Source: Acidobacteriota bacterium (GTDB lineage Bacteria; Acidobacteriota; Thermoanaerobaculia; Multivoradales; J023). From it: 64,000 nt of DNA. Below are positions 1 through 64,000 of this stretch, piece after piece. A model generated the notes under the pieces. That model was not told the origin of the DNA, did no database searches, and worked only from the letters and a program-made list of their open reading frames with translations. The stretch covers positions 186,001 to 250,000 of the forward strand of contig JAJCXO010000221.1 of the NCBI GenBank assembly GCA_029263395.1, written 5' to 3'. How positions within the stretch are numbered: position 1 is the first letter of the stretch; every line of letters begins with the position of its first letter. A program made the position numbers and the translations under genes.

Positions 1-2
1 GC

Positions 3-1052
3 ACAACCCCCGAGGCGGATGATGTCTTCCGTACCTTGGAGGAGATGCGTGCCGATGGCGCTCGAGCAGCGGTGATGGAGGTCTCGTCTCACGCCTTGGA
101 AATGGGCCGGGTGTCCGGAGCGCGCTACGACGTTGCGGTATTCACCAACCTGACCCGCGACCATCTCGACTTCCATGGTGATCTGGAATCGTATTTCGCC
201 GCTAAGTGTAGATTGTTCGATCAACTCAAACCTGGCGGTCGATCGGTCATCTCCCTTGGCGACGAGTATGGCCGCAGGCTGGCAGCGCGTCTCGACGACC
301 CGATGACCTTCGGAACGGGCGGCAAGGTTGCGGTCGATGACGTCGAGCTCGACTTCGCCGGTATTCGCGGCACGATGGTCACGCCGCGTGGCAAGTTGCG
401 GTTCGAATCTAGGCTGATCGGTCGTTACAATCTCGAGAATCTGTTGGCGGCAGTAGCGGCAGCGGAGGCCCTGGAGCTTCCGCATGCGGCAGTCGCCGCC
501 GGGATTGCCGCCCGAGGTCCGGTGCCCGGCCGGCTTGAGTCGGTGGATGCAGGTCAACCGTTCCCGGTGTTGATCGATTTCGCCCATACTCCCGCTGCCT
601 TGGAAGCAACGCTACGCTCGGTCCGAGAGTTGACGGATCGCGATGTTGTGCTCGTCTTCGGCTGTGGCGGCGGCAAGGATGCAGGCAAGCGACCCATGAT
701 GGGTAAGATCGCTGGCGAGCTGGCGGCACTGGTTGTGGTCACTTCCGACAATCCTCGGACTGAAGATCCGCAGGCGATTATGCTCGAGGTCGAGAAGGGC
801 CTGCGTGCCAGCGGCGCGACCGAGTACCGGATGGTGCCAGATCGACGCGAGGCCATTCGCCGCGCTGCTGCAGTGGGGGCCAATGGCAACTGGGTCGTAT
901 TGGTGGCGGGGCGAGGCCACGAGGAATTCCAGCTGGTCGGCCACCAGAGGATCCCGCTCAGTGACCGAGCCGAGCTCGTAGCAGCCCTAACGAAGACCTG
1001 GGGTGACGGCCAAGGCTCGGCAGCAAACACTGTGGAGGCTCGCCGTGGTTGA
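3..1052 (+). CDS. murE: UDP-MurNAc-tripeptide synthetase (meso-DAP-adding), 5'-truncated by window edge
   Basis: Cytoplasmic Mur ligase that adds meso-diaminopimelate to UDP-MurNAc-L-Ala-D-Glu. The reading frame is open from the first bases and begins inside the family motif TTPEADDVFR, so the N-terminal domain and the ATP P-loop lie upstream of the window. The remaining central domain carries EVSSHAL and NLTRDHLDFHG. The C-terminal domain carries the DNPR motif (747-758), which in this family marks specificity for meso-DAP rather than lysine. It is the first visible gene of the dcw operon, and its last 8 bases overlap the likely murF start. A methionine at 36 is internal, not a start. The assignment is secure. 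Confidence 0.96.
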   Translation, partial: TTPEADDVFRTLEEMRADGARAAVMEVSSHALEMGRVSGARYDVAVFTNLTRDHLDFHGDLESYFAAKCRLFDQLKPGGRSVISLGDEYGRRLAARLDDPMTFGTGGKVAVDDVELDFAGIRGTMVTPRGKLRFESRLIGRYNLENLLAAVAAAEALELPHAAVAAGIAARGPVPGRLESVDAGQPFPVLIDFAHTPAALEATLRSVRELTDRDVVLVFGCGGGKDAGKRPMMGKIAGELAALVVVTSDNPRTEDPQAIMLEVEKGLRASGATEYRMVPDRREAIRRAAAVGANGNWVVLVAGRGHEEFQLVGHQRIPLSDRAELVAALTKTWGDGQGSAANTVEARRG

Positions 1053-2517
1053 GCGCAACGCCAGCGTTGCTGCCGAGGCGATGGGCGGCGAGGTATTCGC
1101 TGGTGATCCAGCAACGTTGTGGAGTGGTGCGGCGATCGACACCCGTCGCATCGGTGGTGGCGAGATCTTCTTCGCCCTGCCCGGCGAACGCACGGACGGC
1201 CATGCCTTTCTATCTCAGGCGATCGCTGCCGGCGCCGCCGTCGTGGTCGTCCACCGCGACTCGACACTGGCCGATGCCGGCAGCGCCGCCTGGATCCGGG
1301 TTGACGATACTTATCGCGGATTACATGCGTTGACCCGTGCGGTGCGCGCCCAGGTGCCCGAGCGACTCGTGGCCATCACCGGTTCGGCCGGTAAGACCAC
1401 CACCAAAGAGATCCTGGCGGCGATGCTCAGGCGCCGTTTCCGCACCGAGCGCAGCCCAGGCAACCTGAACAACCTCTACGGCTTTCCCCTGTCGCTGTTG
1501 AATATCCAAGACGGCTGCGAATGGATGGTCGCCGAGATGGGGATGTCGACCCCTGGTGAGCTTCGTCAGGTCAGCCAATTGGGCGCCCCGGATGCCGCGG
1601 TTTTTACCAACGTGCGTCCGGCCCATCTCGAGAACTTTCGTCATCTGCGGGATATCGCCGACGCTAAATCGGAATTGCTCGCCGGTCTCGCAGAGGGTGG
1701 CTTGGTGGTCGCTAATGCCGACGACCCCGAAGTAATGTACCTCGTCGAGAGGCACCGAGAGCGAGCGGCAGGTCATCAACAAGCTCCCGAGCAACGGGCC
1801 GAAGGAACGCCCAGCACACGTTATGTGACCTACGGTACCGCCTCGGCGGCCGATGTCACCGCGAACTCGGTGCAGGCGTTGTCCGGTGAACGGCCCGGTA
1901 GTCGTTTCGAGCTGACGGTTACAGACCCCGAGACCTCCAAAGCAGCTTCGGTCAACGTTGACCTGCCGCTTCATGGCACCTACAACGTCGAGAATTGTCT
2001 TGCCGCGGCCGCCTGCGCCTACACCTTGGGGGTTCCGCTGGTAGATATCGCCGCCGCCGTCAGGGATCTCCAGCCCGGTCGGATGCGTGGCGAAGTGCAT
2101 CGTTTAGGCACGCTGACGGTGGTGGACGATTCCTACAATTCGAATCCAGACGCGGCGGGCAAGGCCCTGACCAGCGCCCGCCAGTTGGCCGGTCAGCGTT
2201 ATGTGGCGATCCTTGGTGACATGCTCGAGCTTGGCCCCGAGACACCGGCGTTCCACCGCGAAGTTGGCGAGCGCGCCGCCGAACTTGGCTTTGGCTTGGT
2301 GGTTGGGGTTGGGGAGCACGCCCGCGAGTTGGTTTCGGCGGCGGAGCTGGGCGGAGCCGAGGTGCGATGGTTCGCCGCCGCGTCGTCGGCCGCTGAGTGG
2401 GTGCGTCAAGCAGCGCCGGGATGGTCCCAAGAAGACCTCGTCCTCGTCAAGGGATCTCGTGGCGTGGGTCTCGAAGTGGTCGTGGCTGCGTTGCTCGAGA
2501 TGGGAGGAGCCAGTTGA
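1045..2517 (+). CDS. murF: UDP-MurNAc-tripeptide--D-Ala-D-Ala ligase
   Basis: Cytoplasmic Mur ligase that attaches D-Ala-D-Ala to make UDP-MurNAc-pentapeptide. It has the nucleotide P-loop [12 protein letters not shown], a central-domain NLNN/GFPLSLL segment, HLENFRHL, and the C-terminal motif [11 protein letters not shown] chose the GTG at 1045: TGGAGG sits at 1033-1038, 6 nt upstream, and the protein then starts close to the usual family N-terminus. An in-frame ATG at 1003 would add 14 residues and overlap murE by 50 nt, with no good ribosome binding site. The stop overlaps the mraY start by one base (TGATG). Length of about 490 residues is slightly longer than the E. coli enzyme. Confidence 0.95.
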
Positions 2518-3602
2518 TGCTCTATCACCTCCTCTATCCCCTGCACGAGCTTTATGGCGTGTTCAACGTCTTCCGCTACATCACGTTCCGGACCGCAGCG
2601 GCAGTCTTCACCGCGCTCATGTTGTCGTTGATGTTGGGCCCCTGGTTCATCCGCACCTTGCGTCGGCTGTCGGTGGGTCAGAACATTCGCGAAGTCGGGC
2701 CGAATTCCCACATGGTGAAGGCCGGCACTCCAACGATGGGTGGCTTGTTGATTCTGTTGGCAGTACTCGCTTCAACGCTGCTATGGGCAAATCTCACCAA
2801 CCCCTTTGTATGGATTGCCATAGGGGTCACCACAGCTTTCGGTCTGATCGGCTTTAGTGACGATTTCATCAAGGTCCGCAAGCGACGTAATCTCGGCCTG
2901 ACATCGCGGGCCAAGTTTGCTCTGCAGACCCTGGTGGGACTCGCGACGGCGTATATCTTGATGTCGCTGCCGGACGAGCTTGGTTTTGCGCCTACCCTGA
3001 CGTTTCCCTTTCTGAAAGATGTTGCTCCGGATCTCGGCTGGTTCTACCTGCCCTTTGTAGCCTTGGTTTTGGTCGGTTCCTCCAATGCGGTCAACCTGAC
3101 CGACGGACTTGATGGCTTGGCGATCGGCTCGACGCTGATCGCGGCGGCGACCTACGCCATCTTTACCTACGTGGCTGGCCACAAGCTGGTTGCGGCCTAC
3201 CTCCAGATCACCCCCATCCATGGGGTTGGCGAAGTCACGATCTTCTGTGGTGCCTTGGTTGGTGCGAGCCTCGGTTTCCTGTGGTTCAACAGCCATCCAG
3301 CCGAAGTATTCATGGGTGATGTCGGCTCCCTCGCTCTCGGTGGCGCAATCGGTATCGTAGCGATTCTGTGTAAACAGGAATTGGTGCTGATTCTCGTCGG
3401 CGGACTATTTGTGCTCGAGGCCGGCTCGGTGATCATCCAGGTGGCATCGTTCAAGCTGACCGGCAAGCGGGTGTTTCGTATGGCACCCCTCCATCATCAC
3501 TTCGAGCTCCTGGGCTGGTCGGAGCCCAAGATCATCGTGCGGTTCTGGATTCTGGCGGTGTTGTGCGCACTGCTCAGTCTCTCGACCCTCAAGCTGCGGT
3601 GA
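2517..3602 (+). CDS. mraY: phospho-N-acetylmuramoyl-pentapeptide transferase
   Basis: Integral membrane enzyme that transfers phospho-MurNAc-pentapeptide to undecaprenyl phosphate to form lipid I. The protein is 361 residues, the typical length, with about ten hydrophobic segments. Active-site motifs are visible: [30 protein letters not shown], and the C-terminal [14 protein letters not shown]. The start is the ATG at 2517, overlapping the murF stop, with GGGAGG at 2502-2507. A longer in-frame extension back to 2397 has no resemblance to the family and is murF read in another frame. It is translationally coupled inside the dcw operon. Confidence 0.97.
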
Positions 3603-3621
3603 ACGGGAGGTGATGAGAAGC

Positions 3622-5019
3622 ATGGTGATGAATAGTCCTTGGAGCGATCACCCCTGGCGCCGCGTTGGGGTCTACGGTCTCGGCATTTCGGGGCGTGCCG
3701 CGGTGCAGCTTTTACGCCGCCAAAACGTCGAGGTTGTGGCCTACGATGATCGGGCGGCGAAGGAGATTGACCTGTCCGATCTGGCGCAAGATGCCGGGGT
3801 CGAGTTCCGTCTGGGCAGTGAGTTCGGCAACCTGGAGAAGGGTGATCTCGAAGCACTCGATGGTTTTGTCATCAGCCCGGGTGTTTCGCCGGATCGACCT
3901 CTCTTCGAGGCGGCGCGTCGCCGCGGCGTGCCGATCATCGCCGAGGTTGAGCTCGCCTTCGCTCTGCTCGATGGCGAAGTCATCGGCATCACCGGATCGA
4001 ATGGCAAAAGCACCACGACCGCACTTGCCGGGGCGATGCTGGAAGCGGCTGGTCGTCAGGTCGAGGTCTGCGGCAACATTGGCGACGCGTTGTCATCGCG
4101 GGTGGGGCCGAGTGGGAAGGATCGTCTATTCGTGGTCGAACTCTCCAGTTTTCAGCTCGAGGCTGTCGATCGTTTTCGTCCTGAGAGCGCTGCTCTGCTC
4201 AACATCTCCCCGGATCACCTCGACCGTCATTTTGACCTCGAGAGCTATCTCGGGGTCAAGGCGGCCATCTTCGCACGTCAGCAGGCGAGTGATCTGGCGG
4301 TGTTGAATGCCGACGACCCGCGGGTCGCGCCGCTCGAAGTGGCTGCCCATCGCCGTTTCTTTTCTTCCCAGCAGACGGTCGAGGACGGTTGTTACGTGAG
4401 TGGCGACCAAGTCCTCGAGGCGTCGCCTGGTAGAGAGCCCCAGGAACTCTTTCGACGCTCGGACGTGCCATTGCCGGGCCCCCACAACCTAGAGAATGCG
4501 ATGGCAGCTGCACTTCTGGCCCGTGCACACGGGGCCGAACCAAGCCATGTTGCTAGCGGTATGCGGGGGTTCCGCGGCTTGCCGCATCGCCTGGAACGGG
4601 TTGCGGTGCGGCATGGGGTCATCTGGTACGACGATTCCAAGGGCACCAACATCGCGGCGACAGCTCGTTCGTTGGAGGGTTTTGATGACCATTCGGTCCA
4701 CATTGTCCTCGGTGGTCGGTTCAAGGGTGGCGATCTAACTCAGCTACGATCGTTGTTGGAATGCAAGGCACGTTGCGCCTACCTCATTGGTGAAGCGGCG
4801 CCGCGTTTTGCCGAGGCTCTTGCTCCACAGGTGCCGATCGAAAGGGTCGATACCCTGCAGAATGCAGTTGAGCGTGCCGCCGCCGACGCACGGCCTGGTG
4901 AGATCGTGCTGCTTTCACCGGCTTGTTCGCGCTTTGACCAATTCGACAACTTTGCGCAGCGTGGTCGCGTCTTTCAACGCCTGGTGAAGGCTCTGAACGG
5001 AGGCGATCATGGCGCGTAA
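3622..5019 (+). CDS. murD: UDP-MurNAc-L-alanine--D-glutamate ligase
   Basis: Cytoplasmic Mur ligase that adds D-glutamate to UDP-MurNAc-L-Ala. It has an N-terminal Rossmann-like uracil-binding segment (GVYGLGISGRAAV), the P-loop GITGSNGKSTTT, the central motif NISPDHLDRH, and YDDSKGTN in the C-terminal domain. Start choice: the extended Shine-Dalgarno GGGAGGTGAT lies at 3605-3614 and ends 7 nt before the ATG at 3622. The upstream in-frame GTG at 3610 and ATG at 3613 lie inside that site and are unlikely. The gap to mraY is only 19 nt. Its 3' end overlaps ftsW by 11 nt. Length of 465 residues is normal. Confidence 0.95.
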   Translation: MVMNSPWSDHPWRRVGVYGLGISGRAAVQLLRRQNVEVVAYDDRAAKEIDLSDLAQDAGVEFRLGSEFGNLEKGDLEALDGFVISPGVSPDRPLFEAARRRGVPIIAEVELAFALLDGEVIGITGSNGKSTTTALAGAMLEAAGRQVEVCGNIGDALSSRVGPSGKDRLFVVELSSFQLEAVDRFRPESAALLNISPDHLDRHFDLESYLGVKAAIFARQQASDLAVLNADDPRVAPLEVAAHRRFFSSQQTVEDGCYVSGDQVLEASPGREPQELFRRSDVPLPGPHNLENAMAAALLARAHGAEPSHVASGMRGFRGLPHRLERVAVRHGVIWYDDSKGTNIAATARSLEGFDDHSVHIVLGGRFKGGDLTQLRSLLECKARCAYLIGEAAPRFAEALAPQVPIERVDTLQNAVERAAADARPGEIVLLSPACSRFDQFDNFAQRGRVFQRLVKALNGGDHGA

Positions 5020-6097
5020 GTTGGTCTTTGACCGCGGCCTGTTCGCAACCGTGCTGATGTTGACCGGCCTCGGTCTGGTGATGGTGTATTCCGCCAGCGC
5101 CGTGCTCGCCCGTGGTAGCGGCATGTCGTTCAACCCATTGTTCGTCAAGCAGAGCCTGGCAGCGCTGGTCGGTATCGTTGCGATGCTGGTGACCATGCAC
5201 GTCGATTACCGTTGGTTGCGGCGCCCGGGAGTCATCTACAGCATGCAGGTCGGAGTCTTGCTGCTGTTGATCGCGGTGCTCTTCACACCCTATGTATTCA
5301 ACAACGCACGGCGTTGGTTCTTCATTGGCGGTGTGTCGGTGCAGCCGTCCGAACTCGCCAAGCTGGCGTTGATTCCGTTCATCGCTTACCAGATCGATCG
5401 CAAGTCTGATCGCTTGAACAGTTACGCCTTCCTGATACCGTGCGCCGCTTTGACCGGTCTGATGGTTGCACTGATTTTTATGGGTCGCGATCTCGGAACG
5501 ATTGTCCTGCTTTGTGTGCCGCCGCTGATCATGATTTTCTTGGCTGGCCTCAAGACCCGTTACATGGTCTCGGGTGGGTTGTTCCTATTGCCGGTCGTAG
5601 TTCTGGCGGTGGCCTTGGAGCCCTATCGCTGGCGTCGGTTGACCGCCTTCATGAATCCTGAAGCTGATCCTCTGGGAACAGGATTTCAAGCCTTGCAGTC
5701 GTTGATTGCAATCGGTTCGGGCGGCATCTTTGGGCTCGGCCCGGGTAACAGTGTCCAAAAGCTCTACTTTCTGCCATCACCTCACGCCGATTTCATCTTC
5801 TCGATCGTGGCGGAAGAGCTGGGTTTCCTGGGCGCTTTGTTCATGGTGGCGTTGTTCGGTGTCTTTCTGTGGCGTGGGGTGCTCGCCGGTCAGGGCGCGC
5901 CTGATCTTTTTGGTCGTTATCTCGCCTGGGGCTTCACCTGCCTGATCGTAGTGCAGGCCCTGATCCACATGAGTGTTGCCTTGGCGTTGTTGCCAACCAC
6001 CGGCGTGCCGTTGCCGCTCATCTCTCACGGTGGCTCGTCGCTGGTGACAACGCTCATCGCGTGTGGGTTGATCCTGAACGTGTCGCAGCATGGGTAA
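5009..6097 (+). CDS. ftsW: SEDS-family lipid II polymerase of the divisome
   Basis: Polytopic membrane SEDS glycosyltransferase that polymerises lipid II at the septum together with a class B penicillin-binding protein. The 362-residue protein has about ten hydrophobic segments and the SEDS signatures QPSELAKLALI and LPTTGVPLPLISHGGSS. FtsW and RodA share these motifs. The FtsW call comes from its position between murD and murG in a dcw operon. GGAGG at 4999-5003 lies 5 nt before the ATG, which sits inside the end of murD. It is at the short end for FtsW because it lacks the usual long N- and C-terminal tails. Confidence 0.93.
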   Translation: MARKLVFDRGLFATVLMLTGLGLVMVYSASAVLARGSGMSFNPLFVKQSLAALVGIVAMLVTMHVDYRWLRRPGVIYSMQVGVLLLLIAVLFTPYVFNNARRWFFIGGVSVQPSELAKLALIPFIAYQIDRKSDRLNSYAFLIPCAALTGLMVALIFMGRDLGTIVLLCVPPLIMIFLAGLKTRYMVSGGLFLLPVVVLAVALEPYRWRRLTAFMNPEADPLGTGFQALQSLIAIGSGGIFGLGPGNSVQKLYFLPSPHADFIFSIVAEELGFLGALFMVALFGVFLWRGVLAGQGAPDLFGRYLAWGFTCLIVVQALIHMSVALALLPTTGVPLPLISHGGSSLVTTLIACGLILNVSQHG

Positions 6098-7409
6098 CTC
6101 GATGAATACCGTCACACCACAGACCAGCAGGGTGACCACCGGCGTGAAGCAGCCAGGTGCTGCTGTGTCTGATGGTGCTGTGGTCGATGCTGTAGAGACC
6201 CGGCCGTTGGCACTGATCAGCGGTGGTGGTTCCGGTGGGCATGTATTCCCCGGGCTGGCGATCGCCGAAGAGCTCCAGCGTCGCGGGTGGCTGGTGAATT
6301 GGGCCGGTTCTCGCCACGGTATCGAAGCGCGCTTGGTTGGCGCTCAAAAGATCCCATTCCATCATCTGCCAGCACGACCGTTGGTTGGTCAGGGCTGGGT
6401 CGGCAAGGTGCGGTCGGCGGCAACGCTGGCACGGGCAGCATGGAGCGCCCGTTCGTTGGTGCGTCGTTCGAGCGCCCGGGTGGTGGTCGGCACTGGCGGA
6501 TATGTTTCAGCGCCAGCGGTTGTCGGTGCTCGGCTCGCCGCCCGCCCGGCCTTTTTGCTAGAGCCCAACGCTGATGCCGGGTTCGCTAATCGTTGCCTGT
6601 CACGGCTGGCGGCGGAAGCTGCGGTGGCTTTCGACGAAACCCGTTCCCAGTTGGCCTGCCCTTCTCACACCACGGGTATTCCGGTACGCGGGGACTTCTT
6701 CGCAGCTGACGCCGCCCTGCCAACGGCACCGCCGTTGCGACTGCTGATCCTCGGTGGCAGCCAAGGAGCACGCCAGATCAACGAGTTGATGCCTCGTGCC
6801 TTGGCCATCTTGGGTGATCGCCTTGGGTTGATCGAGGTCTGTCATCAGACCGGTAATCCACACCTCGAATCGACTCGTGAGGCCTATCGGGCCGCTGGAT
6901 TGCGGATACTGCCGGGTTCCGCTGCATCGAAAGTAGCGTCCGACGTACATGGCGAGCTGGCGACCGATAGCCAGGTCCAGATCCGTTGCGAGGTCGTACC
7001 GTTTCTGGATGACATGGTCACCGCCATGGCCCGCAGCCATCTGATCGTGTCCCGCGCTGGAGCCATCACCTTGGCTGAAATTTGCGCTACGGGTCGTCCG
7101 AGTCTGCTCGTTCCCTTGGCGCTGGCAGGGGGCCACCAGAAGGCCAATGCTGAGCGTTTGGCAGCAGCAGGCGCTGCTCACGTGCTACCGCCAGAGGCAG
7201 AGGCCGAAGATTTGGCCGAGATCTTGGCTGACCTGATGCAGGAGCCCGCCACCCTGCCGGTACTCTCGGAGATGGCACACGCGGCGCGTGGTCTGGGACA
7301 TCGCCACGCCGCGGCGTCGATCGCGGATCGTTTAGAGCGACTTACCCACGCCGGAAGGCGCGTGCGATCGGCCGGTGAATCTGAACCTCAGCATGAGGAG
7401 GCGAGCTGA
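6090..7409 (+). CDS. murG: UDP-GlcNAc:lipid I N-acetylglucosaminyltransferase
   Basis: Peripheral inner-membrane GT-B glycosyltransferase that converts lipid I to lipid II. The donor and acceptor signature GGGSGGH is at residues 45-51, followed by VFPGLAIAEEL. GGSQGAR and the donor-site stretch SRAGAITLAEI are also present. At 439 residues it is longer than typical MurG (about 355-370). The excess is a roughly 40-residue polar N-terminal extension before the Rossmann fold, an insertion near AASKVASDVHGEL, and a charged C-terminal tail. The ATG at 6090 overlaps the ftsW stop by 8 nt. A second ATG at 6102 is possible and would remove only four residues. The stop overlaps murC by one base. Confidence 0.94.
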   Translation: MGNSMNTVTPQTSRVTTGVKQPGAAVSDGAVVDAVETRPLALISGGGSGGHVFPGLAIAEELQRRGWLVNWAGSRHGIEARLVGAQKIPFHHLPARPLVGQGWVGKVRSAATLARAAWSARSLVRRSSARVVVGTGGYVSAPAVVGARLAARPAFLLEPNADAGFANRCLSRLAAEAAVAFDETRSQLACPSHTTGIPVRGDFFAADAALPTAPPLRLLILGGSQGARQINELMPRALAILGDRLGLIEVCHQTGNPHLESTREAYRAAGLRILPGSAASKVASDVHGELATDSQVQIRCEVVPFLDDMVTAMARSHLIVSRAGAITLAEICATGRPSLLVPLALAGGHQKANAERLAAAGAAHVLPPEAEAEDLAEILADLMQEPATLPVLSEMAHAARGLGHRHAAASIADRLERLTHAGRRVRSAGESEPQHEEAS

Positions 7410-8815
7410 TGTTCAAGATGTTCGCTGGCCTCTCCCACGCCCACTTTGTTGGTATCGGCGGTGCCGGGATGAGCGGGATCGCCGAAGTGCTGCTGGACTA
7501 CGATCTCGAGGTCAGCGGCTGCGATCAGGCCCGGAATGCCACAACTCGGAGGTTGGAACGGCTCGGTGTGCGCGTCTTCCAGGGCCACTCACCGGATCAT
7601 CTCGAGGGTGTCGACCTGGTGGTGAAATCGTCAGCCATCTCTGAGCAGAGTGAAGAGATTGTCGCTGCTCGCGACCGGGGAATCACCGTCGTACGTCGCG
7701 CCGAGATGCTCGGCGAGTTGATGCGGTTGAAGTACGGTATCGCGATTGCCGGCACCCATGGAAAAACTACCACCACGTCGCTTATCGGCACCATGTTGAC
7801 CGAATGTAAGCTCGACCCGACGGTGATTGTCGGTGGCCGGATGCGGGTCTCCGGTACTGGTGCCAGGGTCGGCAAGAGTGATTATCTGGTGGCCGAGGCT
7901 GACGAGTTCGATCGCAGCTTTCTGCGCCTGATGCCGATCCTTGCGATCGTTACCAACATCGACCTCGATCATCTCGATACCTATGCCGATCTCGACGCCA
8001 TTCGCGAGGCCTTCCTCGACTTCGCTGGGCGAGTACCATTTTTCGGCCAGATTATTCTGTGTCTGGACGATCCAAACATTCAGCGAATTTTGCCGCAGCT
8101 GGCCAGTGAACATCGAGTTGTCACCTATGGCTTGTCGCCACAGGCCAACTTTCATGCGCATGACTTGGAAGCAACGCCGAATGGCTGCCGCTTCGCTGTC
8201 ACCAGTACTGGCGAAGGCCTGCTGGGTAGTCTAGAAGCCCCTATGCCAGGGCGCCACAATGTGTGCAATACCCTGGCGGCGGTGGCGGTCGGCCGAGCCC
8301 TGGGCTTGGAGTTTTCCCGCATTGCCCAAGCCCTCGAATCCTTTGGTGGTGTCCATCGGCGCTTTGAGCGGCTCGGGGAGTGGCAAGGTGCCGCGGTCAT
8401 CGACGACTACGCTCATCACCCCACCGAGGTTGCGGCGACCCTCGAGGCGGCGCGCCAGTCTTTTCCCAAGGGCCGTGTGCTGGCGATTTTCCAGCCCCAT
8501 CTGTTCTCCCGGACGCGTGATTTATGCGACGACTTCGCACGTTCGCTGATGGCTGCTGACAGCGTGATTGTCAGCAGCATCTACGCGTCTCGTGAAGCAC
8601 CGATCGCAGGGATCAGCGGCGAAGATGTCGTGGCGTCTGCACGCCGTAGCGGTCATCGCTCGATCGATTACTGTGACAACTGGGACGATGTTCCGAAGCG
8701 CCTCGCCCAGGCCTCGGGTGGCGATCGTTTCGGAGAGGGCGACGTGATCCTGACCCTCGGAGCCGGTGATATTTACCGTTTGGCGCGGCAGCTTGCTGAA
8801 GAGGGCGGGTCATGA
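7409..8815 (+). CDS. murC: UDP-N-acetylmuramate--L-alanine ligase
   Basis: First Mur ligase, adding L-alanine to UDP-MurNAc in the cytoplasm. It shows the N-terminal HFVGIGGAGMSGIAE nucleotide-sugar fold, the P-loop GTHGKTTTTS starting at residue 115, EADEFDRSFL, NIDLDHLDTY, and DDYAHHPTEV in the C-terminal domain. The 468-residue length is typical. GAGGAGG at 7395-7401 precedes the ATG, whose first base is the last base of the murG stop. In many bacteria murB and/or ddl follow murC before ftsQ. Here ftsQ starts at once, overlapping by 4 nt, so MurB and Ddl must be encoded elsewhere. Confidence 0.97.
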   Translation: MFKMFAGLSHAHFVGIGGAGMSGIAEVLLDYDLEVSGCDQARNATTRRLERLGVRVFQGHSPDHLEGVDLVVKSSAISEQSEEIVAARDRGITVVRRAEMLGELMRLKYGIAIAGTHGKTTTTSLIGTMLTECKLDPTVIVGGRMRVSGTGARVGKSDYLVAEADEFDRSFLRLMPILAIVTNIDLDHLDTYADLDAIREAFLDFAGRVPFFGQIILCLDDPNIQRILPQLASEHRVVTYGLSPQANFHAHDLEATPNGCRFAVTSTGEGLLGSLEAPMPGRHNVCNTLAAVAVGRALGLEFSRIAQALESFGGVHRRFERLGEWQGAAVIDDYAHHPTEVAATLEAARQSFPKGRVLAIFQPHLFSRTRDLCDDFARSLMAADSVIVSSIYASREAPIAGISGEDVVASARRSGHRSIDYCDNWDDVPKRLAQASGGDRFGEGDVILTLGAGDIYRLARQLAEEGGS

Positions 8816-9750
8816 AGACGTTACCCATGGATCAACAACGCAAGGTCCCGGTAGCGGCCAACGATGGGTCGAGACCAGCGCTCCTGCGCCGTGGCGATAC
8901 GGCCGAACCGGTGACGGCTTTCAGGCGTCGCAGCGGTGAGGTCAAGCGTCGTCGCCGAAGCCCTCTCAAGAAGTTCCTGCGCCCTTTCCTCCTGGCGATC
9001 CTGATCGTCGGTCTTCCCGCTAGTGTGATCAGTTGGCCGATGATTTCGCCACGCTTCGCCTTTCAGGGTCTGACCATAGAAACGGGTGATCGGGTTTCTG
9101 AAGAGTGGATACGTCAAACGTTACAACCCCTGGTCGGAACCAATCTCCTGCTGCTTTCACTGCCTCGCACCGAGCGTTTGTTGCGTCAACATCCTTGGGT
9201 CGAGGGCTGTGCCTTGCGTAAAGATCTTCCTTCCAGATTGGTGGTGCGAATCATCGAGAAAAAGGCGGTGGCACTGCTCTCTCATGACAAAGGACTCTAC
9301 TACCTGGCTGCCGACGGGGCACCGATTGCGCCCTTTGATCCGTTGGCCGGAAAGAGTGACTTGATGCTGATCAGCGGCCCGAAGTCCGCGGTTACGGAAA
9401 CTCCTGCCCCTTTACAGATGGCGTCGCGATCCAGCTTTCGGTCGGCGATCCAGTTGGCCGACGAAATTGCCGAGCTCGACCCGCCATGGCGGGTCGGGTT
9501 GTCTGAGATTGTCGTGTTAGGGGAAGAAGATTTTCAGATCTACACCACAAGCTTGCCCTTCTCCCTGTTGGTCAGGGTCGGCACGTTGAAAAATAAAGTC
9601 CGCCGCCTAGAGGAGCTGTTGCCGCAGATCGTGGATCACTACGATCACGCTGGTGCCATCGACCTCCGTTTTGCGCGGCGAATCATTGTGCAACCGTCCG
9701 TCGATACCGGGTCGATCACCACCGATCGCAACCGTCGACGGCATATTTAA
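8812..9750 (+). CDS. ftsQ: cell-division protein FtsQ (POTRA domain)
   Basis: Bitopic divisome scaffold. The N-terminal cytoplasmic tail (residues 1-55) is very basic, ending in RRRRSPLKKFLR. One membrane segment covers about residues 56-77. A periplasmic POTRA-like region starts near residue 82 (FQGLTIETGDRVSEEWIRQTL), with the family phrase HPWVEGCALRKDLPSRLVV. The FtsQ beta domain follows. Sequence conservation is low, as is usual for FtsQ, so the call rests on topology, the POTRA/beta pattern and its place between murC and ftsA. The ATG overlaps the murC stop by 4 nt. A gap of 15 nt separates it from ftsA. Confidence 0.9.
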   Translation: MKTLPMDQQRKVPVAANDGSRPALLRRGDTAEPVTAFRRRSGEVKRRRRSPLKKFLRPFLLAILIVGLPASVISWPMISPRFAFQGLTIETGDRVSEEWIRQTLQPLVGTNLLLLSLPRTERLLRQHPWVEGCALRKDLPSRLVVRIIEKKAVALLSHDKGLYYLAADGAPIAPFDPLAGKSDLMLISGPKSAVTETPAPLQMASRSSFRSAIQLADEIAELDPPWRVGLSEIVVLGEEDFQIYTTSLPFSLLVRVGTLKNKVRRLEELLPQIVDHYDHAGAIDLRFARRIIVQPSVDTGSITTDRNRRRHI

Positions 9751-9765
9751 AGGCGATACCGGATC

Positions 9766-11001
9766 ATGTCCAACGCGGATGACTACCTCGTAGGAATCGA
9801 CATCGGCTCCTCCAAGGTGGGTGTGCTGATTGGCCACCAAGACGGCTCGGGGAATCTCGAGGTGGTCGGCAAGGGACTAGCTCCCAATCGTGGCACCCGC
9901 CGGGGAAATATTGTCAATGTCGAGCAGACCGTCGAGGCTCTCAAACAAGCCAGCGAAGAAGCCGAAGTGATGGCGGGGGTCGAGATCTCGCGTGCTTATG
10001 TCGGTGTGGCCGGTTCCGATATCCGGAGTGTCAACTCCCGCGGTATGGTCTCGGTTGCCCGTCGCGATCGTGAGATCAGCCGTCAGGACATCCACCGGGT
10101 GTTGGAAGCAGCGCAGTCCGCGGCTTTACCATCGGACCGCGAAGTGCTACACACCATTCCTCAAGAGTTTTTTGTCGACGAGCAAGGCGGCATCAACGAT
10201 CCTTTGGGAATGCTCGGCAGCCGGCTCGAGGTCTCGGTCCACTTGACCACCGGCAACATTACCCGTACCAAGACGCTTCAGACCTGTGTCAACCGGGCCG
10301 GCATCGAGGTCATCGAGACGGTGTTCGAGCCGCTGGCGACTGCCGATGGAGTGTTGAGCGAGGACGAGCGTGAACTCGGTGTGCTGTTGATCGATGTTGG
10401 TTGTGGCAGCACTGAGTTTGCACTGTTCTCAGAAGGTGAGGTCAAACACTCGGCGGTTTTGCCTATCGGTGCCAGCCACTTCACCAACGATCTGGCGATG
10501 GTGCTGCGCACGCCGTTCTCCGAGGCCGAACGCATCAAGCAGAAGTACGGCTGTTGCCTCGAATCGATGGTTGATGATGGCGACGGCGTGACCGTGCCGG
10601 CAGTTGCGGGTGGTGCCCAGCGGGTGGTTCCAAAACGTGAACTCTGTGAGATTCTCGAGCCAAGGGCCGAGGAAATCCTAAGCCTGATTCGCAGCGATCT
10701 GTCCACCAATGGTTGGGACGAAGGGCTTCGCGGCGGAGTGGTCCTTACCGGCGGCGGCGTCCAACTCGACGGTCTGCTCGAGCTGGCGGCTCAAATTTTC
10801 TCGTCGACGGTGCGTTATGGCCTTCCTCAGCGCCTCGGCGGCCTGGTCGACGTCATCAACAGTCCGACCTGGTGTACCGCTTCGGGGCTCTTGCTCTACG
10901 GCTACGAGAGCGAGCGTAACCAGAGCAAAAACCGACGACGAACATTCACTATGCGCAAGTTGATCGGAACCCTACGGGGTGTCTTCTCCGACTTGCTATA
11001 A
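9766..11001 (+). CDS. ftsA: cell-division actin homologue FtsA
   Basis: Actin-fold ATPase that tethers FtsZ to the membrane. Nucleotide-binding motifs are visible: GIDIGSSKVGVLIG near the N-terminus, LLIDVGCGSTEFALF in the middle and GGVVLTGGGVQLDGL toward the end. The 1C subdomain region (YVGVAGSDIRSVNSRGMV) distinguishes it from other actin-like ATPases. The C-terminus ends in a basic/hydrophobic stretch, MRKLIGTLRGVFSDLL, matching the membrane-targeting amphipathic helix of the family. The 411-residue length is typical. Thirty bases separate it from ftsZ. Confidence 0.97.
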   Translation: MSNADDYLVGIDIGSSKVGVLIGHQDGSGNLEVVGKGLAPNRGTRRGNIVNVEQTVEALKQASEEAEVMAGVEISRAYVGVAGSDIRSVNSRGMVSVARRDREISRQDIHRVLEAAQSAALPSDREVLHTIPQEFFVDEQGGINDPLGMLGSRLEVSVHLTTGNITRTKTLQTCVNRAGIEVIETVFEPLATADGVLSEDERELGVLLIDVGCGSTEFALFSEGEVKHSAVLPIGASHFTNDLAMVLRTPFSEAERIKQKYGCCLESMVDDGDGVTVPAVAGGAQRVVPKRELCEILEPRAEEILSLIRSDLSTNGWDEGLRGGVVLTGGGVQLDGLLELAAQIFSSTVRYGLPQRLGGLVDVINSPTWCTASGLLLYGYESERNQSKNRRRTFTMRKLIGTLRGVFSDLL

Positions 11002-11031
11002 GTCACGGCTAGACGACAGAAGGGGACAACG

Positions 11032-12519
11032 ATGATCCTGTTTGACGAAACTCCTAAGAAGGACGGCGGTTTGCCGATCACCTTGGAGACCCTTGACCAG
11101 GCCCCGGCAAAGATCAAAGTGATCGGCATCGGGGGCGGCGGCGGCAACGCCGTCAACCGAATGATTTCAGCCCAGTTACGAGGCATTGAGTTCATCAGTG
11201 CCAACACCGACCTGCAGGCCTTGCGGCGGTCGTCGGCTCCTACCAAGCTGCAACTTGGCGAAAGCTTGACCCGCGGCCTGGGGGCTGGCGGTGATCCCGA
11301 GGTGGGTCGCGAGTCGGCCCTCGAAGACACCGAACGGATTCTTGAGATCTTGGACGGTGCCGACATGATTTTTCTCACCGCGGGTCTCGGTGGCGGTACC
11401 GGTACCGGTGCGGCGCCGATCCTGGCATCGTTGGCGGCGGAGATCGGTGCCCTCACCGTAGCTGTGGTCACCAAGCCGTTCGGCTTCGAAGGTCGCCGCC
11501 GTTCGATCATGGCGGACCGTGGCGTCGAAGAGCTCCGCAACTCGGTCGATACCCTGATCACGATCCCCAATGAACGTCTGCTGAGCTTCGTCGATCGTGG
11601 CACGCCGCTCACGGAGGCGTTTCTGATCGCCGACGACGTACTTCGTCAAGCGGTCCAAGGCATCAGCGATTTGATCACGGTGCCGGGCGAGATCAATGTC
11701 GACTTCGCCGACGTCAAGACGATCATGACGGGTATGGGGATGGCATTGATGGGTACCGGCATCGCCAAGGGCGAAAATCGGGCGATCGAGGCGGCGCAGC
11801 GAGCGATCTCGTCGCCGTTGCTGGAGGAGACCTCCATCGAAGGCGCCAAAGGGGTATTGCTCAACATCTCGGGCAGTCATGACCTCACCCTGCACGAGGT
11901 AGCGGAGTCTGCTCGCATCATCTCCGAAGCGGTTGATCCGGAAGCCAACATCATCTCTGGCATGGTGATCGAGGAAGCTCTCGAAGACGAGATGAAGGTC
12001 ACGGTCATTGCTACCGGTTTTGACCGCGCTGCCGATCGTCGTGTAGAAGCCCCCGCCGCCGTCCGTAGCGCGGTCGAAGCATGGCGCCCGTCATCCGGCC
12101 GTTCCGAGGCGATCCGGGTCTCGTCGCGTTCCGCCCCGTCCTCGCAACACGCGACACCTGCGCCCGTTCAGCAAGAGACCGAGTCGGTGCCCGAGCCTGA
12201 GGTTCGGGAGCCGAGGAGTCGTGAGCCCCTCGTCCGGGAGTCGGTGGCTCATGAACCCATGGTTCGGGAGCAGGTGGTCCGGGAGTCGACGTACGAAGCA
12301 GCTCCCCGCGAGCCGATGGTTCGAGAGTCGCTCTTCCAAGAGCCGCCGGTCAGAGAACTCGAGCTCGATGTCGAGCCGCCGCCAGAAGAACCTGAGATTC
12401 CTTTTTACCGCAAAGTCTTGGCTCAGCGCCATGCCGACGATCCAGGGGGGTATGGGCCCAACTGGTCGAATGTCGACGACTACGACATTCCGACGGTGTT
12501 GCGTAAGCAGATGGACTGA
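11032..12519 (+). CDS. ftsZ: cell-division GTPase FtsZ with repeat-rich linker
   Basis: Tubulin-like GTPase that forms the Z ring. Visible motifs are the N-terminal [12 protein letters not shown], the tubulin signature [13 protein letters not shown], and the T7-loop segment [11 protein letters not shown]. The globular core ends near residue 335. A long disordered linker follows, rich in Glu, Pro, Arg and Val, in which units resembling EPMVRES recur about eight times (roughly residues 385-445). The extreme C-terminus [13 protein letters not shown] is the conserved peptide that binds FtsA and other partners. At 495 residues it is long for FtsZ because of this linker. A ribosome binding site AAGGGGA precedes the ATG. 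Confidence 0.97.
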
Positions 12520-12540
12520 GCGTAACGGATCGTACTGCTG

Positions 12541-12575
12541 CCCTCTTCCTCGGTTTGTCCCCCTGAGGAAGAGGG
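12541..12575 (+). terminator. hairpin terminator after ftsZ
   Basis: A perfect 11-bp inverted repeat, CCCTCTTCCTC (12541-12551) with GAGGAAGAGGG (12565-12575), encloses a 13-nt loop. It starts 21 nt after the ftsZ stop and marks the likely end of the dcw transcript. The trailing T tract is weak (CCTGCTTG), so termination may be inefficient. It also faces the 3' end of the minus-strand gene at 12657 and could act on both strands. Confidence 0.7.
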
Positions 12576-12656
12576 CCTGCTTGCACAAAGCTTACGGCTG
12601 AGATCGGGTTGATCGCAAAGGGATGTCGGTGGCCTTAGGCTTCGGGCTTAACCTGG

Positions 12657-13829
12657 TCAGTCGACGTCCCCAACACGTTTGGCGAAGATGTCGATCTGCT
12701 TGTGCAACGTCAAGCCTTCGACTTTGCCGTCAGCTGCAACCTTGAATGTCACCTGGCCGCGGTCTGGAGCGATACGAAACAACACTTCAGACTCCGGAAA
12801 CAGGAAGGCGCTCGGTTGATTCGGATTCTCGACGCGAAGGCCGTCTTTGTGGCGCGACACGCGCACTTGGACCTCGTGGGCGATCGTTGGAACGTAGATG
12901 CCGGCGTACCTGTCCAAGAGGTCTTCTGCAAGGACAATGCGGGTTCCGTATTCTTGGCGCTGGGGTGCCTGTTGCAACTCGGTGATGGCGGGACTGTTAG
13001 TGAACACCTTGGCCAGTTTAAGAGTCCTAGGTTTCTTGGCGAGTTCTTCGTTCAGGTCGAAGCTGACGACTTCGTCGAAGTTTGCCAGATTGAATACAAA
13101 GACCCTTTTTGCCACGAGGTCGTAGACCGTCGAATACGACGTGAAAGCGCCCGGACCATGCTGGTGAATCGACTCGAGGGCGGCGGCGACGGTATCCAAC
13201 GACACCGCTACACGCGACGAGGCTAGAACTTGTTCAGCCCGGGTAAAACGTTGGCAGCGGTAACCCGAAGGCTGCAACCGAGTGTTGGTCACAATCTGAT
13301 GATTTCCGTCGATGCGTTCGACGGACAGTCCCGATTCAGGTAGCCAGGCAACAACGGCAGAATTGCCCGTGGCATCAGCAAACATGAACTGAGATCGTGC
13401 AAGGTGTTTGCAGTTGTGCGTTTCGAAGACAGCAATTGCTTCCTCTACGGTTGCGCACTCGTTCATGATTTTTTCAAGGAGGTTCTTGGTGCTCGGCTTG
13501 GACGGATCGGACTTCCAGTCCACATCGGGTACTACTGCGGCGTCGAAGCTCAAGCCCTTCTCGTTCATACTTCCTTGAGCGAAGTCGTCTCGGAAACCCA
13601 CGTTGACGCGGCCGAATCGGCCTCTCTTGCCAGGGACGAACCAAATTACCCCGGGTTCGACCCAGTCTTCGTTGTTGCCCATCAGAACTGTCGCGTCATC
13701 GTGAAGCGTTAGGATTGCACAGGCTTCAACGACGGGCCCTATGGTCAGGGCCAGGCCTAGTGAGAGCAGTATCCAGGCTGTTTTTGGTCCAGAAGTTGTC
13801 GTGCTGCTGGTCCAGTTCACGCTGCGCAT
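12657..13829 (-). CDS. secreted N-terminal-nucleophile amidase / acyltransferase-like hydrolase (C45/PVA-like)
   Basis: A signal peptide of about 36 residues with a hydrophobic core ends at VVEA, directly followed by Cys37-AILTLHDDATVLMGNNEDW. Signal cleavage would expose Cys37 as the N-terminal nucleophile, as in linear-amide C-N hydrolases, penicillin V acylase and acyl-CoA:6-aminopenicillanate acyltransferase relatives. The MGNNEDW phrase fits that superfamily. Residues from about 300 onward (RYAGIYV, followed by a beta-rich segment ending in VEGLTLHKQ) resemble the DUF3471-type domain often appended to secreted beta-lactamase-like hydrolases. The substrate cannot be told from sequence. 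It converges on ftsZ with the hairpin at 12541 between them. The family assignment is moderately sure, the exact activity unknown. Confidence 0.72.
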   Translation of the reverse strand: MRSVNWTSSTTTSGPKTAWILLSLGLALTIGPVVEACAILTLHDDATVLMGNNEDWVEPGVIWFVPGKRGRFGRVNVGFRDDFAQGSMNEKGLSFDAAVVPDVDWKSDPSKPSTKNLLEKIMNECATVEEAIAVFETHNCKHLARSQFMFADATGNSAVVAWLPESGLSVERIDGNHQIVTNTRLQPSGYRCQRFTRAEQVLASSRVAVSLDTVAAALESIHQHGPGAFTSYSTVYDLVAKRVFVFNLANFDEVVSFDLNEELAKKPRTLKLAKVFTNSPAITELQQAPQRQEYGTRIVLAEDLLDRYAGIYVPTIAHEVQVRVSRHKDGLRVENPNQPSAFLFPESEVLFRIAPDRGQVTFKVAADGKVEGLTLHKQIDIFAKRVGDVD

Positions 13830-13986
13830 TGCCCGCCTTCTCTTCGTGTCCGCCCCGCTTTATTGCGATCTAGTCAGGCGTCCGACTCGAGCTGGAAGTC
13901 GGAGCCAGCACGGTGACGATTATAGAGGGGGCGCACGGGCGATCCGTCGAGCCGACGGCGCTGATCGGTCTCAGAGCTTTGTGGAT

Positions 13987-14199
13987 CTACTTAGCGGACT
14001 TCGAAAGCGAGCCGTTCGATTGCTGCGACAGCAGCTTCTCTGCTGCCCAATTCGCGAGAACCTCTCTGGCAACCTCGTTCGTTCGAAGCAACTTGTGTTT
14101 TGTTTGGCTGTTCGAAAGATTGACTGCTCGAGTCTCGTTTTCCAGCGCCGTCAAGATGAAGTCATCACACAGGAAGGTCAGTCTTCTGTTGGGTGACAT
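13987..14199 (-). CDS. small hypothetical protein (70 aa), coupled to Sel1-like gene
   Basis: A 70-residue polar protein with no recognised domain, no signal peptide and no membrane segment. I treat it as real because GGAGGT stands about 9 nt before the ATG, and because it overlaps the end of the preceding Sel1-like gene by 35 nt in another frame, as in a coupled gene pair. Its content is Asn/Ser/Leu-rich (RTNEVAREVLANWAAEKLL) and probably helical. No function is proposed. Confidence 0.45.
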   Translation of the reverse strand: MSPNRRLTFLCDDFILTALENETRAVNLSNSQTKHKLLRTNEVAREVLANWAAEKLLSQQSNGSLSKSAK

Positions 14200-14503
14200 A
14201 AGGCTCTACCTCCAAGTCTTCGGTAAGAAGCGCCCGCCAGGCTGCTCGGTTTTCCTGAGAACTCTCCTGAGCCAGAGCCAGGCGTAACTCAATGGTTCGA
14301 ATGATCTTGCTCTCCAACAACGAAGCGACCGCCATTAGATCGCGCTGCGGTGCTTTGGCCCGGAGAAGCCAGTAGTAAGCCTCTCCGGCATCAGGCGGAA
14401 CGCCTTTGCCGAGCAGATAAAGTCCCGCCATGAGCATCTGAGCCCCTGCATCGTCAGCTTCGCATGCGCGTTCTAGCTCGCGGGAAGTTCTGAACGTCCC
14501 CAT
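14165..14503 (-). CDS. Sel1-repeat-like small protein
   Basis: A 112-residue soluble protein. Residues around 18-47 (DDAGAQMLMAGLYLLGKGVPPDAGEAYYWL) match the pattern of a Sel1-type tetratricopeptide helix pair, a protein-interaction fold. The rest is helical, with no signal peptide. GGAGG lies 7 nt before the ATG at 14503, and a GTG directly upstream adds one residue at most. The 3' end overlaps the 70-residue gene, so the two are probably made together. Sel1 proteins usually act as adaptors, but nothing here names the partner other than the downstream small protein. Confidence 0.6.
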   Translation of the reverse strand: MGTFRTSRELERACEADDAGAQMLMAGLYLLGKGVPPDAGEAYYWLLRAKAPQRDLMAVASLLESKIIRTIELRLALAQESSQENRAAWRALLTEDLEVEPYVTQQKTDLPV

Positions 14504-14762
14504 CACTGGTCCTCCACGTCCGAATCGGTGCGAAACGTCGATTGCGCGCGGTCAGCCTGCTATTGGATTGCGCCAGGTTGGGTCCGTCGCACAACAAACG
14601 AGCTTCGAATTCGAGCTGAGCTGCAACTATGTCACCTCAATGTGACGTTCGGCATGACAGTCTCAAGACGCTCAGACGCAACACGCAGGTCCCGCCACAG
14701 GACGTGCGTTGTTGCTCCAAAGGCACTCGAACAGAGGTGCTGGCAGGAACCGAGAGGGTTCG

Positions 14763-16505
14763 CTAAACGGCGGCGAGCTGTTCTTCGAGCTGCTGTCGGT
14801 GGTAGAGATCAGCGTAAATGCCACCGTGGGCGATGAGCTGTTCATGGGTGCCTCGTTCAGCGACGCGCCCGCCGTCCAAGACCAGGGTCCAGTCCGCTAG
14901 TTGGGCGGCGGAGATACGGTGGGACACCAGCATTACGGTGCGGCCGGGAAAGACGGTCCGCAGGTTGGTGAGGATGCGCTCTTCGGTCTCTGTATCGACG
15001 GCGGACAGGCAGTCGTCGAGCAGCATAATGCGGGGCTCGCGGATCAAGGCTCGTGACAAGGCCATGCGCTGCTTCTGGCCACCGGAGAGGGTGATGCCAC
15101 GTTCTCCCACCATGGTGTCGAGGCCGTTTGGGAAGGATGCCAGATCGGTGTCCAATCCGGCCAAGGAGACCGCCCGCAGTACCTGGTCCTCTGAGGCATC
15201 GGGATGGCCGAAGGAGATGTTTTCGCGGATGGTGGCAGAGAACAGGAGAGTTTCCTGTGGCACCATGGCGATAGCGCCTCGCAGGGTTTGGAGCGGAAGA
15301 TTCCGAACCTCTTGACCATCGATCGCAAGTTGGCCCTCCGGCGGATCGATAAGTCGAGGAATCAATGATAGCAGGGTGCTCTTGCCAGACCCGGTGCGAC
15401 CGACGATGGCCACGGTTTGGCCTTTCTCGATCTCAAAGTCGATCGCTTGCAGGACCGGTACCTCGGTCTCAGGGTAGGTGAAGTCGAGCGCTTTGAACCT
15501 GATACCACCATGCACTGTGGCGTCGTGTATTAAGGGCTCCTGGTCACGGATAGCGGGTTCTTCTTCGAGCACCTCACGAATTCGTAAGAGTGAGGCCGAA
15601 CCACGTTCCATCAAGTTGATCACCCAGCCGATGGCGACCATCGGCCAAGTGAGCAAGCCGAGGAAGAGGTTGAACGATACGAATTCGCCAACCGTGATCT
15701 CACCGGCAATCAAGATCCGACCGCCGTACCAAAGGACTGCCGCGAGGCTGAAGCCGACCAGGCTCAGAAGAAAGGGATTGAACGCAGAAGACCACAAAAT
15801 CAAGTGGCGATTGCGGTCAACGTATTCGCGGTTGAGAGTTTCAAAAGCTCGTTCTTCAGCACTCTCCTGGACATAAGCGCGCACCACCCGAGCGCCCGCC
15901 AAGTTCTCCTGAACCTTCGAGGAAACCAAGGAGAAGGTGGCCTGTACCTGATCGAACAACACGTGAATCCGGCGCCCAAAGATCCGCGTCACCACCGCAA
16001 TCAGAGGCAGGACGAGAATCGAGACCAGGGTCATCCCGAGGTGAATGTTGGCCATGAAGATCAGAGAGCCTATGCCGGTAAAAATCGTATTGCTGCCATA
16101 CATGATTGCCGGTCCACAGAGCATGCGGACAGCTTGCAGATCATTGGTGGAGCGAGCCATCAAGTCGCCGGTATAACTCTTCTGAAAGAAGCCCTGGTGT
16201 AAGCGTCCGAGATGGCCAAAGATCTCGTTGAGTAGATCGAACTCGATCTTTCGACTCATTGCTACCAGGATGCGGCGTTGCAGAAACTGAAACACACCCC
16301 GCAAAGCGCTGATGCCGAACAGCAACAGGCCATACATCAACAGCGTCTGGCGGCTGATATCCCCACGCAAGGCATCAATCGCTTGGCCGATCACCAACGG
16401 CGAGAACAGGCCGATAATTGCGGTGATCAAGATGCACAACAGACCGGCGGACAGACTCCTGCGGTAACGACTGAAGTAGGGCAGGAGGGGTTTGAGCTTG
16501 TGCAT
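14763..16505 (-). CDS. ABC-type half exporter (fused TMD-NBD), degenerate catalytic residue
   Basis: Type IV ABC exporter half-subunit of 580 residues. Six membrane segments span roughly residues 15-300, then a nucleotide-binding domain follows. The NBD has Walker A VGRTGSGKSTLL, Q-loop MVPQETLLFSATI, signature LSGGQKQRMAL and H-loop VSHRIS. Walker B reads IMLLDDCLSAVD, so the residue after the Walker B Asp is Asp instead of the catalytic Glu. That substitution is known for the degenerate site of heterodimeric exporters of the MdlA/YheI/TM287 type. A canonical partner half would then be expected, but none lies next to it here. The substrate is unknown; drug or lipid export is typical for the group. 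Confidence 0.88.
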   Translation of the reverse strand: MHKLKPLLPYFSRYRRSLSAGLLCILITAIIGLFSPLVIGQAIDALRGDISRQTLLMYGLLLFGISALRGVFQFLQRRILVAMSRKIEFDLLNEIFGHLGRLHQGFFQKSYTGDLMARSTNDLQAVRMLCGPAIMYGSNTIFTGIGSLIFMANIHLGMTLVSILVLPLIAVVTRIFGRRIHVLFDQVQATFSLVSSKVQENLAGARVVRAYVQESAEERAFETLNREYVDRNRHLILWSSAFNPFLLSLVGFSLAAVLWYGGRILIAGEITVGEFVSFNLFLGLLTWPMVAIGWVINLMERGSASLLRIREVLEEEPAIRDQEPLIHDATVHGGIRFKALDFTYPETEVPVLQAIDFEIEKGQTVAIVGRTGSGKSTLLSLIPRLIDPPEGQLAIDGQEVRNLPLQTLRGAIAMVPQETLLFSATIRENISFGHPDASEDQVLRAVSLAGLDTDLASFPNGLDTMVGERGITLSGGQKQRMALSRALIREPRIMLLDDCLSAVDTETEERILTNLRTVFPGRTVMLVSHRISAAQLADWTLVLDGGRVAERGTHEQLIAHGGIYADLYHRQQLEEQLAAV

Positions 16506-16614
16506 AGTCTTTTCGGCGGCGGGGCGGGTGGCAGCGCCGCGAGACGAAGGGCGGTGAGGATATCACCGGCGCTCGGTCGACAGCAGATAGCTCGAGATCC
16601 GAAAAGATCCGGGC

Positions 16615-16652
16615 AAAAAAAGAGGGCGGGGACCCTCACGATCCCGCACCCT
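16615..16652 (-). terminator. rho-independent terminator on the minus strand
   Basis: Read on the minus strand, a GC-rich stem (AGGGTGCGGG pairing with CCCGCCCT, one bulge) is followed by a run of seven T (A run at 16615-16621 on the plus strand). It probably ends the transcript of the WXXGXW lipoprotein gene, whose stop is about 190 nt upstream. The remainder of the 333-nt gap between 16506 and 16838 shows no open frame or other structure that I can support. Confidence 0.6.
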
Positions 16653-16838
16653 GGAGTGCGACGTCTAGATTCTTGTCGCGTGTGCCCTGCGACCAACCCG
16701 TTTGGGAGGCTTAGGTTGGGTCTTCATCTAATGCATGCGCAGGATTCTGCTGGGATGCATCATCGATTTGAACTTTTTTTCGCGACCAGTGCCGAGCACT
16801 GCTAAATGCGGCACCGCCGGACGCGCACGAATGGAGCG

Positions 16839-17183
16839 CTATCTCCTCCAATACCCCGCCACGAACACGGTCCGACCGCGCCGGACTTCGACGCGGGGCG
16901 CGACCCAAACCGCGCCGCGACGAGGCGGTTTGGACCAACGTCCGTCGACCCACACGTAACGGCTGTTGGCGGGTCGCCACACATAGTGGCCGGCAACCCA
17001 GACGTGCCCTTGGCTCGGTCGGGCGATCACAACTTCTCGGCGTGGCGCCGGAGGTGCTTTGTGAACGTGGTGGGTGACGACGGTGTGGTGATGTGGATGG
17101 GCTGCGCATCCCGTTGCGGGGACACCGATCATCAGCATGAACAAAAACAACCCTGGGAGCTTCGTGATGTGGATTCTTGGCAT
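16839..17183 (-). CDS. WXXGXW-repeat putative lipoprotein
   Basis: A 114-residue protein with an N-terminal signal sequence ending in a lipobox-like PATGC at about residues 23-27, so it is probably lipid-anchored in the envelope. After a His-rich stretch (HPHHHTVVTHHVH) come repeats of the WXXGXW type: VWVAGHYVW, YVWVDGRW, and VFVAGYW at the C-terminus. This matches the BcpO-related WXXGXW repeat family, which has no settled function. The His cluster may bind metal, which is my inference. It is transcribed away from the SGNH hydrolase at 17373. Confidence 0.75.
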   Translation of the reverse strand: MPRIHITKLPGLFLFMLMIGVPATGCAAHPHHHTVVTHHVHKAPPAPRREVVIARPSQGHVWVAGHYVWRPANSRYVWVDGRWSKPPRRGAVWVAPRVEVRRGRTVFVAGYWRR

Positions 17184-17372
17184 GGTCCTCTCCTAGATGT
17201 TGGAGCTTCTGCTTTCCCTCTCATGCCTTGAAACCACCGAAGCAGCAAAAACTTGCGAATCTTTTAGGGTTTCTTGTCAGGGTTATCGGCTGGATTCCGA
17301 GATGTAAGGGTGACGCACCATTGAGCGGTTCAATCATGGATCGCACAACATCCAAGAACTCAGGAGAAATCA

Positions 17373-18308
17373 ATGAATAACATCGTGAAGATGCTAATGG
17401 CCCTCTCTTTGATCATCACCAGCAATGCCTATGCCTTCGGTTTTTCGCCAGTAGTGGAGAAAGACGAAGCGATCCTAGTGATTGGTGCTTCGCTGGAAGA
17501 CGGCGGCTCACCTTGTGAGCTCAACGCCGACGGGACGGGTTTCGAGAGCAATCCACTATTCTGTGGTGGGTTGAATTTTGGTGTGTATCAAAGCCTGGCA
17601 ACGGCACTCCAGAATCGCCTGTTGGTGCAAGGCCAGGTGATCAACGAAGCGATCGGTGGCGCAACCACTTTTCCTCGCGGCGGCTATCCCACGCGTCTCC
17701 CAGATGGCACCGTGCCTGGCGAGGCGTTCCGCACTCCGGTCGGTTGGGAGCAGTACGGCTTTAATCAACAGTATGTGCGAGCCTTCACCCAAGTCTTCAA
17801 TCCCCTGGTCACTCCGCCGGAGGTCAACGCTCGCTACATCGTGATCGGTATTCCAAACGACTGCCTACATGCCAACGCTTTCGATGTTGCACCGGCCAAC
17901 ACCGACCCTGACGAGTGCTCCGAGATCAGTCCCGGCACCGGCAAGACCGGCCTCGAGGAGATGGTCGACCGACTAATCGCCCTGGGCCAGGCCGCAATCG
18001 ATTCCGGCATCACGCCGATCTACACTGGCTACCCGCCCTACGTCACCGGCGCCAGCACCGATGGCATCAATCTCGCTGTTTCGCAGGCTCTTTTCGGGTT
18101 CTCTTGGGTGATCTCAGAAGGTGAGTACAACACGATGTTGGCTGACTACCAGACTCGGATTCCGGCCACCCTCGGTGCTGGCAACGTCATCATGGCGAAT
18201 GTCTGGAGCCAGTACGAGAACTTCGGAGATGGTCTTCATCCCGATTACAACACCAGTCGCAAAGCAGCAATCAAGATCGTGCTGCAGATCAAGCAATTCG
18301 AGAACTAG
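17373..18308 (+). CDS. secreted SGNH/GDSL-type hydrolase
   Basis: A 311-residue protein with a clear signal peptide (residues 1-22, ending NAYA). The SGNH fold is indicated by block I VIGASLEDGG, with Ser in the GAS context, the block III-like VIGIPNDC, and block V GDGLHPD near the C-terminus with the catalytic Asp-x-x-His. Members hydrolyse esters in lipids or acetylated polysaccharides, and the substrate here is open. Several Cys (SPCEL, FCGG, DCLH, DECSE) could form disulfides outside the cytoplasm. AGGAG at 17362-17366 sits 6 nt before the ATG. It stands alone, with no gene on the same strand nearby. Confidence 0.75.
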   Translation: MNNIVKMLMALSLIITSNAYAFGFSPVVEKDEAILVIGASLEDGGSPCELNADGTGFESNPLFCGGLNFGVYQSLATALQNRLLVQGQVINEAIGGATTFPRGGYPTRLPDGTVPGEAFRTPVGWEQYGFNQQYVRAFTQVFNPLVTPPEVNARYIVIGIPNDCLHANAFDVAPANTDPDECSEISPGTGKTGLEEMVDRLIALGQAAIDSGITPIYTGYPPYVTGASTDGINLAVSQALFGFSWVISEGEYNTMLADYQTRIPATLGAGNVIMANVWSQYENFGDGLHPDYNTSRKAAIKIVLQIKQFEN

Positions 18309-18522
18309 TCGCCATCACAGGACGTATCTAGAGCTCGGTCGGCTCTGTGGGCTGCGCCGCCGCTCCGGGAACTCGCCGGATCCCTTGCAGCCGGCCCAAG
18401 CTCTTTCAGTGCCACCGGATACGAGATGCGAGCAGGTTCGCAGCTCAAACACGCTCGCTGCTTGCTCGCTCCACAAGGCCTCCCTTCCTGAACCGAAAAC
18501 GGCAAAACTGGCTGAGATCTAG

Positions 18523-20397
18523 TCAAGAGTCGGGTGTAATCCGCTGCAGTCGGCTGACGGCCACTTGTCGACCGTCTCGGCGGGCCTCAACCCAAACGTA
18601 GATCGCTCCATCGTAGAGGTGAGCCATGGATTCGATCACCGGCTCGGGCAGCGGGACAGGGGTCCAGCCGTCCGGGCCGGCCGGTTCGCGAATGGGATAG
18701 GTACTGGCGCTGCCACGGGTGAGCAGCACCAGCCGGTGGCCATCTTCGGTGGCTTGGAATTGCAGGCCGCCGCGCCCGTCTTGCTGGAGAGTGATACGCG
18801 TCGGGCCGGTCGCCGCTGGGGGAGTGACCAGCTCGAGTTTTTTGGACTCGGGGTGCCAGCGCCAAGTGGCTGCCAAGTCTGGACGCTCCAGAACCGGCAG
18901 TAGGTCGTCATCGTCAACCCGGGGCACGAGCGGGTAAACGATGGGTCCTTGGACAACAAACGGTGGCGCCAAGGCGTCACTCAGCCCCCAAGAGTACACC
19001 TGGGCAATCGGCACCTGGGTTGGGCCGCGGAGGAAATCGGCCGCGCCAGCGACGAACACCGGGCGACCAGCCGGCAATTCGGCGAGTTGACTCTGGAGCG
19101 CACGGGTGGTGCGTCCTGCCTCAACATAAATTCCGACATAGTGTCGGAGCTGCGAGCTGTAGACGAGGGCCACGATCGTCAGGAGGACTGCCGGCACCGC
19201 TTTGGCAACGGTGGCTTGCCATGGTGGTGGTTCAGCTCGACGCGAGCCGAACAGGCCAGTTACCAGGGAGCCTACGAGGCGTCCGCTGGCGACAGCGACC
19301 AGACCCAGACCGATCGAGGTGAGGTACCAATAGCGGCCATTGCCCGGCACAACAAGAGCGAAGGCGAAGGGTGCCTGTGAGGCCAGAATCCACAGCCAAC
19401 CGAGAATCCACAGGCGCCGGTCAACGTTGGTTTTCCTTAGCGTGCGACTGCGCCATACAGCCCAGATGCTGCCGCCCGTCAGAGCCAAGCCGACTCCCCA
19501 TAACATGGTCGTCGAGATCTCGTGACCGTACTCTGGATAGATCAGGCGGGCGATTCCACTGAGGACGCTGTGGGCGAGCTTGACGAGCTCTTCGCTCAAC
19601 AGGCGTTCCCGAAAACCTTCGTAGCCCGCGACCATCTGGCCGAGAGCGGTTCGTCGGACGACAAAGTAGAGTACAAACAAGGCAAAGAAGGGGGTGGTGG
19701 GTAGCAGCCGCCGAACCAGCTCGCGCCAGCGTGTGGGCACCTCGCGATCCCAGGCCGCAAGCAGTTCGCGGGCAGCCAGCAGGCCTGGCAAGATCACGGT
19801 CTGTTCGTACGAGCCCAAAGCCAGCACGAAGCACCCCACGGCCGCCCACAAAACACGACGGTGTCTGGCTGCTCGATACTGCTCGTAGAGGACCATAGTT
19901 GCGAGCAAAAAGAGTGCGCTGTACATCGTCGCGAAGCCCGCGACGAACAGCACTGCATTCGGATGCAGCGGGTAGAGTGCGAAGATTGTGCTGACCCCGA
20001 GAGCGGCTGTGGTCTGGGGTCCGATCCCCGGTGTTTCCTCGGTGGCCGAACAGTCCGAGCTCCAAACACTAGCCAAGCGGTACACCAAGCCGACGTTCAG
20101 TAGATGGATCAGCAGATGGCAGACTAGATAACCGCTGGGGTTGACGCCCCACACCAGGGTCTCGAGGTGTAGCAAGAAGCTGGCGACCGGTCGATAAAAC
20201 TTGACGAAGGAGATTTCTAACAGCGGGCCGGTGAGGTGGGCCCACGTGGTATCCCACAGCGAGCTCGCCGCCAGTCGTCGTAGGACAAAAAAATCCTCGC
20301 TGACGAAGTAGCGTGAGAGGGCCGGGCCGTAGCTCAGAAAGCAGAGCAGCGCCAGGATCATGGCGTGGAACGCGGGGTGTTCGAGGGTCCGTCGCAT
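18523..20397 (-). CDS. polytopic membrane protein, GT-C glycosyltransferase-like
   Basis: A 624-residue protein with about ten hydrophobic segments in the first 400 residues and a soluble C-terminal domain. The N-terminal part (SEDFFVLRRL, then KFYRPVASFLLHLETLVWGVNPSGY and HLLIHLLNVGLVYRL) resembles GT-C/PMT-like membrane glycosyltransferases. In these an acidic pair in the first periplasmic loop contacts the lipid-linked sugar donor. The C-terminal 200 residues look extracytoplasmic and beta-rich. No substrate can be inferred. It diverges from the PTPS-family gene at 20483 and its 3' end faces the SGNH hydrolase. The 214-nt gap at its 3' side shows no gene. Confidence 0.55.
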   Translation of the reverse strand: MRRTLEHPAFHAMILALLCFLSYGPALSRYFVSEDFFVLRRLAASSLWDTTWAHLTGPLLEISFVKFYRPVASFLLHLETLVWGVNPSGYLVCHLLIHLLNVGLVYRLASVWSSDCSATEETPGIGPQTTAALGVSTIFALYPLHPNAVLFVAGFATMYSALFLLATMVLYEQYRAARHRRVLWAAVGCFVLALGSYEQTVILPGLLAARELLAAWDREVPTRWRELVRRLLPTTPFFALFVLYFVVRRTALGQMVAGYEGFRERLLSEELVKLAHSVLSGIARLIYPEYGHEISTTMLWGVGLALTGGSIWAVWRSRTLRKTNVDRRLWILGWLWILASQAPFAFALVVPGNGRYWYLTSIGLGLVAVASGRLVGSLVTGLFGSRRAEPPPWQATVAKAVPAVLLTIVALVYSSQLRHYVGIYVEAGRTTRALQSQLAELPAGRPVFVAGAADFLRGPTQVPIAQVYSWGLSDALAPPFVVQGPIVYPLVPRVDDDDLLPVLERPDLAATWRWHPESKKLELVTPPAATGPTRITLQQDGRGGLQFQATEDGHRLVLLTRGSASTYPIREPAGPDGWTPVPLPEPVIESMAHLYDGAIYVWVEARRDGRQVAVSRLQRITPDS

Positions 20398-20446
20398 GGT
20401 CGAGGCGAGAGGTTATCCGAGTTCCAGTGTTCGGAGCGTGGCTGGC

Positions 20447-20476
20447 TTGGCGGACGGCTGGCGTCATCGCTACAAT
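20447..20476 (+). promoter_or_regulatory. promoter with -10 immediately upstream of start codon
   Basis: TTGGCG (20447-20452) and TACAAT (20471-20476) are separated by 18 nt. The -10 ends 6 nt before the ATG at 20483, and no ribosome binding site lies between. Transcription would start at or next to the ATG, giving a leaderless mRNA. This is inferred from sequence only. Confidence 0.5.
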
Positions 20477-20482
20477 CGAACG

Positions 20483-20851
20483 ATGGCAAGTTACACTTTA
20501 CGCGTTCGTGAACGCTTCGAAGCGGCGCATCATTTGCGTTCGTACCAAGGTTCCCCGGAGCCGGTCCACGGCCACAGCTGGCAGGTCGAGGTCACGCTGC
20601 ACACTGAAGAGCTCGACGAAGAAGGCATGGGTTTTGACTTCGTGGCGGTAAAGGCGGTGCTCGTCGATCTTGCCGCCCGCTTCCACCACGGTGATATCAA
20701 CGCCACCCCACCCTTCGATCGCATCTCGCCGACCACTGAGCACTTGGCGCGCTGGTTCTATCAGGAGATGCAGATGCGTCTTCCCGAGTCTGGCATCTCC
20801 GAAGTCACAGTTTGGGAAGGTCCCGATTGCTCGGCGACCTACCGTGACTAA
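20483..20851 (+). CDS. 6-pyruvoyl-tetrahydropterin synthase family, PTPS-III-like (ExxHGH)
   Basis: A 122-residue COG0720 protein. Zinc ligands are visible: His16/His17 in FEAAHHL, and His29 and His31 in HGH. The conserved C-terminal Glu is in VTVWEGPDC. QueD and classical PTPS have a catalytic Cys before HGH (CxxxHGH in QueD), but here the segment reads GSPEPVHGH, with Glu26 giving ExxHGH and no Cys. In the literature on this family that motif marks PTPS-III. PTPS-III makes 6-hydroxymethyl-7,8-dihydropterin from dihydroneopterin triphosphate and replaces FolB in folate synthesis. A queuosine role is therefore less likely. I start at ATG 20483; an upstream in-frame extension to 20360 does not look like coding sequence. 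Confidence 0.8.
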   Translation: MASYTLRVRERFEAAHHLRSYQGSPEPVHGHSWQVEVTLHTEELDEEGMGFDFVAVKAVLVDLAARFHHGDINATPPFDRISPTTEHLARWFYQEMQMRLPESGISEVTVWEGPDCSATYRD

Positions 20852-20863
20852 CCGAGACTGTGA

Positions 20864-22129
20864 CTAGGCATGCCGGATCCGCACCGGCATCTCCGATACT
20901 TCCTGATTCTCGGTGGAGTCCTCGTTGTAGGTCTCGGAATGGGTCGAGTACCAAGAAACACCCGGTGAGGCTGAGACGCCGTGAGCGACGACGCTCAAGG
21001 CGACGGTGATCAGGGCGACGAAGAAGATCTCTTCGCGGTGGTGCAATATCGATTTTTCTACCACTAGAAGTCCAAACAGCACCGAAGCGATCCCTCGGGG
21101 GCCGAACCAGCCGACGAAAAGTATGGTCTCCTTGCGCAGCTTGGCCCCGATCAAGCTGATCGCCACCGGCAACATACGGATCACAGTGAGACTGAGGACT
21201 CCATAGGCTACGTACTCCCACGTGGCGTGATTGATGGCTCCGGGCAGGAGCACGGCCCCGAACACTAAGAACACCAGCAGGGCGAGGAGTTGGCCTTCGG
21301 ATTCAGCAAATTCGTAGAGGCTTTCGAAGGAGCATTGAGCGGTGTTGCCGAGGGTGAGGCCAGCAACAAAGGCGGCGATGAAACCGTTGCCACCTATCAA
21401 TTCGGCGCCAGCGAAGGACATCAAGGCTAGCCCCAACGACGAAAGATGTTGGAAGGCCTCGTTCATCCACCCACTGCGCATTCCCCAGCTCACCAGTCGG
21501 CCGCCTCCCCACCCCACCAAAATACCGACCAGCGGTCCGAGAGTCACCTGCAGCAGGGCAAACTTGAGCCAATACTCGGCGCCACCCTGGCCAGCAACAG
21601 CCGATGAACAGGTCGACAGGAACACCAGCACTAGCGGCAGGGCGATGCCGTCGTTGAGACCACTTTCGACATTGAGAGTCTGGCGGATCCTCACTGGCAC
21701 TTTGGGACTCGAGACCACCGCCTGGCCGAGGGCCGCGTCGGTTGGTGCCAGCACTGCGGCGAGCAGCGCCGCTTCCCAGAAGGTGAAATTGGGGAACAGC
21801 CCAACGGCCACCAAGGTGCCGAGCACGATGGTCAGCGGCATGCCAAACATTAGCAGTCGAACCGGTAGGTTGTGCTCCTGGCGCAGCTGCTTGAGATTGA
21901 TGCGGGTAGCGTCGGTGAACAGCACCAACAGCAACGTGAGCTCTGCCAAGGTGTGGATCAGGTGGTCTTCAATATGCAGGGCGAACAAGCCCAAGCCATG
22001 TTCGCCCAGCAGCAGACCGCTACCGACGAACACCAGCGGCGCGGTAATGATGGTGTTCTGGACCCGTCCAGAGATTAGTCCGAAACCGAGGATCGCCGTT
22101 GCGACGACGGCAAACGCCATAGTCTCCAT
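20864..22129 (-). CDS. CPA1-type monovalent cation:proton antiporter
   Basis: A 421-residue protein with about twelve hydrophobic segments. Motifs fit NhaP-like CPA1 antiporters: LLLVLFTDATRINLKQLRQ in the membrane core, and APTDAALGQAVV followed by LNVESGLNDGIALPLVLV, whose Asp residues are the expected ion-binding pair. It would exchange Na+ or K+ for H+ across the inner membrane. The short cytoplasmic C-terminal tail has no TrkA-N or cyclic-nucleotide domain. AAGGAG lies 9 nt before the ATG at 22129. It converges on the PTPS gene, with 12 nt between the two stops. Confidence 0.87.
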   Translation of the reverse strand: METMAFAVVATAILGFGLISGRVQNTIITAPLVFVGSGLLLGEHGLGLFALHIEDHLIHTLAELTLLLVLFTDATRINLKQLRQEHNLPVRLLMFGMPLTIVLGTLVAVGLFPNFTFWEAALLAAVLAPTDAALGQAVVSSPKVPVRIRQTLNVESGLNDGIALPLVLVFLSTCSSAVAGQGGAEYWLKFALLQVTLGPLVGILVGWGGGRLVSWGMRSGWMNEAFQHLSSLGLALMSFAGAELIGGNGFIAAFVAGLTLGNTAQCSFESLYEFAESEGQLLALLVFLVFGAVLLPGAINHATWEYVAYGVLSLTVIRMLPVAISLIGAKLRKETILFVGWFGPRGIASVLFGLLVVEKSILHHREEIFFVALITVALSVVAHGVSASPGVSWYSTHSETYNEDSTENQEVSEMPVRIRHA

Positions 22130-22203
22130 CGCTGGATGCTCCTTCTAGTCAGTCGATAGTGGCTGCCCCTATCTTGTCGTCGACCCCGTTCCGGGTTACT
22201 GCT

Positions 22204-22229
22204 CTCGGGTGTGATCGCCCGAGTATACT
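22204..22229 (+). promoter_or_regulatory. -10 element with adjacent inverted repeat, leaderless start
   Basis: TATACT (22224-22229) lies 7 nt before the GTG at 22237, and no Shine-Dalgarno sequence is present. Directly upstream, CTCGGG (22204-22209) and CCCGAG (22218-22223) form a 6-bp inverted repeat with an 8-nt spacer, abutting the -10. This could be an operator. No convincing -35 was found. Confidence 0.4.
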
Positions 22230-22236
22230 GCCGGCC

Positions 22237-22851
22237 GTGAATCGCCACCTGACCTCCAAGCCCCCGCGTCCTTCGAAATCCAACGTCCTAGTGCAGTGTG
22301 TGACCGCGGTACGTCTTCCGATGGCTGTCGCCTTCGCCGTAGTCCTACCTTTTGCCAAGACCGATCCTGGGTGGCTCTATGTCTGTCTGGGGTTGCTGCT
22401 GCTGCAAGAGCTGAGCGATCTGTTGGATGGCTACCTCGCCCGTCGGCTGGAGGTTGTCAGCCGTTGGGGGCAGATGTTCGATCCCTTTGCCGACAGTGTC
22501 TCCCGGCTCATCGTCTACTGGTCTTTGGCCACCGCCGGTTTGGCCCTGGCTGTGCTGCCCTTGGTGATGGCCTTACGCGACATCACTGTCGTTTACTCAC
22601 GACTGGCCTCGCAACTTCGCGGCGGCTCGGTATCGGCCCGGCTGAGCGGCAAAATCAAAGCCTGGGTCCAGGGATTAGGTGCCATCTTCTTGCTGCTCAC
22701 ACCGCTCCACACGCCGCTTTACACATCGCTCAGCACAGGATGGATCGGAGGAGATGCCTCCACCGTTGTGTCCTGGATTGTCCTGCTGGTCACCGCTGGT
22801 TCAGCGGTCGAGTATGTCGTGGGCGCGGCTAGTCTTTCGCGATCCGACTAA
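22237..22851 (+). CDS. CDP-alcohol phosphatidyltransferase family protein
   Basis: Integral membrane enzyme of phospholipid synthesis that exchanges CMP on CDP-diacylglycerol for an alcohol. The diagnostic motif D-x2-DG-x2-AR-x8-G-x3-D-x3-D is complete (DLLDGYLARRLEVV, then G and FDPFAD), so the four metal-binding Asp are present. Five to six hydrophobic segments follow. Whether the acceptor is glycerol-3-phosphate, inositol phosphate or another alcohol cannot be decided. I prefer GTG 22237 because the -10 element sits just before it; a GTG at 22159 would add 26 residues that do not look like protein. The 3' end overlaps the convergent symporter gene by 4 nt. Confidence 0.85.
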   Translation: MNRHLTSKPPRPSKSNVLVQCVTAVRLPMAVAFAVVLPFAKTDPGWLYVCLGLLLLQELSDLLDGYLARRLEVVSRWGQMFDPFADSVSRLIVYWSLATAGLALAVLPLVMALRDITVVYSRLASQLRGGSVSARLSGKIKAWVQGLGAIFLLLTPLHTPLYTSLSTGWIGGDASTVVSWIVLLVTAGSAVEYVVGAASLSRSD

Positions 22852-24374
22852 AGCTCCATCACCGCGGCCACGTCGTCATCGATGTCGTCGCCTTCGGGTT
22901 TACCGGTCAGCCACGTGAGGACAAACAACACGGTGAAGGACGTGGCTAGAGACACGGCAGCCGGCAGCACGCCGGGCTGAAAAGCGGGTTTGGGCAGGGC
23001 CGGGAAGTAGGTTTGTTTGGCCAGGAACTCGAGTGCCAGGTTGAGGCCGAGGCCGGTAGCGATCGAGGCGGTGGCAGCGATAGGGGTCACTCGTCGCCAG
23101 TTGAGGCCGACGGCGATCGCCGGTGCCAGGGCGGCGGCGAAGGTGCCGAAGGCGAAGGTGCCGAGGAGGGCGATCAGGTCGCCGTAGAGATAGGCGAAGA
23201 CGGCGGAAGCGATCGCGATGCCGACAACCGCGATCCGACCCCAAAACAGCTCGCCCTCGATCCGCTTGCCGAAGGCTTTGGGCAGATCCCGTACCAAGGC
23301 CGCCGAGGCGATGTTCACGAACGAGTCGGCGGTGGACATGATGGCGGCCAGGATGCCGGCAAAAACCAAGCCGGCCAGGACCGGTGGTGCAAAGTTGAGC
23401 AGAAAGGTTGGTGCCGCGTCGTCGGGTCGGGTCAAGGCGTCGAGGCTGCCAGACGCCACCAGTGCCGGCACCGCCAGACCGATGCCGAGCCAGATAAGCA
23501 CTACCAAAGTCTGAGAGAGACCTAGGGTGAGGGGCAGCCACTTGAGCTTGCGGGGGTCGTCGAGCATGTAGAACTTGTGCAAGGTCTGGGGTTGACCCAG
23601 ATTGCCGACGGCGAAGATGAAGAAAAAACCGATGGCGGTCATCACTGGGAGGTTGCCGAGGGGGTCGAGGAAGGCTGTGCCGAAGGTCTCGGAGTTGGCA
23701 ATCTGTTCGGCGATGGAGGCCAGCCCGCCGCCGGACTCCAAGGCGTAATAGAAGACCGTGACGGCGGCGCCGACCATCAGAATGCCCTGGAAGACATCGG
23801 TATAGACCCCGGCCACCATACCGCCGGCCACCGCATAGGCAAGAACCAGCAGCAAACCCGCAGCCATCGCGAAGGCCAGGCTATGTTCGCCAAAAAGCTC
23901 GCGGGTGCCGAAGATCGACTCGATAATCACCCCCATCGCTTGCAGCTGGGCGCCGAGATAACCGAGGGTCCCGATCACCACTGCTGCCGCGGCCAGCCCG
24001 GACGCCCATCGCGACCGGAAGCGGCAAAGGATGGCGTCAGGCACGGTGAAAACCTCTCGCACCTCGGACAACATCCGCAAACGCTTGGCCACCGTCCAGC
24101 ACAGCAAACCGGCGGTGAAGCTGACTGGGAAAGCGATGAAAAATGACGCCATGCCGAGGCGATAGGTGAGCCCTGGGCCACCGATGAACAAGAAACCCGA
24201 GAACGCTGCCGACATGGTGGCAAGCGACGTCACCAGCAGGCCGATACCCTGGCCGGCGATGAAAAAGTCCTTGGCGTTGTGGGTGCGGCGTGCCGCCCAC
24301 ACCCCGATGGCAACCACCACGGTGAGGTAAACCACCACGGTGAGGATAATTGTCGGATCAGCGAGCGATATCAT
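22848..24374 (-). CDS. sodium:solute symporter (SSS family)
   Basis: A 508-residue membrane protein with about 13 hydrophobic segments, the SSS/LeuT-fold topology of PutP relatives. Recognisable parts are KDFFIAGQGIG with LATMSAAFSGFLFIGGPG near the N-terminus, AGGMVAGVYTDVFQGILM, and ILAAIMSTADSFVNIASAAL, the region holding the second sodium-site Ser residues. The substrate is unknown; PutP-like members carry proline, pantothenate or organic acids. The short 161-residue or smaller membrane protein gene upstream (24467) is on the same strand, separated by a 14-bp tandem repeat, and may be co-transcribed. Confidence 0.9.
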   Translation of the reverse strand: MISLADPTIILTVVVYLTVVVAIGVWAARRTHNAKDFFIAGQGIGLLVTSLATMSAAFSGFLFIGGPGLTYRLGMASFFIAFPVSFTAGLLCWTVAKRLRMLSEVREVFTVPDAILCRFRSRWASGLAAAAVVIGTLGYLGAQLQAMGVIIESIFGTRELFGEHSLAFAMAAGLLLVLAYAVAGGMVAGVYTDVFQGILMVGAAVTVFYYALESGGGLASIAEQIANSETFGTAFLDPLGNLPVMTAIGFFFIFAVGNLGQPQTLHKFYMLDDPRKLKWLPLTLGLSQTLVVLIWLGIGLAVPALVASGSLDALTRPDDAAPTFLLNFAPPVLAGLVFAGILAAIMSTADSFVNIASAALVRDLPKAFGKRIEGELFWGRIAVVGIAIASAVFAYLYGDLIALLGTFAFGTFAAALAPAIAVGLNWRRVTPIAATASIATGLGLNLALEFLAKQTYFPALPKPAFQPGVLPAAVSLATSFTVLFVLTWLTGKPEGDDIDDDVAAVMEL

Positions 24375-24392
24375 GGCAGGCTAGGTCAGATC

Positions 24393-24448
24393 TCTCAGCT
24401 GACGTGTCTCAGCCGACATGTCTCAGCCGACGTGTCTCAGGCGACCGT
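24393..24448. repeat. 14-bp tandem repeat, four units
   Basis: Four consecutive 14-bp units: 24393-24406, 24407-24420 and 24421-24434 match TCTCAGCCGACGTG with one or two changes, and 24435-24448 is a degenerate fourth copy. They fill most of the gap between the symporter gene and the membrane protein gene at 24467. A period of 14 is not a multiple of three, so the array is not a coding repeat. Confidence 0.9.
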
Positions 24449-24466
24449 AACTCATCCAATCGTTGG

Positions 24467-24925
24467 CTAGTCACAACCGAAGCGCCGCCGGAGGTCGTCG
24501 AGATCCTCTTGCCGCAACCCCTGGTTGTCGAAGGTCCAGGCATAGGCGAGGGAGACCAGCACCAGGGGCGAGAGAAACAACCCGTAAACTTGAACCGCCG
24601 TCGTCAACGGTAACCCTCCGAACCATGGTGCCTGGAGGATCTGACCGCGCCATACCAACATGACGGCAGCACAAGCCACCAGGATTACAGCCAGGAGGCC
24701 GAAGATCCACGCCAATGATCCCAGCCGTCCGTTGCGCTGGGCTCCGAGGGTGATCAGGGCTACCGGGAAGATCATCGCCAACACCGCAAACAGCCATTCG
24801 CCGGCCGGGGTCCCGACGACAAACGTCAACAGGATGAGCGGGGAGGAGACTGCGAGCAAGGTCAGCGCAATACGTTGGGCCATCATCGGCAAGGATACCC
24901 TGTCGTCGCTAGCGGACAAAGACAT
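24467..24925 (-). CDS. small integral membrane protein, unknown function
   Basis: A hydrophobic protein of about 150 residues with four predicted membrane segments (ALTLLAVSSPLILLTFVVG, LFAVLAMIFPVALITLG, LAWIFGLLAVILVACAAVMLV, and YGLFLSPLVLVSLAYAW). It ends in a charged cytoplasmic tail (RQEDLDDLRRRF). I do not recognise a family. The start is unsure: ATG at 24925 is used, but ATGs at 24886 and 24883, just before MAQRIALTL, are also good and no ribosome binding site decides. It lies upstream of the SSS symporter on the same strand, so a supporting role in transport is possible but unproven. Confidence 0.6.
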   Translation of the reverse strand: MSLSASDDRVSLPMMAQRIALTLLAVSSPLILLTFVVGTPAGEWLFAVLAMIFPVALITLGAQRNGRLGSLAWIFGLLAVILVACAAVMLVWRGQILQAPWFGGLPLTTAVQVYGLFLSPLVLVSLAYAWTFDNQGLRQEDLDDLRRRFGCD

Positions 24926-25036
24926 AACCCGATCAGCAAACGTAGAACCCAACGTAAGGTATCGTCCGTTGGCCTCGAGACGGTTCGTATCGAAGTCGGT
25001 TCAGAGATTGTTTCCACTCAAGACGTGGCGGAACCT

Positions 25037-26983
25037 GTGACTATCAAGCAACCATCCTCGGCTCTTGTCCTCTTGGCGCTGCTCCAGGCGCTTTTGGGTA
25101 CCTGGCTCACGGTCGAGGCGGCGCGAGCGGAAAGTGCTTGGGGGCTGCAAATCCCGTGGCGTGCGTCGGGGTTGACTGAACGGCAGGCAGCGGCGCACCT
25201 GCTCGACCGTTTTGCCTACGGGCCCCGTCCGGGGGACATCGATGCGGTGGTGGAGCTCGGGATTGGCAACTGGGTCGAGGGTCAGCTTACTGGAGACATG
25301 CCGGGGTCGGTGTTGGGCTCAAAGCTGGCGCGTCTACCTGCGATGTCGCTGTCCCCACGCCAGCTGGTTTGGCGTTATACGTCAAACAAAGGCCTGTTGG
25401 CGCAGGAGGCGATCGCTGAGGGGCTGTTCACCCTGGCGGACTATACCGGCAAGAATGGCCCAGGTCGTTTGGCGGATGCGTTGGCGGCCCTGGAGCGATT
25501 TGCAATGGACCGTGGCGTCACCCACGATCGTGAGCTGGTGGATCAGCTGCGTGCTCAGAAGTTGTTGCGAGCGGTGCATTCGGCAGCGCAGATGATCGAG
25601 GTGCTGACGGACTTCTGGTTTAATCACTTCAACGTCTCAGCCACTCAACGTTCGGCAAGAGTGCACATGCTCTCCTATGAGCGAGACGCGATTCGGCCGC
25701 GGGTGCTGTCGACCTTTCGAGACTTGTTGGGGGCCACGGCACGGCACCCGGCGATGTTGCTTTATCTGGGCAACGCACAGTCAGTGGCGAACCCCAGCGC
25801 CACCACCACCTTCGATCTCGAAGTCACTGAGCTCGACCGACTGTCGCCCCTCGACAATCCGACGCTTCGCATGCGACTCGCCAGAGACCTCGGCTGGTAC
25901 AACCGAGAGGCGCGATTGAAACAAAGCACCCAGCCTCGCGGCCTGAATGAGAACTATGCCCGTGAGTTGCTCGAGCTGCATTCCTTGGGTGTCGGTGGTG
26001 GTTATGGTCAACACGACGTGATCGAGGTGGCGAGGGCATTCACCGGCTGGGGGACGTTTCCTCCCGGCGGAGCACGAGCTCAAGTCGAGAAGACGCTGGT
26101 GGACTCAGAGACCGCCGTCGACATGGGTTTTGTGATCGAGGGCGAGTTTGTCTTCCGTGCCGACCATCATGACAGCGATGAGAAAATTGTCCTTGGCGTG
26201 CCGCTGGTGTCTGGGCGAGGTATCGAAGACGGTGAGGAGGTGTTGGATCTGGTCGCCCGTCACCCAGCGACTGTTCGCCATCTGGCGCGCAAGTTGGCCA
26301 TTCGTTTTGTTTCCGAGCAACCCCCGGCGAGCTTGATCCAACGGCTGGTCGCCACCTGGGAGCTTACCGACGGTGATCTTCGGGAGGTGGTGCGCACGTT
26401 GGTGGCGGCCCCCGAGTTTTGGAGCGACGCAGCACGACGTAGCAAGATCAAGACTCCCGTCGAGCTTGCTGCCAGCGCTCTGCGTGCTCTCGATGTCGAT
26501 CTGGTGGATGCGACGGGTGTAGTGACTTGGGTCCAGCGCATGGGACAGCCGATTTACGCCTACTCCGCGCCAACAGGTTTTCCTGATCACGGCGATTCCT
26601 GGACCCACGTCGGTCCACTACTGGCGCGACTCAACTTTGGCCGTGAACTGTCACGGAACGCCATTCCCGGGGTGGGTCTCGATGTGATGGAGTTTCTCGG
26701 CCGAGGTACATTGCGCTCCTTCACCGACGCGACGGATTTCTATTTCCCGATCCTGATGCCGGAACGTGATCCGACGCTCACCTTGAGCCTGGTCAGTGCC
26801 GGAGACACAGACGCTGCAGCAGACGGGCTGGAAGCAAGCCAAGACTTGTCGGAGGCCGAGTTGGCACAACTTACCCCGGAGCAACGCCGCCGGATCGCGA
26901 TTACAGCGCGCGAAGCGACGGTACGGCACGCCGTCAACGCGCTAGGGATGCTGATAGGGTCGCCTGAATTTCAGGTCCGCTAG
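25037..26983 (+). CDS. DUF1800 family protein, secreted
   Basis: A protein of about 648 residues. A hydrophobic N-terminal segment (LVLLALLQALLGTWLTVEAA) acts as a signal sequence. DUF1800 hallmarks follow in order: AAHLLDRFAYGPRPGDIDAVVELG, VLTDFWFNHFNVSATQ, NENYARELLELHSLGVGGGY with DVIEVARAFTGW, and the late phrase YSAPTGFPDHGDSWT. The family has no established biochemical role. It is almost always next to a DUF1501 gene, as here, 25 nt downstream. The start is probably GTG 25037; GTG 25025 is also possible. Upstream in-frame codons back to 24875 do not look like protein. Confidence 0.88.
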   Translation: MTIKQPSSALVLLALLQALLGTWLTVEAARAESAWGLQIPWRASGLTERQAAAHLLDRFAYGPRPGDIDAVVELGIGNWVEGQLTGDMPGSVLGSKLARLPAMSLSPRQLVWRYTSNKGLLAQEAIAEGLFTLADYTGKNGPGRLADALAALERFAMDRGVTHDRELVDQLRAQKLLRAVHSAAQMIEVLTDFWFNHFNVSATQRSARVHMLSYERDAIRPRVLSTFRDLLGATARHPAMLLYLGNAQSVANPSATTTFDLEVTELDRLSPLDNPTLRMRLARDLGWYNREARLKQSTQPRGLNENYARELLELHSLGVGGGYGQHDVIEVARAFTGWGTFPPGGARAQVEKTLVDSETAVDMGFVIEGEFVFRADHHDSDEKIVLGVPLVSGRGIEDGEEVLDLVARHPATVRHLARKLAIRFVSEQPPASLIQRLVATWELTDGDLREVVRTLVAAPEFWSDAARRSKIKTPVELAASALRALDVDLVDATGVVTWVQRMGQPIYAYSAPTGFPDHGDSWTHVGPLLARLNFGRELSRNAIPGVGLDVMEFLGRGTLRSFTDATDFYFPILMPERDPTLTLSLVSAGDTDAAADGLEASQDLSEAELAQLTPEQRRRIAITAREATVRHAVNALGMLIGSPEFQVR

Positions 26984-27008
26984 GGCGGACTTTAGCGAGA
27001 TCTTACCG

Positions 27009-28256
27009 ATGTGGACGCGCAGAGCTTTTCTGAAAACCGGTAGCCTGGCCCTCTACTCATTGGGAGTAGAACCCCGATTTCTTGACCGTGTGGCCCTGGC
27101 GGCTACTGAAGGGCCGCGTCCCAAGATCCTGGTTTCGATTTTTTTGCGCGGTGCGATGGATGGTTTGATGGCGGTACCGCCCCTCGGCCAAGAGAAGGCA
27201 CTCCGCCAATTTCGACCGCGGTTAGCCATGGGTGGTGCGCGTTCAGAAGCTGATCGTGTGCTCGATCTCGAGGGGCAATTCGGTCTACACCCGGCATTTT
27301 CACCGCTGTTGCCGTATTGGCAAGACGGCCGTCTTGCCATTGTGCATGGCGTCGGTTCACCCAATCCCACCCGCTCCCACTTCGACGCCCAGGACTACAT
27401 GGAGACCGGCACACCGTGGCGCAAGGGGACGCAGTCGGGCTGGCTCAACCGATTGTCTGAGCGTGTCAGTGGTCACAGCTCGCAGTTTGCAGCGGTCTCG
27501 TTGACTCCGGAGCTGCCGCGCTCGTTGTACGGGGCCTATCCGGCATTGGCGATCTCCGATTTGGCGGACCTCAAACTCTCACGGCTACACGATCATCTCG
27601 ACCGTGCGGCAGTCGAAGAGCATCTCGAGTTGTTGTATGACAAAGGTGCCGGCGGCGCCTTGCGGGCGCATGGCAGCGATATGTTCGAAGCGTTGCGGGT
27701 TTTGTCGCAACAGGAATTCAAGGCCTATCGTGCGCGGCGTGGATCCCACTACCCCTCGACGCGTCTTGGTCAAAGCCTGATGCAGATCGCATATCTCATT
27801 CGGGCCGGTGTCGGATTGCGTGTCGCTTGTGCTGAATCTGATGGCTGGGACACCCATGTTGGGCAAGGCAAGATCGGGGGACCCTTCGCTTTGCGGGCGC
27901 GGGATCTGGCACGTTCTATCGCCGCGTTCTGGAGTGACATCGAGCCGTTCCAGGAAAACGTTGTGGTATTAACGATGACCGAATTTGGGCGTACGGTGCG
28001 GGAGAACGGGTCCAGCGGTACCGATCACGGTCACGGTTCCTGCCTGTTCGCCCTCGGCAACCAGGTAGACGGAGGCAGAGTCTACGGCAACTTACCGACA
28101 CTCGATTCTGAGGGGTTGTTCGAAGGTCGTGACTTGCCGGTCACGACTGATTTTCGTGCTGTTTTTTCCGAGGTTGCGGGCAAGCTTTTTGGCCTCGCCG
28201 ACGACTCCGAAATATTTCCGGGTTGGAGCGGTCCACGGCATCCACTGCTCTGGTGA
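27009..28256 (+). CDS. DUF1501 family protein with Tat signal
   Basis: A 415-residue protein starting with a twin-arginine signal, TRRAFLKTGSLALYSLG, so it is probably exported folded. The fold is of the alkaline-phosphatase/sulfatase type: IFLRGAMDGLMAVPP near the N-terminus, HFDAQDYMETGTP, DGWDTHVGQG, and TMTEFGRTVRENGSSGTDHGHG, whose Asp, His and Glu would be metal ligands in this superfamily. DUF1501 proteins pair with DUF1800 proteins across many phyla without a known substrate. It follows the DUF1800 gene on the same strand and is probably in one operon with it. Confidence 0.9.
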   Translation: MWTRRAFLKTGSLALYSLGVEPRFLDRVALAATEGPRPKILVSIFLRGAMDGLMAVPPLGQEKALRQFRPRLAMGGARSEADRVLDLEGQFGLHPAFSPLLPYWQDGRLAIVHGVGSPNPTRSHFDAQDYMETGTPWRKGTQSGWLNRLSERVSGHSSQFAAVSLTPELPRSLYGAYPALAISDLADLKLSRLHDHLDRAAVEEHLELLYDKGAGGALRAHGSDMFEALRVLSQQEFKAYRARRGSHYPSTRLGQSLMQIAYLIRAGVGLRVACAESDGWDTHVGQGKIGGPFALRARDLARSIAAFWSDIEPFQENVVVLTMTEFGRTVRENGSSGTDHGHGSCLFALGNQVDGGRVYGNLPTLDSEGLFEGRDLPVTTDFRAVFSEVAGKLFGLADDSEIFPGWSGPRHPLLW

Positions 28257-28394
28257 GTTCGTGCCGTCAGCGGATCCTTACAAGGGGCTCTGTTAGTTTG
28301 CCGTTGAGTCTCTCGATCGGCAACAATAACCTTTGAATTGCCGTTTTCTCGACCGTTTGGTCTCTGATCTTTTTCCCAATATTCTTGGCCGTGG

Positions 28395-28400
28395 TACGAT
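28395..28400 (+). promoter_or_regulatory. -10-like hexamer just upstream of start codon
   Basis: TACGAT (28395-28400) ends 8 nt before the ATG at 28409, and there is no ribosome binding site. It is one of several genes in the window with this arrangement, consistent with a leaderless or nearly leaderless mRNA. No clear -35 was found. Confidence 0.35.
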
Positions 28401-28408
28401 TTTTGAGT

Positions 28409-30667
28409 ATGCCCCAGAGAGATTCAGCTGCCGCAGGCTTGGCAACCCTCAGTGATGTGCCAGGCACCGAGCTTCGCGAGCTCCATGCATCCTTTGCAAC
28501 CTTTCGAGATTTTGTCGATCGTTACTCGTCCTGGCTGTCGGACAGCAACATCTTTGTCGAGACTTCCGATCTGGTGCCGGTAGAGGCCCAAGTACGTTTG
28601 GAGATTCGACTGCAAGACCCGTCAATCACATTGATCCGTGCCCTCGGAGAGGTCGAGTGGGTCCGTGAGCCGGCAGCATCGAACGACGAGGAGCGGCCAG
28701 GGGCCGCGGTCAAGATCACCTACCTCGACCAGGCGAGTGCCCGTTTGATCGAATCGATCTTTCGTCTCTACACCGAACAGGAAGGTGCTCCGCTGGCGGA
28801 GGACGTCACAGAGAACTGGGAGTTCGATGTCGAGTCGCTGATCGACCAGGCTTTCCCAGGCGATGTATCCGCACTCGAAGCCTCCGGGTCGAGAGCTGGG
28901 CCTCGCAGGGCCAAGCCTTCCGGTAAGTCACCGGCGAGAAAGCCACCGGCGAGTACAGGCCCGCTGGCGGGAACCGATTCCACAGCAAGTACAGTCTCCA
29001 CGGCAAGTACAGTCTCTGCGACCCTGGCCGAGGATTCGGCACGGACGCAGACATTCGAGCTATCGCCGGAGATTAGCGGCGCGGGCATGGCGCCGACGGT
29101 GGACTCAGACAACGGGGCCGCATCGCCGAGCTCGACGAGCCCATCGGCCGAGCACCAGCGATCCGCTCCGTTGCCGCTCACCCCCACTGTTGGTGCGGCC
29201 ACTATCCGCCTCCCGATGATCGTTCCCGAATCACCGAGCGGTCTCGACGACACGCGGCCGGCAGATGTCGAATCAACGAGCGGTCTCGATGATACTCGCC
29301 CAGCAGATCTAAACGCTTCTTCCGACGAGTTGTTGCCGACGCTGGATATGGATCTTGACCGAAACTGGGAAGATCAGGTGGATGCCGCGTTCTCGGAGGT
29401 CGAGCCATCGGAGTCGGTGTCCTCGGCCGGGGCTGTGACCTCAGCGATCCTCCCAGCCTCTGGCGCTTTCGGATTTGGCTTGGTAGAGGAGCCCTCACCA
29501 GCCGCTGCTGCGCCGCCACCTGAGGAAGAGATACCGGCAAGGGAATCTTTGGTCACTGAGGCCTCTTCCCACGCCGAAGAGCCTTCGTCAACGACAGAGT
29601 CATTCGAGCCAGCGTCTTCGCCTGAGCCAGCGTCTTCGTTTGAGCCAGCGTCTTCGCCCGAACCAGAGGCTTCGGAGCCGGAGTTTTCGTTTGAGCCAGA
29701 GTCGCCTCCACCCGCTACTTCCGGCCTCGATGCCTTGGCCATCGATATGGGGCATACGGAGATGCCTGAAGACAGCAGTCTGTCGGCTGATGGAGCCTCT
29801 ATCTCTGGCCCGGCATTGGGCGAGTCTGTTGCGATGAGCACCGCAGAATCGAGCTTCATGGGTCGTTCGATGCTGTTGTTCCTTCTCGCGATTGCTGTCG
29901 GAGCGGTGTTGTTCTTCGTCTGGCGGTCCCAGGCTCCGGTATCGACCGATACTGGGCCGATAGTCGCAGAGCTGCCAGCTGGCGAAAGCAGCGCTACCAG
30001 CTCAGAGGATGCCGCCAATTCGCCTGGGGCGATCGCCGATTCGGCATCGACCGAGCCGTTAGTCGCCGAGCCAGCATCTGATGATGGGCCAGCGACTGGT
30101 GAAGGGGCGGCATCTGGTGAGGAGACGGTGCCCTCTCAGTTGGGCACTGCACCGTCGACCTCAGCATCCGGACCTGTTGCATCCGGACCTGTTGCGTCGA
30201 ATCTGGCGAGTCCGCCGCCTACGGCGGCGACCGGAACTAGCAGTACACCCAATGCTGACGGAGCAACCAATACCGACGGTGGATCCCAGCCGGAAGAGGC
30301 CGGAGAGGCGGTGAAAGCCCCTGCCGCAATTGTTGCCGAGGTCGAGCGGCACATGCGGGCCTGGGCGGTCGCCTGGTCGGAGCAAAAACCACAGGATTTC
30401 ATCGCTTGTTATGCGCCCGACTACAGTCCTGAGGGACTGACTCGTCAACAGTGGGAGGCCCAGCGTCGAGCCCGGCTGCTCGCACCGGCCAGCATCTTTG
30501 TGCAAGCCAAGAGCCTCAGCGTCAAGGTCATCGACGAGTCCACCGCCGAAGCTACGTTCCATCAGGATTACGAAACCGATACCAAGCATCTCTACACATG
30601 GAAAACCGCGGAACTCAAACGGCTGCCGGAAGGATGGCGGATCGTAGGGGAGCGCAAAGGCCAATGA
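28409..30667 (+). CDS. PilZ-like domain / one-pass membrane / Cds6-like C-terminal domain protein
   Basis: A 752-residue multidomain protein. Residues about 15-125 form a domain like the PilZ-related TIGR02266 family of deltaproteobacteria (FVETSDLVPVEAQVRLEIRL, then GEVEWVREP). A 350-residue acidic, Ser/Pro/Glu-rich disordered region contains tandem repeats: GLDDTRPAD twice, STASTV twice, PASS(F/P)EP several times. A single membrane segment follows at about residues 488-508 (MLLFLLAIAVGAVLFFVW), then a second low-complexity linker. The last 110 residues are an NTF2-like domain resembling the C-terminal Cds6-type domain of L,D-transpeptidases (AWAVAWSEQKPQDFIACYAPDY). It would link a cytoplasmic sensor domain to the periplasm. 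I start at ATG 28409 rather than the TTG at 28385. Confidence 0.7.
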   Translation: MPQRDSAAAGLATLSDVPGTELRELHASFATFRDFVDRYSSWLSDSNIFVETSDLVPVEAQVRLEIRLQDPSITLIRALGEVEWVREPAASNDEERPGAAVKITYLDQASARLIESIFRLYTEQEGAPLAEDVTENWEFDVESLIDQAFPGDVSALEASGSRAGPRRAKPSGKSPARKPPASTGPLAGTDSTASTVSTASTVSATLAEDSARTQTFELSPEISGAGMAPTVDSDNGAASPSSTSPSAEHQRSAPLPLTPTVGAATIRLPMIVPESPSGLDDTRPADVESTSGLDDTRPADLNASSDELLPTLDMDLDRNWEDQVDAAFSEVEPSESVSSAGAVTSAILPASGAFGFGLVEEPSPAAAAPPPEEEIPARESLVTEASSHAEEPSSTTESFEPASSPEPASSFEPASSPEPEASEPEFSFEPESPPPATSGLDALAIDMGHTEMPEDSSLSADGASISGPALGESVAMSTAESSFMGRSMLLFLLAIAVGAVLFFVWRSQAPVSTDTGPIVAELPAGESSATSSEDAANSPGAIADSASTEPLVAEPASDDGPATGEGAASGEETVPSQLGTAPSTSASGPVASGPVASNLASPPPTAATGTSSTPNADGATNTDGGSQPEEAGEAVKAPAAIVAEVERHMRAWAVAWSEQKPQDFIACYAPDYSPEGLTRQQWEAQRRARLLAPASIFVQAKSLSVKVIDESTAEATFHQDYETDTKHLYTWKTAELKRLPEGWRIVGERKGQ

Positions 30668-30685
30668 ACATCCCAATGATGGCCC

Positions 30686-30745
30686 CTGTGACCGTATCCC
30701 TCATGACCGTATCCCTCATGACCGTATCCCCTGTGACCGTATCTC
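30686..30745. repeat. 15-bp tandem repeat, four units, upstream of response regulator
   Basis: Four exact-length 15-bp units (30686-30700, 30701-30715, 30716-30730, 30731-30745) match TCATGACCGTATCCC or CTGTGACCGTATCCC; the middle two are identical. They sit between the stop at 30667 and the response regulator start at 30780, ending 19 nt before its ribosome binding site. They could bind a regulator or simply be a slipped-strand expansion. Confidence 0.95.
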
Positions 30746-30779
30746 CTAGGGCAGTGCGCCTTGTAGGAGGCCGTTGCTC

Positions 30780-31739
30780 GTGAAGATTCTCGTCATCGAT
30801 GACGCTGCTGATATTCGACTGTTTGTCGGTGCGGTGCTGGAGGGAGCCGGCCATCAAGTGCTGTCAGCGGCGGACCCGATGAAGGCGATTTCGCTGCTGA
30901 CGGTGGCGGATGTGGATGCTCTGGTCCTCGATGTCCTGATGCCCAGGTTTACGGGTTTCGAGCTACTCGAGATCTTGCGTAGAGATGCCAAGACGCGGTT
31001 GTTACCGGTATTGTTGTTGTCCTCATTGAGTGAGACCAAAGAGCGGGTTCGCGGGATGCGATTGGGCGCTACCGATTTTCTTCCCAAGCCGTTTGATCCA
31101 GAAGAACTCGTAATAAGGGTCGAGCGTATGGTGAGTCAACGTGCGGTGTCGCCTGGAGGCATGGCCGGAGACCTCGATGATTCCGGGCTGATCCGGGTGG
31201 TACAAGGCCTGGGGCAGGAGAAGCGTAGCGGGATGCTGCGTTTGGTCACACCGGAGCGTCACGGTTGGGTCGAGCTCCACGGTGGCCAGCCGATTGCCGC
31301 CCAATATGGATTGCTGACGGGTGTCGAAGCCCTGTTCACGATGATGTTGTTGCAGGTTGCGCGGTTTGGCTTCGAACCCAGCAGCCGATCTGAGGTGCCA
31401 TCTGGTGAGCCCGACGACGAACTGGACTTTACCGGGGTGGCCCTCAAAGCAGCTCAAATGGAAGACGAGTTGGGACGTTATACCGACGAGCTGCCGTCTG
31501 ATGATGCCGGTCTATTCGTCGTGCGGGCTTTCAGTACGGGCGCCCATCCGGCGCGAGATTTGCCGTTCAAGGAAATCTACGAGCGTATTGACACCTTGCC
31601 AGGGTTGACGATCGAAGAGTTGATTGCCCATGAATTCACTTCACCGATCAAAGTCCGTTTGGCGGTTGCAGTTTTGGCACGGGCGGCGGTGATCGAGGCG
31701 GTGATCGAGGGCGGCACAGACGGTCAGGAACCGAACTGA
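30780..31739 (+). CDS. response regulator with C-terminal PATAN (DUF4388) domain
   Basis: A 319-residue protein. The REC domain (residues 1-120) is complete: acidic pair Asp7-Asp8, phospho-acceptor Asp51 in VLDVLMPRF, Ser81, and Lys103 in LPKPF. Residues about 130-230 match the PATAN/DUF4388 domain (GDLDDSGLIRVVQGLGQEKRSGMLRL). That domain is common in deltaproteobacterial and acidobacterial regulators and is thought to mediate protein contacts rather than DNA binding. The C-terminal 90 residues are helical and unassigned. Start is GTG 30780, with AGGAGG about 9 nt upstream. A TTG at 30774 would add two residues. No cognate histidine kinase is adjacent; the next gene carries a GHKL-type ATPase domain instead. 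Confidence 0.9.
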   Translation: MKILVIDDAADIRLFVGAVLEGAGHQVLSAADPMKAISLLTVADVDALVLDVLMPRFTGFELLEILRRDAKTRLLPVLLLSSLSETKERVRGMRLGATDFLPKPFDPEELVIRVERMVSQRAVSPGGMAGDLDDSGLIRVVQGLGQEKRSGMLRLVTPERHGWVELHGGQPIAAQYGLLTGVEALFTMMLLQVARFGFEPSSRSEVPSGEPDDELDFTGVALKAAQMEDELGRYTDELPSDDAGLFVVRAFSTGAHPARDLPFKEIYERIDTLPGLTIEELIAHEFTSPIKVRLAVAVLARAAVIEAVIEGGTDGQEPN

Positions 31740-31826
31740 TAACTCGCGGCGCGGCGTTTGCGTAATACTTGGTGAGAGGTTCATCTTCTCCACCCCTTCA
31801 GCAAACGCATCCGAAGACGCCACGGG

Positions 31827-34800
31827 ATGGAATTTCAGTCAACGCAATCCGCTTCTGACAAGCTGACCGATCACTCGTTTCGGCGCCGTGCGCTAGCCGA
31901 GGCGGCGAGGTATGGATCGGATCCGTGGGTTTTTGTCCGCGAGTTGCTGCAGAACGCCCGCGATGCCGGGGCCAGCAAGGTTGCGATCGAAGTCTCGCGC
32001 TCGAGCGTGGACAATTCTTCGACGCGACAAACGATCGCGTGCCGTGACGATGGCGAAGGGATGACCTATGAGCATGCTCGGCGTTATCTCTTCGCGCTCT
32101 ATGCGTCGAGCAAAGACAACAACACCGCCGAGGCCGGCAAATTCGGCATCGGTTTTTGGTCTGTATTGCGGTTCGAACCGACCTCGATCACTATCCGTTC
32201 TCGCGCTGCCGGTGGTGAGGCTTGGCAGGTATCGCTCGATGGCGGCCTCGAGCGTGCGACCGCTGCCGATAGTGACCACGAGGTTGGCACCGAGGTCATC
32301 CTGGAGCGTGATGAAACGGCAGAGGATTTGGCAGTGCAGGCCTTCGAAGCGGCCCATCGTTATGGCCGCTTTCTAAGCCAGCGCGATGCCCCCGATCAAG
32401 TCTTGGCGGTCACTGTCAACGGCCGCTCGGCCAATGCCGAGCTGGCGTTGCCGCCACCTTGTGCAACTTTTGATGGTAAAGGGTTTCGCGGCGCGGTGGG
32501 TCTCGGGTCCGAGCCCAAGGTGGAGCTTTTCGCGCAAGGCCTCTTTGTACGCTCCGCTAACTGCCTCCAGGACTTGCAAGAGGCTGGTGACCTTCCCAAC
32601 CGTGCCACGACTACCGAGGATGTTCTGGTCGAGCTTCCCAAGTTGGCACCGCGGGTGCTGATCGACAGTGCCGAGATTGATCTGTTGCTGGCGCGAAGCG
32701 ACGTGCGGCACGATGGCCATCTGCGCCGAGTCCTGCGTACCGCGGAGCGAGAGCTTGGTCGTTTGATCGAGCGTCAGTTGCAGGCACTGCGTCCTCAGCC
32801 TTGGTACCGAACCTGGTTTGGGGCCTTGCGAGATCGGCTCGAACCGATGGTCAGTTGGCGACTCGGCGTCGCGATGTTGGTGGGTCTCTTGCTCGGGCTG
32901 ACGGCGTTGTGGTGGTTGCCAGCGGCAGATATGTTCAACTTTCATGAGGTCGCTGACTCGTCAGAACCGGGCCGGTCGACCGAGGAACAGTGGGCAGCGT
33001 TGCCTTCCGAGGGTGATATGCCAGGTCTCCCAGCAGATAGTCTCCCAGCAGATAGTGTCCCGGCAGATAGAGACCCAGCAGATAGAGACCTGGCAGATAG
33101 GGGCCTGGCAGATAGAGGGCCGGAGGAAGGGAGGCCACTCTTCGACGAGGCGAGTACGATGCGGCCTGGGAACTTTGGCCGTTCGTCGCCGACCGGCACG
33201 CCTCTTGGGCTGGAGGATCGCGCCGTGAGCTCAGCTGCTGGCACTGGGTTCCACCCTTATGTGGATCTGGCCGAGAGCTACACCGGCCCGCGGCCGAGCA
33301 GCGGACACAGCGAGAGTTCACGTTTGACCATGCTCTACGAACCTGCGACCGCCACTCCGTTTTTCGCTGCGCTGGTTGTTGATCGCCTGAATGGAAGGCA
33401 TTGGGGAGCTAGCCCGCTGCCCACCGAGCTGCCGCCGTATCGTGGTCTGGATTGCCGTCGAGATTGTCTCGATATCCGTTTGCTGGTTGCGGGTGGGCGG
33501 GGCGCGATGCGTCTTCCGATCCCCACCGGGCACCGCTTGGAGAGTGCTTCGGTGCGACTCGATGGCGAGCGGGTGCCGGTATCCGAGACGCCAAACGGAG
33601 AAGCGTTGTTGGAAGTTTTGGCGAGTCATCAAAGCGTGCTCGAGTATCGTACCGGCCCGGCGATTGGTGTCGGTTGGTCCGGGCATGCTGTACTGGCGGT
33701 TGATCCCTCGGATCGATTGACCCGTTTTGCCCGTCAGATCCGCAGCCTGCCGATTGACCAGCGGGTGCAACATGGACTCGACTTTGTCGCCGACCACATC
33801 ACCTATGATCAATCGGTGGCAGTGGCCCGCAGCTACGGGCCGTTGATGGATCAAGGCAAGCATCTGGTCGATTCGGCGCTCGACGTCGGCGCCGGGGATT
33901 GTGACGTGCAGAATGGCACCTTGGCGGCGCTGTTGCACTCAGCAGGCGTCGAAGCGCGTTTGGCACTCGGCTATGTCGGATCGCAGGGCGGTGTTTCCCC
34001 GGGACTACATGCCTGGGTCGAGTATGTAGATGACAACGGTCGTTGGATGGTGGCAGATGCTAGTTTGACGTCGGATCCGCGGTTGGCCTCTGCAGGTATT
34101 GAGTTGAACGTCGCAGCAGCGGACTCGCTGGTGGATGTCCGGACGCCGACAGGTTTCGCAACTTCGGCGCCGAACGGCTGGTTGGAAAATCCCTGGACGT
34201 CCCGATGGGTCACCTTAGCCCTCCTGGCAGCGTTGGCTGGTTGCATTCTCATGATGTTGCGGCGGCGTCCCAGGGGTGTTGTGGAACTCGGCGCCGGCCA
34301 AGACTTAGCAGCGCTGCTTGGCGGTGCTTTACGTCACCCCGATGCCTTTGCTGGCATGCCGGCGATGTTCCATGGTCGGTTCGTACCCTTGATCGACGGC
34401 AACGGCGCGATCTCGTTGCGCCAAGCTCGGAAACTCGCCGACGACAACCGGTTGTTCCGTTCGAGTTTGGGCTCATCGTTGGCACGCAACGCGGCCGCAC
34501 ACGGTGTGCAGATCATCGATGCAGCAACCGCGGAAGGGCGAGTTTCGAGCCTGGCACTGGGTGCCGTCGATCTAGATCATTGGTCGAGTTTGTTGGATCG
34601 CAGCTCGAATACGGATTTGTGCCGACGGGTCAATCAGACCCTGTCAACCTTGCGTGTGCCCTGGCAGCTGCGCGAGGTCGGCGGGCAGTCGACGCCTTGG
34701 ATCGAGATTGCGCTGGAGAACCTCGGTCTCGGTCAGCATCAAGTTTTGGTGGATCTCGAACAGCTCGAATTTGGTCCCGTTCGTCTACTGCTGCCTCAGC

Positions 34801-35030
34801 AGCCGGCCACCGCCGCATTCACACTTATGGACGTGTTGTTGCGACGGCTGGATCTGGCCGAAGACGAGCGCTTGCGGATTCTGAATGCGTTTGCTGTGGC
34901 TGCGGTGTCCGAAGCAAGCACTATGTCTTCAAGAAACAGCGTGTCTTCAAGAAACAGCGAGTCTGTACCTAACAGCGAGTCTGTACCTAACAGCGAGTCC
35001 GGAGCAAACCGTGGCGAGGAGCCACCATGA
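31827..35030 (+). CDS. GHKL ATPase-transmembrane-transglutaminase fusion protein
   Basis: A 1067-residue protein with an uncommon architecture. Residues 30-330 form a GHKL (Hsp90/MutL-like) ATPase. Its N-box is ELLQNARDAGA (39-49), G1 DDGEGM (74-79) and G2 GKFGIGFWS (104-112), all intact. A first membrane segment lies at about 346-366. Residues 401-430 are six five-residue repeats (LPADS, VPADR and variants). A transglutaminase-like domain follows with Cys692 (GDCDVQNG), His728 (LHAWVEY) and Asp744 (VADAS), a complete triad. A second membrane segment lies at about 794-812. The C-terminal 210-residue domain is unrecognised. The protein ends in four RNS/PNS-type 18-bp repeats. The two segments place the transglutaminase outside and the ATPase inside. 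It is coupled to the next gene by ATGA. Confidence 0.8.
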   Translation: MEFQSTQSASDKLTDHSFRRRALAEAARYGSDPWVFVRELLQNARDAGASKVAIEVSRSSVDNSSTRQTIACRDDGEGMTYEHARRYLFALYASSKDNNTAEAGKFGIGFWSVLRFEPTSITIRSRAAGGEAWQVSLDGGLERATAADSDHEVGTEVILERDETAEDLAVQAFEAAHRYGRFLSQRDAPDQVLAVTVNGRSANAELALPPPCATFDGKGFRGAVGLGSEPKVELFAQGLFVRSANCLQDLQEAGDLPNRATTTEDVLVELPKLAPRVLIDSAEIDLLLARSDVRHDGHLRRVLRTAERELGRLIERQLQALRPQPWYRTWFGALRDRLEPMVSWRLGVAMLVGLLLGLTALWWLPAADMFNFHEVADSSEPGRSTEEQWAALPSEGDMPGLPADSLPADSVPADRDPADRDLADRGLADRGPEEGRPLFDEASTMRPGNFGRSSPTGTPLGLEDRAVSSAAGTGFHPYVDLAESYTGPRPSSGHSESSRLTMLYEPATATPFFAALVVDRLNGRHWGASPLPTELPPYRGLDCRRDCLDIRLLVAGGRGAMRLPIPTGHRLESASVRLDGERVPVSETPNGEALLEVLASHQSVLEYRTGPAIGVGWSGHAVLAVDPSDRLTRFARQIRSLPIDQRVQHGLDFVADHITYDQSVAVARSYGPLMDQGKHLVDSALDVGAGDCDVQNGTLAALLHSAGVEARLALGYVGSQGGVSPGLHAWVEYVDDNGRWMVADASLTSDPRLASAGIELNVAAADSLVDVRTPTGFATSAPNGWLENPWTSRWVTLALLAALAGCILMMLRRRPRGVVELGAGQDLAALLGGALRHPDAFAGMPAMFHGRFVPLIDGNGAISLRQARKLADDNRLFRSSLGSSLARNAAAHGVQIIDAATAEGRVSSLALGAVDLDHWSSLLDRSSNTDLCRRVNQTLSTLRVPWQLREVGGQSTPWIEIALENLGLGQHQVLVDLEQLEFGPVRLLLPQQPATAAFTLMDVLLRRLDLAEDERLRILNAFAVAAVSEASTMSSRNSVSSRNSESVPNSESVPNSESGANRGEEPP
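33027..33116 (+). repeat. 15-bp tandem repeat encoding xPADx linker, six units
   Basis: Six 15-bp units resembling CTCCCAGCAGATAGT encode LPADS, LPADS, VPADR, DPADR, DLADR and GLADR in the loop between the first membrane segment and the transglutaminase domain. The array is in frame, so unit gain or loss would change linker length without a frameshift. Confidence 0.95.
34925..34996 (+). repeat. 18-bp tandem repeat at the gene 3' end, four units
   Basis: Two units GTCTTCAAGAAACAGCG(T/A) are followed by two identical units GTCTGTACCTAACAGCGA (34925-34942, 34943-34960, 34961-34978, 34979-34996). They encode SSRNSV/E and SVPNSE near the C-terminus of the fusion protein, just before the overlap with the next gene. 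Confidence 0.95.
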
Positions 35031-36709
35031 AGTACCAGAATGCCGACGAGCTGTTGAGGATCGATTTTGAAGCCGCGCTCGAGAAACTTGCCTGGTCTCA
35101 ACTGCAGGGTGCTTGGCAGCTACCCGCCGAGCTGGCGCGATTGGCGATCGCTGGTGGCGCACGTTCGGTGAAGTTGCGCATCGCCGCTCGCCAGCTCACC
35201 CTGGAGGCGCCCGGTGCCAGTCTTTCGTCCGCAACCATTTCGGACTTCGCCAGCGTTTTGGATCACCGGCTCGATGCTGCCGATCGACATCGCGCTATGG
35301 TTGATCTCGAAGAGCGTGATGCCTTCGTGTTGTCCGCCATCGCCTGCTCTCGGCTGCGCGGTCTGACCTTGACGCTTGGTGGCGCTGCTGGCCTGAGCGT
35401 TGAACTGACCACGGCCGGCGACTTGAGTGTGGTCAATCCCAGCGCCTCATCGGTCTCAGATCTCGAGCTCGAGCTCGATGGGCTAGAGATGGAGCCTGGT
35501 CGCGCCACCGATTGGTTGCAGCGCGTCGGTCGATTTTCGAACATACCCATTGAGCTTGATGAAAAGCGCGTTGATCGAGGCTTTCACAAGCCTTTGATCC
35601 GCAAACGACTGTTGGTTGCGCCTTCGGGACCGTCCACTGGTGCTGAGGCGGCAACCACGGTCGACTCGGTGCCGTTGCACGTTGCGGTCGCGATCTCGTC
35701 ACACGGCAGCACACCGCGGTTGTGGCTGTTGCGCCATGGCATCATCGCGACTCATGCGACCGTGCCCGGCTACCCTGCTTTCGAAGCGGCGGTCGAGATG
35801 GCGCCGGTGAGCGGCGCGATAGAGACCGCGTCCGGCCGCGCAGACTTGACCTCACGGGTGACAAGTGCCGCGTTGCGCGAACGACTCAACCCTTACATCC
35901 GAAACCTGGTGGATGCGTCGACTGGCCTGCTGATCCGGTTGGGACGAGAAGCTCCGAATCTGCCCGAGGCCACCCGTGAGCGCCTTGGCAGGTTATTGCT
36001 CGCTGCTGCCCTCAAACGCCGCCGTCTGAGTGAGCTTTATGGCGTCGAGGTGTTCCCTTTGGTGCGTCGTGAGGGGCGACGGTTGGTGTCGATTGATGTG
36101 ATCAGCCGGTTGGTGCGGGTCGAGGAGGGAGGGGCCTGTGCCATCGAGGCGATTCCACCAGGGCAAGATCCAAGAAAATTCTCCTTGACCGGATATGGTG
36201 CGTTGGAGATCAGTCGTAACGAAAGAGCCTTGCTCGGAGAGCTGTTGCAGGTAGTCTTCAGCAACCCACCGGTCCGAGTCCGTCAGGGCAGGGCGAGAAG
36301 GTTCTTGGATTGGGCGGCGACGGTCGTGCCCTCGTTACAAGCTGCCAGCGGTACACCGGTACCGGAATCTGACCTCACCGACGAGGAACAGACGTTCTTG
36401 GTACAGTTGCGGCAGGCAGCTGTCGATAGCGGTCTGCAAAGGATCGAATTTCGCACCGGCGACGGCAAGCCCAGGGCCGACGACGGGTTGCTCCTACTGC
36501 CGCGTCGCAACCCGACGGTGCGTGCTGCATTGCAGGTAGTTGATAGAGACCCTGCGTGGCTCTATCCGGCGACCTTGGCTTTGATGGCAGGCAAGGAGCT
36601 GCCCGGGCCCGAGCTGCGGCGTGTTTGGTTCGCCAGTTTGGACCAGGCTGCTGCCCTGAACGAGCCGGGTGGCAGCGGTACCCGTTTTGGTAGTAGTGCT
36701 GGCGGCTGA
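35027..36709 (+). CDS. unrecognised protein, probable inactive GHKL-like partner
   Basis: A 560-residue cytoplasmic protein with no signal peptide or membrane segment. Its first 200 residues follow the order of a GHKL ATPase: a helix ELARLAIAGGARSVKLRI where the N-box helix and following strand should be, then LTLEAPGASLS in the place of the G1 strand. However, the N-box Asn and the G1 Asp-x-Gly are missing, so ATP binding is unlikely. This resemblance is by eye only. The middle (VPLHVAVAISSHGSTPRLWLLRHGIIATH) and the C-terminal half match nothing I know. The ATG overlaps the fusion-protein stop (ATGA), with GAGGAG just upstream, so equimolar synthesis and complex formation with the 1067-residue protein are likely. 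Confidence 0.6.
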   Translation: MKYQNADELLRIDFEAALEKLAWSQLQGAWQLPAELARLAIAGGARSVKLRIAARQLTLEAPGASLSSATISDFASVLDHRLDAADRHRAMVDLEERDAFVLSAIACSRLRGLTLTLGGAAGLSVELTTAGDLSVVNPSASSVSDLELELDGLEMEPGRATDWLQRVGRFSNIPIELDEKRVDRGFHKPLIRKRLLVAPSGPSTGAEAATTVDSVPLHVAVAISSHGSTPRLWLLRHGIIATHATVPGYPAFEAAVEMAPVSGAIETASGRADLTSRVTSAALRERLNPYIRNLVDASTGLLIRLGREAPNLPEATRERLGRLLLAAALKRRRLSELYGVEVFPLVRREGRRLVSIDVISRLVRVEEGGACAIEAIPPGQDPRKFSLTGYGALEISRNERALLGELLQVVFSNPPVRVRQGRARRFLDWAATVVPSLQAASGTPVPESDLTDEEQTFLVQLRQAAVDSGLQRIEFRTGDGKPRADDGLLLLPRRNPTVRAALQVVDRDPAWLYPATLALMAGKELPGPELRRVWFASLDQAAALNEPGGSGTRFGSSAGG

Positions 36710-36741
36710 AGCCGACCACTCACCTCCCTGGCGGCGAAATG

Positions 36742-36764
36742 CTAACCGACGAGGTTAGTATCAT
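36742..36764 (+). promoter_or_regulatory. palindrome filling a promoter spacer, ahead of ECF sigma gene
   Basis: CTAACC (36742-36747) and GGTTAG (36753-36758) form a 6-bp inverted repeat around GACGA. Directly after it lies TATCAT (36759-36764), a -10-like hexamer ending 6 nt before the ATG at 36771. The 17-bp palindrome would exactly fill the spacer of a promoter whose -35 is at 36736-36741 (GAAATG, not a sigma-70 consensus). It fits an operator or autoregulated promoter, with a leaderless transcript. Confidence 0.45.
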
Positions 36765-36770
36765 TGTCCG

Positions 36771-37364
36771 ATGGACGACAGCATAGGGGCAGAGAGCGAC
36801 CGAGGTATTACCCGACTGCTGTCGGCTTGGCGCGGTGGTGATGAAGAGGCGCTGGACGCGCTGACACCGCTGGTCTATCGAGAGCTTCATCGATTGGCCC
36901 GTGGCTACATGAGGCGAGAGCCGGTCGGGCACATACTGCAAACGACGGCGTTGGTGAACGAGGCGTTCCTGCGTCTCGCTGGAGCTGATGTGGGCTTCCG
37001 CGATCGTGAGCACTTCTTCGCCTTGGCGGCGCGGGTCATGCGGCGCGTCTTGGTGGACTCAGCGCGGCGACGTATTGCCGACAAACGGGGCGGTGACGCG
37101 ACCGCCTTGACCCTGGATGAGGAGCACATGACACCATTGACCTATGGTGGGTTGCTTGAGCTCGATGATGCGCTCCGTTCGCTCGGTCGCTTCGAGCCAC
37201 GGCAGAGTCAAATGGTCGAGTTGCGGTATTTCGGTGGCATGACCGCCGCCGAGATTTCTTCCTATCTCGAAGTGTCGACAGCTACCGTCGAACGCGACCT
37301 GCGGGCAGCGCGCGCTTGGTTGCAGGTGCAGCTTGGAGCGGTCGCCCAACGCGGCTCGACATGA
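36771..37364 (+). CDS. ECF-family RNA polymerase sigma factor (TIGR02999-type)
   Basis: A 197-residue sigma factor. The sigma-2 region includes LVYRELHRLARGYMRREP, HILQTTALVNEAFLRL and HFFALAARVMRRVLVDSARRR. The sigma-4 region includes LRYFGGMTAAEISSYLEVSTATVERDL with its helix-turn-helix. This is the subgroup common in Acidobacteria and Planctomycetes, in which the gene stands before a Ser/Thr protein kinase instead of a classical anti-sigma factor. Here the kinase ATG overlaps the stop (ATGA at 37361-37364). Regulation by kinase phosphorylation or by the palindromic element upstream is inference. Confidence 0.92.
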   Translation: MDDSIGAESDRGITRLLSAWRGGDEEALDALTPLVYRELHRLARGYMRREPVGHILQTTALVNEAFLRLAGADVGFRDREHFFALAARVMRRVLVDSARRRIADKRGGDATALTLDEEHMTPLTYGGLLELDDALRSLGRFEPRQSQMVELRYFGGMTAAEISSYLEVSTATVERDLRAARAWLQVQLGAVAQRGST

Positions 37365-40330
37365 CGCCGCAGCGCTGGCGACAGGTCCAGAGCCTCTTCC
37401 ATGACCTGCTGGCGATGCCGGTCGACGACCGCGTAGCGGTCCTCGAAGAGGCTTGCGGCGACGATCAAGAGTTGCACGATCAGGTCCATTCGATGTTGGT
37501 GGCGGATGTTGCTGCTGAAGCCAAGGACGCCGCCGCTGCCGTCGTCGCCAAGGCCTTCGAGGCTCACGATCGCCCGGACCCAGAGGTGGTTCGGCGATTT
37601 GGACCCTACCGTGTGCTGCGGCAGCTCGGCCGTGGAGGTATGGGCACGGTGTTTCTAGCCGAGCGCGACGATGGGCAGTTCCGTCAACAGGTTGCCATCA
37701 AGCTTGTGCACCCGGGCCTCGACGATGAACAGATCTTGTGCCGCTTGCGGCAAGAGCGGCAGATCTTGGCAGCCCTCGAGCACCCTTGTATTGCGCGGCT
37801 ACTCGATGGCGGGGTCACCGAAGACGGGCGCCCCTACTTCGTGATGGAGCACGTGCGCGGTGAGCCGCTCGACGTGTATTGTGATCGCCATCGTTTGACG
37901 ATCCAGGCTCGGCTCCGGTTGTTTCTCAAGGTCTGTTCGGCGGTCCACCATGCCCATCAGAATCTGGTGCTGCACCGTGATCTGAAACCCGCCAACCTGT
38001 TGGTGACTGGAGACGGTACTCCCAAGTTACTCGACTTCGGCATCGCCAAGCTGCTCGATGTCGACACACCGTTCACCCGGGCAGAAACGGTACCCGGCCT
38101 GCGCCTGCTGACCCCCGACTTTGCCAGCCCCGAGCAGATTCGCGGCGAAGTACTGAGTACCACCTCGGATGTCTATTCGCTCGGTGTGCTGCTGTATGTG
38201 TTGCTGACCGGTCGCCTGCCCTATCGTCTGCCGCGACGCGGTGCCGAGATGGAGAAGGTGGTCCGGGATACTCAACCTCTGCGGCCTTCGACGGCGGTGG
38301 TGCGTCCCAACGAGCTGCTGGCAACCGAGCTCGAGGCCGAACCGATCGCGGTGGGCGACCAGCAATCCGTCCAGACCCCGGAGCAGGTTGCGCGGCTGCG
38401 CGGTGAGCGACCCGAACGACTGCGGCGATTGCTGGCCGGCGACCTCGATACCATTCTGCTGATGGCGTTGCGCAAGGAGCCCGAGCGCCGCTACGCCTCG
38501 GTAGAACAATTGGCCGAGGATCTGCGCCGCCACCTGGAAGCGTTGCCGATCCGAGCCCGTGCCGAAGGCTTGGGTTATCGCTGTGGCAAGTTCATCCAGC
38601 GGCACCGAGTGTTGGTCGCGGCGGCGGTTCTGGTTACGGTGAGTCTGATGATGGGTCTTGTCACCACTGCCTGGCAGGCGCGTCGTGCCGATCGTGCCCT
38701 TGGTGTGGCGCGGGTCCAGCAGCAACGCGCCGAGCAGGTGGTCGACCTGTTGTTGGAGGTCATGGGTCAGGCGGATCCTGCGACGGCCGTCGGTCACGAG
38801 GTGACCGTGCGGGAAGTCCTCGACCGATTCCCAGAAATGGTGGCAAACCGTCTGATGGATCAACCTCTCGATCGTGCGCTGTTGCTCGACACGATGGGGC
38901 GAGCGTACCTTGGGTTGGGGCATCCGGCGATCGCCGAAGCGCCGCTCGAAGAGGCGTTGGCGTTGCATCGTGCTGCGTTGCCAGAAAGCAACCCTTGGCT
39001 GGCGGATAGCCTCGAGCATCTGGCCGAGTTACGTTATGACCAAGGCCGCTACCGCGACGCCGAGAGGCTGGAGATCGAGGCCTTGGCGTTGCGTCGTGAG
39101 CTCTACGGCGAGCTCGATCCGCGGGTCGGCGAAAGCCTGAATGATCTGGCAGCGCTGGCCGATGTGCAGGGGCGGGGCGCGGAGGCCTTGGCGCTGTATG
39201 AGCAGTCCCTGGCCGTGTTTCGGTCGACGGTCGGTGAGCAACACGCCGAATATGCGCGCGCACTCGCCAATCGAGGCATCCTGTCCTTCCGCCTAGGGGA
39301 TTTGGCAAATGCCGAAACGCAGCTACGGCAAGCTCTGGAGATTCGGCATGCGGTGCTGCCGACAGCACATCCCGACGTCATCTCGAATACAGCGAACCTG
39401 GCGGCCATCGCCGAATTGCGTGGGCGCAGCGAAGAGGCCGAACGCTTGATGCGGCAAGGTCTGGAGACTCAGATTCGTGTGCTTGGCGAGCACCATCCAA
39501 GGGTGGCGAGGAGCCGACACAATTTAGCTGCGTTGTTGGTCCGCGGGGATCAGCTGGCGAGTGCCGAAAAGCACTATCGTGCGGCCCTCACCAGCCAGCG
39601 ACAGCGGCTCGGGGAGGACCATCCCGCCTTGGCGGTGGGTATCAACAACCTCGCCGACCTGTTGATGCGTCGCGGCGAGGCCGCCGAAGCGGAGACGTTC
39701 TATCGCGAATCTCTGGCGATCCGTCGTCAACACCGCGTCCCGGCGGCTGAGCTCGCGGTTGGCCTCGTGCGGCTGGCTAATGCCATTGCCCGTCAGCACC
39801 CGAGCGAAGCTGAGGGACTTTATCGTGAAGCGTTGCGATTGCCTGGTGCCGAGGACCCGGCGCAGGGTGTCGAATCGACCCAGCTGTGGCTAGCTCTCGG
39901 CCGGGTCCTGTTGTGGCAGGGCGAGCTGGAAGAGGCAGAAAGCTTGCTGCGTCGGAGTTGGAAGACCCGTCAGGGGCGCGATGGTGTCGACGCCGTGACC
40001 GCTGCTGAAGCGGCTGCGGCGCTTGCCGCGTGTCTGGCTGATGGTGGTCAACAGGACGAAGCCCGTCAGTTGCTCGAACACCAGCTCTTGCGTCTGCAAG
40101 CTGCCTGGCGACCCTCGGATCCCAGGTGGGTCGACGCTAGAGAGCTCTGCGGACGACTACGATGTCAGGGTCCCGCTCATGGTGCCGACGACTACCACAT
40201 TGCGCTGGGCATCGATGGCGACGGCGTGACCGATATCGGCACCTTGGTTGCTGCCGCCGGTGCGCACCCACAGCCAGCGCCCGCAGTCGTCCAGCTTGGC
40301 CAGGAACATGTCGTCGGTACCGGCTCGTGA
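37361..40330 (+). CDS. Ser/Thr protein kinase with transmembrane segment and TPR region; aberrant C-terminus
   Basis: A 989-residue protein. The N-terminal 75 residues are a helical segment typical of this kinase group. The kinase domain (82-370) has the GRGGMG loop (90-95), Lys114 in VAIK, HRDLKPAN at 205, and DFG at 225, so it should be active. A membrane segment lies near 415-437. Tetratricopeptide repeats follow (ALALYEQSLAVFRSTVGEQH and similar) outside the membrane. After WVDARELCGRLR the last 55 or so residues lose the TPR pattern. They are simply the antisense of the opposite-strand SBBP gene (overlap 40157-40330). The natural stop appears to have been lost at a junction near 40160. 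Confidence 0.9.
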   Translation: MTPQRWRQVQSLFHDLLAMPVDDRVAVLEEACGDDQELHDQVHSMLVADVAAEAKDAAAAVVAKAFEAHDRPDPEVVRRFGPYRVLRQLGRGGMGTVFLAERDDGQFRQQVAIKLVHPGLDDEQILCRLRQERQILAALEHPCIARLLDGGVTEDGRPYFVMEHVRGEPLDVYCDRHRLTIQARLRLFLKVCSAVHHAHQNLVLHRDLKPANLLVTGDGTPKLLDFGIAKLLDVDTPFTRAETVPGLRLLTPDFASPEQIRGEVLSTTSDVYSLGVLLYVLLTGRLPYRLPRRGAEMEKVVRDTQPLRPSTAVVRPNELLATELEAEPIAVGDQQSVQTPEQVARLRGERPERLRRLLAGDLDTILLMALRKEPERRYASVEQLAEDLRRHLEALPIRARAEGLGYRCGKFIQRHRVLVAAAVLVTVSLMMGLVTTAWQARRADRALGVARVQQQRAEQVVDLLLEVMGQADPATAVGHEVTVREVLDRFPEMVANRLMDQPLDRALLLDTMGRAYLGLGHPAIAEAPLEEALALHRAALPESNPWLADSLEHLAELRYDQGRYRDAERLEIEALALRRELYGELDPRVGESLNDLAALADVQGRGAEALALYEQSLAVFRSTVGEQHAEYARALANRGILSFRLGDLANAETQLRQALEIRHAVLPTAHPDVISNTANLAAIAELRGRSEEAERLMRQGLETQIRVLGEHHPRVARSRHNLAALLVRGDQLASAEKHYRAALTSQRQRLGEDHPALAVGINNLADLLMRRGEAAEAETFYRESLAIRRQHRVPAAELAVGLVRLANAIARQHPSEAEGLYREALRLPGAEDPAQGVESTQLWLALGRVLLWQGELEEAESLLRRSWKTRQGRDGVDAVTAAEAAAALAACLADGGQQDEARQLLEHQLLRLQAAWRPSDPRWVDARELCGRLRCQGPAHGADDYHIALGIDGDGVTDIGTLVAAAGAHPQPAPAVVQLGQEHVVGTGS

Positions 40331-41203
40331 GGTGAGGTTGGCGAATTGGTTAGTGGGCGTGAACCCAAAGTTGGCAGAACTGAACCCGTTGCCGCTGAAA
40401 TGGCCCGTGATGTAGGCCTCGCCGCGAGCGATCGAACCGTAGGCGTAGGCTGCCACGTCCTGAACGCCGTCGGCATAGGAGCTGCCGAGGTGTTCGACCC
40501 AGTCCACGGGTTCGCAACCGATGACGGAGCGGTTCTTGATCAACCAGTCCTCCAGCGAGACCACATCGTGGGTGGTGGTCAAGTTGCCGGTTGATAACGG
40601 GCCGAAGGCGGCGCTGCCAGTAAAATTCAGCTGGTCGATCGGTGTGCCGTCAGCGAGCTGAAACTCAGCGTCGATCCAGCGATAGGTGATGCTGCCGTCT
40701 TGCCGTACCGAGATTTCGTCGAACAGTGCACCGGAACCCTGGAAGGTTGCAACTGGGAGGTCCTGACTGGTCACCGGTTGATCGTGATAGAACGATTCGA
40801 GTTTCCAAGAGTCGACTTCGGCCGCAGCCGTGATGACCGTTGAACCGGATTGGCTCAAAACCGCCAACTGAGCTACCGCCTCGCCGGTGGAGCCCGCGAC
40901 GTCGAGGCTCCAGAGGTCGCCGAAGCCGGCGGTGGGTGGTTGTAGGCTTAAGTTGAAGCTATCGGCCCCGGCCGGGAGTTCGATACGGGTTTGGCCCTGG
41001 AGGGCGTAACCGTAGGTGGTGATTGCTACCGTATCGGGTGCTGGGCCTGCGGTAAGACGAGTCGTTGCGTCGGCTGAACAGAACTGTACGTCCTTGCTCG
41101 GCACGCAGTTGTCTTGAGCCAAGACCGGTGTCGTGGCGATGCCTAGGGCGGTGGTCAAGGTCAGGAAAGCAGTCGTCAACGCTGCGTAGATCTCACGCTT
41201 CAT
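40157..41203 (-). pseudogene. secreted SBBP-repeat protein, probably 3'-truncated
   Basis: A 348-residue protein with a signal peptide (residues 1-30, ending PVLAQ). The middle is a beta-rich domain of unknown type. From about residue 260 two SBBP-type beta-propeller units start: GVQDVAAYAYGSIARGEAYITGHF, then DDMFLAKLDDCGRWLWVRTGG with GHAVAIDAQRNVVVVGT. The frame then ends at once in GTLTS and TAG. Proteins of this kind usually carry many more units. The stop codon is the antisense of a kinase Leu codon, so the 3' part appears deleted. I start at ATG 41203, which has GAGGT about 6 nt upstream. It may still be expressed as a short protein. Confidence 0.65.
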
Positions 41204-41535
41204 GGTCGTACCTCGGGTAGGGATCGGGCGTCCCGCATCCTGCATTTGGGGTACAGGTCGGTATAGCTCCGATCGAAAATGGGCGAACTGTTGTCTTGCC
41301 TACCCCGACCGCGCAACAACACGGCGGATTCCATCATCGAGTTTGAAAAATCTTCGAGTCCGCTGCTACTCCACCGCGATGGGCCCACTTCGCGGGGATC
41401 TCTCGTCGGCGAAATTCCCCACTAGACACGGATACCGATGCCGAGACGACGGCACTATTCAGCCGGGATCTCAGTAGCAGTCCAGCTGCACGTTGCTGCA
41501 AATGGCCCGTTGCAGTCGAGGCCGGGCTGGAAGCG
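41204..41535. other. intergenic region without recognised features
   Basis: About 330 nt between the SBBP gene and alkD, both on the minus strand. Short frames exist but none has a ribosome binding site or a recognisable product. No strong hairpin or repeat was seen. It must hold the promoter of the SBBP gene and the end of the alkD transcript. Confidence 0.5.
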
Positions 41536-42240
41536 TCAGACGGTGCCCTTCAGGTAGGCCTTGCGCTCCTCGGGCGGGAATTTCTCAATCGCGTAACGCA
41601 GCATGGTACGGGGCATCTTGCGGTAGTGCTCGTGCAAGAAGGTTTTTTCCACCGTCACATCGCGTTTGCCGATTTCCCGCAACATCCAACCGACTGCTTT
41701 GTGGATTAGATCCTCGGAGTCGTCCCGCAACGTGGCGGATAAACGTAAGGCATCGTCGAAATCATTGGCTTTGATGTAGTGGTAGGTGGCGATCATGGCG
41801 ATCCGGCGTTCCCACAAGCTCTCGGAGCGAGCCAGCTGGTCGAGCGGTTGACGACTGCGCGTCTGCAGGTGACCACCGACGATTTGATGTGCCGAGCTGT
41901 CGACCAGATCCCAATTGTTGATGTACCGCGTGTTGTCGAGGTACCCGTCATAGATCGCCTGTTGGACCGTCGCATCACCCTTGGTGAATTTCCTCACCAA
42001 CATCAGGAGGGCGAACAGACGCTCCTCGTGCAGCGGCGACGCCAGGACGCGCCAGGTTTCGGCGAGAGGCAGATCGCGCAGCTTGATGACCTGCTGCCGC
42101 AACACTGGCACACGAATACCGAGGAATTTGTCGCCCTCGCCATATTCACCCGGGCCGGTCTTGAAGAAGCGTTGCGAGTGCTCGGCAATCTTCGGGTTCG
42201 CTAGGTCTTTCAACACTCGACGGACATCCTGTGCCTTCAT
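41536..42240 (-). CDS. DNA alkylation repair glycosylase (AlkD family, HEAT-like)
   Basis: A 234-residue all-helical protein of the AlkC/AlkD HEAT-like repeat family that removes N3- and N7-alkylated bases. Residues matching the Bacillus AlkD catalytic set are present in the right order: Trp110 and Asp114 in NNWDLVD, and an Arg at 145/146 in LWERRIAM. Other family phrases are KFLGIRVPVLRQ near the N-terminus, DLIHKAVGWMLREIGKRD, and MPRTMLRYAIEKF near the end. It reads away from fabI. Confidence in the family is high. Substrate range is inferred from the family. Confidence 0.93.
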   Translation of the reverse strand: MKAQDVRRVLKDLANPKIAEHSQRFFKTGPGEYGEGDKFLGIRVPVLRQQVIKLRDLPLAETWRVLASPLHEERLFALLMLVRKFTKGDATVQQAIYDGYLDNTRYINNWDLVDSSAHQIVGGHLQTRSRQPLDQLARSESLWERRIAMIATYHYIKANDFDDALRLSATLRDDSEDLIHKAVGWMLREIGKRDVTVEKTFLHEHYRKMPRTMLRYAIEKFPPEERKAYLKGTV

Positions 42241-42339
42241 GTGGTGTCGCTTTCGATAGATAGCTTCGGGTGGAGCAGCCGGCTGCTAGTTCGATCAGGG
42301 AGGCCGGCTATTGTGGCGTGCCAGCAGGTCATGGACTGA

Positions 42340-42345
42340 TATAAG
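42340..42345 (+). promoter_or_regulatory. -10 element of fabI, nearly leaderless
   Basis: TATAAG (42340-42345) matches the -10 consensus at five of six positions and ends 9 nt before the ATG at 42355. No ribosome binding site is seen in the intervening ATCCCGCCC. A 0-3 nt leader is expected. No clear -35 was found. Confidence 0.5.
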
Positions 42346-42354
42346 ATCCCGCCC

Positions 42355-43143
42355 ATGGTAAACATTGATCTTACAGGGAAGCGCGCTCTGATCATGGGTG
42401 TCACCAATCGACGCAGTCTGGGTTGGTCGATTGCCGCCAAGTTGCACGCCGCGGGGGCCGAGCTGGCCTTCAGTTATCAGGGTGACCGACTCAAGGGTGA
42501 AGTCGAGAAACTAACCAAAGACATCCCCAGTGCCCGTCTGTATCAGGTTGATGTCACTCAGCAAGATCAGTTGAAAGCTCTTTTCGCCGATCTCGCCGAG
42601 GCTTGGGGCACCATCGACTATTTGGTGCACGCCATCGCCTTCGCGCCGCGTGAGGCTATGGACGGGCGCTACATTGAAACCACCCGCGACGATTGGGTGA
42701 CGGCACTGGAAATCTCTGCCTATTCGTTGGTAGCGGTGGCGGGCGAAGCCGAACCCCTGCTCGCCGAAGATGGTGCAATGGTGACCTTGACCTATTACGC
42801 CGCCGAAAAAGTGGTGCCCAAATACAACGTGATGGGTGTCGCCAAGAGTGCGCTCGAGGCCAGCGTACGCTACCTCGCCTACGATCTGGGGGAGAAGGGG
42901 GTGCGGATCAACGCCATCTCCGCCGGCCCGGTCAAAACTGTCGCAGCGCGCAGCATCCCCGGCTTCATGAAGATGTACAAGCGGGTCGCCGCCGTGTCAC
43001 CGCTGAAGCATCAAGTGGATCAAACCGACGTCGGCAACCTGGGATTGTTCCTGCTCTCGCCGATGAGCGGTGGCATCACCGGCGAGACCATCTATGTCGA
43101 CTCCGGCTTCAATGTCATGGGTATGGATCTCGGCGACGACTAG
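42355..43143 (+). CDS. fabI: enoyl-[acyl-carrier-protein] reductase (NADH type)
   Basis: A 262-residue short-chain dehydrogenase that performs the last reduction of each fatty-acid elongation cycle. The divergent SDR features of FabI are present: GKRALIMGVTNRRSLGWSIA as cofactor loop, HAIAFAPREAM, and the catalytic pair Tyr157 and Lys164 in KYNVMGVAKSALEASVRYLA. That pair has the Tyr-x6-Lys spacing specific to FabI, with the additional Tyr148 ten residues before the catalytic Tyr. GPVKTVAARSIPGF forms the substrate-binding loop. It is monocistronic here, with its own promoter just upstream. It is the triclosan/isoniazid target type of enzyme. Confidence 0.96.
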   Translation: MVNIDLTGKRALIMGVTNRRSLGWSIAAKLHAAGAELAFSYQGDRLKGEVEKLTKDIPSARLYQVDVTQQDQLKALFADLAEAWGTIDYLVHAIAFAPREAMDGRYIETTRDDWVTALEISAYSLVAVAGEAEPLLAEDGAMVTLTYYAAEKVVPKYNVMGVAKSALEASVRYLAYDLGEKGVRINAISAGPVKTVAARSIPGFMKMYKRVAAVSPLKHQVDQTDVGNLGLFLLSPMSGGITGETIYVDSGFNVMGMDLGDD

Positions 43144-43465
43144 TGGATCGCGTCGCTTGGGTTCGGCATTGTTTCGAGGGGCGGGCGCGAAGGGTCGGGG
43201 AGCCGGGTAGGGTAGTCTGGATCGGCGTCCAGGAGAACTTCGGACGCGAAAGTCCCTCAAGGCGGAGAGGCCCTGGCAGGTGTCTCGATCTACGGGCCGT
43301 TCCACGTCCGCCGCTCGGGCTAGTTTGAGGATCAGTGTCTTTTGGACAGCGTGAAGTAGCAACTAGAATCCCCATCTCATCCGAGTCGATAGCTGGAGAC
43401 GCTGGCCAGCTAGGAGCTACCGACTGAACGGTGACGCGCTAGTCAATGAAGCGATAACAAGTGCA
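43144..43465 (+). other. intergenic region without recognised features
   Basis: About 320 nt between fabI and the membrane protein gene at 43466. I see no convincing frame with a ribosome binding site, no tRNA and no strong terminator. It should contain the promoter of the two-gene membrane protein operon. That start has no good Shine-Dalgarno sequence (AACAAGTGCA before the ATG). Confidence 0.5.
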
Positions 43466-45277
43466 ATGAGTCCGAACCCGAGCCAGTCGGCTGTGTTTCG
43501 CTGGAGTGTGTTCGTTGTTCTCGCTCTGTTGACCGCTTCGCGGGCGCCCCTACTGATCCTCGAACCCCGGATGATGGCCGAGGAGGCGTCGGTGTATCTG
43601 GCTTACGCCTACGATCACGGGGTACTGGCGTCCTTGATGTTTGTGCCGACCTCCGAGGGGCCGGCCGGTTATCTGCACTTGGTGGCGAACTTGACGGCGG
43701 TGCTTCAGGCGCGGATGTTCCCGCTCGAAAGCGCCGCCGCGGTGTCGACGGCGATCGCGTTTCTGATCCAGTTGATACCGTTTGCCTTGGTGTTGTGGGG
43801 CAGTTCGCGCCTGTGGTCCAAATCCCCTGCACGACGTTGGCTCGCCTGTGCTCTGCTGCTTTTCGGGCCAGCGATCTCGCCCTCGGTGTGGTTGTCCACG
43901 ATCAATGCCCAGGTCTTCTGCGGTATCGCGTCGCTGCTGATTCTGCTCGAAGAGCCTGCCCGGGTAGGCCGCTATCGACGATGGCTTTACAGGGGATTGC
44001 TGGTGTTCAATGGTCTCAGCGGGCCTTACACTGCGCTGTTCGCTCCTGGTTTCGTCTGGCGAGCGTGGCGGATGCGGTCACGGGAGGCTTGGGCGCACGT
44101 GGTGATCGTTGGTGCAACCGGCGCGCTGCAACTGCTGTGTTACGTTTATGCCGGGCTCGGTTCCGAGCTGGCACCGGATCGCCTGGCGCCGTTGTTGTGG
44201 GCAACGGCGGTAGCCTCGATCCTGGTTTTTCACGTGCTCGGTGCACTGTTGGGCAATGAGCTTGCGGATCTTGTCGGTGAGCCTTTGGGACTTGTCGTTT
44301 TGCCGGACTATGTGGTGCCAACAACCACCGCCCCCTGGGGCGTGTTGTTGTTGGCGTCCCTCGCCTTGGTGCTAGCAGGCCTCGGGTTGTTGCGCGGCCG
44401 GCGGTCTTGGGTGCTGGAAGTCCTGCTGCTCAACTTTGTGGTGATGTCGGTCAGTCTTTCCCAGTTGGCGCATGGATTGCCGTGGCGGCGATATTCGGTG
44501 GTGCCTGGTGTCCTCTTCCTGATGGTGATCCTCATCGGTGGCTGGGAAGCAGAGCGTACCCTTCGGCGGACGGTGTGCCGGGCGTTGCTGTCGGTCGCCT
44601 TGATGTTCGGCCTGGTGACGTTTTGGCGCGATGCACCGATGCATCTACAAGACTTCACCGTCACCAATTTCGGTCATGCGCCAGGGCGTCCGGACTGGCG
44701 TCAAGAGGTAGCAGCTTGGCGCCGAGATCCAGCGGTTCCGCTACGGGTGTGGCCGTTCGCCGGCAGCCGAACCTGGAAAGCCTACCTGGCACAGCCTGGC
44801 GACTTTCAGCGAGTGCGGCTCGAGCCGTCCAGTGGGTGGCGTTTGATCGCTCTGCAGGAGCCAGTGGAGCGCCGAGTGCGGGTCTTGGAGCCCCCTGGCG
44901 ATTTCAGAGTACATGTGACGGGTAAGGTGAGCGTCAATGTCGAGGACCTCGACGTCTCGGTCTTGCTGATCGATGGTAGCCCCGAACCCGCCGTGTTGGC
45001 TCGGCGTCGGATCCATGGCGTGGATGCTGATGGGAAGTTCGAGGTCTATTTGAACCCGAATTATCTCGAACAACGCAACGCTGTCGACAGTGCGGCCCGT
45101 TTTGTAGTGCTGCGGGTCGGCCGGCCATCGCGGGATGGACTGCGGGTTGTTTTTGATCGCATCGCCGTGGTGCCGCGGATCGAAGGCTTGTTGGATCGAT
45201 GGGGCTTCGAGACTACTCTGACCCAAGCGAGCCCTGTTGGTTCATCGGATCGACAACCGGCGAGAAGGCCAGGATGA
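43466..45277 (+). CDS. polytopic membrane protein, possibly envelope polysaccharide-related
   Basis: A 603-residue protein. About 11 hydrophobic segments cover residues 10-400, followed by a 200-residue soluble domain that is beta-rich (RRVRVLEPPGDFRVHVTGKVSVNVEDL). The N-terminal pattern (LEPRMMAEEASVYLAYAYDHG, acidic residues in the first loop) recalls GT-C-type membrane glycosyltransferases, but no family signature is conclusive. It overlaps the O-antigen-ligase-like gene by ATGA, so both are co-translated. A role in glycan synthesis or display is inferred from that partner only. Confidence 0.55.
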   Translation: MSPNPSQSAVFRWSVFVVLALLTASRAPLLILEPRMMAEEASVYLAYAYDHGVLASLMFVPTSEGPAGYLHLVANLTAVLQARMFPLESAAAVSTAIAFLIQLIPFALVLWGSSRLWSKSPARRWLACALLLFGPAISPSVWLSTINAQVFCGIASLLILLEEPARVGRYRRWLYRGLLVFNGLSGPYTALFAPGFVWRAWRMRSREAWAHVVIVGATGALQLLCYVYAGLGSELAPDRLAPLLWATAVASILVFHVLGALLGNELADLVGEPLGLVVLPDYVVPTTTAPWGVLLLASLALVLAGLGLLRGRRSWVLEVLLLNFVVMSVSLSQLAHGLPWRRYSVVPGVLFLMVILIGGWEAERTLRRTVCRALLSVALMFGLVTFWRDAPMHLQDFTVTNFGHAPGRPDWRQEVAAWRRDPAVPLRVWPFAGSRTWKAYLAQPGDFQRVRLEPSSGWRLIALQEPVERRVRVLEPPGDFRVHVTGKVSVNVEDLDVSVLLIDGSPEPAVLARRRIHGVDADGKFEVYLNPNYLEQRNAVDSAARFVVLRVGRPSRDGLRVVFDRIAVVPRIEGLLDRWGFETTLTQASPVGSSDRQPARRPG

Positions 45278-47064
45278 GGTCAGATCGCGGATTGTCCGCG
45301 TTGTTGTTTTGTTCGATTTTCTTGCCGGCGTTGGCGGTCGTCTGGCACGTCGACCACGGCCAAGTTGCCTTTGTGCTCTATCGCGAGCCCAAACTAGCGT
45401 GCTGGACTGTCTTGGGGTGGATGTTCCTGGCCACCTTGTGGTGGCGCGAAGGTAGCCGCTTGACACCGCCGCGGATTCTGTCGGTGTTGCGACGTCCGAT
45501 GGTCGCTGCACTGGGCTTGTTTCTGATCTGGGCGACAGCCACCGCCAGCTGGGTGTTGGTGGTTCGCAATCTGTCATACGAGCTCGGTCAATATGCGCTG
45601 CTGTTCTTTTTGTGGGTGTGTCTGGGCGCTCACCCTCAGTCCAAGCGGTGGCGACGGGTTTTGGAGAGTGGACTGTTGGTAGCTATCGCGGTGCTCACCG
45701 GAGTTGGTCTACTGCAAGCGATTGGAGCCTTGTCGTCCTTGCCGGCGATCGATCCACAATACGGCGGCCACCATGCTTCGTTGATGGGCTACAAGAACCC
45801 CATGGCGTTGGCTTTGGCCGGGCAGCTCTTCCTGCTGGCGGCTCGCGCCGTCGAGGCGGCTGGTCGGCAACGGGCGGTCTTGCTGTTCTTGTTGACGGTG
45901 GAAGTTGGCTATCTCGTGACCTTGCTCAGCCGGACGTCGTACTTGGCGATGACGGCTGGTTGCCTCTGCCTCGCGGTCATCTTCCTGTGGCGCGGTTGGA
46001 GGCAGCCCGCCGTCGTCGATCGTTCGAGGTGGGTGGCGGTGTTCATGGTGCTGCTCGTGGTGGGCGCCGTCGGCTTGTTCCATTCGGGATCACGGGATCG
46101 CATCGGAAGTGCGCTGAGTTTGTTGGCGTCGCCGCGTGCTTACCTCGAGACAGATCGAGGGGTGTACTTGAGAAACACTCTGCACATGGTGAAGCACAGA
46201 CCGTGGGGAGTGGGATTTGGCGATTGGCAGACACACTACCCGGTGTACCGGCAGCACGAGCGTTATCGTGCTTATGACGACGACTTCCAGGTGCGTCGAG
46301 CGCATAGTGACCACGTTCAGACGTTGGGGGAGACCGGCTGGCTCGGGTTCACCTTGTGGGTGGGCTTCTGGGTTGTTGCACTCGGTGCCGCTGGGCGTCG
46401 TGGCATAGCCCGTTCTGCGCCACCAACTGCTGCGTTTGTAGCCGCCCAATTGGTGGCCTTTGCGGCGGCCATGATGACCGATTACGTGATCGAGGTGCCC
46501 TATCTCAAGCTCGAGCTTTTTGTGGTGCTTCTGCTGGCGTTGGAGCTCCCCGAGACGGAGGCGTTGGATCGCGGGCAAGAGCCCGGTCTGGCTGTTTTGC
46601 GATTCCCGATGGTTTTGATCACATTGGTGATGGCCGTCTTTGCTGGACTGGGCCTCGTCAAGTCGTACCACAGCGCGGTACTGACTCACCACTACCTTCA
46701 GGCCTTGCAGAGTGACGGTCCTGCCCGCATCCAGCAACTCGAGCAGGCGTCCGTGGCGGGGGCAAGGTTTGCTCGTCTACCTGGCCACGAAAAGACGTTT
46801 TATCGCAGTTGGCTGGTGTTGGCGGATACCTGGTTGCGCCTGGACCAGCCGGAGTCTGCCGCGGTCGCGGCCAACAAGGCCCTCGAGCTCCACCCGTTCA
46901 ATCCAGGAACCTACCGATGGTTGGGGCAACTCGCGAAGCGCCAGGGTAATGTCGCAGCCGCGGCGCGCTGGCAAGCGATTTACTACGAGATCATGCACAA
47001 GGCCGAGACCGGCCCCCCGGCGATGCTCGATTCGATCGTGGGGTCAGAGGGCGGTGGACGTTGA
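45274..47064 (+). CDS. O-antigen ligase / Wzy-type membrane protein
   Basis: A 596-residue protein with 11-12 hydrophobic segments in the first 470 residues and a C-terminal TPR-like stretch (AVAANKALELHPFNPGTYRWLG). The O-antigen ligase (Wzy_C/WaaL) signature is the large periplasmic loop: GVGFGDWQTHYPVYRQ, RRAHSDHVQTLGETGWLGF, with the His and Glu typical of the family. LLSRTSYLAMTAGCL precedes it. It would join or polymerise lipid-linked glycans in the periplasm. The start is ATG 45274, overlapping the previous stop. Upstream in-frame codons to 45199 belong to that gene read in another frame. Ligase versus polymerase cannot be told apart. Confidence 0.82.
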   Translation: MRSDRGLSALLFCSIFLPALAVVWHVDHGQVAFVLYREPKLACWTVLGWMFLATLWWREGSRLTPPRILSVLRRPMVAALGLFLIWATATASWVLVVRNLSYELGQYALLFFLWVCLGAHPQSKRWRRVLESGLLVAIAVLTGVGLLQAIGALSSLPAIDPQYGGHHASLMGYKNPMALALAGQLFLLAARAVEAAGRQRAVLLFLLTVEVGYLVTLLSRTSYLAMTAGCLCLAVIFLWRGWRQPAVVDRSRWVAVFMVLLVVGAVGLFHSGSRDRIGSALSLLASPRAYLETDRGVYLRNTLHMVKHRPWGVGFGDWQTHYPVYRQHERYRAYDDDFQVRRAHSDHVQTLGETGWLGFTLWVGFWVVALGAAGRRGIARSAPPTAAFVAAQLVAFAAAMMTDYVIEVPYLKLELFVVLLLALELPETEALDRGQEPGLAVLRFPMVLITLVMAVFAGLGLVKSYHSAVLTHHYLQALQSDGPARIQQLEQASVAGARFARLPGHEKTFYRSWLVLADTWLRLDQPESAAVAANKALELHPFNPGTYRWLGQLAKRQGNVAAAARWQAIYYEIMHKAETGPPAMLDSIVGSEGGGR

Positions 47065-47180
47065 GTTGGAGTCGTCGAGCAAGAAAAGTCCAAAAAAGAT
47101 GGTCTGTTTGACGACTGAATTTCGCCCTTAATAATAACTGTCGACGTTTCTCCTCAACACCCGACCCTTCGGAGACTGTT

Positions 47181-48404
47181 ATGAGTTGGGCCAGACGCCA
47201 TGGTGCTCCACGGGCACTGATTTTGACGATTTTCTTTTCCCTACCGGTGGCGGGGGCATTCTTGAGCTTCATCGAGGTCTTCGAGGACGGCGTCGACGGT
47301 GTCGACGGATTGTTGCGGGCGCGGGCAGTTACGGTTAGCCCTGATGGCCGCAATGTCTACGTAGCGGGTCACCTGGACAACGCGGTGGCGATTTTTAGTC
47401 GCAGTGAATTTGGGGGCCCGCTGACGTATGCCGGCTTGATTCGGGATAATGGTGTCGATGTTTTTCTCGATGGCCCAACCGGCCTAGCCGTCAGTGCCGA
47501 TGGTGGGCGGCTGTTTGCCAGCACCGACTTCGATAACAGTCTCGCGGTTTTCTCCCGTGATGCCACCAGTGATGCGCTGGCTCAGATCGCGGTGTTCCAG
47601 GATGGCGTCGGCTCAGTGGATGGGCTGGCTGGCGCGTCGTCCGTTGCCCGCAGCGCCGATGGCCAACATGTTTACGTTACCGGTCGCGATGACTTCTCGG
47701 TGGCGATCTTCAGTCGCGATGCCACCACCGAAGATGTCGTCTTCGCCGGCTTGGAGCGAAATGGTGTCGACGGTGTGGCCGGGCTAGCCGGCGCCTCAGC
47801 GGTTGCCGTCAGCCCAGACGGGGATATGGTGCTGGCCACCGGCGAATTCGAAGATTCGTTGGTGGTCTTTGCACGGGATGCTACAAGTGACGATCTGGTG
47901 TTTGTCGAAACCTTGGTCGATGGGTTCGACGGGGTCGCCGATTTACGCGGCCCAGTTGATGTGGAGTTCAGCAGCGATGGTCAGGACGTTTACGTGGCAT
48001 CCCAGGTCGATAGTCGCGTGACGTTGTTCCACCGCGTTGCCTCGAGTGTGGAATACGTTACGTCTTATCCAGTGCCGTTTTCGGTCAATGGACTTGCGCT
48101 CTCGAACGATGGTCGGCTGCTGGTTGCGTCCGCTGGCGCTGCCCAGCCGTCGCTGGAGGTCTTCACCCGCGACGCAATCGATGGCACCTTGACCCTGGTC
48201 GAGACCATCGAAGACGGGGTTGGTGGTGTTACCGGTCTCCATGGCGTGGTTGCTGTTGCGTTCAGTCCGGACGATTCCGAACTCTATACCGCTGCGATTC
48301 TGGCCGACGCGATGGTACGGTTTCAAAATGATGCGGTAGTCAACCTCTTTGCCGATGGTTTCGAAAGTGGAGATGCGTCCGCTTGGTCGAACGTGTCGCC
48401 GTGA
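47181..48404 (+). CDS. secreted beta-propeller protein with FESGD-type C-terminal tail
   Basis: A 407-residue protein with a signal peptide (ALILTIFFSLPVAGAFL). About seven units follow the pattern DGVDGVDGL, AVTVSPDGRNVYVAG, NAVAIFSR, which is a lactonase/YVTN-like beta-propeller. The last residues, LFADGFESGDASAWS, match a short C-terminal motif shared by many secreted proteins of gammaproteobacteria and acidobacteria that is thought to act in sorting or surface retention. GGAG at 47171-47174 precedes the ATG. No catalytic residues are evident, so I do not assign lactonase activity. A decaying 42-bp repeat array follows downstream. Confidence 0.75.
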   Translation: MSWARRHGAPRALILTIFFSLPVAGAFLSFIEVFEDGVDGVDGLLRARAVTVSPDGRNVYVAGHLDNAVAIFSRSEFGGPLTYAGLIRDNGVDVFLDGPTGLAVSADGGRLFASTDFDNSLAVFSRDATSDALAQIAVFQDGVGSVDGLAGASSVARSADGQHVYVTGRDDFSVAIFSRDATTEDVVFAGLERNGVDGVAGLAGASAVAVSPDGDMVLATGEFEDSLVVFARDATSDDLVFVETLVDGFDGVADLRGPVDVEFSSDGQDVYVASQVDSRVTLFHRVASSVEYVTSYPVPFSVNGLALSNDGRLLVASAGAAQPSLEVFTRDAIDGTLTLVETIEDGVGGVTGLHGVVAVAFSPDDSELYTAAILADAMVRFQNDAVVNLFADGFESGDASAWSNVSP

Positions 48405-48593
48405 CGTACCTCGCCTAGCTCTTGCATCCAAGAACGCCTCGAGAGTTCGGTCGGTCCGTGGGAAGAGATTGGGGCTTAGGGGAATCAACTAAAACGTAGA
48501 CATTTTGACCGAACGAGCCTCACGACGTCCCAAGATTGGTCTTTCTAGACGATATCCCCCGTTTATTTTTTGCCAAGGCCATTCTGGCCCACC

Positions 48594-48930
48594 AAAAACG
48601 GTTTGGGTAAAACGCCATTGAACTTTATGACCGCTAAAAACGAGTTTGGCAAAATGCCATTGAGCTTTATGACCGTCAAAAACGAGTTTGGCAAAATGCC
48701 ATCGAGCTTTATGACCGCCAACAACGCTCCTGGGAAAAAGTCAACGCGTGCTCGACCGTCCACAGCCCTCTCGAAAAAAGACATAGCCGCCCCTCGTCGG
48801 TGAACAAAGCTCCCCGAAAGAATCCAAAACCTTCCCGGCGGAGCACAACCGTCTTGGATTTGATCCAGAGCCTTCCCGGCGATCCACAGCGCGCTTGGGC
48901 AGAAATCGGGCTTGAATATTCATCACCTTT
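48594..48930. repeat. decaying 42-bp tandem repeat array
   Basis: Three clear 42-bp units (48594-48635, 48636-48677, 48678-48719) encode KNEFGKMPLSFMTV-like 14-mers on the plus strand and LNGILPNSFLAVIK-like 14-mers on the minus strand. The 42-bp phase continues with strongly diverged units at 48720, 48762, 48804, 48846 and 48888. Minus-strand 14-residue periodicity remains visible there (REGFGFFRGAL, DEGRLCLFSRGL). No ribosome binding site precedes any frame through it. It lies in the 550-nt gap between the propeller gene and the DUF58 gene, which otherwise shows nothing. It may be a relic of a repeat gene or a non-coding array. Confidence 0.8.
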
Positions 48931-48955
48931 TCCTCCAAGATGCAAGCCGACCTGT

Positions 48956-50272
48956 TCAGAGCTGGCCGGCACGCTTGATGTCCAAGTAACGCGCTGCTAG
49001 AGCAGACGGGAGTAATGGCGGCTCGACATCGAGTACCAAAGCACCCGCTGCCCGCACCGCGGCGTGAGCTTGGCTGCGGGCGGCGAGATAGTGGTGAGTT
49101 GCACTGACATCTAGTGCTGCACGGTGACTGGAGACGTCTCCGGCGCGCAATGCTCCGAGCGCCAGCTCTCGGGTGCTGGCGACCAACACCAGGTGCCGTT
49201 GACGCAAGGCGTGGATCGTCCTCAGCACTTCGTCGGTGTCTTCGTCGCGTAGATTGGTTAGCAGCAACACCAAAGCCCGGCGTCGCTGCCGCGCCATCAG
49301 GCGGGCTGCGGCGGTTGCATAGTCTGCGGACTCGGTTGATGTCTGGAGGTCGTGGATCGTGTCGAGCATACGTAGCAGGGTGTCAGTACCGGCTCTTGCA
49401 GGCAGCCAGCGATCGTCCCCGGCGAAAGTCTGCAGACCCACCGCGTCACCTTGCCGAATAGCGACGTAGGTCAGCAACAGAACGGCATTGAGCACGTGGT
49501 CGAAGTGGGTCAAGTCACCTTCCCGAGCATGCATTCGCCGTCCGCAGTCGAGCAGCAAGACCACTTGTTGGTTGCGTTCGTCTTGGTATTGACGTGCGAT
49601 CAGTTTGCCTCGGCGGGCTGTGGCCTTCCAATCAACTTGCCGCAAACTGTCGCCGTCACGGTAGTCGCGTAACTCTTGGAATTCGAGCCCTTCTCCACGT
49701 CGACGCTGGAGGTGCATGCCGAGCTGAGCAACATGCGCCTCCGCGCCCGCCAATCCCTGCGCCAAGATCGGTCGAAAGTTCGGCAAGACGCGGACTTGTG
49801 CAACATCACCCAACAGGTAGCGGCGGCGAAGCAAGTCTCCGAACGACCGTCGCCAAATTTCGACGTGCTGGAAGCGAACGTCGCCGCGCCGCCGAGGCCT
49901 GAGCTGATAGGTCAGCGCCTGGGTGCCGTTGGAAGGCAGAGTGAGCGTTGCCGGCATCTTTCGAGACTCGGCACTGGACGGGTGATGATCAAAAAGCTCG
50001 CAATGCACCGCACGGCGATAGGTGCTCACGAGTCGCAACGTGACGTCGGTCCACTCACCGAGCGGCAAGGATGCCGGCAGATGGCGGCTGATGGTCAAGC
50101 CGGGGGATGTGGTCAACTCGGCGACCGCGATCCCTGTGACGACGAGTATCGCCAGCCCGACAACGATCCACGGACCATGCCACGCCGGTAATGCCGCGGC
50201 AAGGATCGACAGGCCAACCCAGGCGAGAAGCAGCCGAAGCAGGCCGCGTCCGGGTATCCATGACAGCTTCAT
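48956..50272 (-). CDS. DUF58 family protein
   Basis: A 438-residue protein with two membrane segments near the N-terminus (LLRLLLAWVGLSILAAALPAW and IVVGLAILVVTGIAVAEL) and a cytoplasmic DUF58 region. The family signature is ELRDYRDGDSLRQVDWKATARRGKLI. A von Willebrand A-like fold follows, VVLLLDCGRRM, where the MIDAS DxSxS motif is degenerate (Cys-Gly-Arg). DUF58 proteins are regularly coded beside MoxR ATPases and are thought to be their partner in assembling or activating envelope complexes. It is the last gene of the minus-strand operon, 57 nt after moxR. Confidence 0.88.
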   Translation of the reverse strand: MKLSWIPGRGLLRLLLAWVGLSILAAALPAWHGPWIVVGLAILVVTGIAVAELTTSPGLTISRHLPASLPLGEWTDVTLRLVSTYRRAVHCELFDHHPSSAESRKMPATLTLPSNGTQALTYQLRPRRRGDVRFQHVEIWRRSFGDLLRRRYLLGDVAQVRVLPNFRPILAQGLAGAEAHVAQLGMHLQRRRGEGLEFQELRDYRDGDSLRQVDWKATARRGKLIARQYQDERNQQVVLLLDCGRRMHAREGDLTHFDHVLNAVLLLTYVAIRQGDAVGLQTFAGDDRWLPARAGTDTLLRMLDTIHDLQTSTESADYATAAARLMARQRRRALVLLLTNLRDEDTDEVLRTIHALRQRHLVLVASTRELALGALRAGDVSSHRAALDVSATHHYLAARSQAHAAVRAAGALVLDVEPPLLPSALAARYLDIKRAGQL

Positions 50273-50329
50273 GGTCTAGGTCTCATCGCCTGGCCTGTCT
50301 CATCCTCTGGTCGTCACTGACAACTCTGT

Positions 50330-51328
50330 TCATTGGCGTGGTGCCTCGACATCCTCGAGTACTGCATGCAGCACCTGATCGGTCCCACGCCCCTCCATTT
50401 CCAACTCCGGGGCAACCTGGACGCGATGCCGAAGCACCGGTAGAGCGGCCCGTTTGATGTCATCCGGCACCACGAAGGTGCGGCCGGCCAACAGAGCAAT
50501 CGCCCGTGCGGTCCGCACCAGCGCAATACCACCACGAGGACCCGTGCCGAGACGGAGACCGGTCCAAGTGCGAGTGCGCCGCACGACGCGGACGGCGTAG
50601 TCCATGACGCGTTCATCAACCAACAGCCCACTCGCGGCCTGTTGCAATGAGATGATCACCTCGGGGGTGACGATCTGTTCCACCGATGCGACGTCGAGTC
50701 GGTCCGCGGTTTGTCCAGCGGTCACCCGAGCCACAATTGCAACCTCTTCTTCGACCGTCGGTGGATAGTCGACCAACACTTTGATCAAGAACCGATCGAG
50801 TTGTGCTTCCGGTAGTGGGTAAGTGCCTTCATGTTCCAGGGGATTCTGGGTGGCGATAGCCATAAACGGACCGGTGAGGGCATACGACTCACCTTCGATC
50901 GACACCTGATGTTCCTGCATGACCTCGAGCAGGGCCGCCTGCGTCTTGGCTGGAGCGCGGTTGATCTCATCGGCGAGGAAGAGGTGGGTAAAAGCCGGGC
51001 CCCGTCGAATGAGGAATTTCCCGGTATCCGGCCGGTAGACCGAATGACCGGTGATATCGCTCGGCATCAGGTCGGGGGTGAACTGAACTCGGGTGAAGCG
51101 GCCGCCAAAGGTGCGCGCCAACGCCAGCGCCAACAACGTCTTGCCGGTGCCAGGCACACCTTCTAGCAAGATATGTCCGCCAGCCAGCAAGGCGACCAAC
51201 ACTTGCTCGACAACTTCGTCCTGGCCGACCACTGAGCGGCCGATCTGGTCGCGGATCAACTGGATCGTTTGGTGGGCCTGCTGGATGCTGCTGGCCGCAT
51301 CGGTGGTGGCTGTAGGGGCTTCGCTCAT
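50330..51328 (-). CDS. MoxR-family AAA+ ATPase
   Basis: A 332-residue AAA+ ATPase. Walker A GVPGTGKT is at 57-64, Walker [10 protein letters not shown] at 116-124, sensor 1 in [14 protein letters not shown], and the Arg-finger region in [14 protein letters not shown]. The C-terminal lid helical domain ends at about 330. MoxR proteins act as chaperone-like remodelers of partner proteins with VWA domains, which fits the DUF58 gene downstream. The start is ATG 51328 with GAGGAG 6-7 nt upstream, overlapping the DUF4350 stop by 4 nt. A long in-frame upstream extension to 51763 is DUF4350 coding sequence in another frame. Confidence 0.95.
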
Positions 51329-52446
51329 GATGATCTCCTCAGAGTCTCGAGGATCTGGATGACACGGGTGAATTCTTGACGGTCGCGAGTTTCCCAGGTG
51401 GTGAGAGCACGCTGAAGGTCTGCTTCGTCGATCTTGGCGGCGGCGGATGATTGTCGCGCCAGGGTTTCGAGCTCGTTTGCCGATAACTGTCTGCCGCGGC
51501 CAAGCCGCCGGGCGAGGGCCTGGCGTGCGGCTTCGATCAAGGTCGTCTCGCAGCCGATATTCCACAGGAAGTTGCCCGACGCGCTGACGTGCTCCACCAG
51601 CTGTCGTCGATCCTTGGGCGAGCTCTCTTGCAATGGACCGAAACGACGGGTCAAGACTGTGAGAGAGGCCAAGATCAAGAGCACTAGGCTGATCACGATC
51701 GGCTGGGTGCGTTCTGAGATCAGCGACCAAATGGACGGTCCGGGATCTCGATATAGCAGCCACAGGCCTGCTGGTAGATCTGTCGGCCCGTCCGTCGGGT
51801 CGCCGCTCGGCGGTATGGCGGCGTGCCAGGCGATCAGGGCATGATCTAAGTGTCCGATCCGCTCGGTGTGCAGGAACTTGCCGTCAGCTAGCACTGTTGC
51901 AGTGCCGTCGCCGACTCGAATTGTCAGCATCCAAGCGGCATCCTCGGCACCTTCCGAGTACAGCACTTCGGTGGGATCCTGCAAATACAGACGGGGCCAG
52001 GAGGGGCGTTCGCTAGCGAACGCCGGCAGGCTCTGATCGTCGTCTTCGTCGGCCTCGGTTGCTCCGAAACGTTGGATTCCAAGTGCTTGCAGCAGTGGAT
52101 CTTCGGTCCATGGTCCGGTGGGATTAACCACCAAATGACCGCCTTCGTTGGCCCACTGGACCAGCCGTTGGGAATTTGTGCTGCGCTTCGCTGTAGCGAT
52201 CCAGAGCACGTGGTCGAGGGGGGGCAGAATCCGCAGTCTGGGCAGGCTACGGGTTGGTAATCCGGAGCTCTCGAACAGCTGTTCGAGAGCATAATAGGGA
52301 TGGATTGCCGCCTTGCCGCGATAACCTCGATCCACCACTTCTTCGACCCGCTCGAATAGAAACCAGCCCAGCGCGGTGAGGACTGCAAAAGCCAGGACAC
52401 TGGCGATGATGGCACCCGCCGAGACTCGACCGCCGAGGCGACTCAC
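51325..52446 (-). CDS. DUF4350 domain-containing membrane protein
   Basis: A 373-residue protein. One N-terminal membrane segment ([20 protein letters not shown]) is followed by an extracytoplasmic DUF4350-like domain with [23 protein letters not shown] and [15 protein letters not shown] second segment, [15 protein letters not shown], returns the chain to a cytoplasmic helical tail of about 110 residues. The family is regularly found between DUF4129 and MoxR genes and has no known activity. The start is GTG 52446, overlapping the DUF4129 stop (GTGA). Codons further upstream are DUF4129 sequence. Confidence 0.8.
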
Positions 52447-54056
52447 GTGGCACGCCCAAAATGTTCGCCCCACACCGACCACAGCTGCCGGGCAGCCTCA
52501 GTGTCGGGAACTTGGTGCGCATAGGCGACTCGCTGCCACGTCCGCGTCAGGTTGGTGAAGACCTCGAGCCGACCGCCCTCGAGATTGGAGTTGGCTGACC
52601 GTAGGCAATCGTCTTCGGTGAAGCTTTCCCTCAGTTCCAGACCCTCATCCACGAGTCGTGCCAGCGCGCCGCGATAGAGCAAGCTCAAGGCTGCCACTGG
52701 TTGGCCTTGGGTCCACAATTCGGCGGCGCCAGCGGGTATGTTGTCGGGCAAGCTCTCGGGTCGCAGGTCGAGACCCGCAATACGTTCCATCGTCGGGCGT
52801 TCGCGTCGTGATTTCAGTTGAGGTTCCAGGCTCAAATAGCGCCACATCACACGGATCAACATGAGCAGGAGCCCAGCACCAGTCAGCCATAACAAGGGTT
52901 CTCCGAGCATGGCGATCACTCGAGCTAGCCATTTCAGGGCTGGGTTGGGTGACCTATCGTTCGTGCTGTCGCGATCTTTGAGCAGATCTTCGCGCAGTCG
53001 CCAGCGGACGATGGTCTCTTCGCGCTGCAGCTCCGGCCGAGCCATGATGTCTGCGATCAGCTGTCGTGGATCATGCGCTGGGTTACCTTGCCACCGCGCT
53101 GCCTCGACTTCTGGCGCCATCGCTTCCGAGTCTTCTTCGACGACCTCGGTGGCGGTGGGCTCGGTAGGGTCGGCGTTGGACGGTTCGGTGTAGGCCAGCG
53201 CCATTGTGAGTATCAGCACGAGGGTGCGGATTATCGGCACGTTCTTAGTGGTCGGTGGCCCAGCACCAGGAGGTTTGGCAACCTGGCTGCTCGGTGCGGC
53301 CTGCAACGGGGTGTCGAGGTCTCGAGCTCGTTTCGCCAGGCGGCGGAAAGCGATCTCGAGATCCCAGCCTTCGAGCTTGGTGCGTTGATTGAGGTATAAG
53401 GCGAAGCCCGAGGTGACATACAGCGGATGGAGTGCGGCGATGCTGGCCGCTATCAGTAGCCAGCCAGCCACGGCGGTTGCCCAGGGAAGTGTGCCGTTGA
53501 AGAGACGCTCGGCTAAGAGTCCCCAGTCGATCCCCAGTGAACTCGGGATGAGCATCGTCGCCAAGCCGAGAATAGCCATGACCAATCCGATCTCGAACGC
53601 GATGAAGGTCACCAGGAGCATCATCGAGACATCCTGCCCATCCACCAGCGTCGCACAGCGTTGGTGACGTTGTTTACCCCGCAGTCCTTCCAGCTGGCCA
53701 ACCGGTAACCGGATGATCCGCGCCGGATGGAGTCTCCGAATCAGAATCTCCGCCAGACCTTTACGCCATAACCCTGGCAGCGCTTTCAGAGTCTCTCGGC
53801 CGGTCGGCGTGACGCCGAAGACGGCACGACTGACGGTGAAAAGAACCGCAACCTCGAACACCGGCAGCAGCCACCAGAACAGCAGCAGACCATAACCTCC
53901 GGCCAGGACCACCAACAGAGTGGCAGCTGGCACCGTCAGCGCTAGCCAACGGGCATACATCGGGCGCCACCATCGGCGGGTCAAGGCGAGCCCGAGATCA
54001 ACACTCTCCCAGCCGTTGCGAGGCCGTAGCTGGACGGCGACGCGTTCAAGATCCAC
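52443..54056 (-). CDS. DUF4129 domain-containing membrane protein
   Basis: A 537-residue protein. Four to five membrane segments lie in the first 240 residues, with a cytoplasmic loop carrying KQRHQRC. One further segment lies near 290 (TLVLILTMALAY), and one near 390 (LLWLTGAGLLLMLIRVMW). The DUF4129 domain is the C-terminal 110 residues: ELWTQGQPVAALSLLYRGALARLVDEGLELRESFTEDDCL. Such proteins sit in MoxR/DUF58/transglutaminase clusters and are thought to be part of a membrane complex. The GTG start overlaps the SpoIIM-like gene by 11 nt. Confidence 0.82.
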   Translation of the reverse strand: MDLERVAVQLRPRNGWESVDLGLALTRRWWRPMYARWLALTVPAATLLVVLAGGYGLLLFWWLLPVFEVAVLFTVSRAVFGVTPTGRETLKALPGLWRKGLAEILIRRLHPARIIRLPVGQLEGLRGKQRHQRCATLVDGQDVSMMLLVTFIAFEIGLVMAILGLATMLIPSSLGIDWGLLAERLFNGTLPWATAVAGWLLIAASIAALHPLYVTSGFALYLNQRTKLEGWDLEIAFRRLAKRARDLDTPLQAAPSSQVAKPPGAGPPTTKNVPIIRTLVLILTMALAYTEPSNADPTEPTATEVVEEDSEAMAPEVEAARWQGNPAHDPRQLIADIMARPELQREETIVRWRLREDLLKDRDSTNDRSPNPALKWLARVIAMLGEPLLWLTGAGLLLMLIRVMWRYLSLEPQLKSRRERPTMERIAGLDLRPESLPDNIPAGAAELWTQGQPVAALSLLYRGALARLVDEGLELRESFTEDDCLRSANSNLEGGRLEVFTNLTRTWQRVAYAHQVPDTEAARQLWSVWGEHFGRAT

Positions 54057-55005
54057 CGCGGCGGCCCCCTAAAGTCAGATAAGCGGCCACCGCGATCCAG
54101 GCTCCGCTGCCGATTACGATTTTGGTGGTTTGGGTGATGCCTGCAGTCGAAGACCAGAAGGCCTCGAGAAAGGCGGCGCCGATCAACATTGCAGCCACGC
54201 CGAGCATCAACTGGACACAGACTTTTGCGGCGCGACGCAGTGCTTCCACTCGTCGAAAGCGTCCCGGCGCGATCGTCGCCTTGCCGAGTCGCAGGCCGGC
54301 CACCCCGGCGATCACCAGGGCGGTGAGCTCCAGGGAACCGTGCCCGATCACGAAGCTGAAGATATTGGGTGCTACCCCGACATGGACCAGGTGCGCAAAA
54401 ACCGCCCCCAGGAAAAGGCCGTTGAAGATCAGGAAGAAAAGGGTGCCGAGGCCGGCGAAAATGCCGCTGGCGAAGGTGCGAAAAGCGATCGCTACGTTAT
54501 TGAATACATAAAACCCGAACGCTGCGAAGTCGCCCTCGGCTCCCCGCTCTTCGGTGGCAGGCTGACGATACATCTCCTCGAAAGATTCGAGCTGGTCGGC
54601 GTCGAGCAAGGTGTAGATAGCATCCGGGTCGAGCAGCACAGCAATCGCCATGGCGATTCCTGGGCCATAGAAGAGCGCGGTCGCCAACCAGAAGTAACCG
54701 GCATGAGCTCGCACCAGGCGTGGAAAATCCGCCGCCAAAAAACGTAATGCGGTGGCGATTGTCATCCTGGGGCGACGGTACAGTTGGTGGTAGCCGCGAA
54801 GTGCGATGCGATTGAGGCGCGCCACCAGCGGGCTGTCGTACTGCCGTTGTCGGGCGTGGGCCAGATGTTGACAACAGCGGCGGTAAATCGCGGGCAGCTC
54901 ACTCAACTCGTGCTCGTATTTGAGCCCGCGCTCCAACCGATTGAGCAACTCTTCAGCCTTCAGCCAGGTGGGCTCGTTGCGCCGCACGAACTCGTCGCGA
55001 TTCAC
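54046..55005 (-). CDS. SpoIIM-family (stage II sporulation protein M-like) membrane protein
   Basis: A 319-residue protein with a helical soluble N-terminus (residues 1-90) and about five membrane segments. The SpoIIM-like core is seen in FNNVAIAFRTFASGIFAGLGTLFFLIFNGL and NIFSFVIGHGSLELTALVIAGVAGLRLG. Despite the name, the gene is widespread in non-sporulating bacteria beside RDD and MoxR genes. The start is GTG 55005, preceded by GGAGGTGA at a good distance. The longer in-frame start at 55035 lies inside the RDD gene. It overlaps the RDD stop by 4 nt. Confidence 0.88.
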   Translation of the reverse strand: MNRDEFVRRNEPTWLKAEELLNRLERGLKYEHELSELPAIYRRCCQHLAHARQRQYDSPLVARLNRIALRGYHQLYRRPRMTIATALRFLAADFPRLVRAHAGYFWLATALFYGPGIAMAIAVLLDPDAIYTLLDADQLESFEEMYRQPATEERGAEGDFAAFGFYVFNNVAIAFRTFASGIFAGLGTLFFLIFNGLFLGAVFAHLVHVGVAPNIFSFVIGHGSLELTALVIAGVAGLRLGKATIAPGRFRRVEALRRAAKVCVQLMLGVAAMLIGAAFLEAFWSSTAGITQTTKIVIGSGAWIAVAAYLTLGGRRGGS

Positions 55006-55697
55006 CGCGTCACCTCCTGACGGGCGAGCAGCCAATTGGCAACACCGAGCAGCCTGCGGACGCCCGCCTCGCCGGTCGTGCCGGTGATCGGCGCGGCGAC
55101 GGCTGCCAGCTCGGCGCGTCGTTCGTCGTTCCAGGTCGTGTAGCGGGCCCCAAAATCGATCACCGCCCGTTGTTCCCGACGATCGAGTGGCAGTTGCGGC
55201 GGTGTTGCCGGAGCTTTGGGGATTTGGCGCTCTCGGATTTCGTCTTCTCGGTAGATCACTAACGTGCCGGCGGCCAGATCCCCGAGGCGTTGAAAGTCGT
55301 TGCTCAGCAGCATCGAGGCCAGGCCAGCACCGTACGCGAAGGGTAGAAAGTCCGCAAATCGCAGCAAGTTGCGCAACAACGAGGCTGAGAATCCCACCGG
55401 TGTGCCGTCGTCATGGACCACCTGGAGGCCAACCAGCGCTTTGCCGGGTGTGACGCCGTTACGCAACACCTCGAACGCCACTGGATAGAACCACCAGAGA
55501 GCAAACGCCAGCAAGAGCAGGAAGCCGGTCCCGACCTGACCCAATAATCCGAAGAGCAGACCCCCCAGCGTTTGTGCCACCAAGATCATGGCGGCGTCAA
55601 TACCCCAGGCCACCAGCCGCACCGGTGGACCGGCCGGCCGCAGACTCAGGGTGACGCCTTCGGGGGTCTCCCGCTGGCACTCGGTATCGACTCTCAA
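55002..55697 (-). CDS. RDD-family membrane protein
   Basis: A 231-residue protein with three membrane segments in the RDD domain (residues 25-150): the opening Arg-Leu-Val-Ala-Trp-x-Ile-Asp (RLVAWGIDAAMIL), GVTPGKALVGLQVVHDDGTPVG, and RNLLRFADFLPF with QRLGDLAAGTLVI. A charged C-terminal tail of about 75 residues is predicted cytoplasmic. RDD proteins are of unclear function, and some are reported cation transporters. It is the first gene of the minus-strand RDD-SpoIIM-DUF4129-DUF4350-MoxR-DUF58 operon. The start is TTG 55697, with AAGGTG about 8 nt upstream. No ATG or GTG is better placed. Confidence 0.88.
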   Translation of the reverse strand: MRVDTECQRETPEGVTLSLRPAGPPVRLVAWGIDAAMILVAQTLGGLLFGLLGQVGTGFLLLLAFALWWFYPVAFEVLRNGVTPGKALVGLQVVHDDGTPVGFSASLLRNLLRFADFLPFAYGAGLASMLLSNDFQRLGDLAAGTLVIYREDEIRERQIPKAPATPPQLPLDRREQRAVIDFGARYTTWNDERRAELAAVAAPITGTTGEAGVRRLLGVANWLLARQEVTR

Positions 55698-55730
55698 CAG
55701 TGAGGCACCTTGATGAAAGCTGCCTCACTG
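55698..55730 (-). promoter_or_regulatory. hairpin over the ribosome binding site of the RDD operon
   Basis: CAGTGAGGCA (55698-55707) and TGCCTCACTG (55721-55730) form a perfect 10-bp inverted repeat with a 13-nt loop, directly abutting the TTG start. On the minus strand the probable Shine-Dalgarno AAGGTG lies at the loop-stem border. Folding of the mRNA would occlude initiation. It may be a translational switch, or a DNA-binding palindrome. Confidence 0.6.
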
Positions 55731-56264
55731 AAGACTGGCAGGCCAGCAATAGGGCGGGCGTTGTTTGGGCTCATCCAGGTCTATCCTAACGCGGGTTGGC
55801 TCCACGGCCTGGGACGCCTGGACACCGGGATGGCTTCGTCGTCAATCGAAGCCCTCTTAGATAAGGGCGGAAAACCTGCAAGAAACTGTTCAGTGAGAGA
55901 GAGGTCCTTGCTTTGAAGGATACGTGCCGGCCTTGAGTCGATTCATTGAAAGGTTTCACACATCGCCTGTCCCAACTATGCTGGCCGAGCCGTTAAACTG
56001 TCGGTGCCGTCGTCACTAGAATAAGCACCACCAAAAGAAGCACAGCGTCTCTTCAACGACGGACTTCTGTCGCGTCCCAGCAACTACCCCTGCGCTGCCT
56101 CGCGGAGGAATCGCCATGAAGAACTGTCGCCGAGAGAAATGGGCGTTGCCCACCGGGAGTGTTACCCAACGATCATGAGTTGCATTGAACCGCCAGGGAA
56201 TCCACTCTTCAGCTTCAAGTCCAAGAGCGCCAGCAAGGCCTGTTCAATGGCGTTCGCGGCGAGC
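55731..56264. other. intergenic region without a supported gene
   Basis: About 530 nt between the RDD operon start and the cytidylyltransferase stop, both on the minus strand. Several short frames exist on both strands, but none has a ribosome binding site with a recognisable product. It must hold the RDD operon promoter. No repeat was noticed beyond the hairpin at 55698. Confidence 0.5.
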
Positions 56265-57032
56265 TCAGTCCCAGGCTTTCCACGGCGGTTGCTCAGAAGC
56301 CCAATGATCCTCGAGGAGGTTTTTGTCTCGTAGGGTGTCCATGCACTGCCAAAAGCCTTTGTGGAAGTAGGCCGCGAGTTGGCCTTCGTTGACCAGCTGA
56401 TGGAGGGGTGCAATTTCCCAGTGGGTCGCGAGGGTCTCGATGGTGTCGATGACTTTTGGTGACAGGACGAAGAAGCCGCCGTTGATCCAACCGCCTTCTC
56501 CGGGTGGCTTCTCCTGGAAGTCGGTGATGCGATCGCCATCAAAAGCCAGCACGCCATAACGGGACGGCGGTTGGATGGTGGTCATGGTCGCCAATTTGCC
56601 ATGTGACTTGTGGAATTCGACCAGGGCGGTGATGTCGACGCTGGCGACGGCGTCACCGTAGGTGAAGCAGAAATCGCCGTCGATGTGATGACGGGCGAGC
56701 TTCAGGCGTCCACCGGTACCGGTTTCGTCGCCGGTGTCGAGCAGAGTCACGCGCCACGGCTCGGAAGTGCTTTGGTGGATGGTGATGTCATTCTTCGCCA
56801 GATCGAAGGTGACGTCGGAGTTGTGGAGGAAGTAGTTGGCGAAGTACTCCTTGATCATGTAACCCTTGTAGCCACAGCAGATGACAAAATCGTGGATGCC
56901 GTGGGCGGAGTAGATCTTCATGATGTGCCAAAGAATTGGCTTACCGCCGATCTCCACCATGGGTTTGGGGCGGCGGCTCGTTTCTTCGGACAGGCGGGTA
57001 CCGCGGCCGCCAGCGAGAATGACCGCTTTCAT
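56265..57032 (-). CDS. rfbF: glucose-1-phosphate cytidylyltransferase
   Basis: A 255-residue nucleotidyltransferase that makes CDP-glucose, the entry to CDP-linked 3,6-dideoxyhexoses of O-antigens. It has the N-terminal GGRGTRLSEETSRRPKPMVEIG activation loop, the sugar-nucleotide core YGDAVASVDI, VLAFDGDRITDFQEKP, GGWINGGFFVL, and the closing WQCMDTLRDKNLLE. These match RfbF rather than the RmlA/GalU types. GGAG lies 8 nt before the ATG. The usual partner rfbG (CDP-glucose 4,6-dehydratase) is not adjacent in this window, though it could lie elsewhere. It diverges from the membrane protein at 57181. Confidence 0.92.
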   Translation of the reverse strand: MKAVILAGGRGTRLSEETSRRPKPMVEIGGKPILWHIMKIYSAHGIHDFVICCGYKGYMIKEYFANYFLHNSDVTFDLAKNDITIHQSTSEPWRVTLLDTGDETGTGGRLKLARHHIDGDFCFTYGDAVASVDITALVEFHKSHGKLATMTTIQPPSRYGVLAFDGDRITDFQEKPPGEGGWINGGFFVLSPKVIDTIETLATHWEIAPLHQLVNEGQLAAYFHKGFWQCMDTLRDKNLLEDHWASEQPPWKAWD

Positions 57033-57166
57033 GGCGTGATCTCCTGATGGGTTTGGGGACCGGGGACGACCGCCGGTCGAGGTCAGTGAGGCTGTGCGAA
57101 AGCTATCGTGGGCTCGCGGAAGCTGTCAAATACCGCTAAACCGTAGCCATGGATGCTGTAGCGACG

Positions 57167-57172
57167 TATGCT
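57167..57172 (+). promoter_or_regulatory. -10-like hexamer just upstream of start codon
   Basis: TATGCT (57167-57172) ends 8 nt before the ATG at 57181, and there is no ribosome binding site in CACGCCTT. It fits a nearly leaderless start like several others in the window. No convincing -35 was seen. Confidence 0.3.
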
Positions 57173-57180
57173 CACGCCTT

Positions 57181-59148
57181 ATGGCCGTTCCTGCGACCCG
57201 ACCCGCTGCCGTGAGCACCTCGCCACCTTCAGGATCCCGAGCGATACAACAGACTGTGGCGCACAGCCTGCTCTGTCTCTCCTTGGTGCTGATTCTGCTG
57301 CCGCTGACCCACCGTAAACCGGGGATGCCCGCCACCCTCAAGGCGGACGAGCCGGCCTACTTTCTGGCGGCGTTGAGTCTGGTGAAAGACGGTGACTTGC
57401 GGTGTGAAACTAAAGATTTGGCGCGGATCTACCAGGAGTTTCCCTATGCACCGGTGCAGAACCTCATCCTTTCGACCGATGACGGATGGCGCACAGTGTA
57501 CTTCGGCAAACCCTACATCTTCGCCTTCCTGGCGGCACCCCTCGCCGCCTTGTGGGGAGCCAATGGGCTGGTGGTTTTCAACTCGTTGCTGATGGTGGCG
57601 ATGATTTGGATGGGCTTCCTCTACCTGCGACGCTACAACCCGGACTGGTTGGCTGCGTTGTTTGCGGTCGGTTTTTATCTGCTGAGTACCACCTACCGCT
57701 ACGTTTACTGGCTACAGCCGGAGTTGCTCAACATGTTCGCCACGGCGGGCTGTTTGTTCTTTGGGATGCATGTTTTCGATCCCGGGGGGCGCGCCTCTTC
57801 AGGACCAGGCTGGTGGCATCGGCTGGCGTCCAATCGTGCGGCGTTGGTGTGGTCGGCGTCAGCACTGGCGCTCGGGGTCTACAACAAGCCGATGTTGGCG
57901 GCGATTGGGCTACCGGTGTGCTTCCGGCTACTGCGCCATCGCAGCTGGCGCGAACTTGGAATCTGGTTGCTCAGTGCGGTGGTGGCGATGGGAGTGTTGG
58001 CCGGAATCTCGGTGATGTTCACCGGCCATCCGACCGCCTATCTAGGGATCGATCGCCAGGGCTACAACATCCATAGCCCACACGAGATGCCGATGGAGCC
58101 CAACCCGCCGCCGGCACCTGGTGAGCAGCGGGAGCTCGGCCGGGAAACCGCGGGTTGGTGGTGGATCTTCCAGGTACCGCAGTTTACGTTCGCCGAGCTG
58201 AGTGAGGATCTGGTCTACTTTTTCTTCGGCCGCCATACCGGTTTGTTCGTTTATCAGCCCTTCGCTCTGTTGGCAGTGATCCTCTTCCTGGCAACGCCAG
58301 GACTGGCTTTTGGTCGCCTTGGAGCGGTACGTTGGGTAGTCGTTGCAGCATTGGCCTTTGTCGCCCTCTTTCTGCTGCTGTTCTTGCAGCACAACTGGCA
58401 TGGCGGCGGTGGATTTGTCGGCAATCGATATTTTGTGATGGTTTATCCGGCGTTCCTCTTTCTGGTGACGCGCATTCGTCCATCTTGGATTGTCGTCCCA
58501 ACTTTCGCCATCGGCGGATTGCTGGTCGGCTCGTTGCAGTTATCCCCTTTGGGGTTGGTTGTACCCTCGCCGACGCTGCAAGCACATGTCCGCAATCCGC
58601 CGTTCAAACTGTTTCCATTCGAGCACTCTCTGCCTGAGATTCCGGGTTATCTGGGCCTGGCATACGAGGAAGTTTACTTCAGCGGCCGCAAAGATCATTT
58701 CCGGGTCGAAGGCCAGGAAATGTGGATTTCGGGCCGCGACAACAATGAGATGTGGCTGCAAAGCCTCGAACCAGTAGAGGAATTGTGGCTCGACGTCCGT
58801 AGTGACATTCCGAACAATGCCGTGACGGTGCGGGTCGAAGACGCCACCGCGCAGCTCATGGCCGGGCCGGAATTGCAGCGGATCACGCTCATGCCCTCCC
58901 GTCCGACTCTGGTCCGCAAAGAGCGGGCGCGGGTCGAATGGTCGCGGGTGTTTTCGATTTACCTCTACCGGTTCAATATCGACGTGGCGCAAGGTGAGAT
59001 GCCGCGTTGGCGTGACGCTGGTGAGCATTTCTTTCACAAAGGGAGCATCCTGACCTTCGGAGGGGTTAGGTTCGCATCGGGCCGGACGGTCGAGCCAGAA
59101 GATTCGGCGGCGGATGCGGAACGAACGGAAATCGATCAGGGAGAATAA
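57181..59148 (+). CDS. polytopic membrane protein, GT-C glycosyltransferase-like
   Basis: A 655-residue protein with about eleven membrane segments up to residue 470 and a 185-residue soluble C-terminal domain. After the first segment comes LKADEPAYFLAALSLVKDGD, which resembles the acidic first-loop motif of GT-C (PMT/ArnT-like) transferases. HNWHGGGGFVGNRYFVMVYPAFLFL is like the late conserved region of such enzymes. The substrate is unknown; envelope glycans are plausible given the adjacent rfbF. ATG 57181 is preferred; an in-frame start at 57094 would add 29 residues of non-protein-like sequence. It lies 76 nt before the 2-oxoglutarate dehydrogenase gene. Confidence 0.65.
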   Translation: MAVPATRPAAVSTSPPSGSRAIQQTVAHSLLCLSLVLILLPLTHRKPGMPATLKADEPAYFLAALSLVKDGDLRCETKDLARIYQEFPYAPVQNLILSTDDGWRTVYFGKPYIFAFLAAPLAALWGANGLVVFNSLLMVAMIWMGFLYLRRYNPDWLAALFAVGFYLLSTTYRYVYWLQPELLNMFATAGCLFFGMHVFDPGGRASSGPGWWHRLASNRAALVWSASALALGVYNKPMLAAIGLPVCFRLLRHRSWRELGIWLLSAVVAMGVLAGISVMFTGHPTAYLGIDRQGYNIHSPHEMPMEPNPPPAPGEQRELGRETAGWWWIFQVPQFTFAELSEDLVYFFFGRHTGLFVYQPFALLAVILFLATPGLAFGRLGAVRWVVVAALAFVALFLLLFLQHNWHGGGGFVGNRYFVMVYPAFLFLVTRIRPSWIVVPTFAIGGLLVGSLQLSPLGLVVPSPTLQAHVRNPPFKLFPFEHSLPEIPGYLGLAYEEVYFSGRKDHFRVEGQEMWISGRDNNEMWLQSLEPVEELWLDVRSDIPNNAVTVRVEDATAQLMAGPELQRITLMPSRPTLVRKERARVEWSRVFSIYLYRFNIDVAQGEMPRWRDAGEHFFHKGSILTFGGVRFASGRTVEPEDSAADAERTEIDQGE

Positions 59149-59224
59149 GCGATTCGGCGGGCAAGATCGGACAGAATAGAAATGAACCACCGATCGCAGA
59201 CGCAGATCCTATTCAGGAGCAGAC

Positions 59225-62200
59225 ATGAAACGCGACGATTCGCTGACCGCATCCAACCTCGCTTTTGTCGAAGGGCTGTATGCGGACTATCTGGAAGACC
59301 CTTCGTCGGTCGATACCGACTGGCACGCCACGTTCAAGGATTGGGCAGCCGACGACGGTGACGCCGAGGCGGCACGGCGCTCGGTGGATGGACCGAGCTT
59401 CAAAGCTGCCAGTATCTTTGATCCGCCGGTTGCTGTGAGCCTCCTGGCGCGGCCGTCAACCGTTGATTCGATTGCTGGCAGACCTCCGGCTGCTGCCAGG
59501 TCTCCGGTGGCTGCCAAGCCGGCCCCTGCTCGGCCCGCCAATGCCGGAGGTGCCTTGGGCGCTACCGAGTCCGGGGCGATTTCGGGTGAGGTGACCGGGC
59601 GCATCGAGTTGTTGGAGCAGATGAAGCTTTTCCGTGGCCTACCGCGAGAGGAGATTGCGGCGCTGGCGGTGTTGGCGGTTGAAGAGCGTTTCGCCGATGG
59701 CGATACGGTGTGTCGGGAAGCGGAAGAAGGTGATCGTCTTTTTCTGCTGATCGAAGGCGAACTGTCAGTGCGGCGTAAGGATGAAATCGTCACCACCTTA
59801 CATCCCGGCGATGTAGTCGGTGAGATGTCGGTGCTCGACGCGCAACCGCGCTCGGCAGATGTTGTCGCCCACGGCGCCGTCACCACGCTCAGCTTGGCGC
59901 GGGTTGATCTCTTGGCGCAGCTCGAGAAGCGTCCGGCGCTCAATCGAGGCTTCCTCCGGATGCTCTCCATGCGTCTTCGTGAGCGCAGCTCGCGCCAGGA
60001 TCGGGTCAACCGACTGATCCATGCGTACCGGGTGCGCGGCCACCTGCTGGCACAGCTCGATCCCCTCGGTCGCCCACGAGGTTCGAATCCGGAGCTCGAG
60101 CTCGAGCATTGGGGCTTGTCAGAGAAAGATCTCGACTCGTTATTTTCGTCGACCACAATCGCCGGCACCACAGTGCTCACGCTGCGCGAGATCCTAGCGC
60201 TGCTCGAGTCGGCCTATTGTCGCTCGATCGGTGTGCAGTTCATGCATATCGACGATGTGCACGCCAAGAATTGGCTGATCAATCGACTCGAGGATTCCGA
60301 CCATCATCGTCAGTTGACGCGTGACGAGAAGCTGCGGATCTTGACCAAGTTGACCGATGCCGAGCTTTTCGAACAGTTCATTCACAAGAAGTTCTTGGGT
60401 GCCAAGCGCTTCTCGTTGGAGGGTGCCGAGACCCTGATCCCGTTGTTGGATCTAGCTTTCGAAGAGGCGGGGGATCAGCGGGTCGAAGAAATTGTCCTCG
60501 GTATGGCTCATCGCGGCCGGCTCAATGTGTTGGTCAACATCATGGGGAAAAGTCCGCGTGAGATCTTCCGTGAGTTTGCCGACGACTACGCCGAAGAATT
60601 CATCGGTCGAGGCGACGTCAAATATCACCTTGGCTACAGCTCCGACCGACCCACGACTGACGGTCGCAAGATGCACCTGTCGTTGTGTTTCAACCCCAGC
60701 CATCTGGAATTCGTCAACCCGGTGCTCCAGGGTCGAGTGCGGGCCAAGCAGCAACGTTTTGGGGACACCGAGCATCGACGCTGCCTCGGCATCTTGGTGC
60801 ATGGTGACGCCGCGTTTGCTGGCCAAGGGGTGATCCAAGAACTGTTCAACATGGCGAATTTGCCGGGTTATCGCACCGGTGGCACGTTGCACGTGATCGT
60901 CAACAACCAGATCGGGTTCACCACCTCGCCGGAGATGGGGCGTTCGACCCACTATGCAACCGACGTTGCGCGTATGGTCCAGACCCCAGTGTTCCACGTC
61001 AACGGTGAGGATCCAGAAGCGGTCGCCCGGGTGGTGCGTACCGCGATGGATTTCCGTCGTGAGTTTCAGCAGGACGTCATCATCGACATGTACTGTTATC
61101 GGCGCCACGGCCACAACGAAGGGGATGAGCCTTCGTTTACTCAACCGTTGCTGTACGAGGTCATCCGCAAACGTAAGACGGTCCGCGACAGTTACCTCGA
61201 CCATTTGTTGGAGCTTGGCGGTATCGAGCGCGACGAAGCAGAGAAGATCAAGGAGCAGCGTTCCCAGGTTTTGGAAGACGAACTCAGCAAGGCGCAGGAT
61301 CCAGGTTACAAGTTGCGGGGACCACGCTCCGGCGAAGGGCTCTGGCATGGTTACCGCGGCGGTGCAGATCACGAGACGCCGGAAGTTGCAACCGGGGTCG
61401 CCAAGGACAAGCTGGCCATCCTGCTCAGCAAGACTACCGAGCTGCCGGCCGGTTTCAACATCCACCGCACGTTGAAGCGGATCTTCAAAAAACGCCGCGA
61501 AATGGCGTCGGGAGAGCAACCTCTCGATTGGGGGGCGGCCGAGATCTTGGCTTTGGCGTCGCTGGTGGTGGAAGGCGCTCCGGTGCGATTCAGTGGCCAG
61601 GACTCTGGGCGCGGCACCTTCAGCCATCGCCATGCGTTGTTGTATGACGCGCAAAGCGGAGAGGTTCATGTGCCCCTGCAACACCTGGCTGAAGGGCAGG
61701 CCGAAGTGAACGTTTGGGACAGTCCGCTGTCCGAGGTCAGCGTGGTCGGATTCGAATATGGCTACAGCCTCGACACTCCGGAGGGACTGAACATTTGGGA
61801 GGCACAATTCGGAGACTTCTCGAATTGTGCCCAGGTGATCATCGATCAATTCATTACATCGGGTGAGGACAAATGGCGGCGGTTGTCGAGCTTGGTGATG
61901 TTGTTGCCCCACGGCTTCGAGGGCCAGGGGCCGGAGCATTCGTCGGCACGCCTCGAGCGGTATCTCAATTTGGCGGCGGAAGACAACATCCAGGTCGTCA
62001 ACTTGACGACACCGGCGCAGTTTTTCCATTGTCTGCGTCGCCAGGTCTTGCGGCCGTGGCGTAAGCCGTTGATTGTGATGTCGCCCAAGAGCCTTCTGCG
62101 CCACCCGCGGGCGGTCTCAACTCTGGATGAGTTGGCCGAGGGGTCGTTCCAGCGTGTTATCGCCGACGATCAAGTGGATCCGGCGGACGTCCAACGGGTG

Positions 62201-62545
62201 CTCTTGACGAGTGGCAAGATCTTTTACGAGTTGGAGGCTGCGCGTCGGGAAGGCGAACGCAACGACGTTGCGATCGTCCGGCTCGAGCAGTATTACCCGC
62301 TGTCGACAGATCTCCTCGAAGCCGCGTTGTCGCCTTACGCCGACGGTACACCGGTGTTTTGGGTGCAAGAAGAGCCCCGCAACATGGGTGCCTGGAGCTT
62401 CTTGCTACTACGCCTCGGTCGCCAGCTTTTTGGCCGTTGGCCGCTCGAGGCCATCACCCGCCCTGAGTCGGCCAGCCCGGCGACTGGATCGGCGGCTGCC
62501 CACAAGAAAGAGCAGGCTGGTTTGATTGCGGAGGCGTTGAGTTGA
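59225..62545 (+). CDS. sucA: 2-oxoglutarate dehydrogenase E1 with a fused cyclic-nucleotide-binding domain
   Basis: A 1106-residue thiamine-diphosphate-dependent E1 component. Residues 8-45 are the short N-terminal E2-contact segment (FVEGLYADYLEDPSSVDTDW). An Ala/Pro-rich linker (about 60-120) follows. Residues 125-255 form a CRP-type cyclic-nucleotide-binding domain with an intact phosphate-binding cassette: Gly199-Glu200 to Arg209-Ser210-Ala211 (GEMSVLDAQPRSA). The E1 core resumes at 261 (VNRLIHAYRVRGHLLAQLDPLG) and continues with GMAHRGRLNVL, FNPSHLEFV, GDAAFAGQG, NNQIGFTTSP and YRRHGHNEGDEPSFTQP. E. coli SucA has only a linker where this domain sits. AGGAG lies 5 nt before the ATG. sucB and lpd are not adjacent. 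Allosteric control by a cyclic nucleotide is inference. Confidence 0.92.
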   Translation: MKRDDSLTASNLAFVEGLYADYLEDPSSVDTDWHATFKDWAADDGDAEAARRSVDGPSFKAASIFDPPVAVSLLARPSTVDSIAGRPPAAARSPVAAKPAPARPANAGGALGATESGAISGEVTGRIELLEQMKLFRGLPREEIAALAVLAVEERFADGDTVCREAEEGDRLFLLIEGELSVRRKDEIVTTLHPGDVVGEMSVLDAQPRSADVVAHGAVTTLSLARVDLLAQLEKRPALNRGFLRMLSMRLRERSSRQDRVNRLIHAYRVRGHLLAQLDPLGRPRGSNPELELEHWGLSEKDLDSLFSSTTIAGTTVLTLREILALLESAYCRSIGVQFMHIDDVHAKNWLINRLEDSDHHRQLTRDEKLRILTKLTDAELFEQFIHKKFLGAKRFSLEGAETLIPLLDLAFEEAGDQRVEEIVLGMAHRGRLNVLVNIMGKSPREIFREFADDYAEEFIGRGDVKYHLGYSSDRPTTDGRKMHLSLCFNPSHLEFVNPVLQGRVRAKQQRFGDTEHRRCLGILVHGDAAFAGQGVIQELFNMANLPGYRTGGTLHVIVNNQIGFTTSPEMGRSTHYATDVARMVQTPVFHVNGEDPEAVARVVRTAMDFRREFQQDVIIDMYCYRRHGHNEGDEPSFTQPLLYEVIRKRKTVRDSYLDHLLELGGIERDEAEKIKEQRSQVLEDELSKAQDPGYKLRGPRSGEGLWHGYRGGADHETPEVATGVAKDKLAILLSKTTELPAGFNIHRTLKRIFKKRREMASGEQPLDWGAAEILALASLVVEGAPVRFSGQDSGRGTFSHRHALLYDAQSGEVHVPLQHLAEGQAEVNVWDSPLSEVSVVGFEYGYSLDTPEGLNIWEAQFGDFSNCAQVIIDQFITSGEDKWRRLSSLVMLLPHGFEGQGPEHSSARLERYLNLAAEDNIQVVNLTTPAQFFHCLRRQVLRPWRKPLIVMSPKSLLRHPRAVSTLDELAEGSFQRVIADDQVDPADVQRVLLTSGKIFYELEAARREGERNDVAIVRLEQYYPLSTDLLEAALSPYADGTPVFWVQEEPRNMGAWSFLLLRLGRQLFGRWPLEAITRPESASPATGSAAAHKKEQAGLIAEALS

Positions 62546-63147
62546 GCGATTGTTGTCAAAATTGCAACAAGGCCATCCGATCCCACGATGGCGTCCATCT
62601 GATGGGTGTGGAAGGTGATCCTGGTACCTTACTTTGCGGTCGTTGCTACAACGAAATGATGAGCGTCAGCATGGAACTCGATTTTGAGCACCCGGACTTC
62701 GCGCCGATCAGTGTGACCGATTGCGCGGGTGACGATCACGACTTCGAGTTTCGAACGCATCTCCACGGCGAGGTCGTAAAAATCGACGCCCTCGAGGTGC
62801 ACAACGGTGAGGTCAAGGGTTACGAGTTCAGCGTCCTGGGTGATGCCGAAGAAGACCCGATGGATTTATTTCGTGTGCTCTATCAGCGCATGCGCGACGA
62901 ATTGGGAAAAAAATATCTCACCAATGCCGATCATCCCCAGATCGCCGAAGGCAGCGTGAAGGGTCGGGTCGAATGGGACGAAGAGACCGACGGTGACCTT
63001 CCACGGTTGGTCATCGATGGGCGTGAGATCTCGTGGCACGAGATGGGCCGCATGTTGATGAGCTATGAAGGTTGGCGGTTCGAGCTTGAAGTCCACGATT
63101 GTGACGACATGGTCGGTGTTGTCCAGGCGGATTCGGACGAGAGTTAA
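62542..63147 (+). CDS. small zinc-finger-like acidic protein, coupled to sucA
   Basis: A 201-residue acidic cytoplasmic protein of unknown function. The N-terminus has a Cys cluster, CCQNC and LLCGRC about 25 residues apart, consistent with a zinc knuckle. The rest alternates beta strands and helices, with a C-terminal phrase EISWHEMGRMLMSYEGWRFELEVHD. I do not recognise a characterised family. It starts at TTG 62542, overlapping the sucA stop by 4 nt, and GGAGG at 62530-62534 is 7 nt upstream, so translation is coupled to sucA. The following gene is on the other strand, with its stop adjacent. Confidence 0.65.
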   Translation: MSDCCQNCNKAIRSHDGVHLMGVEGDPGTLLCGRCYNEMMSVSMELDFEHPDFAPISVTDCAGDDHDFEFRTHLHGEVVKIDALEVHNGEVKGYEFSVLGDAEEDPMDLFRVLYQRMRDELGKKYLTNADHPQIAEGSVKGRVEWDEETDGDLPRLVIDGREISWHEMGRMLMSYEGWRFELEVHDCDDMVGVVQADSDES

Positions 63148-64000
63148 TTAGGCCACCAGGCGTCGACGCACCGCACTGAGCCAGCTGCGACGGATGAGGC
63201 CGCTGCCGGGGCGAATCAGGCGCCAGTAGCGACGGAAGCTGCGGGCGGCAGCTGGATCCGTGGTCTGGATACGGGTTTCGGTGATGAGTCGGCAACCACG
63301 CCCTTCAGCCCGTACCAGGAGGTTCATCGCCGCCTTGGCGTAACCCGGCTGATCGAAGGCCGTGAAGGTCTGTTGATCGTGCACTGAACGCACCGGTGCG
63401 TTCCCCGCAAGTTTCCAAAAACGTCCCACAACACCGAGAACGATCTCGCGTCCAGGCTGTTCGGCGAGTTGCACAAAACCGCTAGCGACCAATGCGTCGA
63501 GGACGGCTGCGTCGCGATCACCACCGATAGCCCGGCCGACCAACCTTGCCGGCAATTCGCGCAGCGCCATCAGTGGACGCAGGAGGCGGATTTCACCACC
63601 CTGGAGTGCCAGCAGCGCCCGATAGGTTTCCTCAGGGGTGGCATCGAGCCAGATGTCATGGACTTCGAAGTGTTCAGCCTGTGGCATCAGTTCGTCGAGT
63701 AACGTCGGATGCCCAACGAAGTGGCGGCTGCGGATGCCGCGGCGTTGGAAAAACGCCGTAGCGCCGATCAGTGCCCGATAAGGCCACCGGACGAGCCAGG
63801 CGGCAGCACTCGCGTGCCGTTCCTGATGCTCGACTCGGCCTCGTGGGTGCTCGAGACCCAGAGGCAAGGTGATCGGCTTGGAGCGGAGTCCGATACCAGC
63901 GAGGTGTTTGAGGCTCTTGTAGCCGTATTGCCGTGGGCTGACGATACGCAACGGCGCGCCATGAATGGGCGAAATCGGTTCACCGTCGAGAGTGTCGGCG
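63148..64000 (-). CDS. molybdopterin-dependent oxidoreductase (sulfite oxidase-like) with C-terminal extra domain; 5' end outside window
   Basis: The minus-strand frame is open to the window edge, so the start lies beyond 64000; the TTG at 63951 is internal. The edge residues (LDGEPISPIHGAPL, then RIVSPRQYGYKSLKHL) match the C-terminal part of the oxidoreductase molybdopterin-binding domain (sulfite oxidase/YedY superfamily). After HPRGRVEHQERH the chain changes to a 210-residue domain with FEVHDIWLDATPEETYRALLAL. That is the pattern of a ligand-binding SRPBCC/DUF2867-like fold. The cofactor-binding Cys would lie upstream, out of view. The substrate is unknown. It converges tail to tail with the small protein gene at 62542. 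Confidence 0.7.
   Translation of the reverse strand, partial: ADTLDGEPISPIHGAPLRIVSPRQYGYKSLKHLAGIGLRSKPITLPLGLEHPRGRVEHQERHASAAAWLVRWPYRALIGATAFFQRRGIRSRHFVGHPTLLDELMPQAEHFEVHDIWLDATPEETYRALLALQGGEIRLLRPLMALRELPARLVGRAIGGDRDAAVLDALVASGFVQLAEQPGREIVLGVVGRFWKLAGNAPVRSVHDQQTFTAFDQPGYAKAAMNLLVRAEGRGCRLITETRIQTTDPAAARSFRRYWRLIRPGSGLIRRSWLSAVRRRLVA

Follow-up and report, generated by a model that had tools for sequence, protein, structure and literature searches.

Does a cyclic nucleotide directly control the 2-oxoglutarate dehydrogenase (ODH) E1 subunit encoded in the window, the 64,000-nucleotide stretch of Acidobacteriota DNA that was analysed? The open reading frame at 59225–62545 on the forward strand starts with ATG, encodes 1106 residues, and is uninterrupted along its full length. 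The features of the gene are the following:

59225..62545, + strand: sucA-type gene, 1106 aa, 2-oxoglutarate dehydrogenase E1 with an inserted cyclic-nucleotide-binding (CNB) domain (open ORF, Pfam, NCBIfam)
59240..59341, + strand: PF16078 2-oxogl_dehyd_N, aa 6–39 (42 bits, cut-off 27)
59354..59578, + strand: variable linker, predicted disordered, aa 44–118 (pLDDT <50; dN/dS 0.41 for aa 46–124)
59585..59932, + strand: CNB domain proper, aa 121–236, with PF00027 at aa 154–235 (Pfam, model, fold matches)
59819..59857, + strand: phosphate-binding cassette GEMSVLDAQPRSA, aa 199–211, containing Glu200 and Arg209
59933..60049, + strand: single predicted helix, aa 237–275, the CNB C-helix running on into the E1 core, where it is the opening helix (model; ungapped alignment; dN/dS 0.015)
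59996..62542, + strand: E1 catalytic core, aa 258–1106, with E1_dh, Transket_pyr, and OxoGdeHyase_C (Pfam, PDB matches)

Five Pfam domains of the window protein score above their gathering thresholds. The cNMP_binding family PF00027 reaches 61.3 bits (cut-off 27.5, E 8.8e-17), and the E1 families span residues 382–692 (E1_dh), 766–959 (Transket_pyr), and 964–1105 (OxoGdeHyase_C). The NCBIfam E1o equivalog model PRK09404 gives 1236.7 bits (cut-off 764). The role of the PF16078 segment is contact with, or docking on, E2. Among nine relatives scanned, PF00027 passed in all nine and PF16078 in eight, with L046 under the cut-off. The Pfam scan of the window protein detected neither a helix-turn-helix (HTH) family after the CNB domain, where E1 comes next, nor a 2-oxoacid_dh (E2 acyltransferase) domain. 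A sequence-only reading of this DNA had placed a complete CRP-type domain between the N-terminal segment and the E1 core, and the layout agrees with it: PF16078 occupies residues 6–39, the CNB domain 121–236, and the core 258–1106. The bounds proposed there, 59590–60010, are close to those of the modelled domain including its last helix (residues 121–275, 59585–60049). The model of the CNB domain alone (157 aa, pLDDT 83.8) is a beta-roll with flanking helices, which matches CNB domains of solved structures with VIA Z-scores of up to 20.1. The domain thus passed both PF00027 and the fold comparison. The cassette, VGEMSVLDAQPRSAD, is intact as had been claimed, with Glu at position 200 and Arg at 209, nine residues apart.

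The domain could owe its position to an assembly error or a frameshift that fused two genes. Nothing in the window points to such an artefact; the E1 frame of one relative (G031, L047) is broken, perhaps by a fault of the metagenome assembly. However, the same junction occurs in 28 separate genomes, including that of Acanthopleuribacter pedis (KCTC strain) and that of G442, which is a single 11.8 Mb contig. Because of this recurrence, a chimeric join was rejected, and we give an artefact almost no credence.

All 28 sequences have the cassette Glu and 27 of them the Arg, down to approximately 30% identity to the window protein. The exception is G006 (L013), which has Trp in place of the Arg. 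The count comprises 27 rows obtained with a spacing filter together with L047; L089, which lacks the CNB domain and passed the filter by chance, was removed. The filter itself picks on the Glu–Arg spacing, and that spacing rests on the window cassette, L047, the ungapped alignment, and the profile spans. Cassettes are also present in the sequences of L191–L195, L203, and L204. This conservation bears on the possibility that the domain no longer senses anything and has retained its fold as a rigid spacer, a dimerisation module, or a dock for E2 or E3. CNB folds that do not bind nucleotides exist, and the fold alone is no proof of binding. The best VIA match of the CNB model is a plant channel of a kind in which this domain is not known to bind nucleotide, and both the Trp of G006 and the existence of relatives without the domain are in line with a structural role. 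However, a spacer would need neither the cassette Glu nor the Arg, yet both are kept, and we therefore consider this explanation unlikely.

A sensor of another cue, such as a metabolite, a gas, or a redox signal, would resemble the FNR- and CooA-like members of the superfamily, and CRP-fold sensors have indeed diverged to other ligands. The variation of the residue after the cassette Arg (Ser in 22 of 27 sequences, Ile in two, and a single case each of Val, Trp, and Thr) would be compatible with such a change. Nevertheless, alignments with cGMP-dependent protein kinases place the cassette directly on theirs, and over the same range the CNB model matches PKA and CRP-type chains whose crystal structures contain cAMP, which makes a different type of ligand improbable.

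In the full-length AlphaFold model, the CNB domain and E1 have in common one 39-residue helix (residues 237–275), within which the motif YRVRGH occupies residues 268–273. The alignment of the window protein with 11 relatives (30–64% identity) has zero gaps over 157 columns that run from the CNB domain into E1, unlike the linker before the CNB domain, the length of which differs among the relatives. Between the window and its nearest species (G001), dN/dS is 0.058 in the CNB domain, where dS is 1.8 and thus close to saturation, 0.052 in E1, 0.015 at the junction (residues 237–267), and 0.41 in the linker (residues 46–124). Together with the purifying selection, the conservation and the shared helix predicted by the model favour a regulatory, ligand-binding domain.

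We put at roughly 70% the probability that the window protein is a cyclic-nucleotide-gated ODH E1 in which the rigid helix serves as a lever. The N-terminal segment would dock on E2 and be followed by the flexible linker and the CNB domain, the beta-roll of which would bind a cyclic nucleotide, most likely cAMP, through Glu200 and Arg209. In other CNB proteins, the binding of a ligand shifts the C-helix. In the model, the helix that ends the CNB domain is also the one that opens the E1 core. Such a shift would be transmitted by the rigid shared helix to the E1 dimer, which may then take on a different catalytic conformation or cooperate differently with E2. The sign of the effect is a guess, with activation slightly favoured by analogy to mycobacterial Pat. 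Going by the predicted structure, a second messenger may act directly on the 2-oxoglutarate dehydrogenase step and tune it through a helix shared by sensor and enzyme. If so, the reach of a classical second messenger would extend, beyond transcription or protein modification, to a bacterial enzyme of central metabolism itself.

The elements of the protein are familiar from other systems. PKA regulatory subunits, PKG, and the regulators CRP, GlxR, and Clr share with it the CNB fold and the Glu and Arg nine residues apart (as seen in alignments to PKG). The outputs of PKA-, PKG-, and CRP-type CNB proteins are kinase control or DNA binding, and CRP/FNR regulators carry a C-terminal HTH, which the window protein lacks. 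The SucA/E1o structures 2jgd, 6km9, and 6vef have the whole E1 core in common with the window protein (6km9, E 3.7e-261). The SucA systems also resemble that of the window in the N-terminal PF16078 segment and in separate, nearby genes for E2 and E3. However, the matches to these structures begin at window residues 255–257, and none spans the CNB domain. We found no published description of a CNB-containing SucA in open-licence PMC papers, and in that literature the earlier impression that none had been described apparently holds.

The actinobacterial OdhA/Kgd proteins (8p5r, 8p5s, 8p5t, 2xt6) share the E1o core with the window protein. The NCBIfam model PRK12270 scores 1164.1 (cut-off 878), and the match covers the E1 part only (profile positions 393–1239 of 1241). 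Excerpts of PMC10415282 describe OdhA/Kgd as having an extra N-terminal module and an E1o allosterically controlled by acetyl-CoA and the FHA proteins GarA and OdhI. This module is an E2 acyltransferase domain, which the window protein lacks, so that it differs from the CNB insertion as had been remarked from the sequence, and the ligands and partners that regulate OdhA/Kgd are others. Cyclic-nucleotide gating, if real, would be a further, unrelated control of the 2-oxoglutarate branch point. Mycobacterial Pat (Rv0998, MSMEG_5458) is, in the excerpts of PMC4964394 and PMC8556138, an N-terminal CNB domain fused to an enzyme, the activity of which is gated by cAMP. Pat and the window protein are both CNB–enzyme fusions, but the enzyme domain of Pat is a GNAT and not an E1. 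The NCBIfam Pat model matches window residues 133–251 (E 1.4e-8), far under its cut-off. The Family 2B encapsulin shell protein model NF041163 matches residues 129–253, also under its cut-off, and PycTIR (8jsk) is a fold match of the CNB domain. Both systems couple a CNB domain to an unrelated effector; going by the record names, these effectors are a shell protein and a TIR domain, not a metabolic dehydrogenase.

The sucB gene is located 4.4 kb downstream of the E1 gene (C221:252945-254210; 527.7 bits, cut-off 378.65), and the next ORF encodes dihydrolipoyl dehydrogenase (lpd, TIGR01350; 564.4 bits, cut-off 408.8). The ORF after sucA, with DUF7685/7686/7713, was present in one of the 16 loci searched in relatives (14 genomes), and it is therefore not counted as a part of the device. 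The CNB-type E1 is the sole E1 match in the window's genome, which also encodes the alpha subunit of a 2-oxoacid:acceptor oxidoreductase that might bypass ODH. Six f77 genomes carry the CNB form, and five of them encode a second E1 without the domain. Given this oxidoreductase and these second E1 proteins, the earlier proposal of direct control over TCA-cycle flux is too strong.

The 28 genomes with the CNB-containing E1, a group of little-studied bacteria, belong to lineages labelled Acidobacteriota, Myxococcota, and Bdellovibrionota. CNB-free relatives are G004, from the same family, and G517, G519, G520, and G531 elsewhere; since close relatives lack the domain, it is dispensable. In the class of G433, 16 of 45 CNB-negative genomes were examined, 13 of which had an E1 match. 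A first E1 tree contained 58 rows hand-picked from 135 E1 cores, some of them copies of one gene. Constraining the 18 CNB rows to group with G004, which joined the group only after the tree had been inspected, slightly improved the likelihood over that of the unconstrained tree (by 3.86; p-AU 0.624), and a single clade for these rows is not rejected. For a second tree of 57 rows, close CNB-free relatives were added, 19 CNB-free rows were removed (L024, L054, L060, L064, L069, L085, L109, L116, L117, L125, L127, L128, L129, L131, L132, L133, L135, L138, and L143), and L198 and L202, from which no E1 frame was extracted, were omitted. This tree requires at least five changes, three of which are forced by the starred branches; L053 and L055, which have no CNB domain, lie near the base with unresolved placement. 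We read this history as one gain and several losses, with repeated gain or transfer as alternatives. The CNB-containing E1 is not a one-off; it is an old architecture that has been patchily retained.

Overall, we lean towards a reading in which this ODH E1 is a second-messenger receptor, where cAMP or another cyclic nucleotide would gate, by way of the rigid shared helix, the step from 2-oxoglutarate to succinyl-CoA. The device would be ancient, probably of one origin, inherited or spread across Acidobacteriota, Myxococcota, and Bdellovibrionota, and repeatedly lost, and the CNB-free paralogue in five of the six f77 carriers would be its unregulated counterpart. Natural controls are provided by G004, without the domain, G006, with the altered cassette, and Acanthopleuribacter pedis, which has both kinds of E1 in its genome.

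Class III cyclases (PF00211) were found in all 18 CNB-positive genomes tested, of the 28, and in none of the 10 genomes tested from g7, a genus without the CNB domain (0 of 14 in the phylum listing). This co-occurrence counts little because PF00211 is common in the phylum (253 of 396 genomes sampled) and because genome size and kinship confound it. G004 encodes three cyclases and has no CNB domain in its E1.

The window's sucA-type gene encodes a 2-oxoglutarate dehydrogenase E1 component (E1o) with an in-register cyclic-nucleotide-binding (CNB) domain, and this architecture is real and conserved. The gene and the N-terminal part of its product are organized as follows:

59225-62545, + strand: sucA-type E1 with CNB domain, uninterrupted ORF of 1106 residues
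Residues 6-39: 2-oxogl_dehyd_N (Pfam)
Residues 154-235: cNMP_binding (Pfam, 61.3 bits; gathering threshold 27.5)

The Pfam domains are arranged in the order 2-oxogl_dehyd_N, cNMP_binding, E1_dh, Transket_pyr, and OxoGdeHyase_C. The protein scores 1236.7 bits with NCBIfam PRK09404 (2-oxoglutarate dehydrogenase E1; cut-off 764), and the solved E1o chain 6km9 aligns to residues 256-1105 (E 3.7e-261). The phosphate cassette, GEMSVLDAQPRSA, contains Glu200 and Arg209, and cGMP-dependent protein kinases have an identical glutamate and arginine in the printed alignments to the CNB domain. The ORF, the Pfam and NCBIfam matches, and the cassette confirm the sequence-only reading, which placed a complete CNB domain with these two residues inside SucA, between the N-terminal segment and the core. 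The corresponding residues of PKA RI-alpha are, coincidentally, also numbered 200 and 209.

The CNB-E1 architecture is present in at least 28 genomes, and since the scan of the collection covered the best 80 of 297 confirmed stretches, the true count is probably larger. The recurrence of the architecture in 28 genomes makes an artefact of the window's assembly, such as a chimeric join, very unlikely. The CNB-bearing E1s are distributed as follows:

Family f1 (the window's family): G000 (the window's genome), G001, G002, G003, G005, G006
Family f5 (the window's order): G010, G018, G025, G031
Family f77: G246, G409, G438, G439, G441, G442
Loci in records named Myxococcota, Myxococcales, Vicinamibacteria or Bdellovibrionales: L040, L041, L043, L045, L046, L049
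A further class, reached via L043 (genome G433): G516, G523, G526, G533, G534, G535

The record names of relatives' MAGs may disagree with their GTDB placement; locus L042, named Deltaproteobacteria, has a CNB sequence identical to that of G010. The match in G438 equals that in G436 (Acanthopleuribacter pedis) in positions and lengths. In family f1, the CNB domain is absent from the E1 of G004. The architecture occurs in 6/93 genomes of the class of G246, all of them from f77 (6/7 genomes of that family), and in 7/52 of the class of G433. Among the matches listed for the phylum sample of 396 genomes, best E-values first, at least six cover the CNB domain and E1 together. Locus L047 (G031:C306) has its frame broken within E1, giving two pieces (query 125-628 and 667-1105), perhaps through an assembly fault of the MAG.

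In an alignment of the window protein with 11 relatives (30 to 64% identity), a 157-residue stretch reaching from the beginning of the CNB domain into the E1 core has no gaps. The cassette VGE and the E1 motif YRxRGH lie 70 residues apart in 17 sequences, measured without selection on spacing, and the linker preceding the CNB domain varies in length and sequence. Among distinct sequences with a frame open through the junction, the cassette glutamate is kept in 27/27 and the arginine in 26/27; L047, which retains both, brings these counts to 28/28 and 27/28. The residue following the arginine is serine in 22/27, isoleucine in 2/27, and valine, tryptophan or threonine in 1/27 each, a variability which suggests that ligand choice may differ among lineages. 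The sole member seen with the arginine replaced, by tryptophan, is that of G006 (L013); the remaining cassette is kept, and this natural variant may bind nothing or a different ligand. Simple Nei-Gojobori counting with our own script compared the window with G001, the closest relative. The dN/dS values were lowest in the junction helix (0.015, residues 237-267), followed by E1 (0.052, residues 268-1106) and the CNB domain (0.058, residues 125-236; dS 1.8, near saturation), and were higher in residues 1-45 (0.20) and the linker (0.41, residues 46-124). By these values, the CNB domain is under a constraint similar to that on the catalytic core.

An AlphaFold model of the CNB domain and junction, based on 12 sequences, shows a standard CNB fold (mean pLDDT 83.8). 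Its last helix, 117-156, corresponds to residues 237-276, and the confidence drops toward the helix end. The PDB matches listed, 50 rows in each of two comparisons, are CNB domains of PKA, PKG, CRP-type regulators, channels, and PycTIR; the best VIA row among them is a plant potassium channel (Z 20.1, 131 residues, 1.3 Å). In the full-length model (mean pLDDT 78.9, pTM 0.75; 31 sequences), residues 237-275 form one helix that serves as the C-helix of the CNB domain and also as the first helix of E1, which contains YRVRGH; block pLDDT is 75-89 across residues 241-270. The continuous helix, together with pLDDT below 50 in the linker (residues 44-118), suggests that the CNB domain is flexibly tethered at one side and joined rigidly and in register to the enzyme at the other. 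This is the arrangement expected if a sensor were to move the enzyme it is attached to; the full-length model lacks ligand and dimer and so cannot show movement.

We consider it probable, at about 0.7, that the CNB-bearing E1 is a cyclic-nucleotide-gated enzyme. Class III cyclases (PF00211) are encoded in 18/18 CNB-positive genomes tested, of the 28, against a background of 253/396 genomes in the phylum sample. They were not found in the ten tested genomes of g7, a genus with CNB-free E1, and the CNB-free G004 and G038 encode three and two, respectively. This distribution fits a cyclic-nucleotide signal but proves little. The closest functional counterpart is the mycobacterial acetyltransferase Pat, which is reported to be gated by cAMP through a fused CNB domain (PMC4964394, PMC8556138). 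Actinobacterial OdhA/Kgd is described as carrying an E2 domain in the chain and being controlled by acetyl-CoA and FHA proteins (PMC10415282). This E2 domain is absent from the window protein by Pfam, in agreement with the earlier distinction from the E2-like acyltransferase domain of Kgd. No relevant description of an ODH-CNB combination was found in the open-licence literature, so that the claim of no described SucA of this kind has held so far. By term search, the words 'oxoglutarate', 'ketoglutarate', 'cyclic', and 'TCA' are absent from a comparative genomics paper on Acanthopleuribacteraceae (PMC8841776). The architecture is apparently undescribed in print; automated domain listings may well already contain it.

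CNB-bearing proteins cluster in E1-core trees: none of 500 label shuffles reached so low a value. In a 58-row tree, a single clade of the 18 CNB rows and G004 is not rejected (p-AU 0.624). In a second tree, to which CNB-free relatives from G433's class were added, three of these (L185-L187) group as sisters with L191, which bears the CNB domain (support 80), and a fourth, L188, stands beside them (support 99). This tree needs at least five changes, and well-supported branches force three of the five. The simplest reading is one old fusion followed by several losses, including that in G004, whose E1 lacks the CNB domain and retains both the E1 helix and the N-terminal segment. Five of the six CNB-bearing f77 genomes (G438, G439, G442, G246, G409) encode a second, CNB-free E1 with 47-49% identity to the query, and a division of labour between the two is possible. 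The genome of L045 also has a second E1 (L199; G434:C24, minus strand), fused to a 2-oxoacid_dh (E2) domain (PF00198, 75.5 bits). This arrangement is known from actinobacterial Kgd and lies here outside Actinobacteria by record name (Vicinamibacteria).

The window's genome (completeness 96.29) has a single E1 match. Its 13 further matches at E ≤0.001 all lie inside query residues 115-258 and are therefore CNB domains of other proteins. Two genes for the remaining components follow sucA:

4.4 kb downstream of sucA, past the window end on the same contig: sucB (527.7 bits, cut-off 378.65)
Directly after sucB: dihydrolipoyl dehydrogenase ORF (TIGR01350, 564.4 bits, cut-off 408.8)

These neighbours and the single E1 make it very probable that the window E1 is part of an ordinary ODH. 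An alternative route may be offered by a 2-oxoacid:acceptor oxidoreductase, whose alpha subunit is encoded in the genome (663.8 bits, cut-off 482.75). A second E2-like region (G000:C117:15324-17044) is under the sucB cut-off, and one part has an in-frame TGA (L164, L166). Immediately upstream of sucA, a 684-residue ORF (57094-59148, + strand) has no Pfam match and a weak NCBIfam match to an LA_3751-type glycosyltransferase (23.2 bits, cut-off 200). Downstream, an ORF with DUF7685/7686/7713 (62542-63147, + strand; DUF7685 slightly under its cut-off) is present in G001 alone among the 16 loci (14 genomes) searched. Its TTG start overlaps the sucA stop by four bases, resembling translational coupling.
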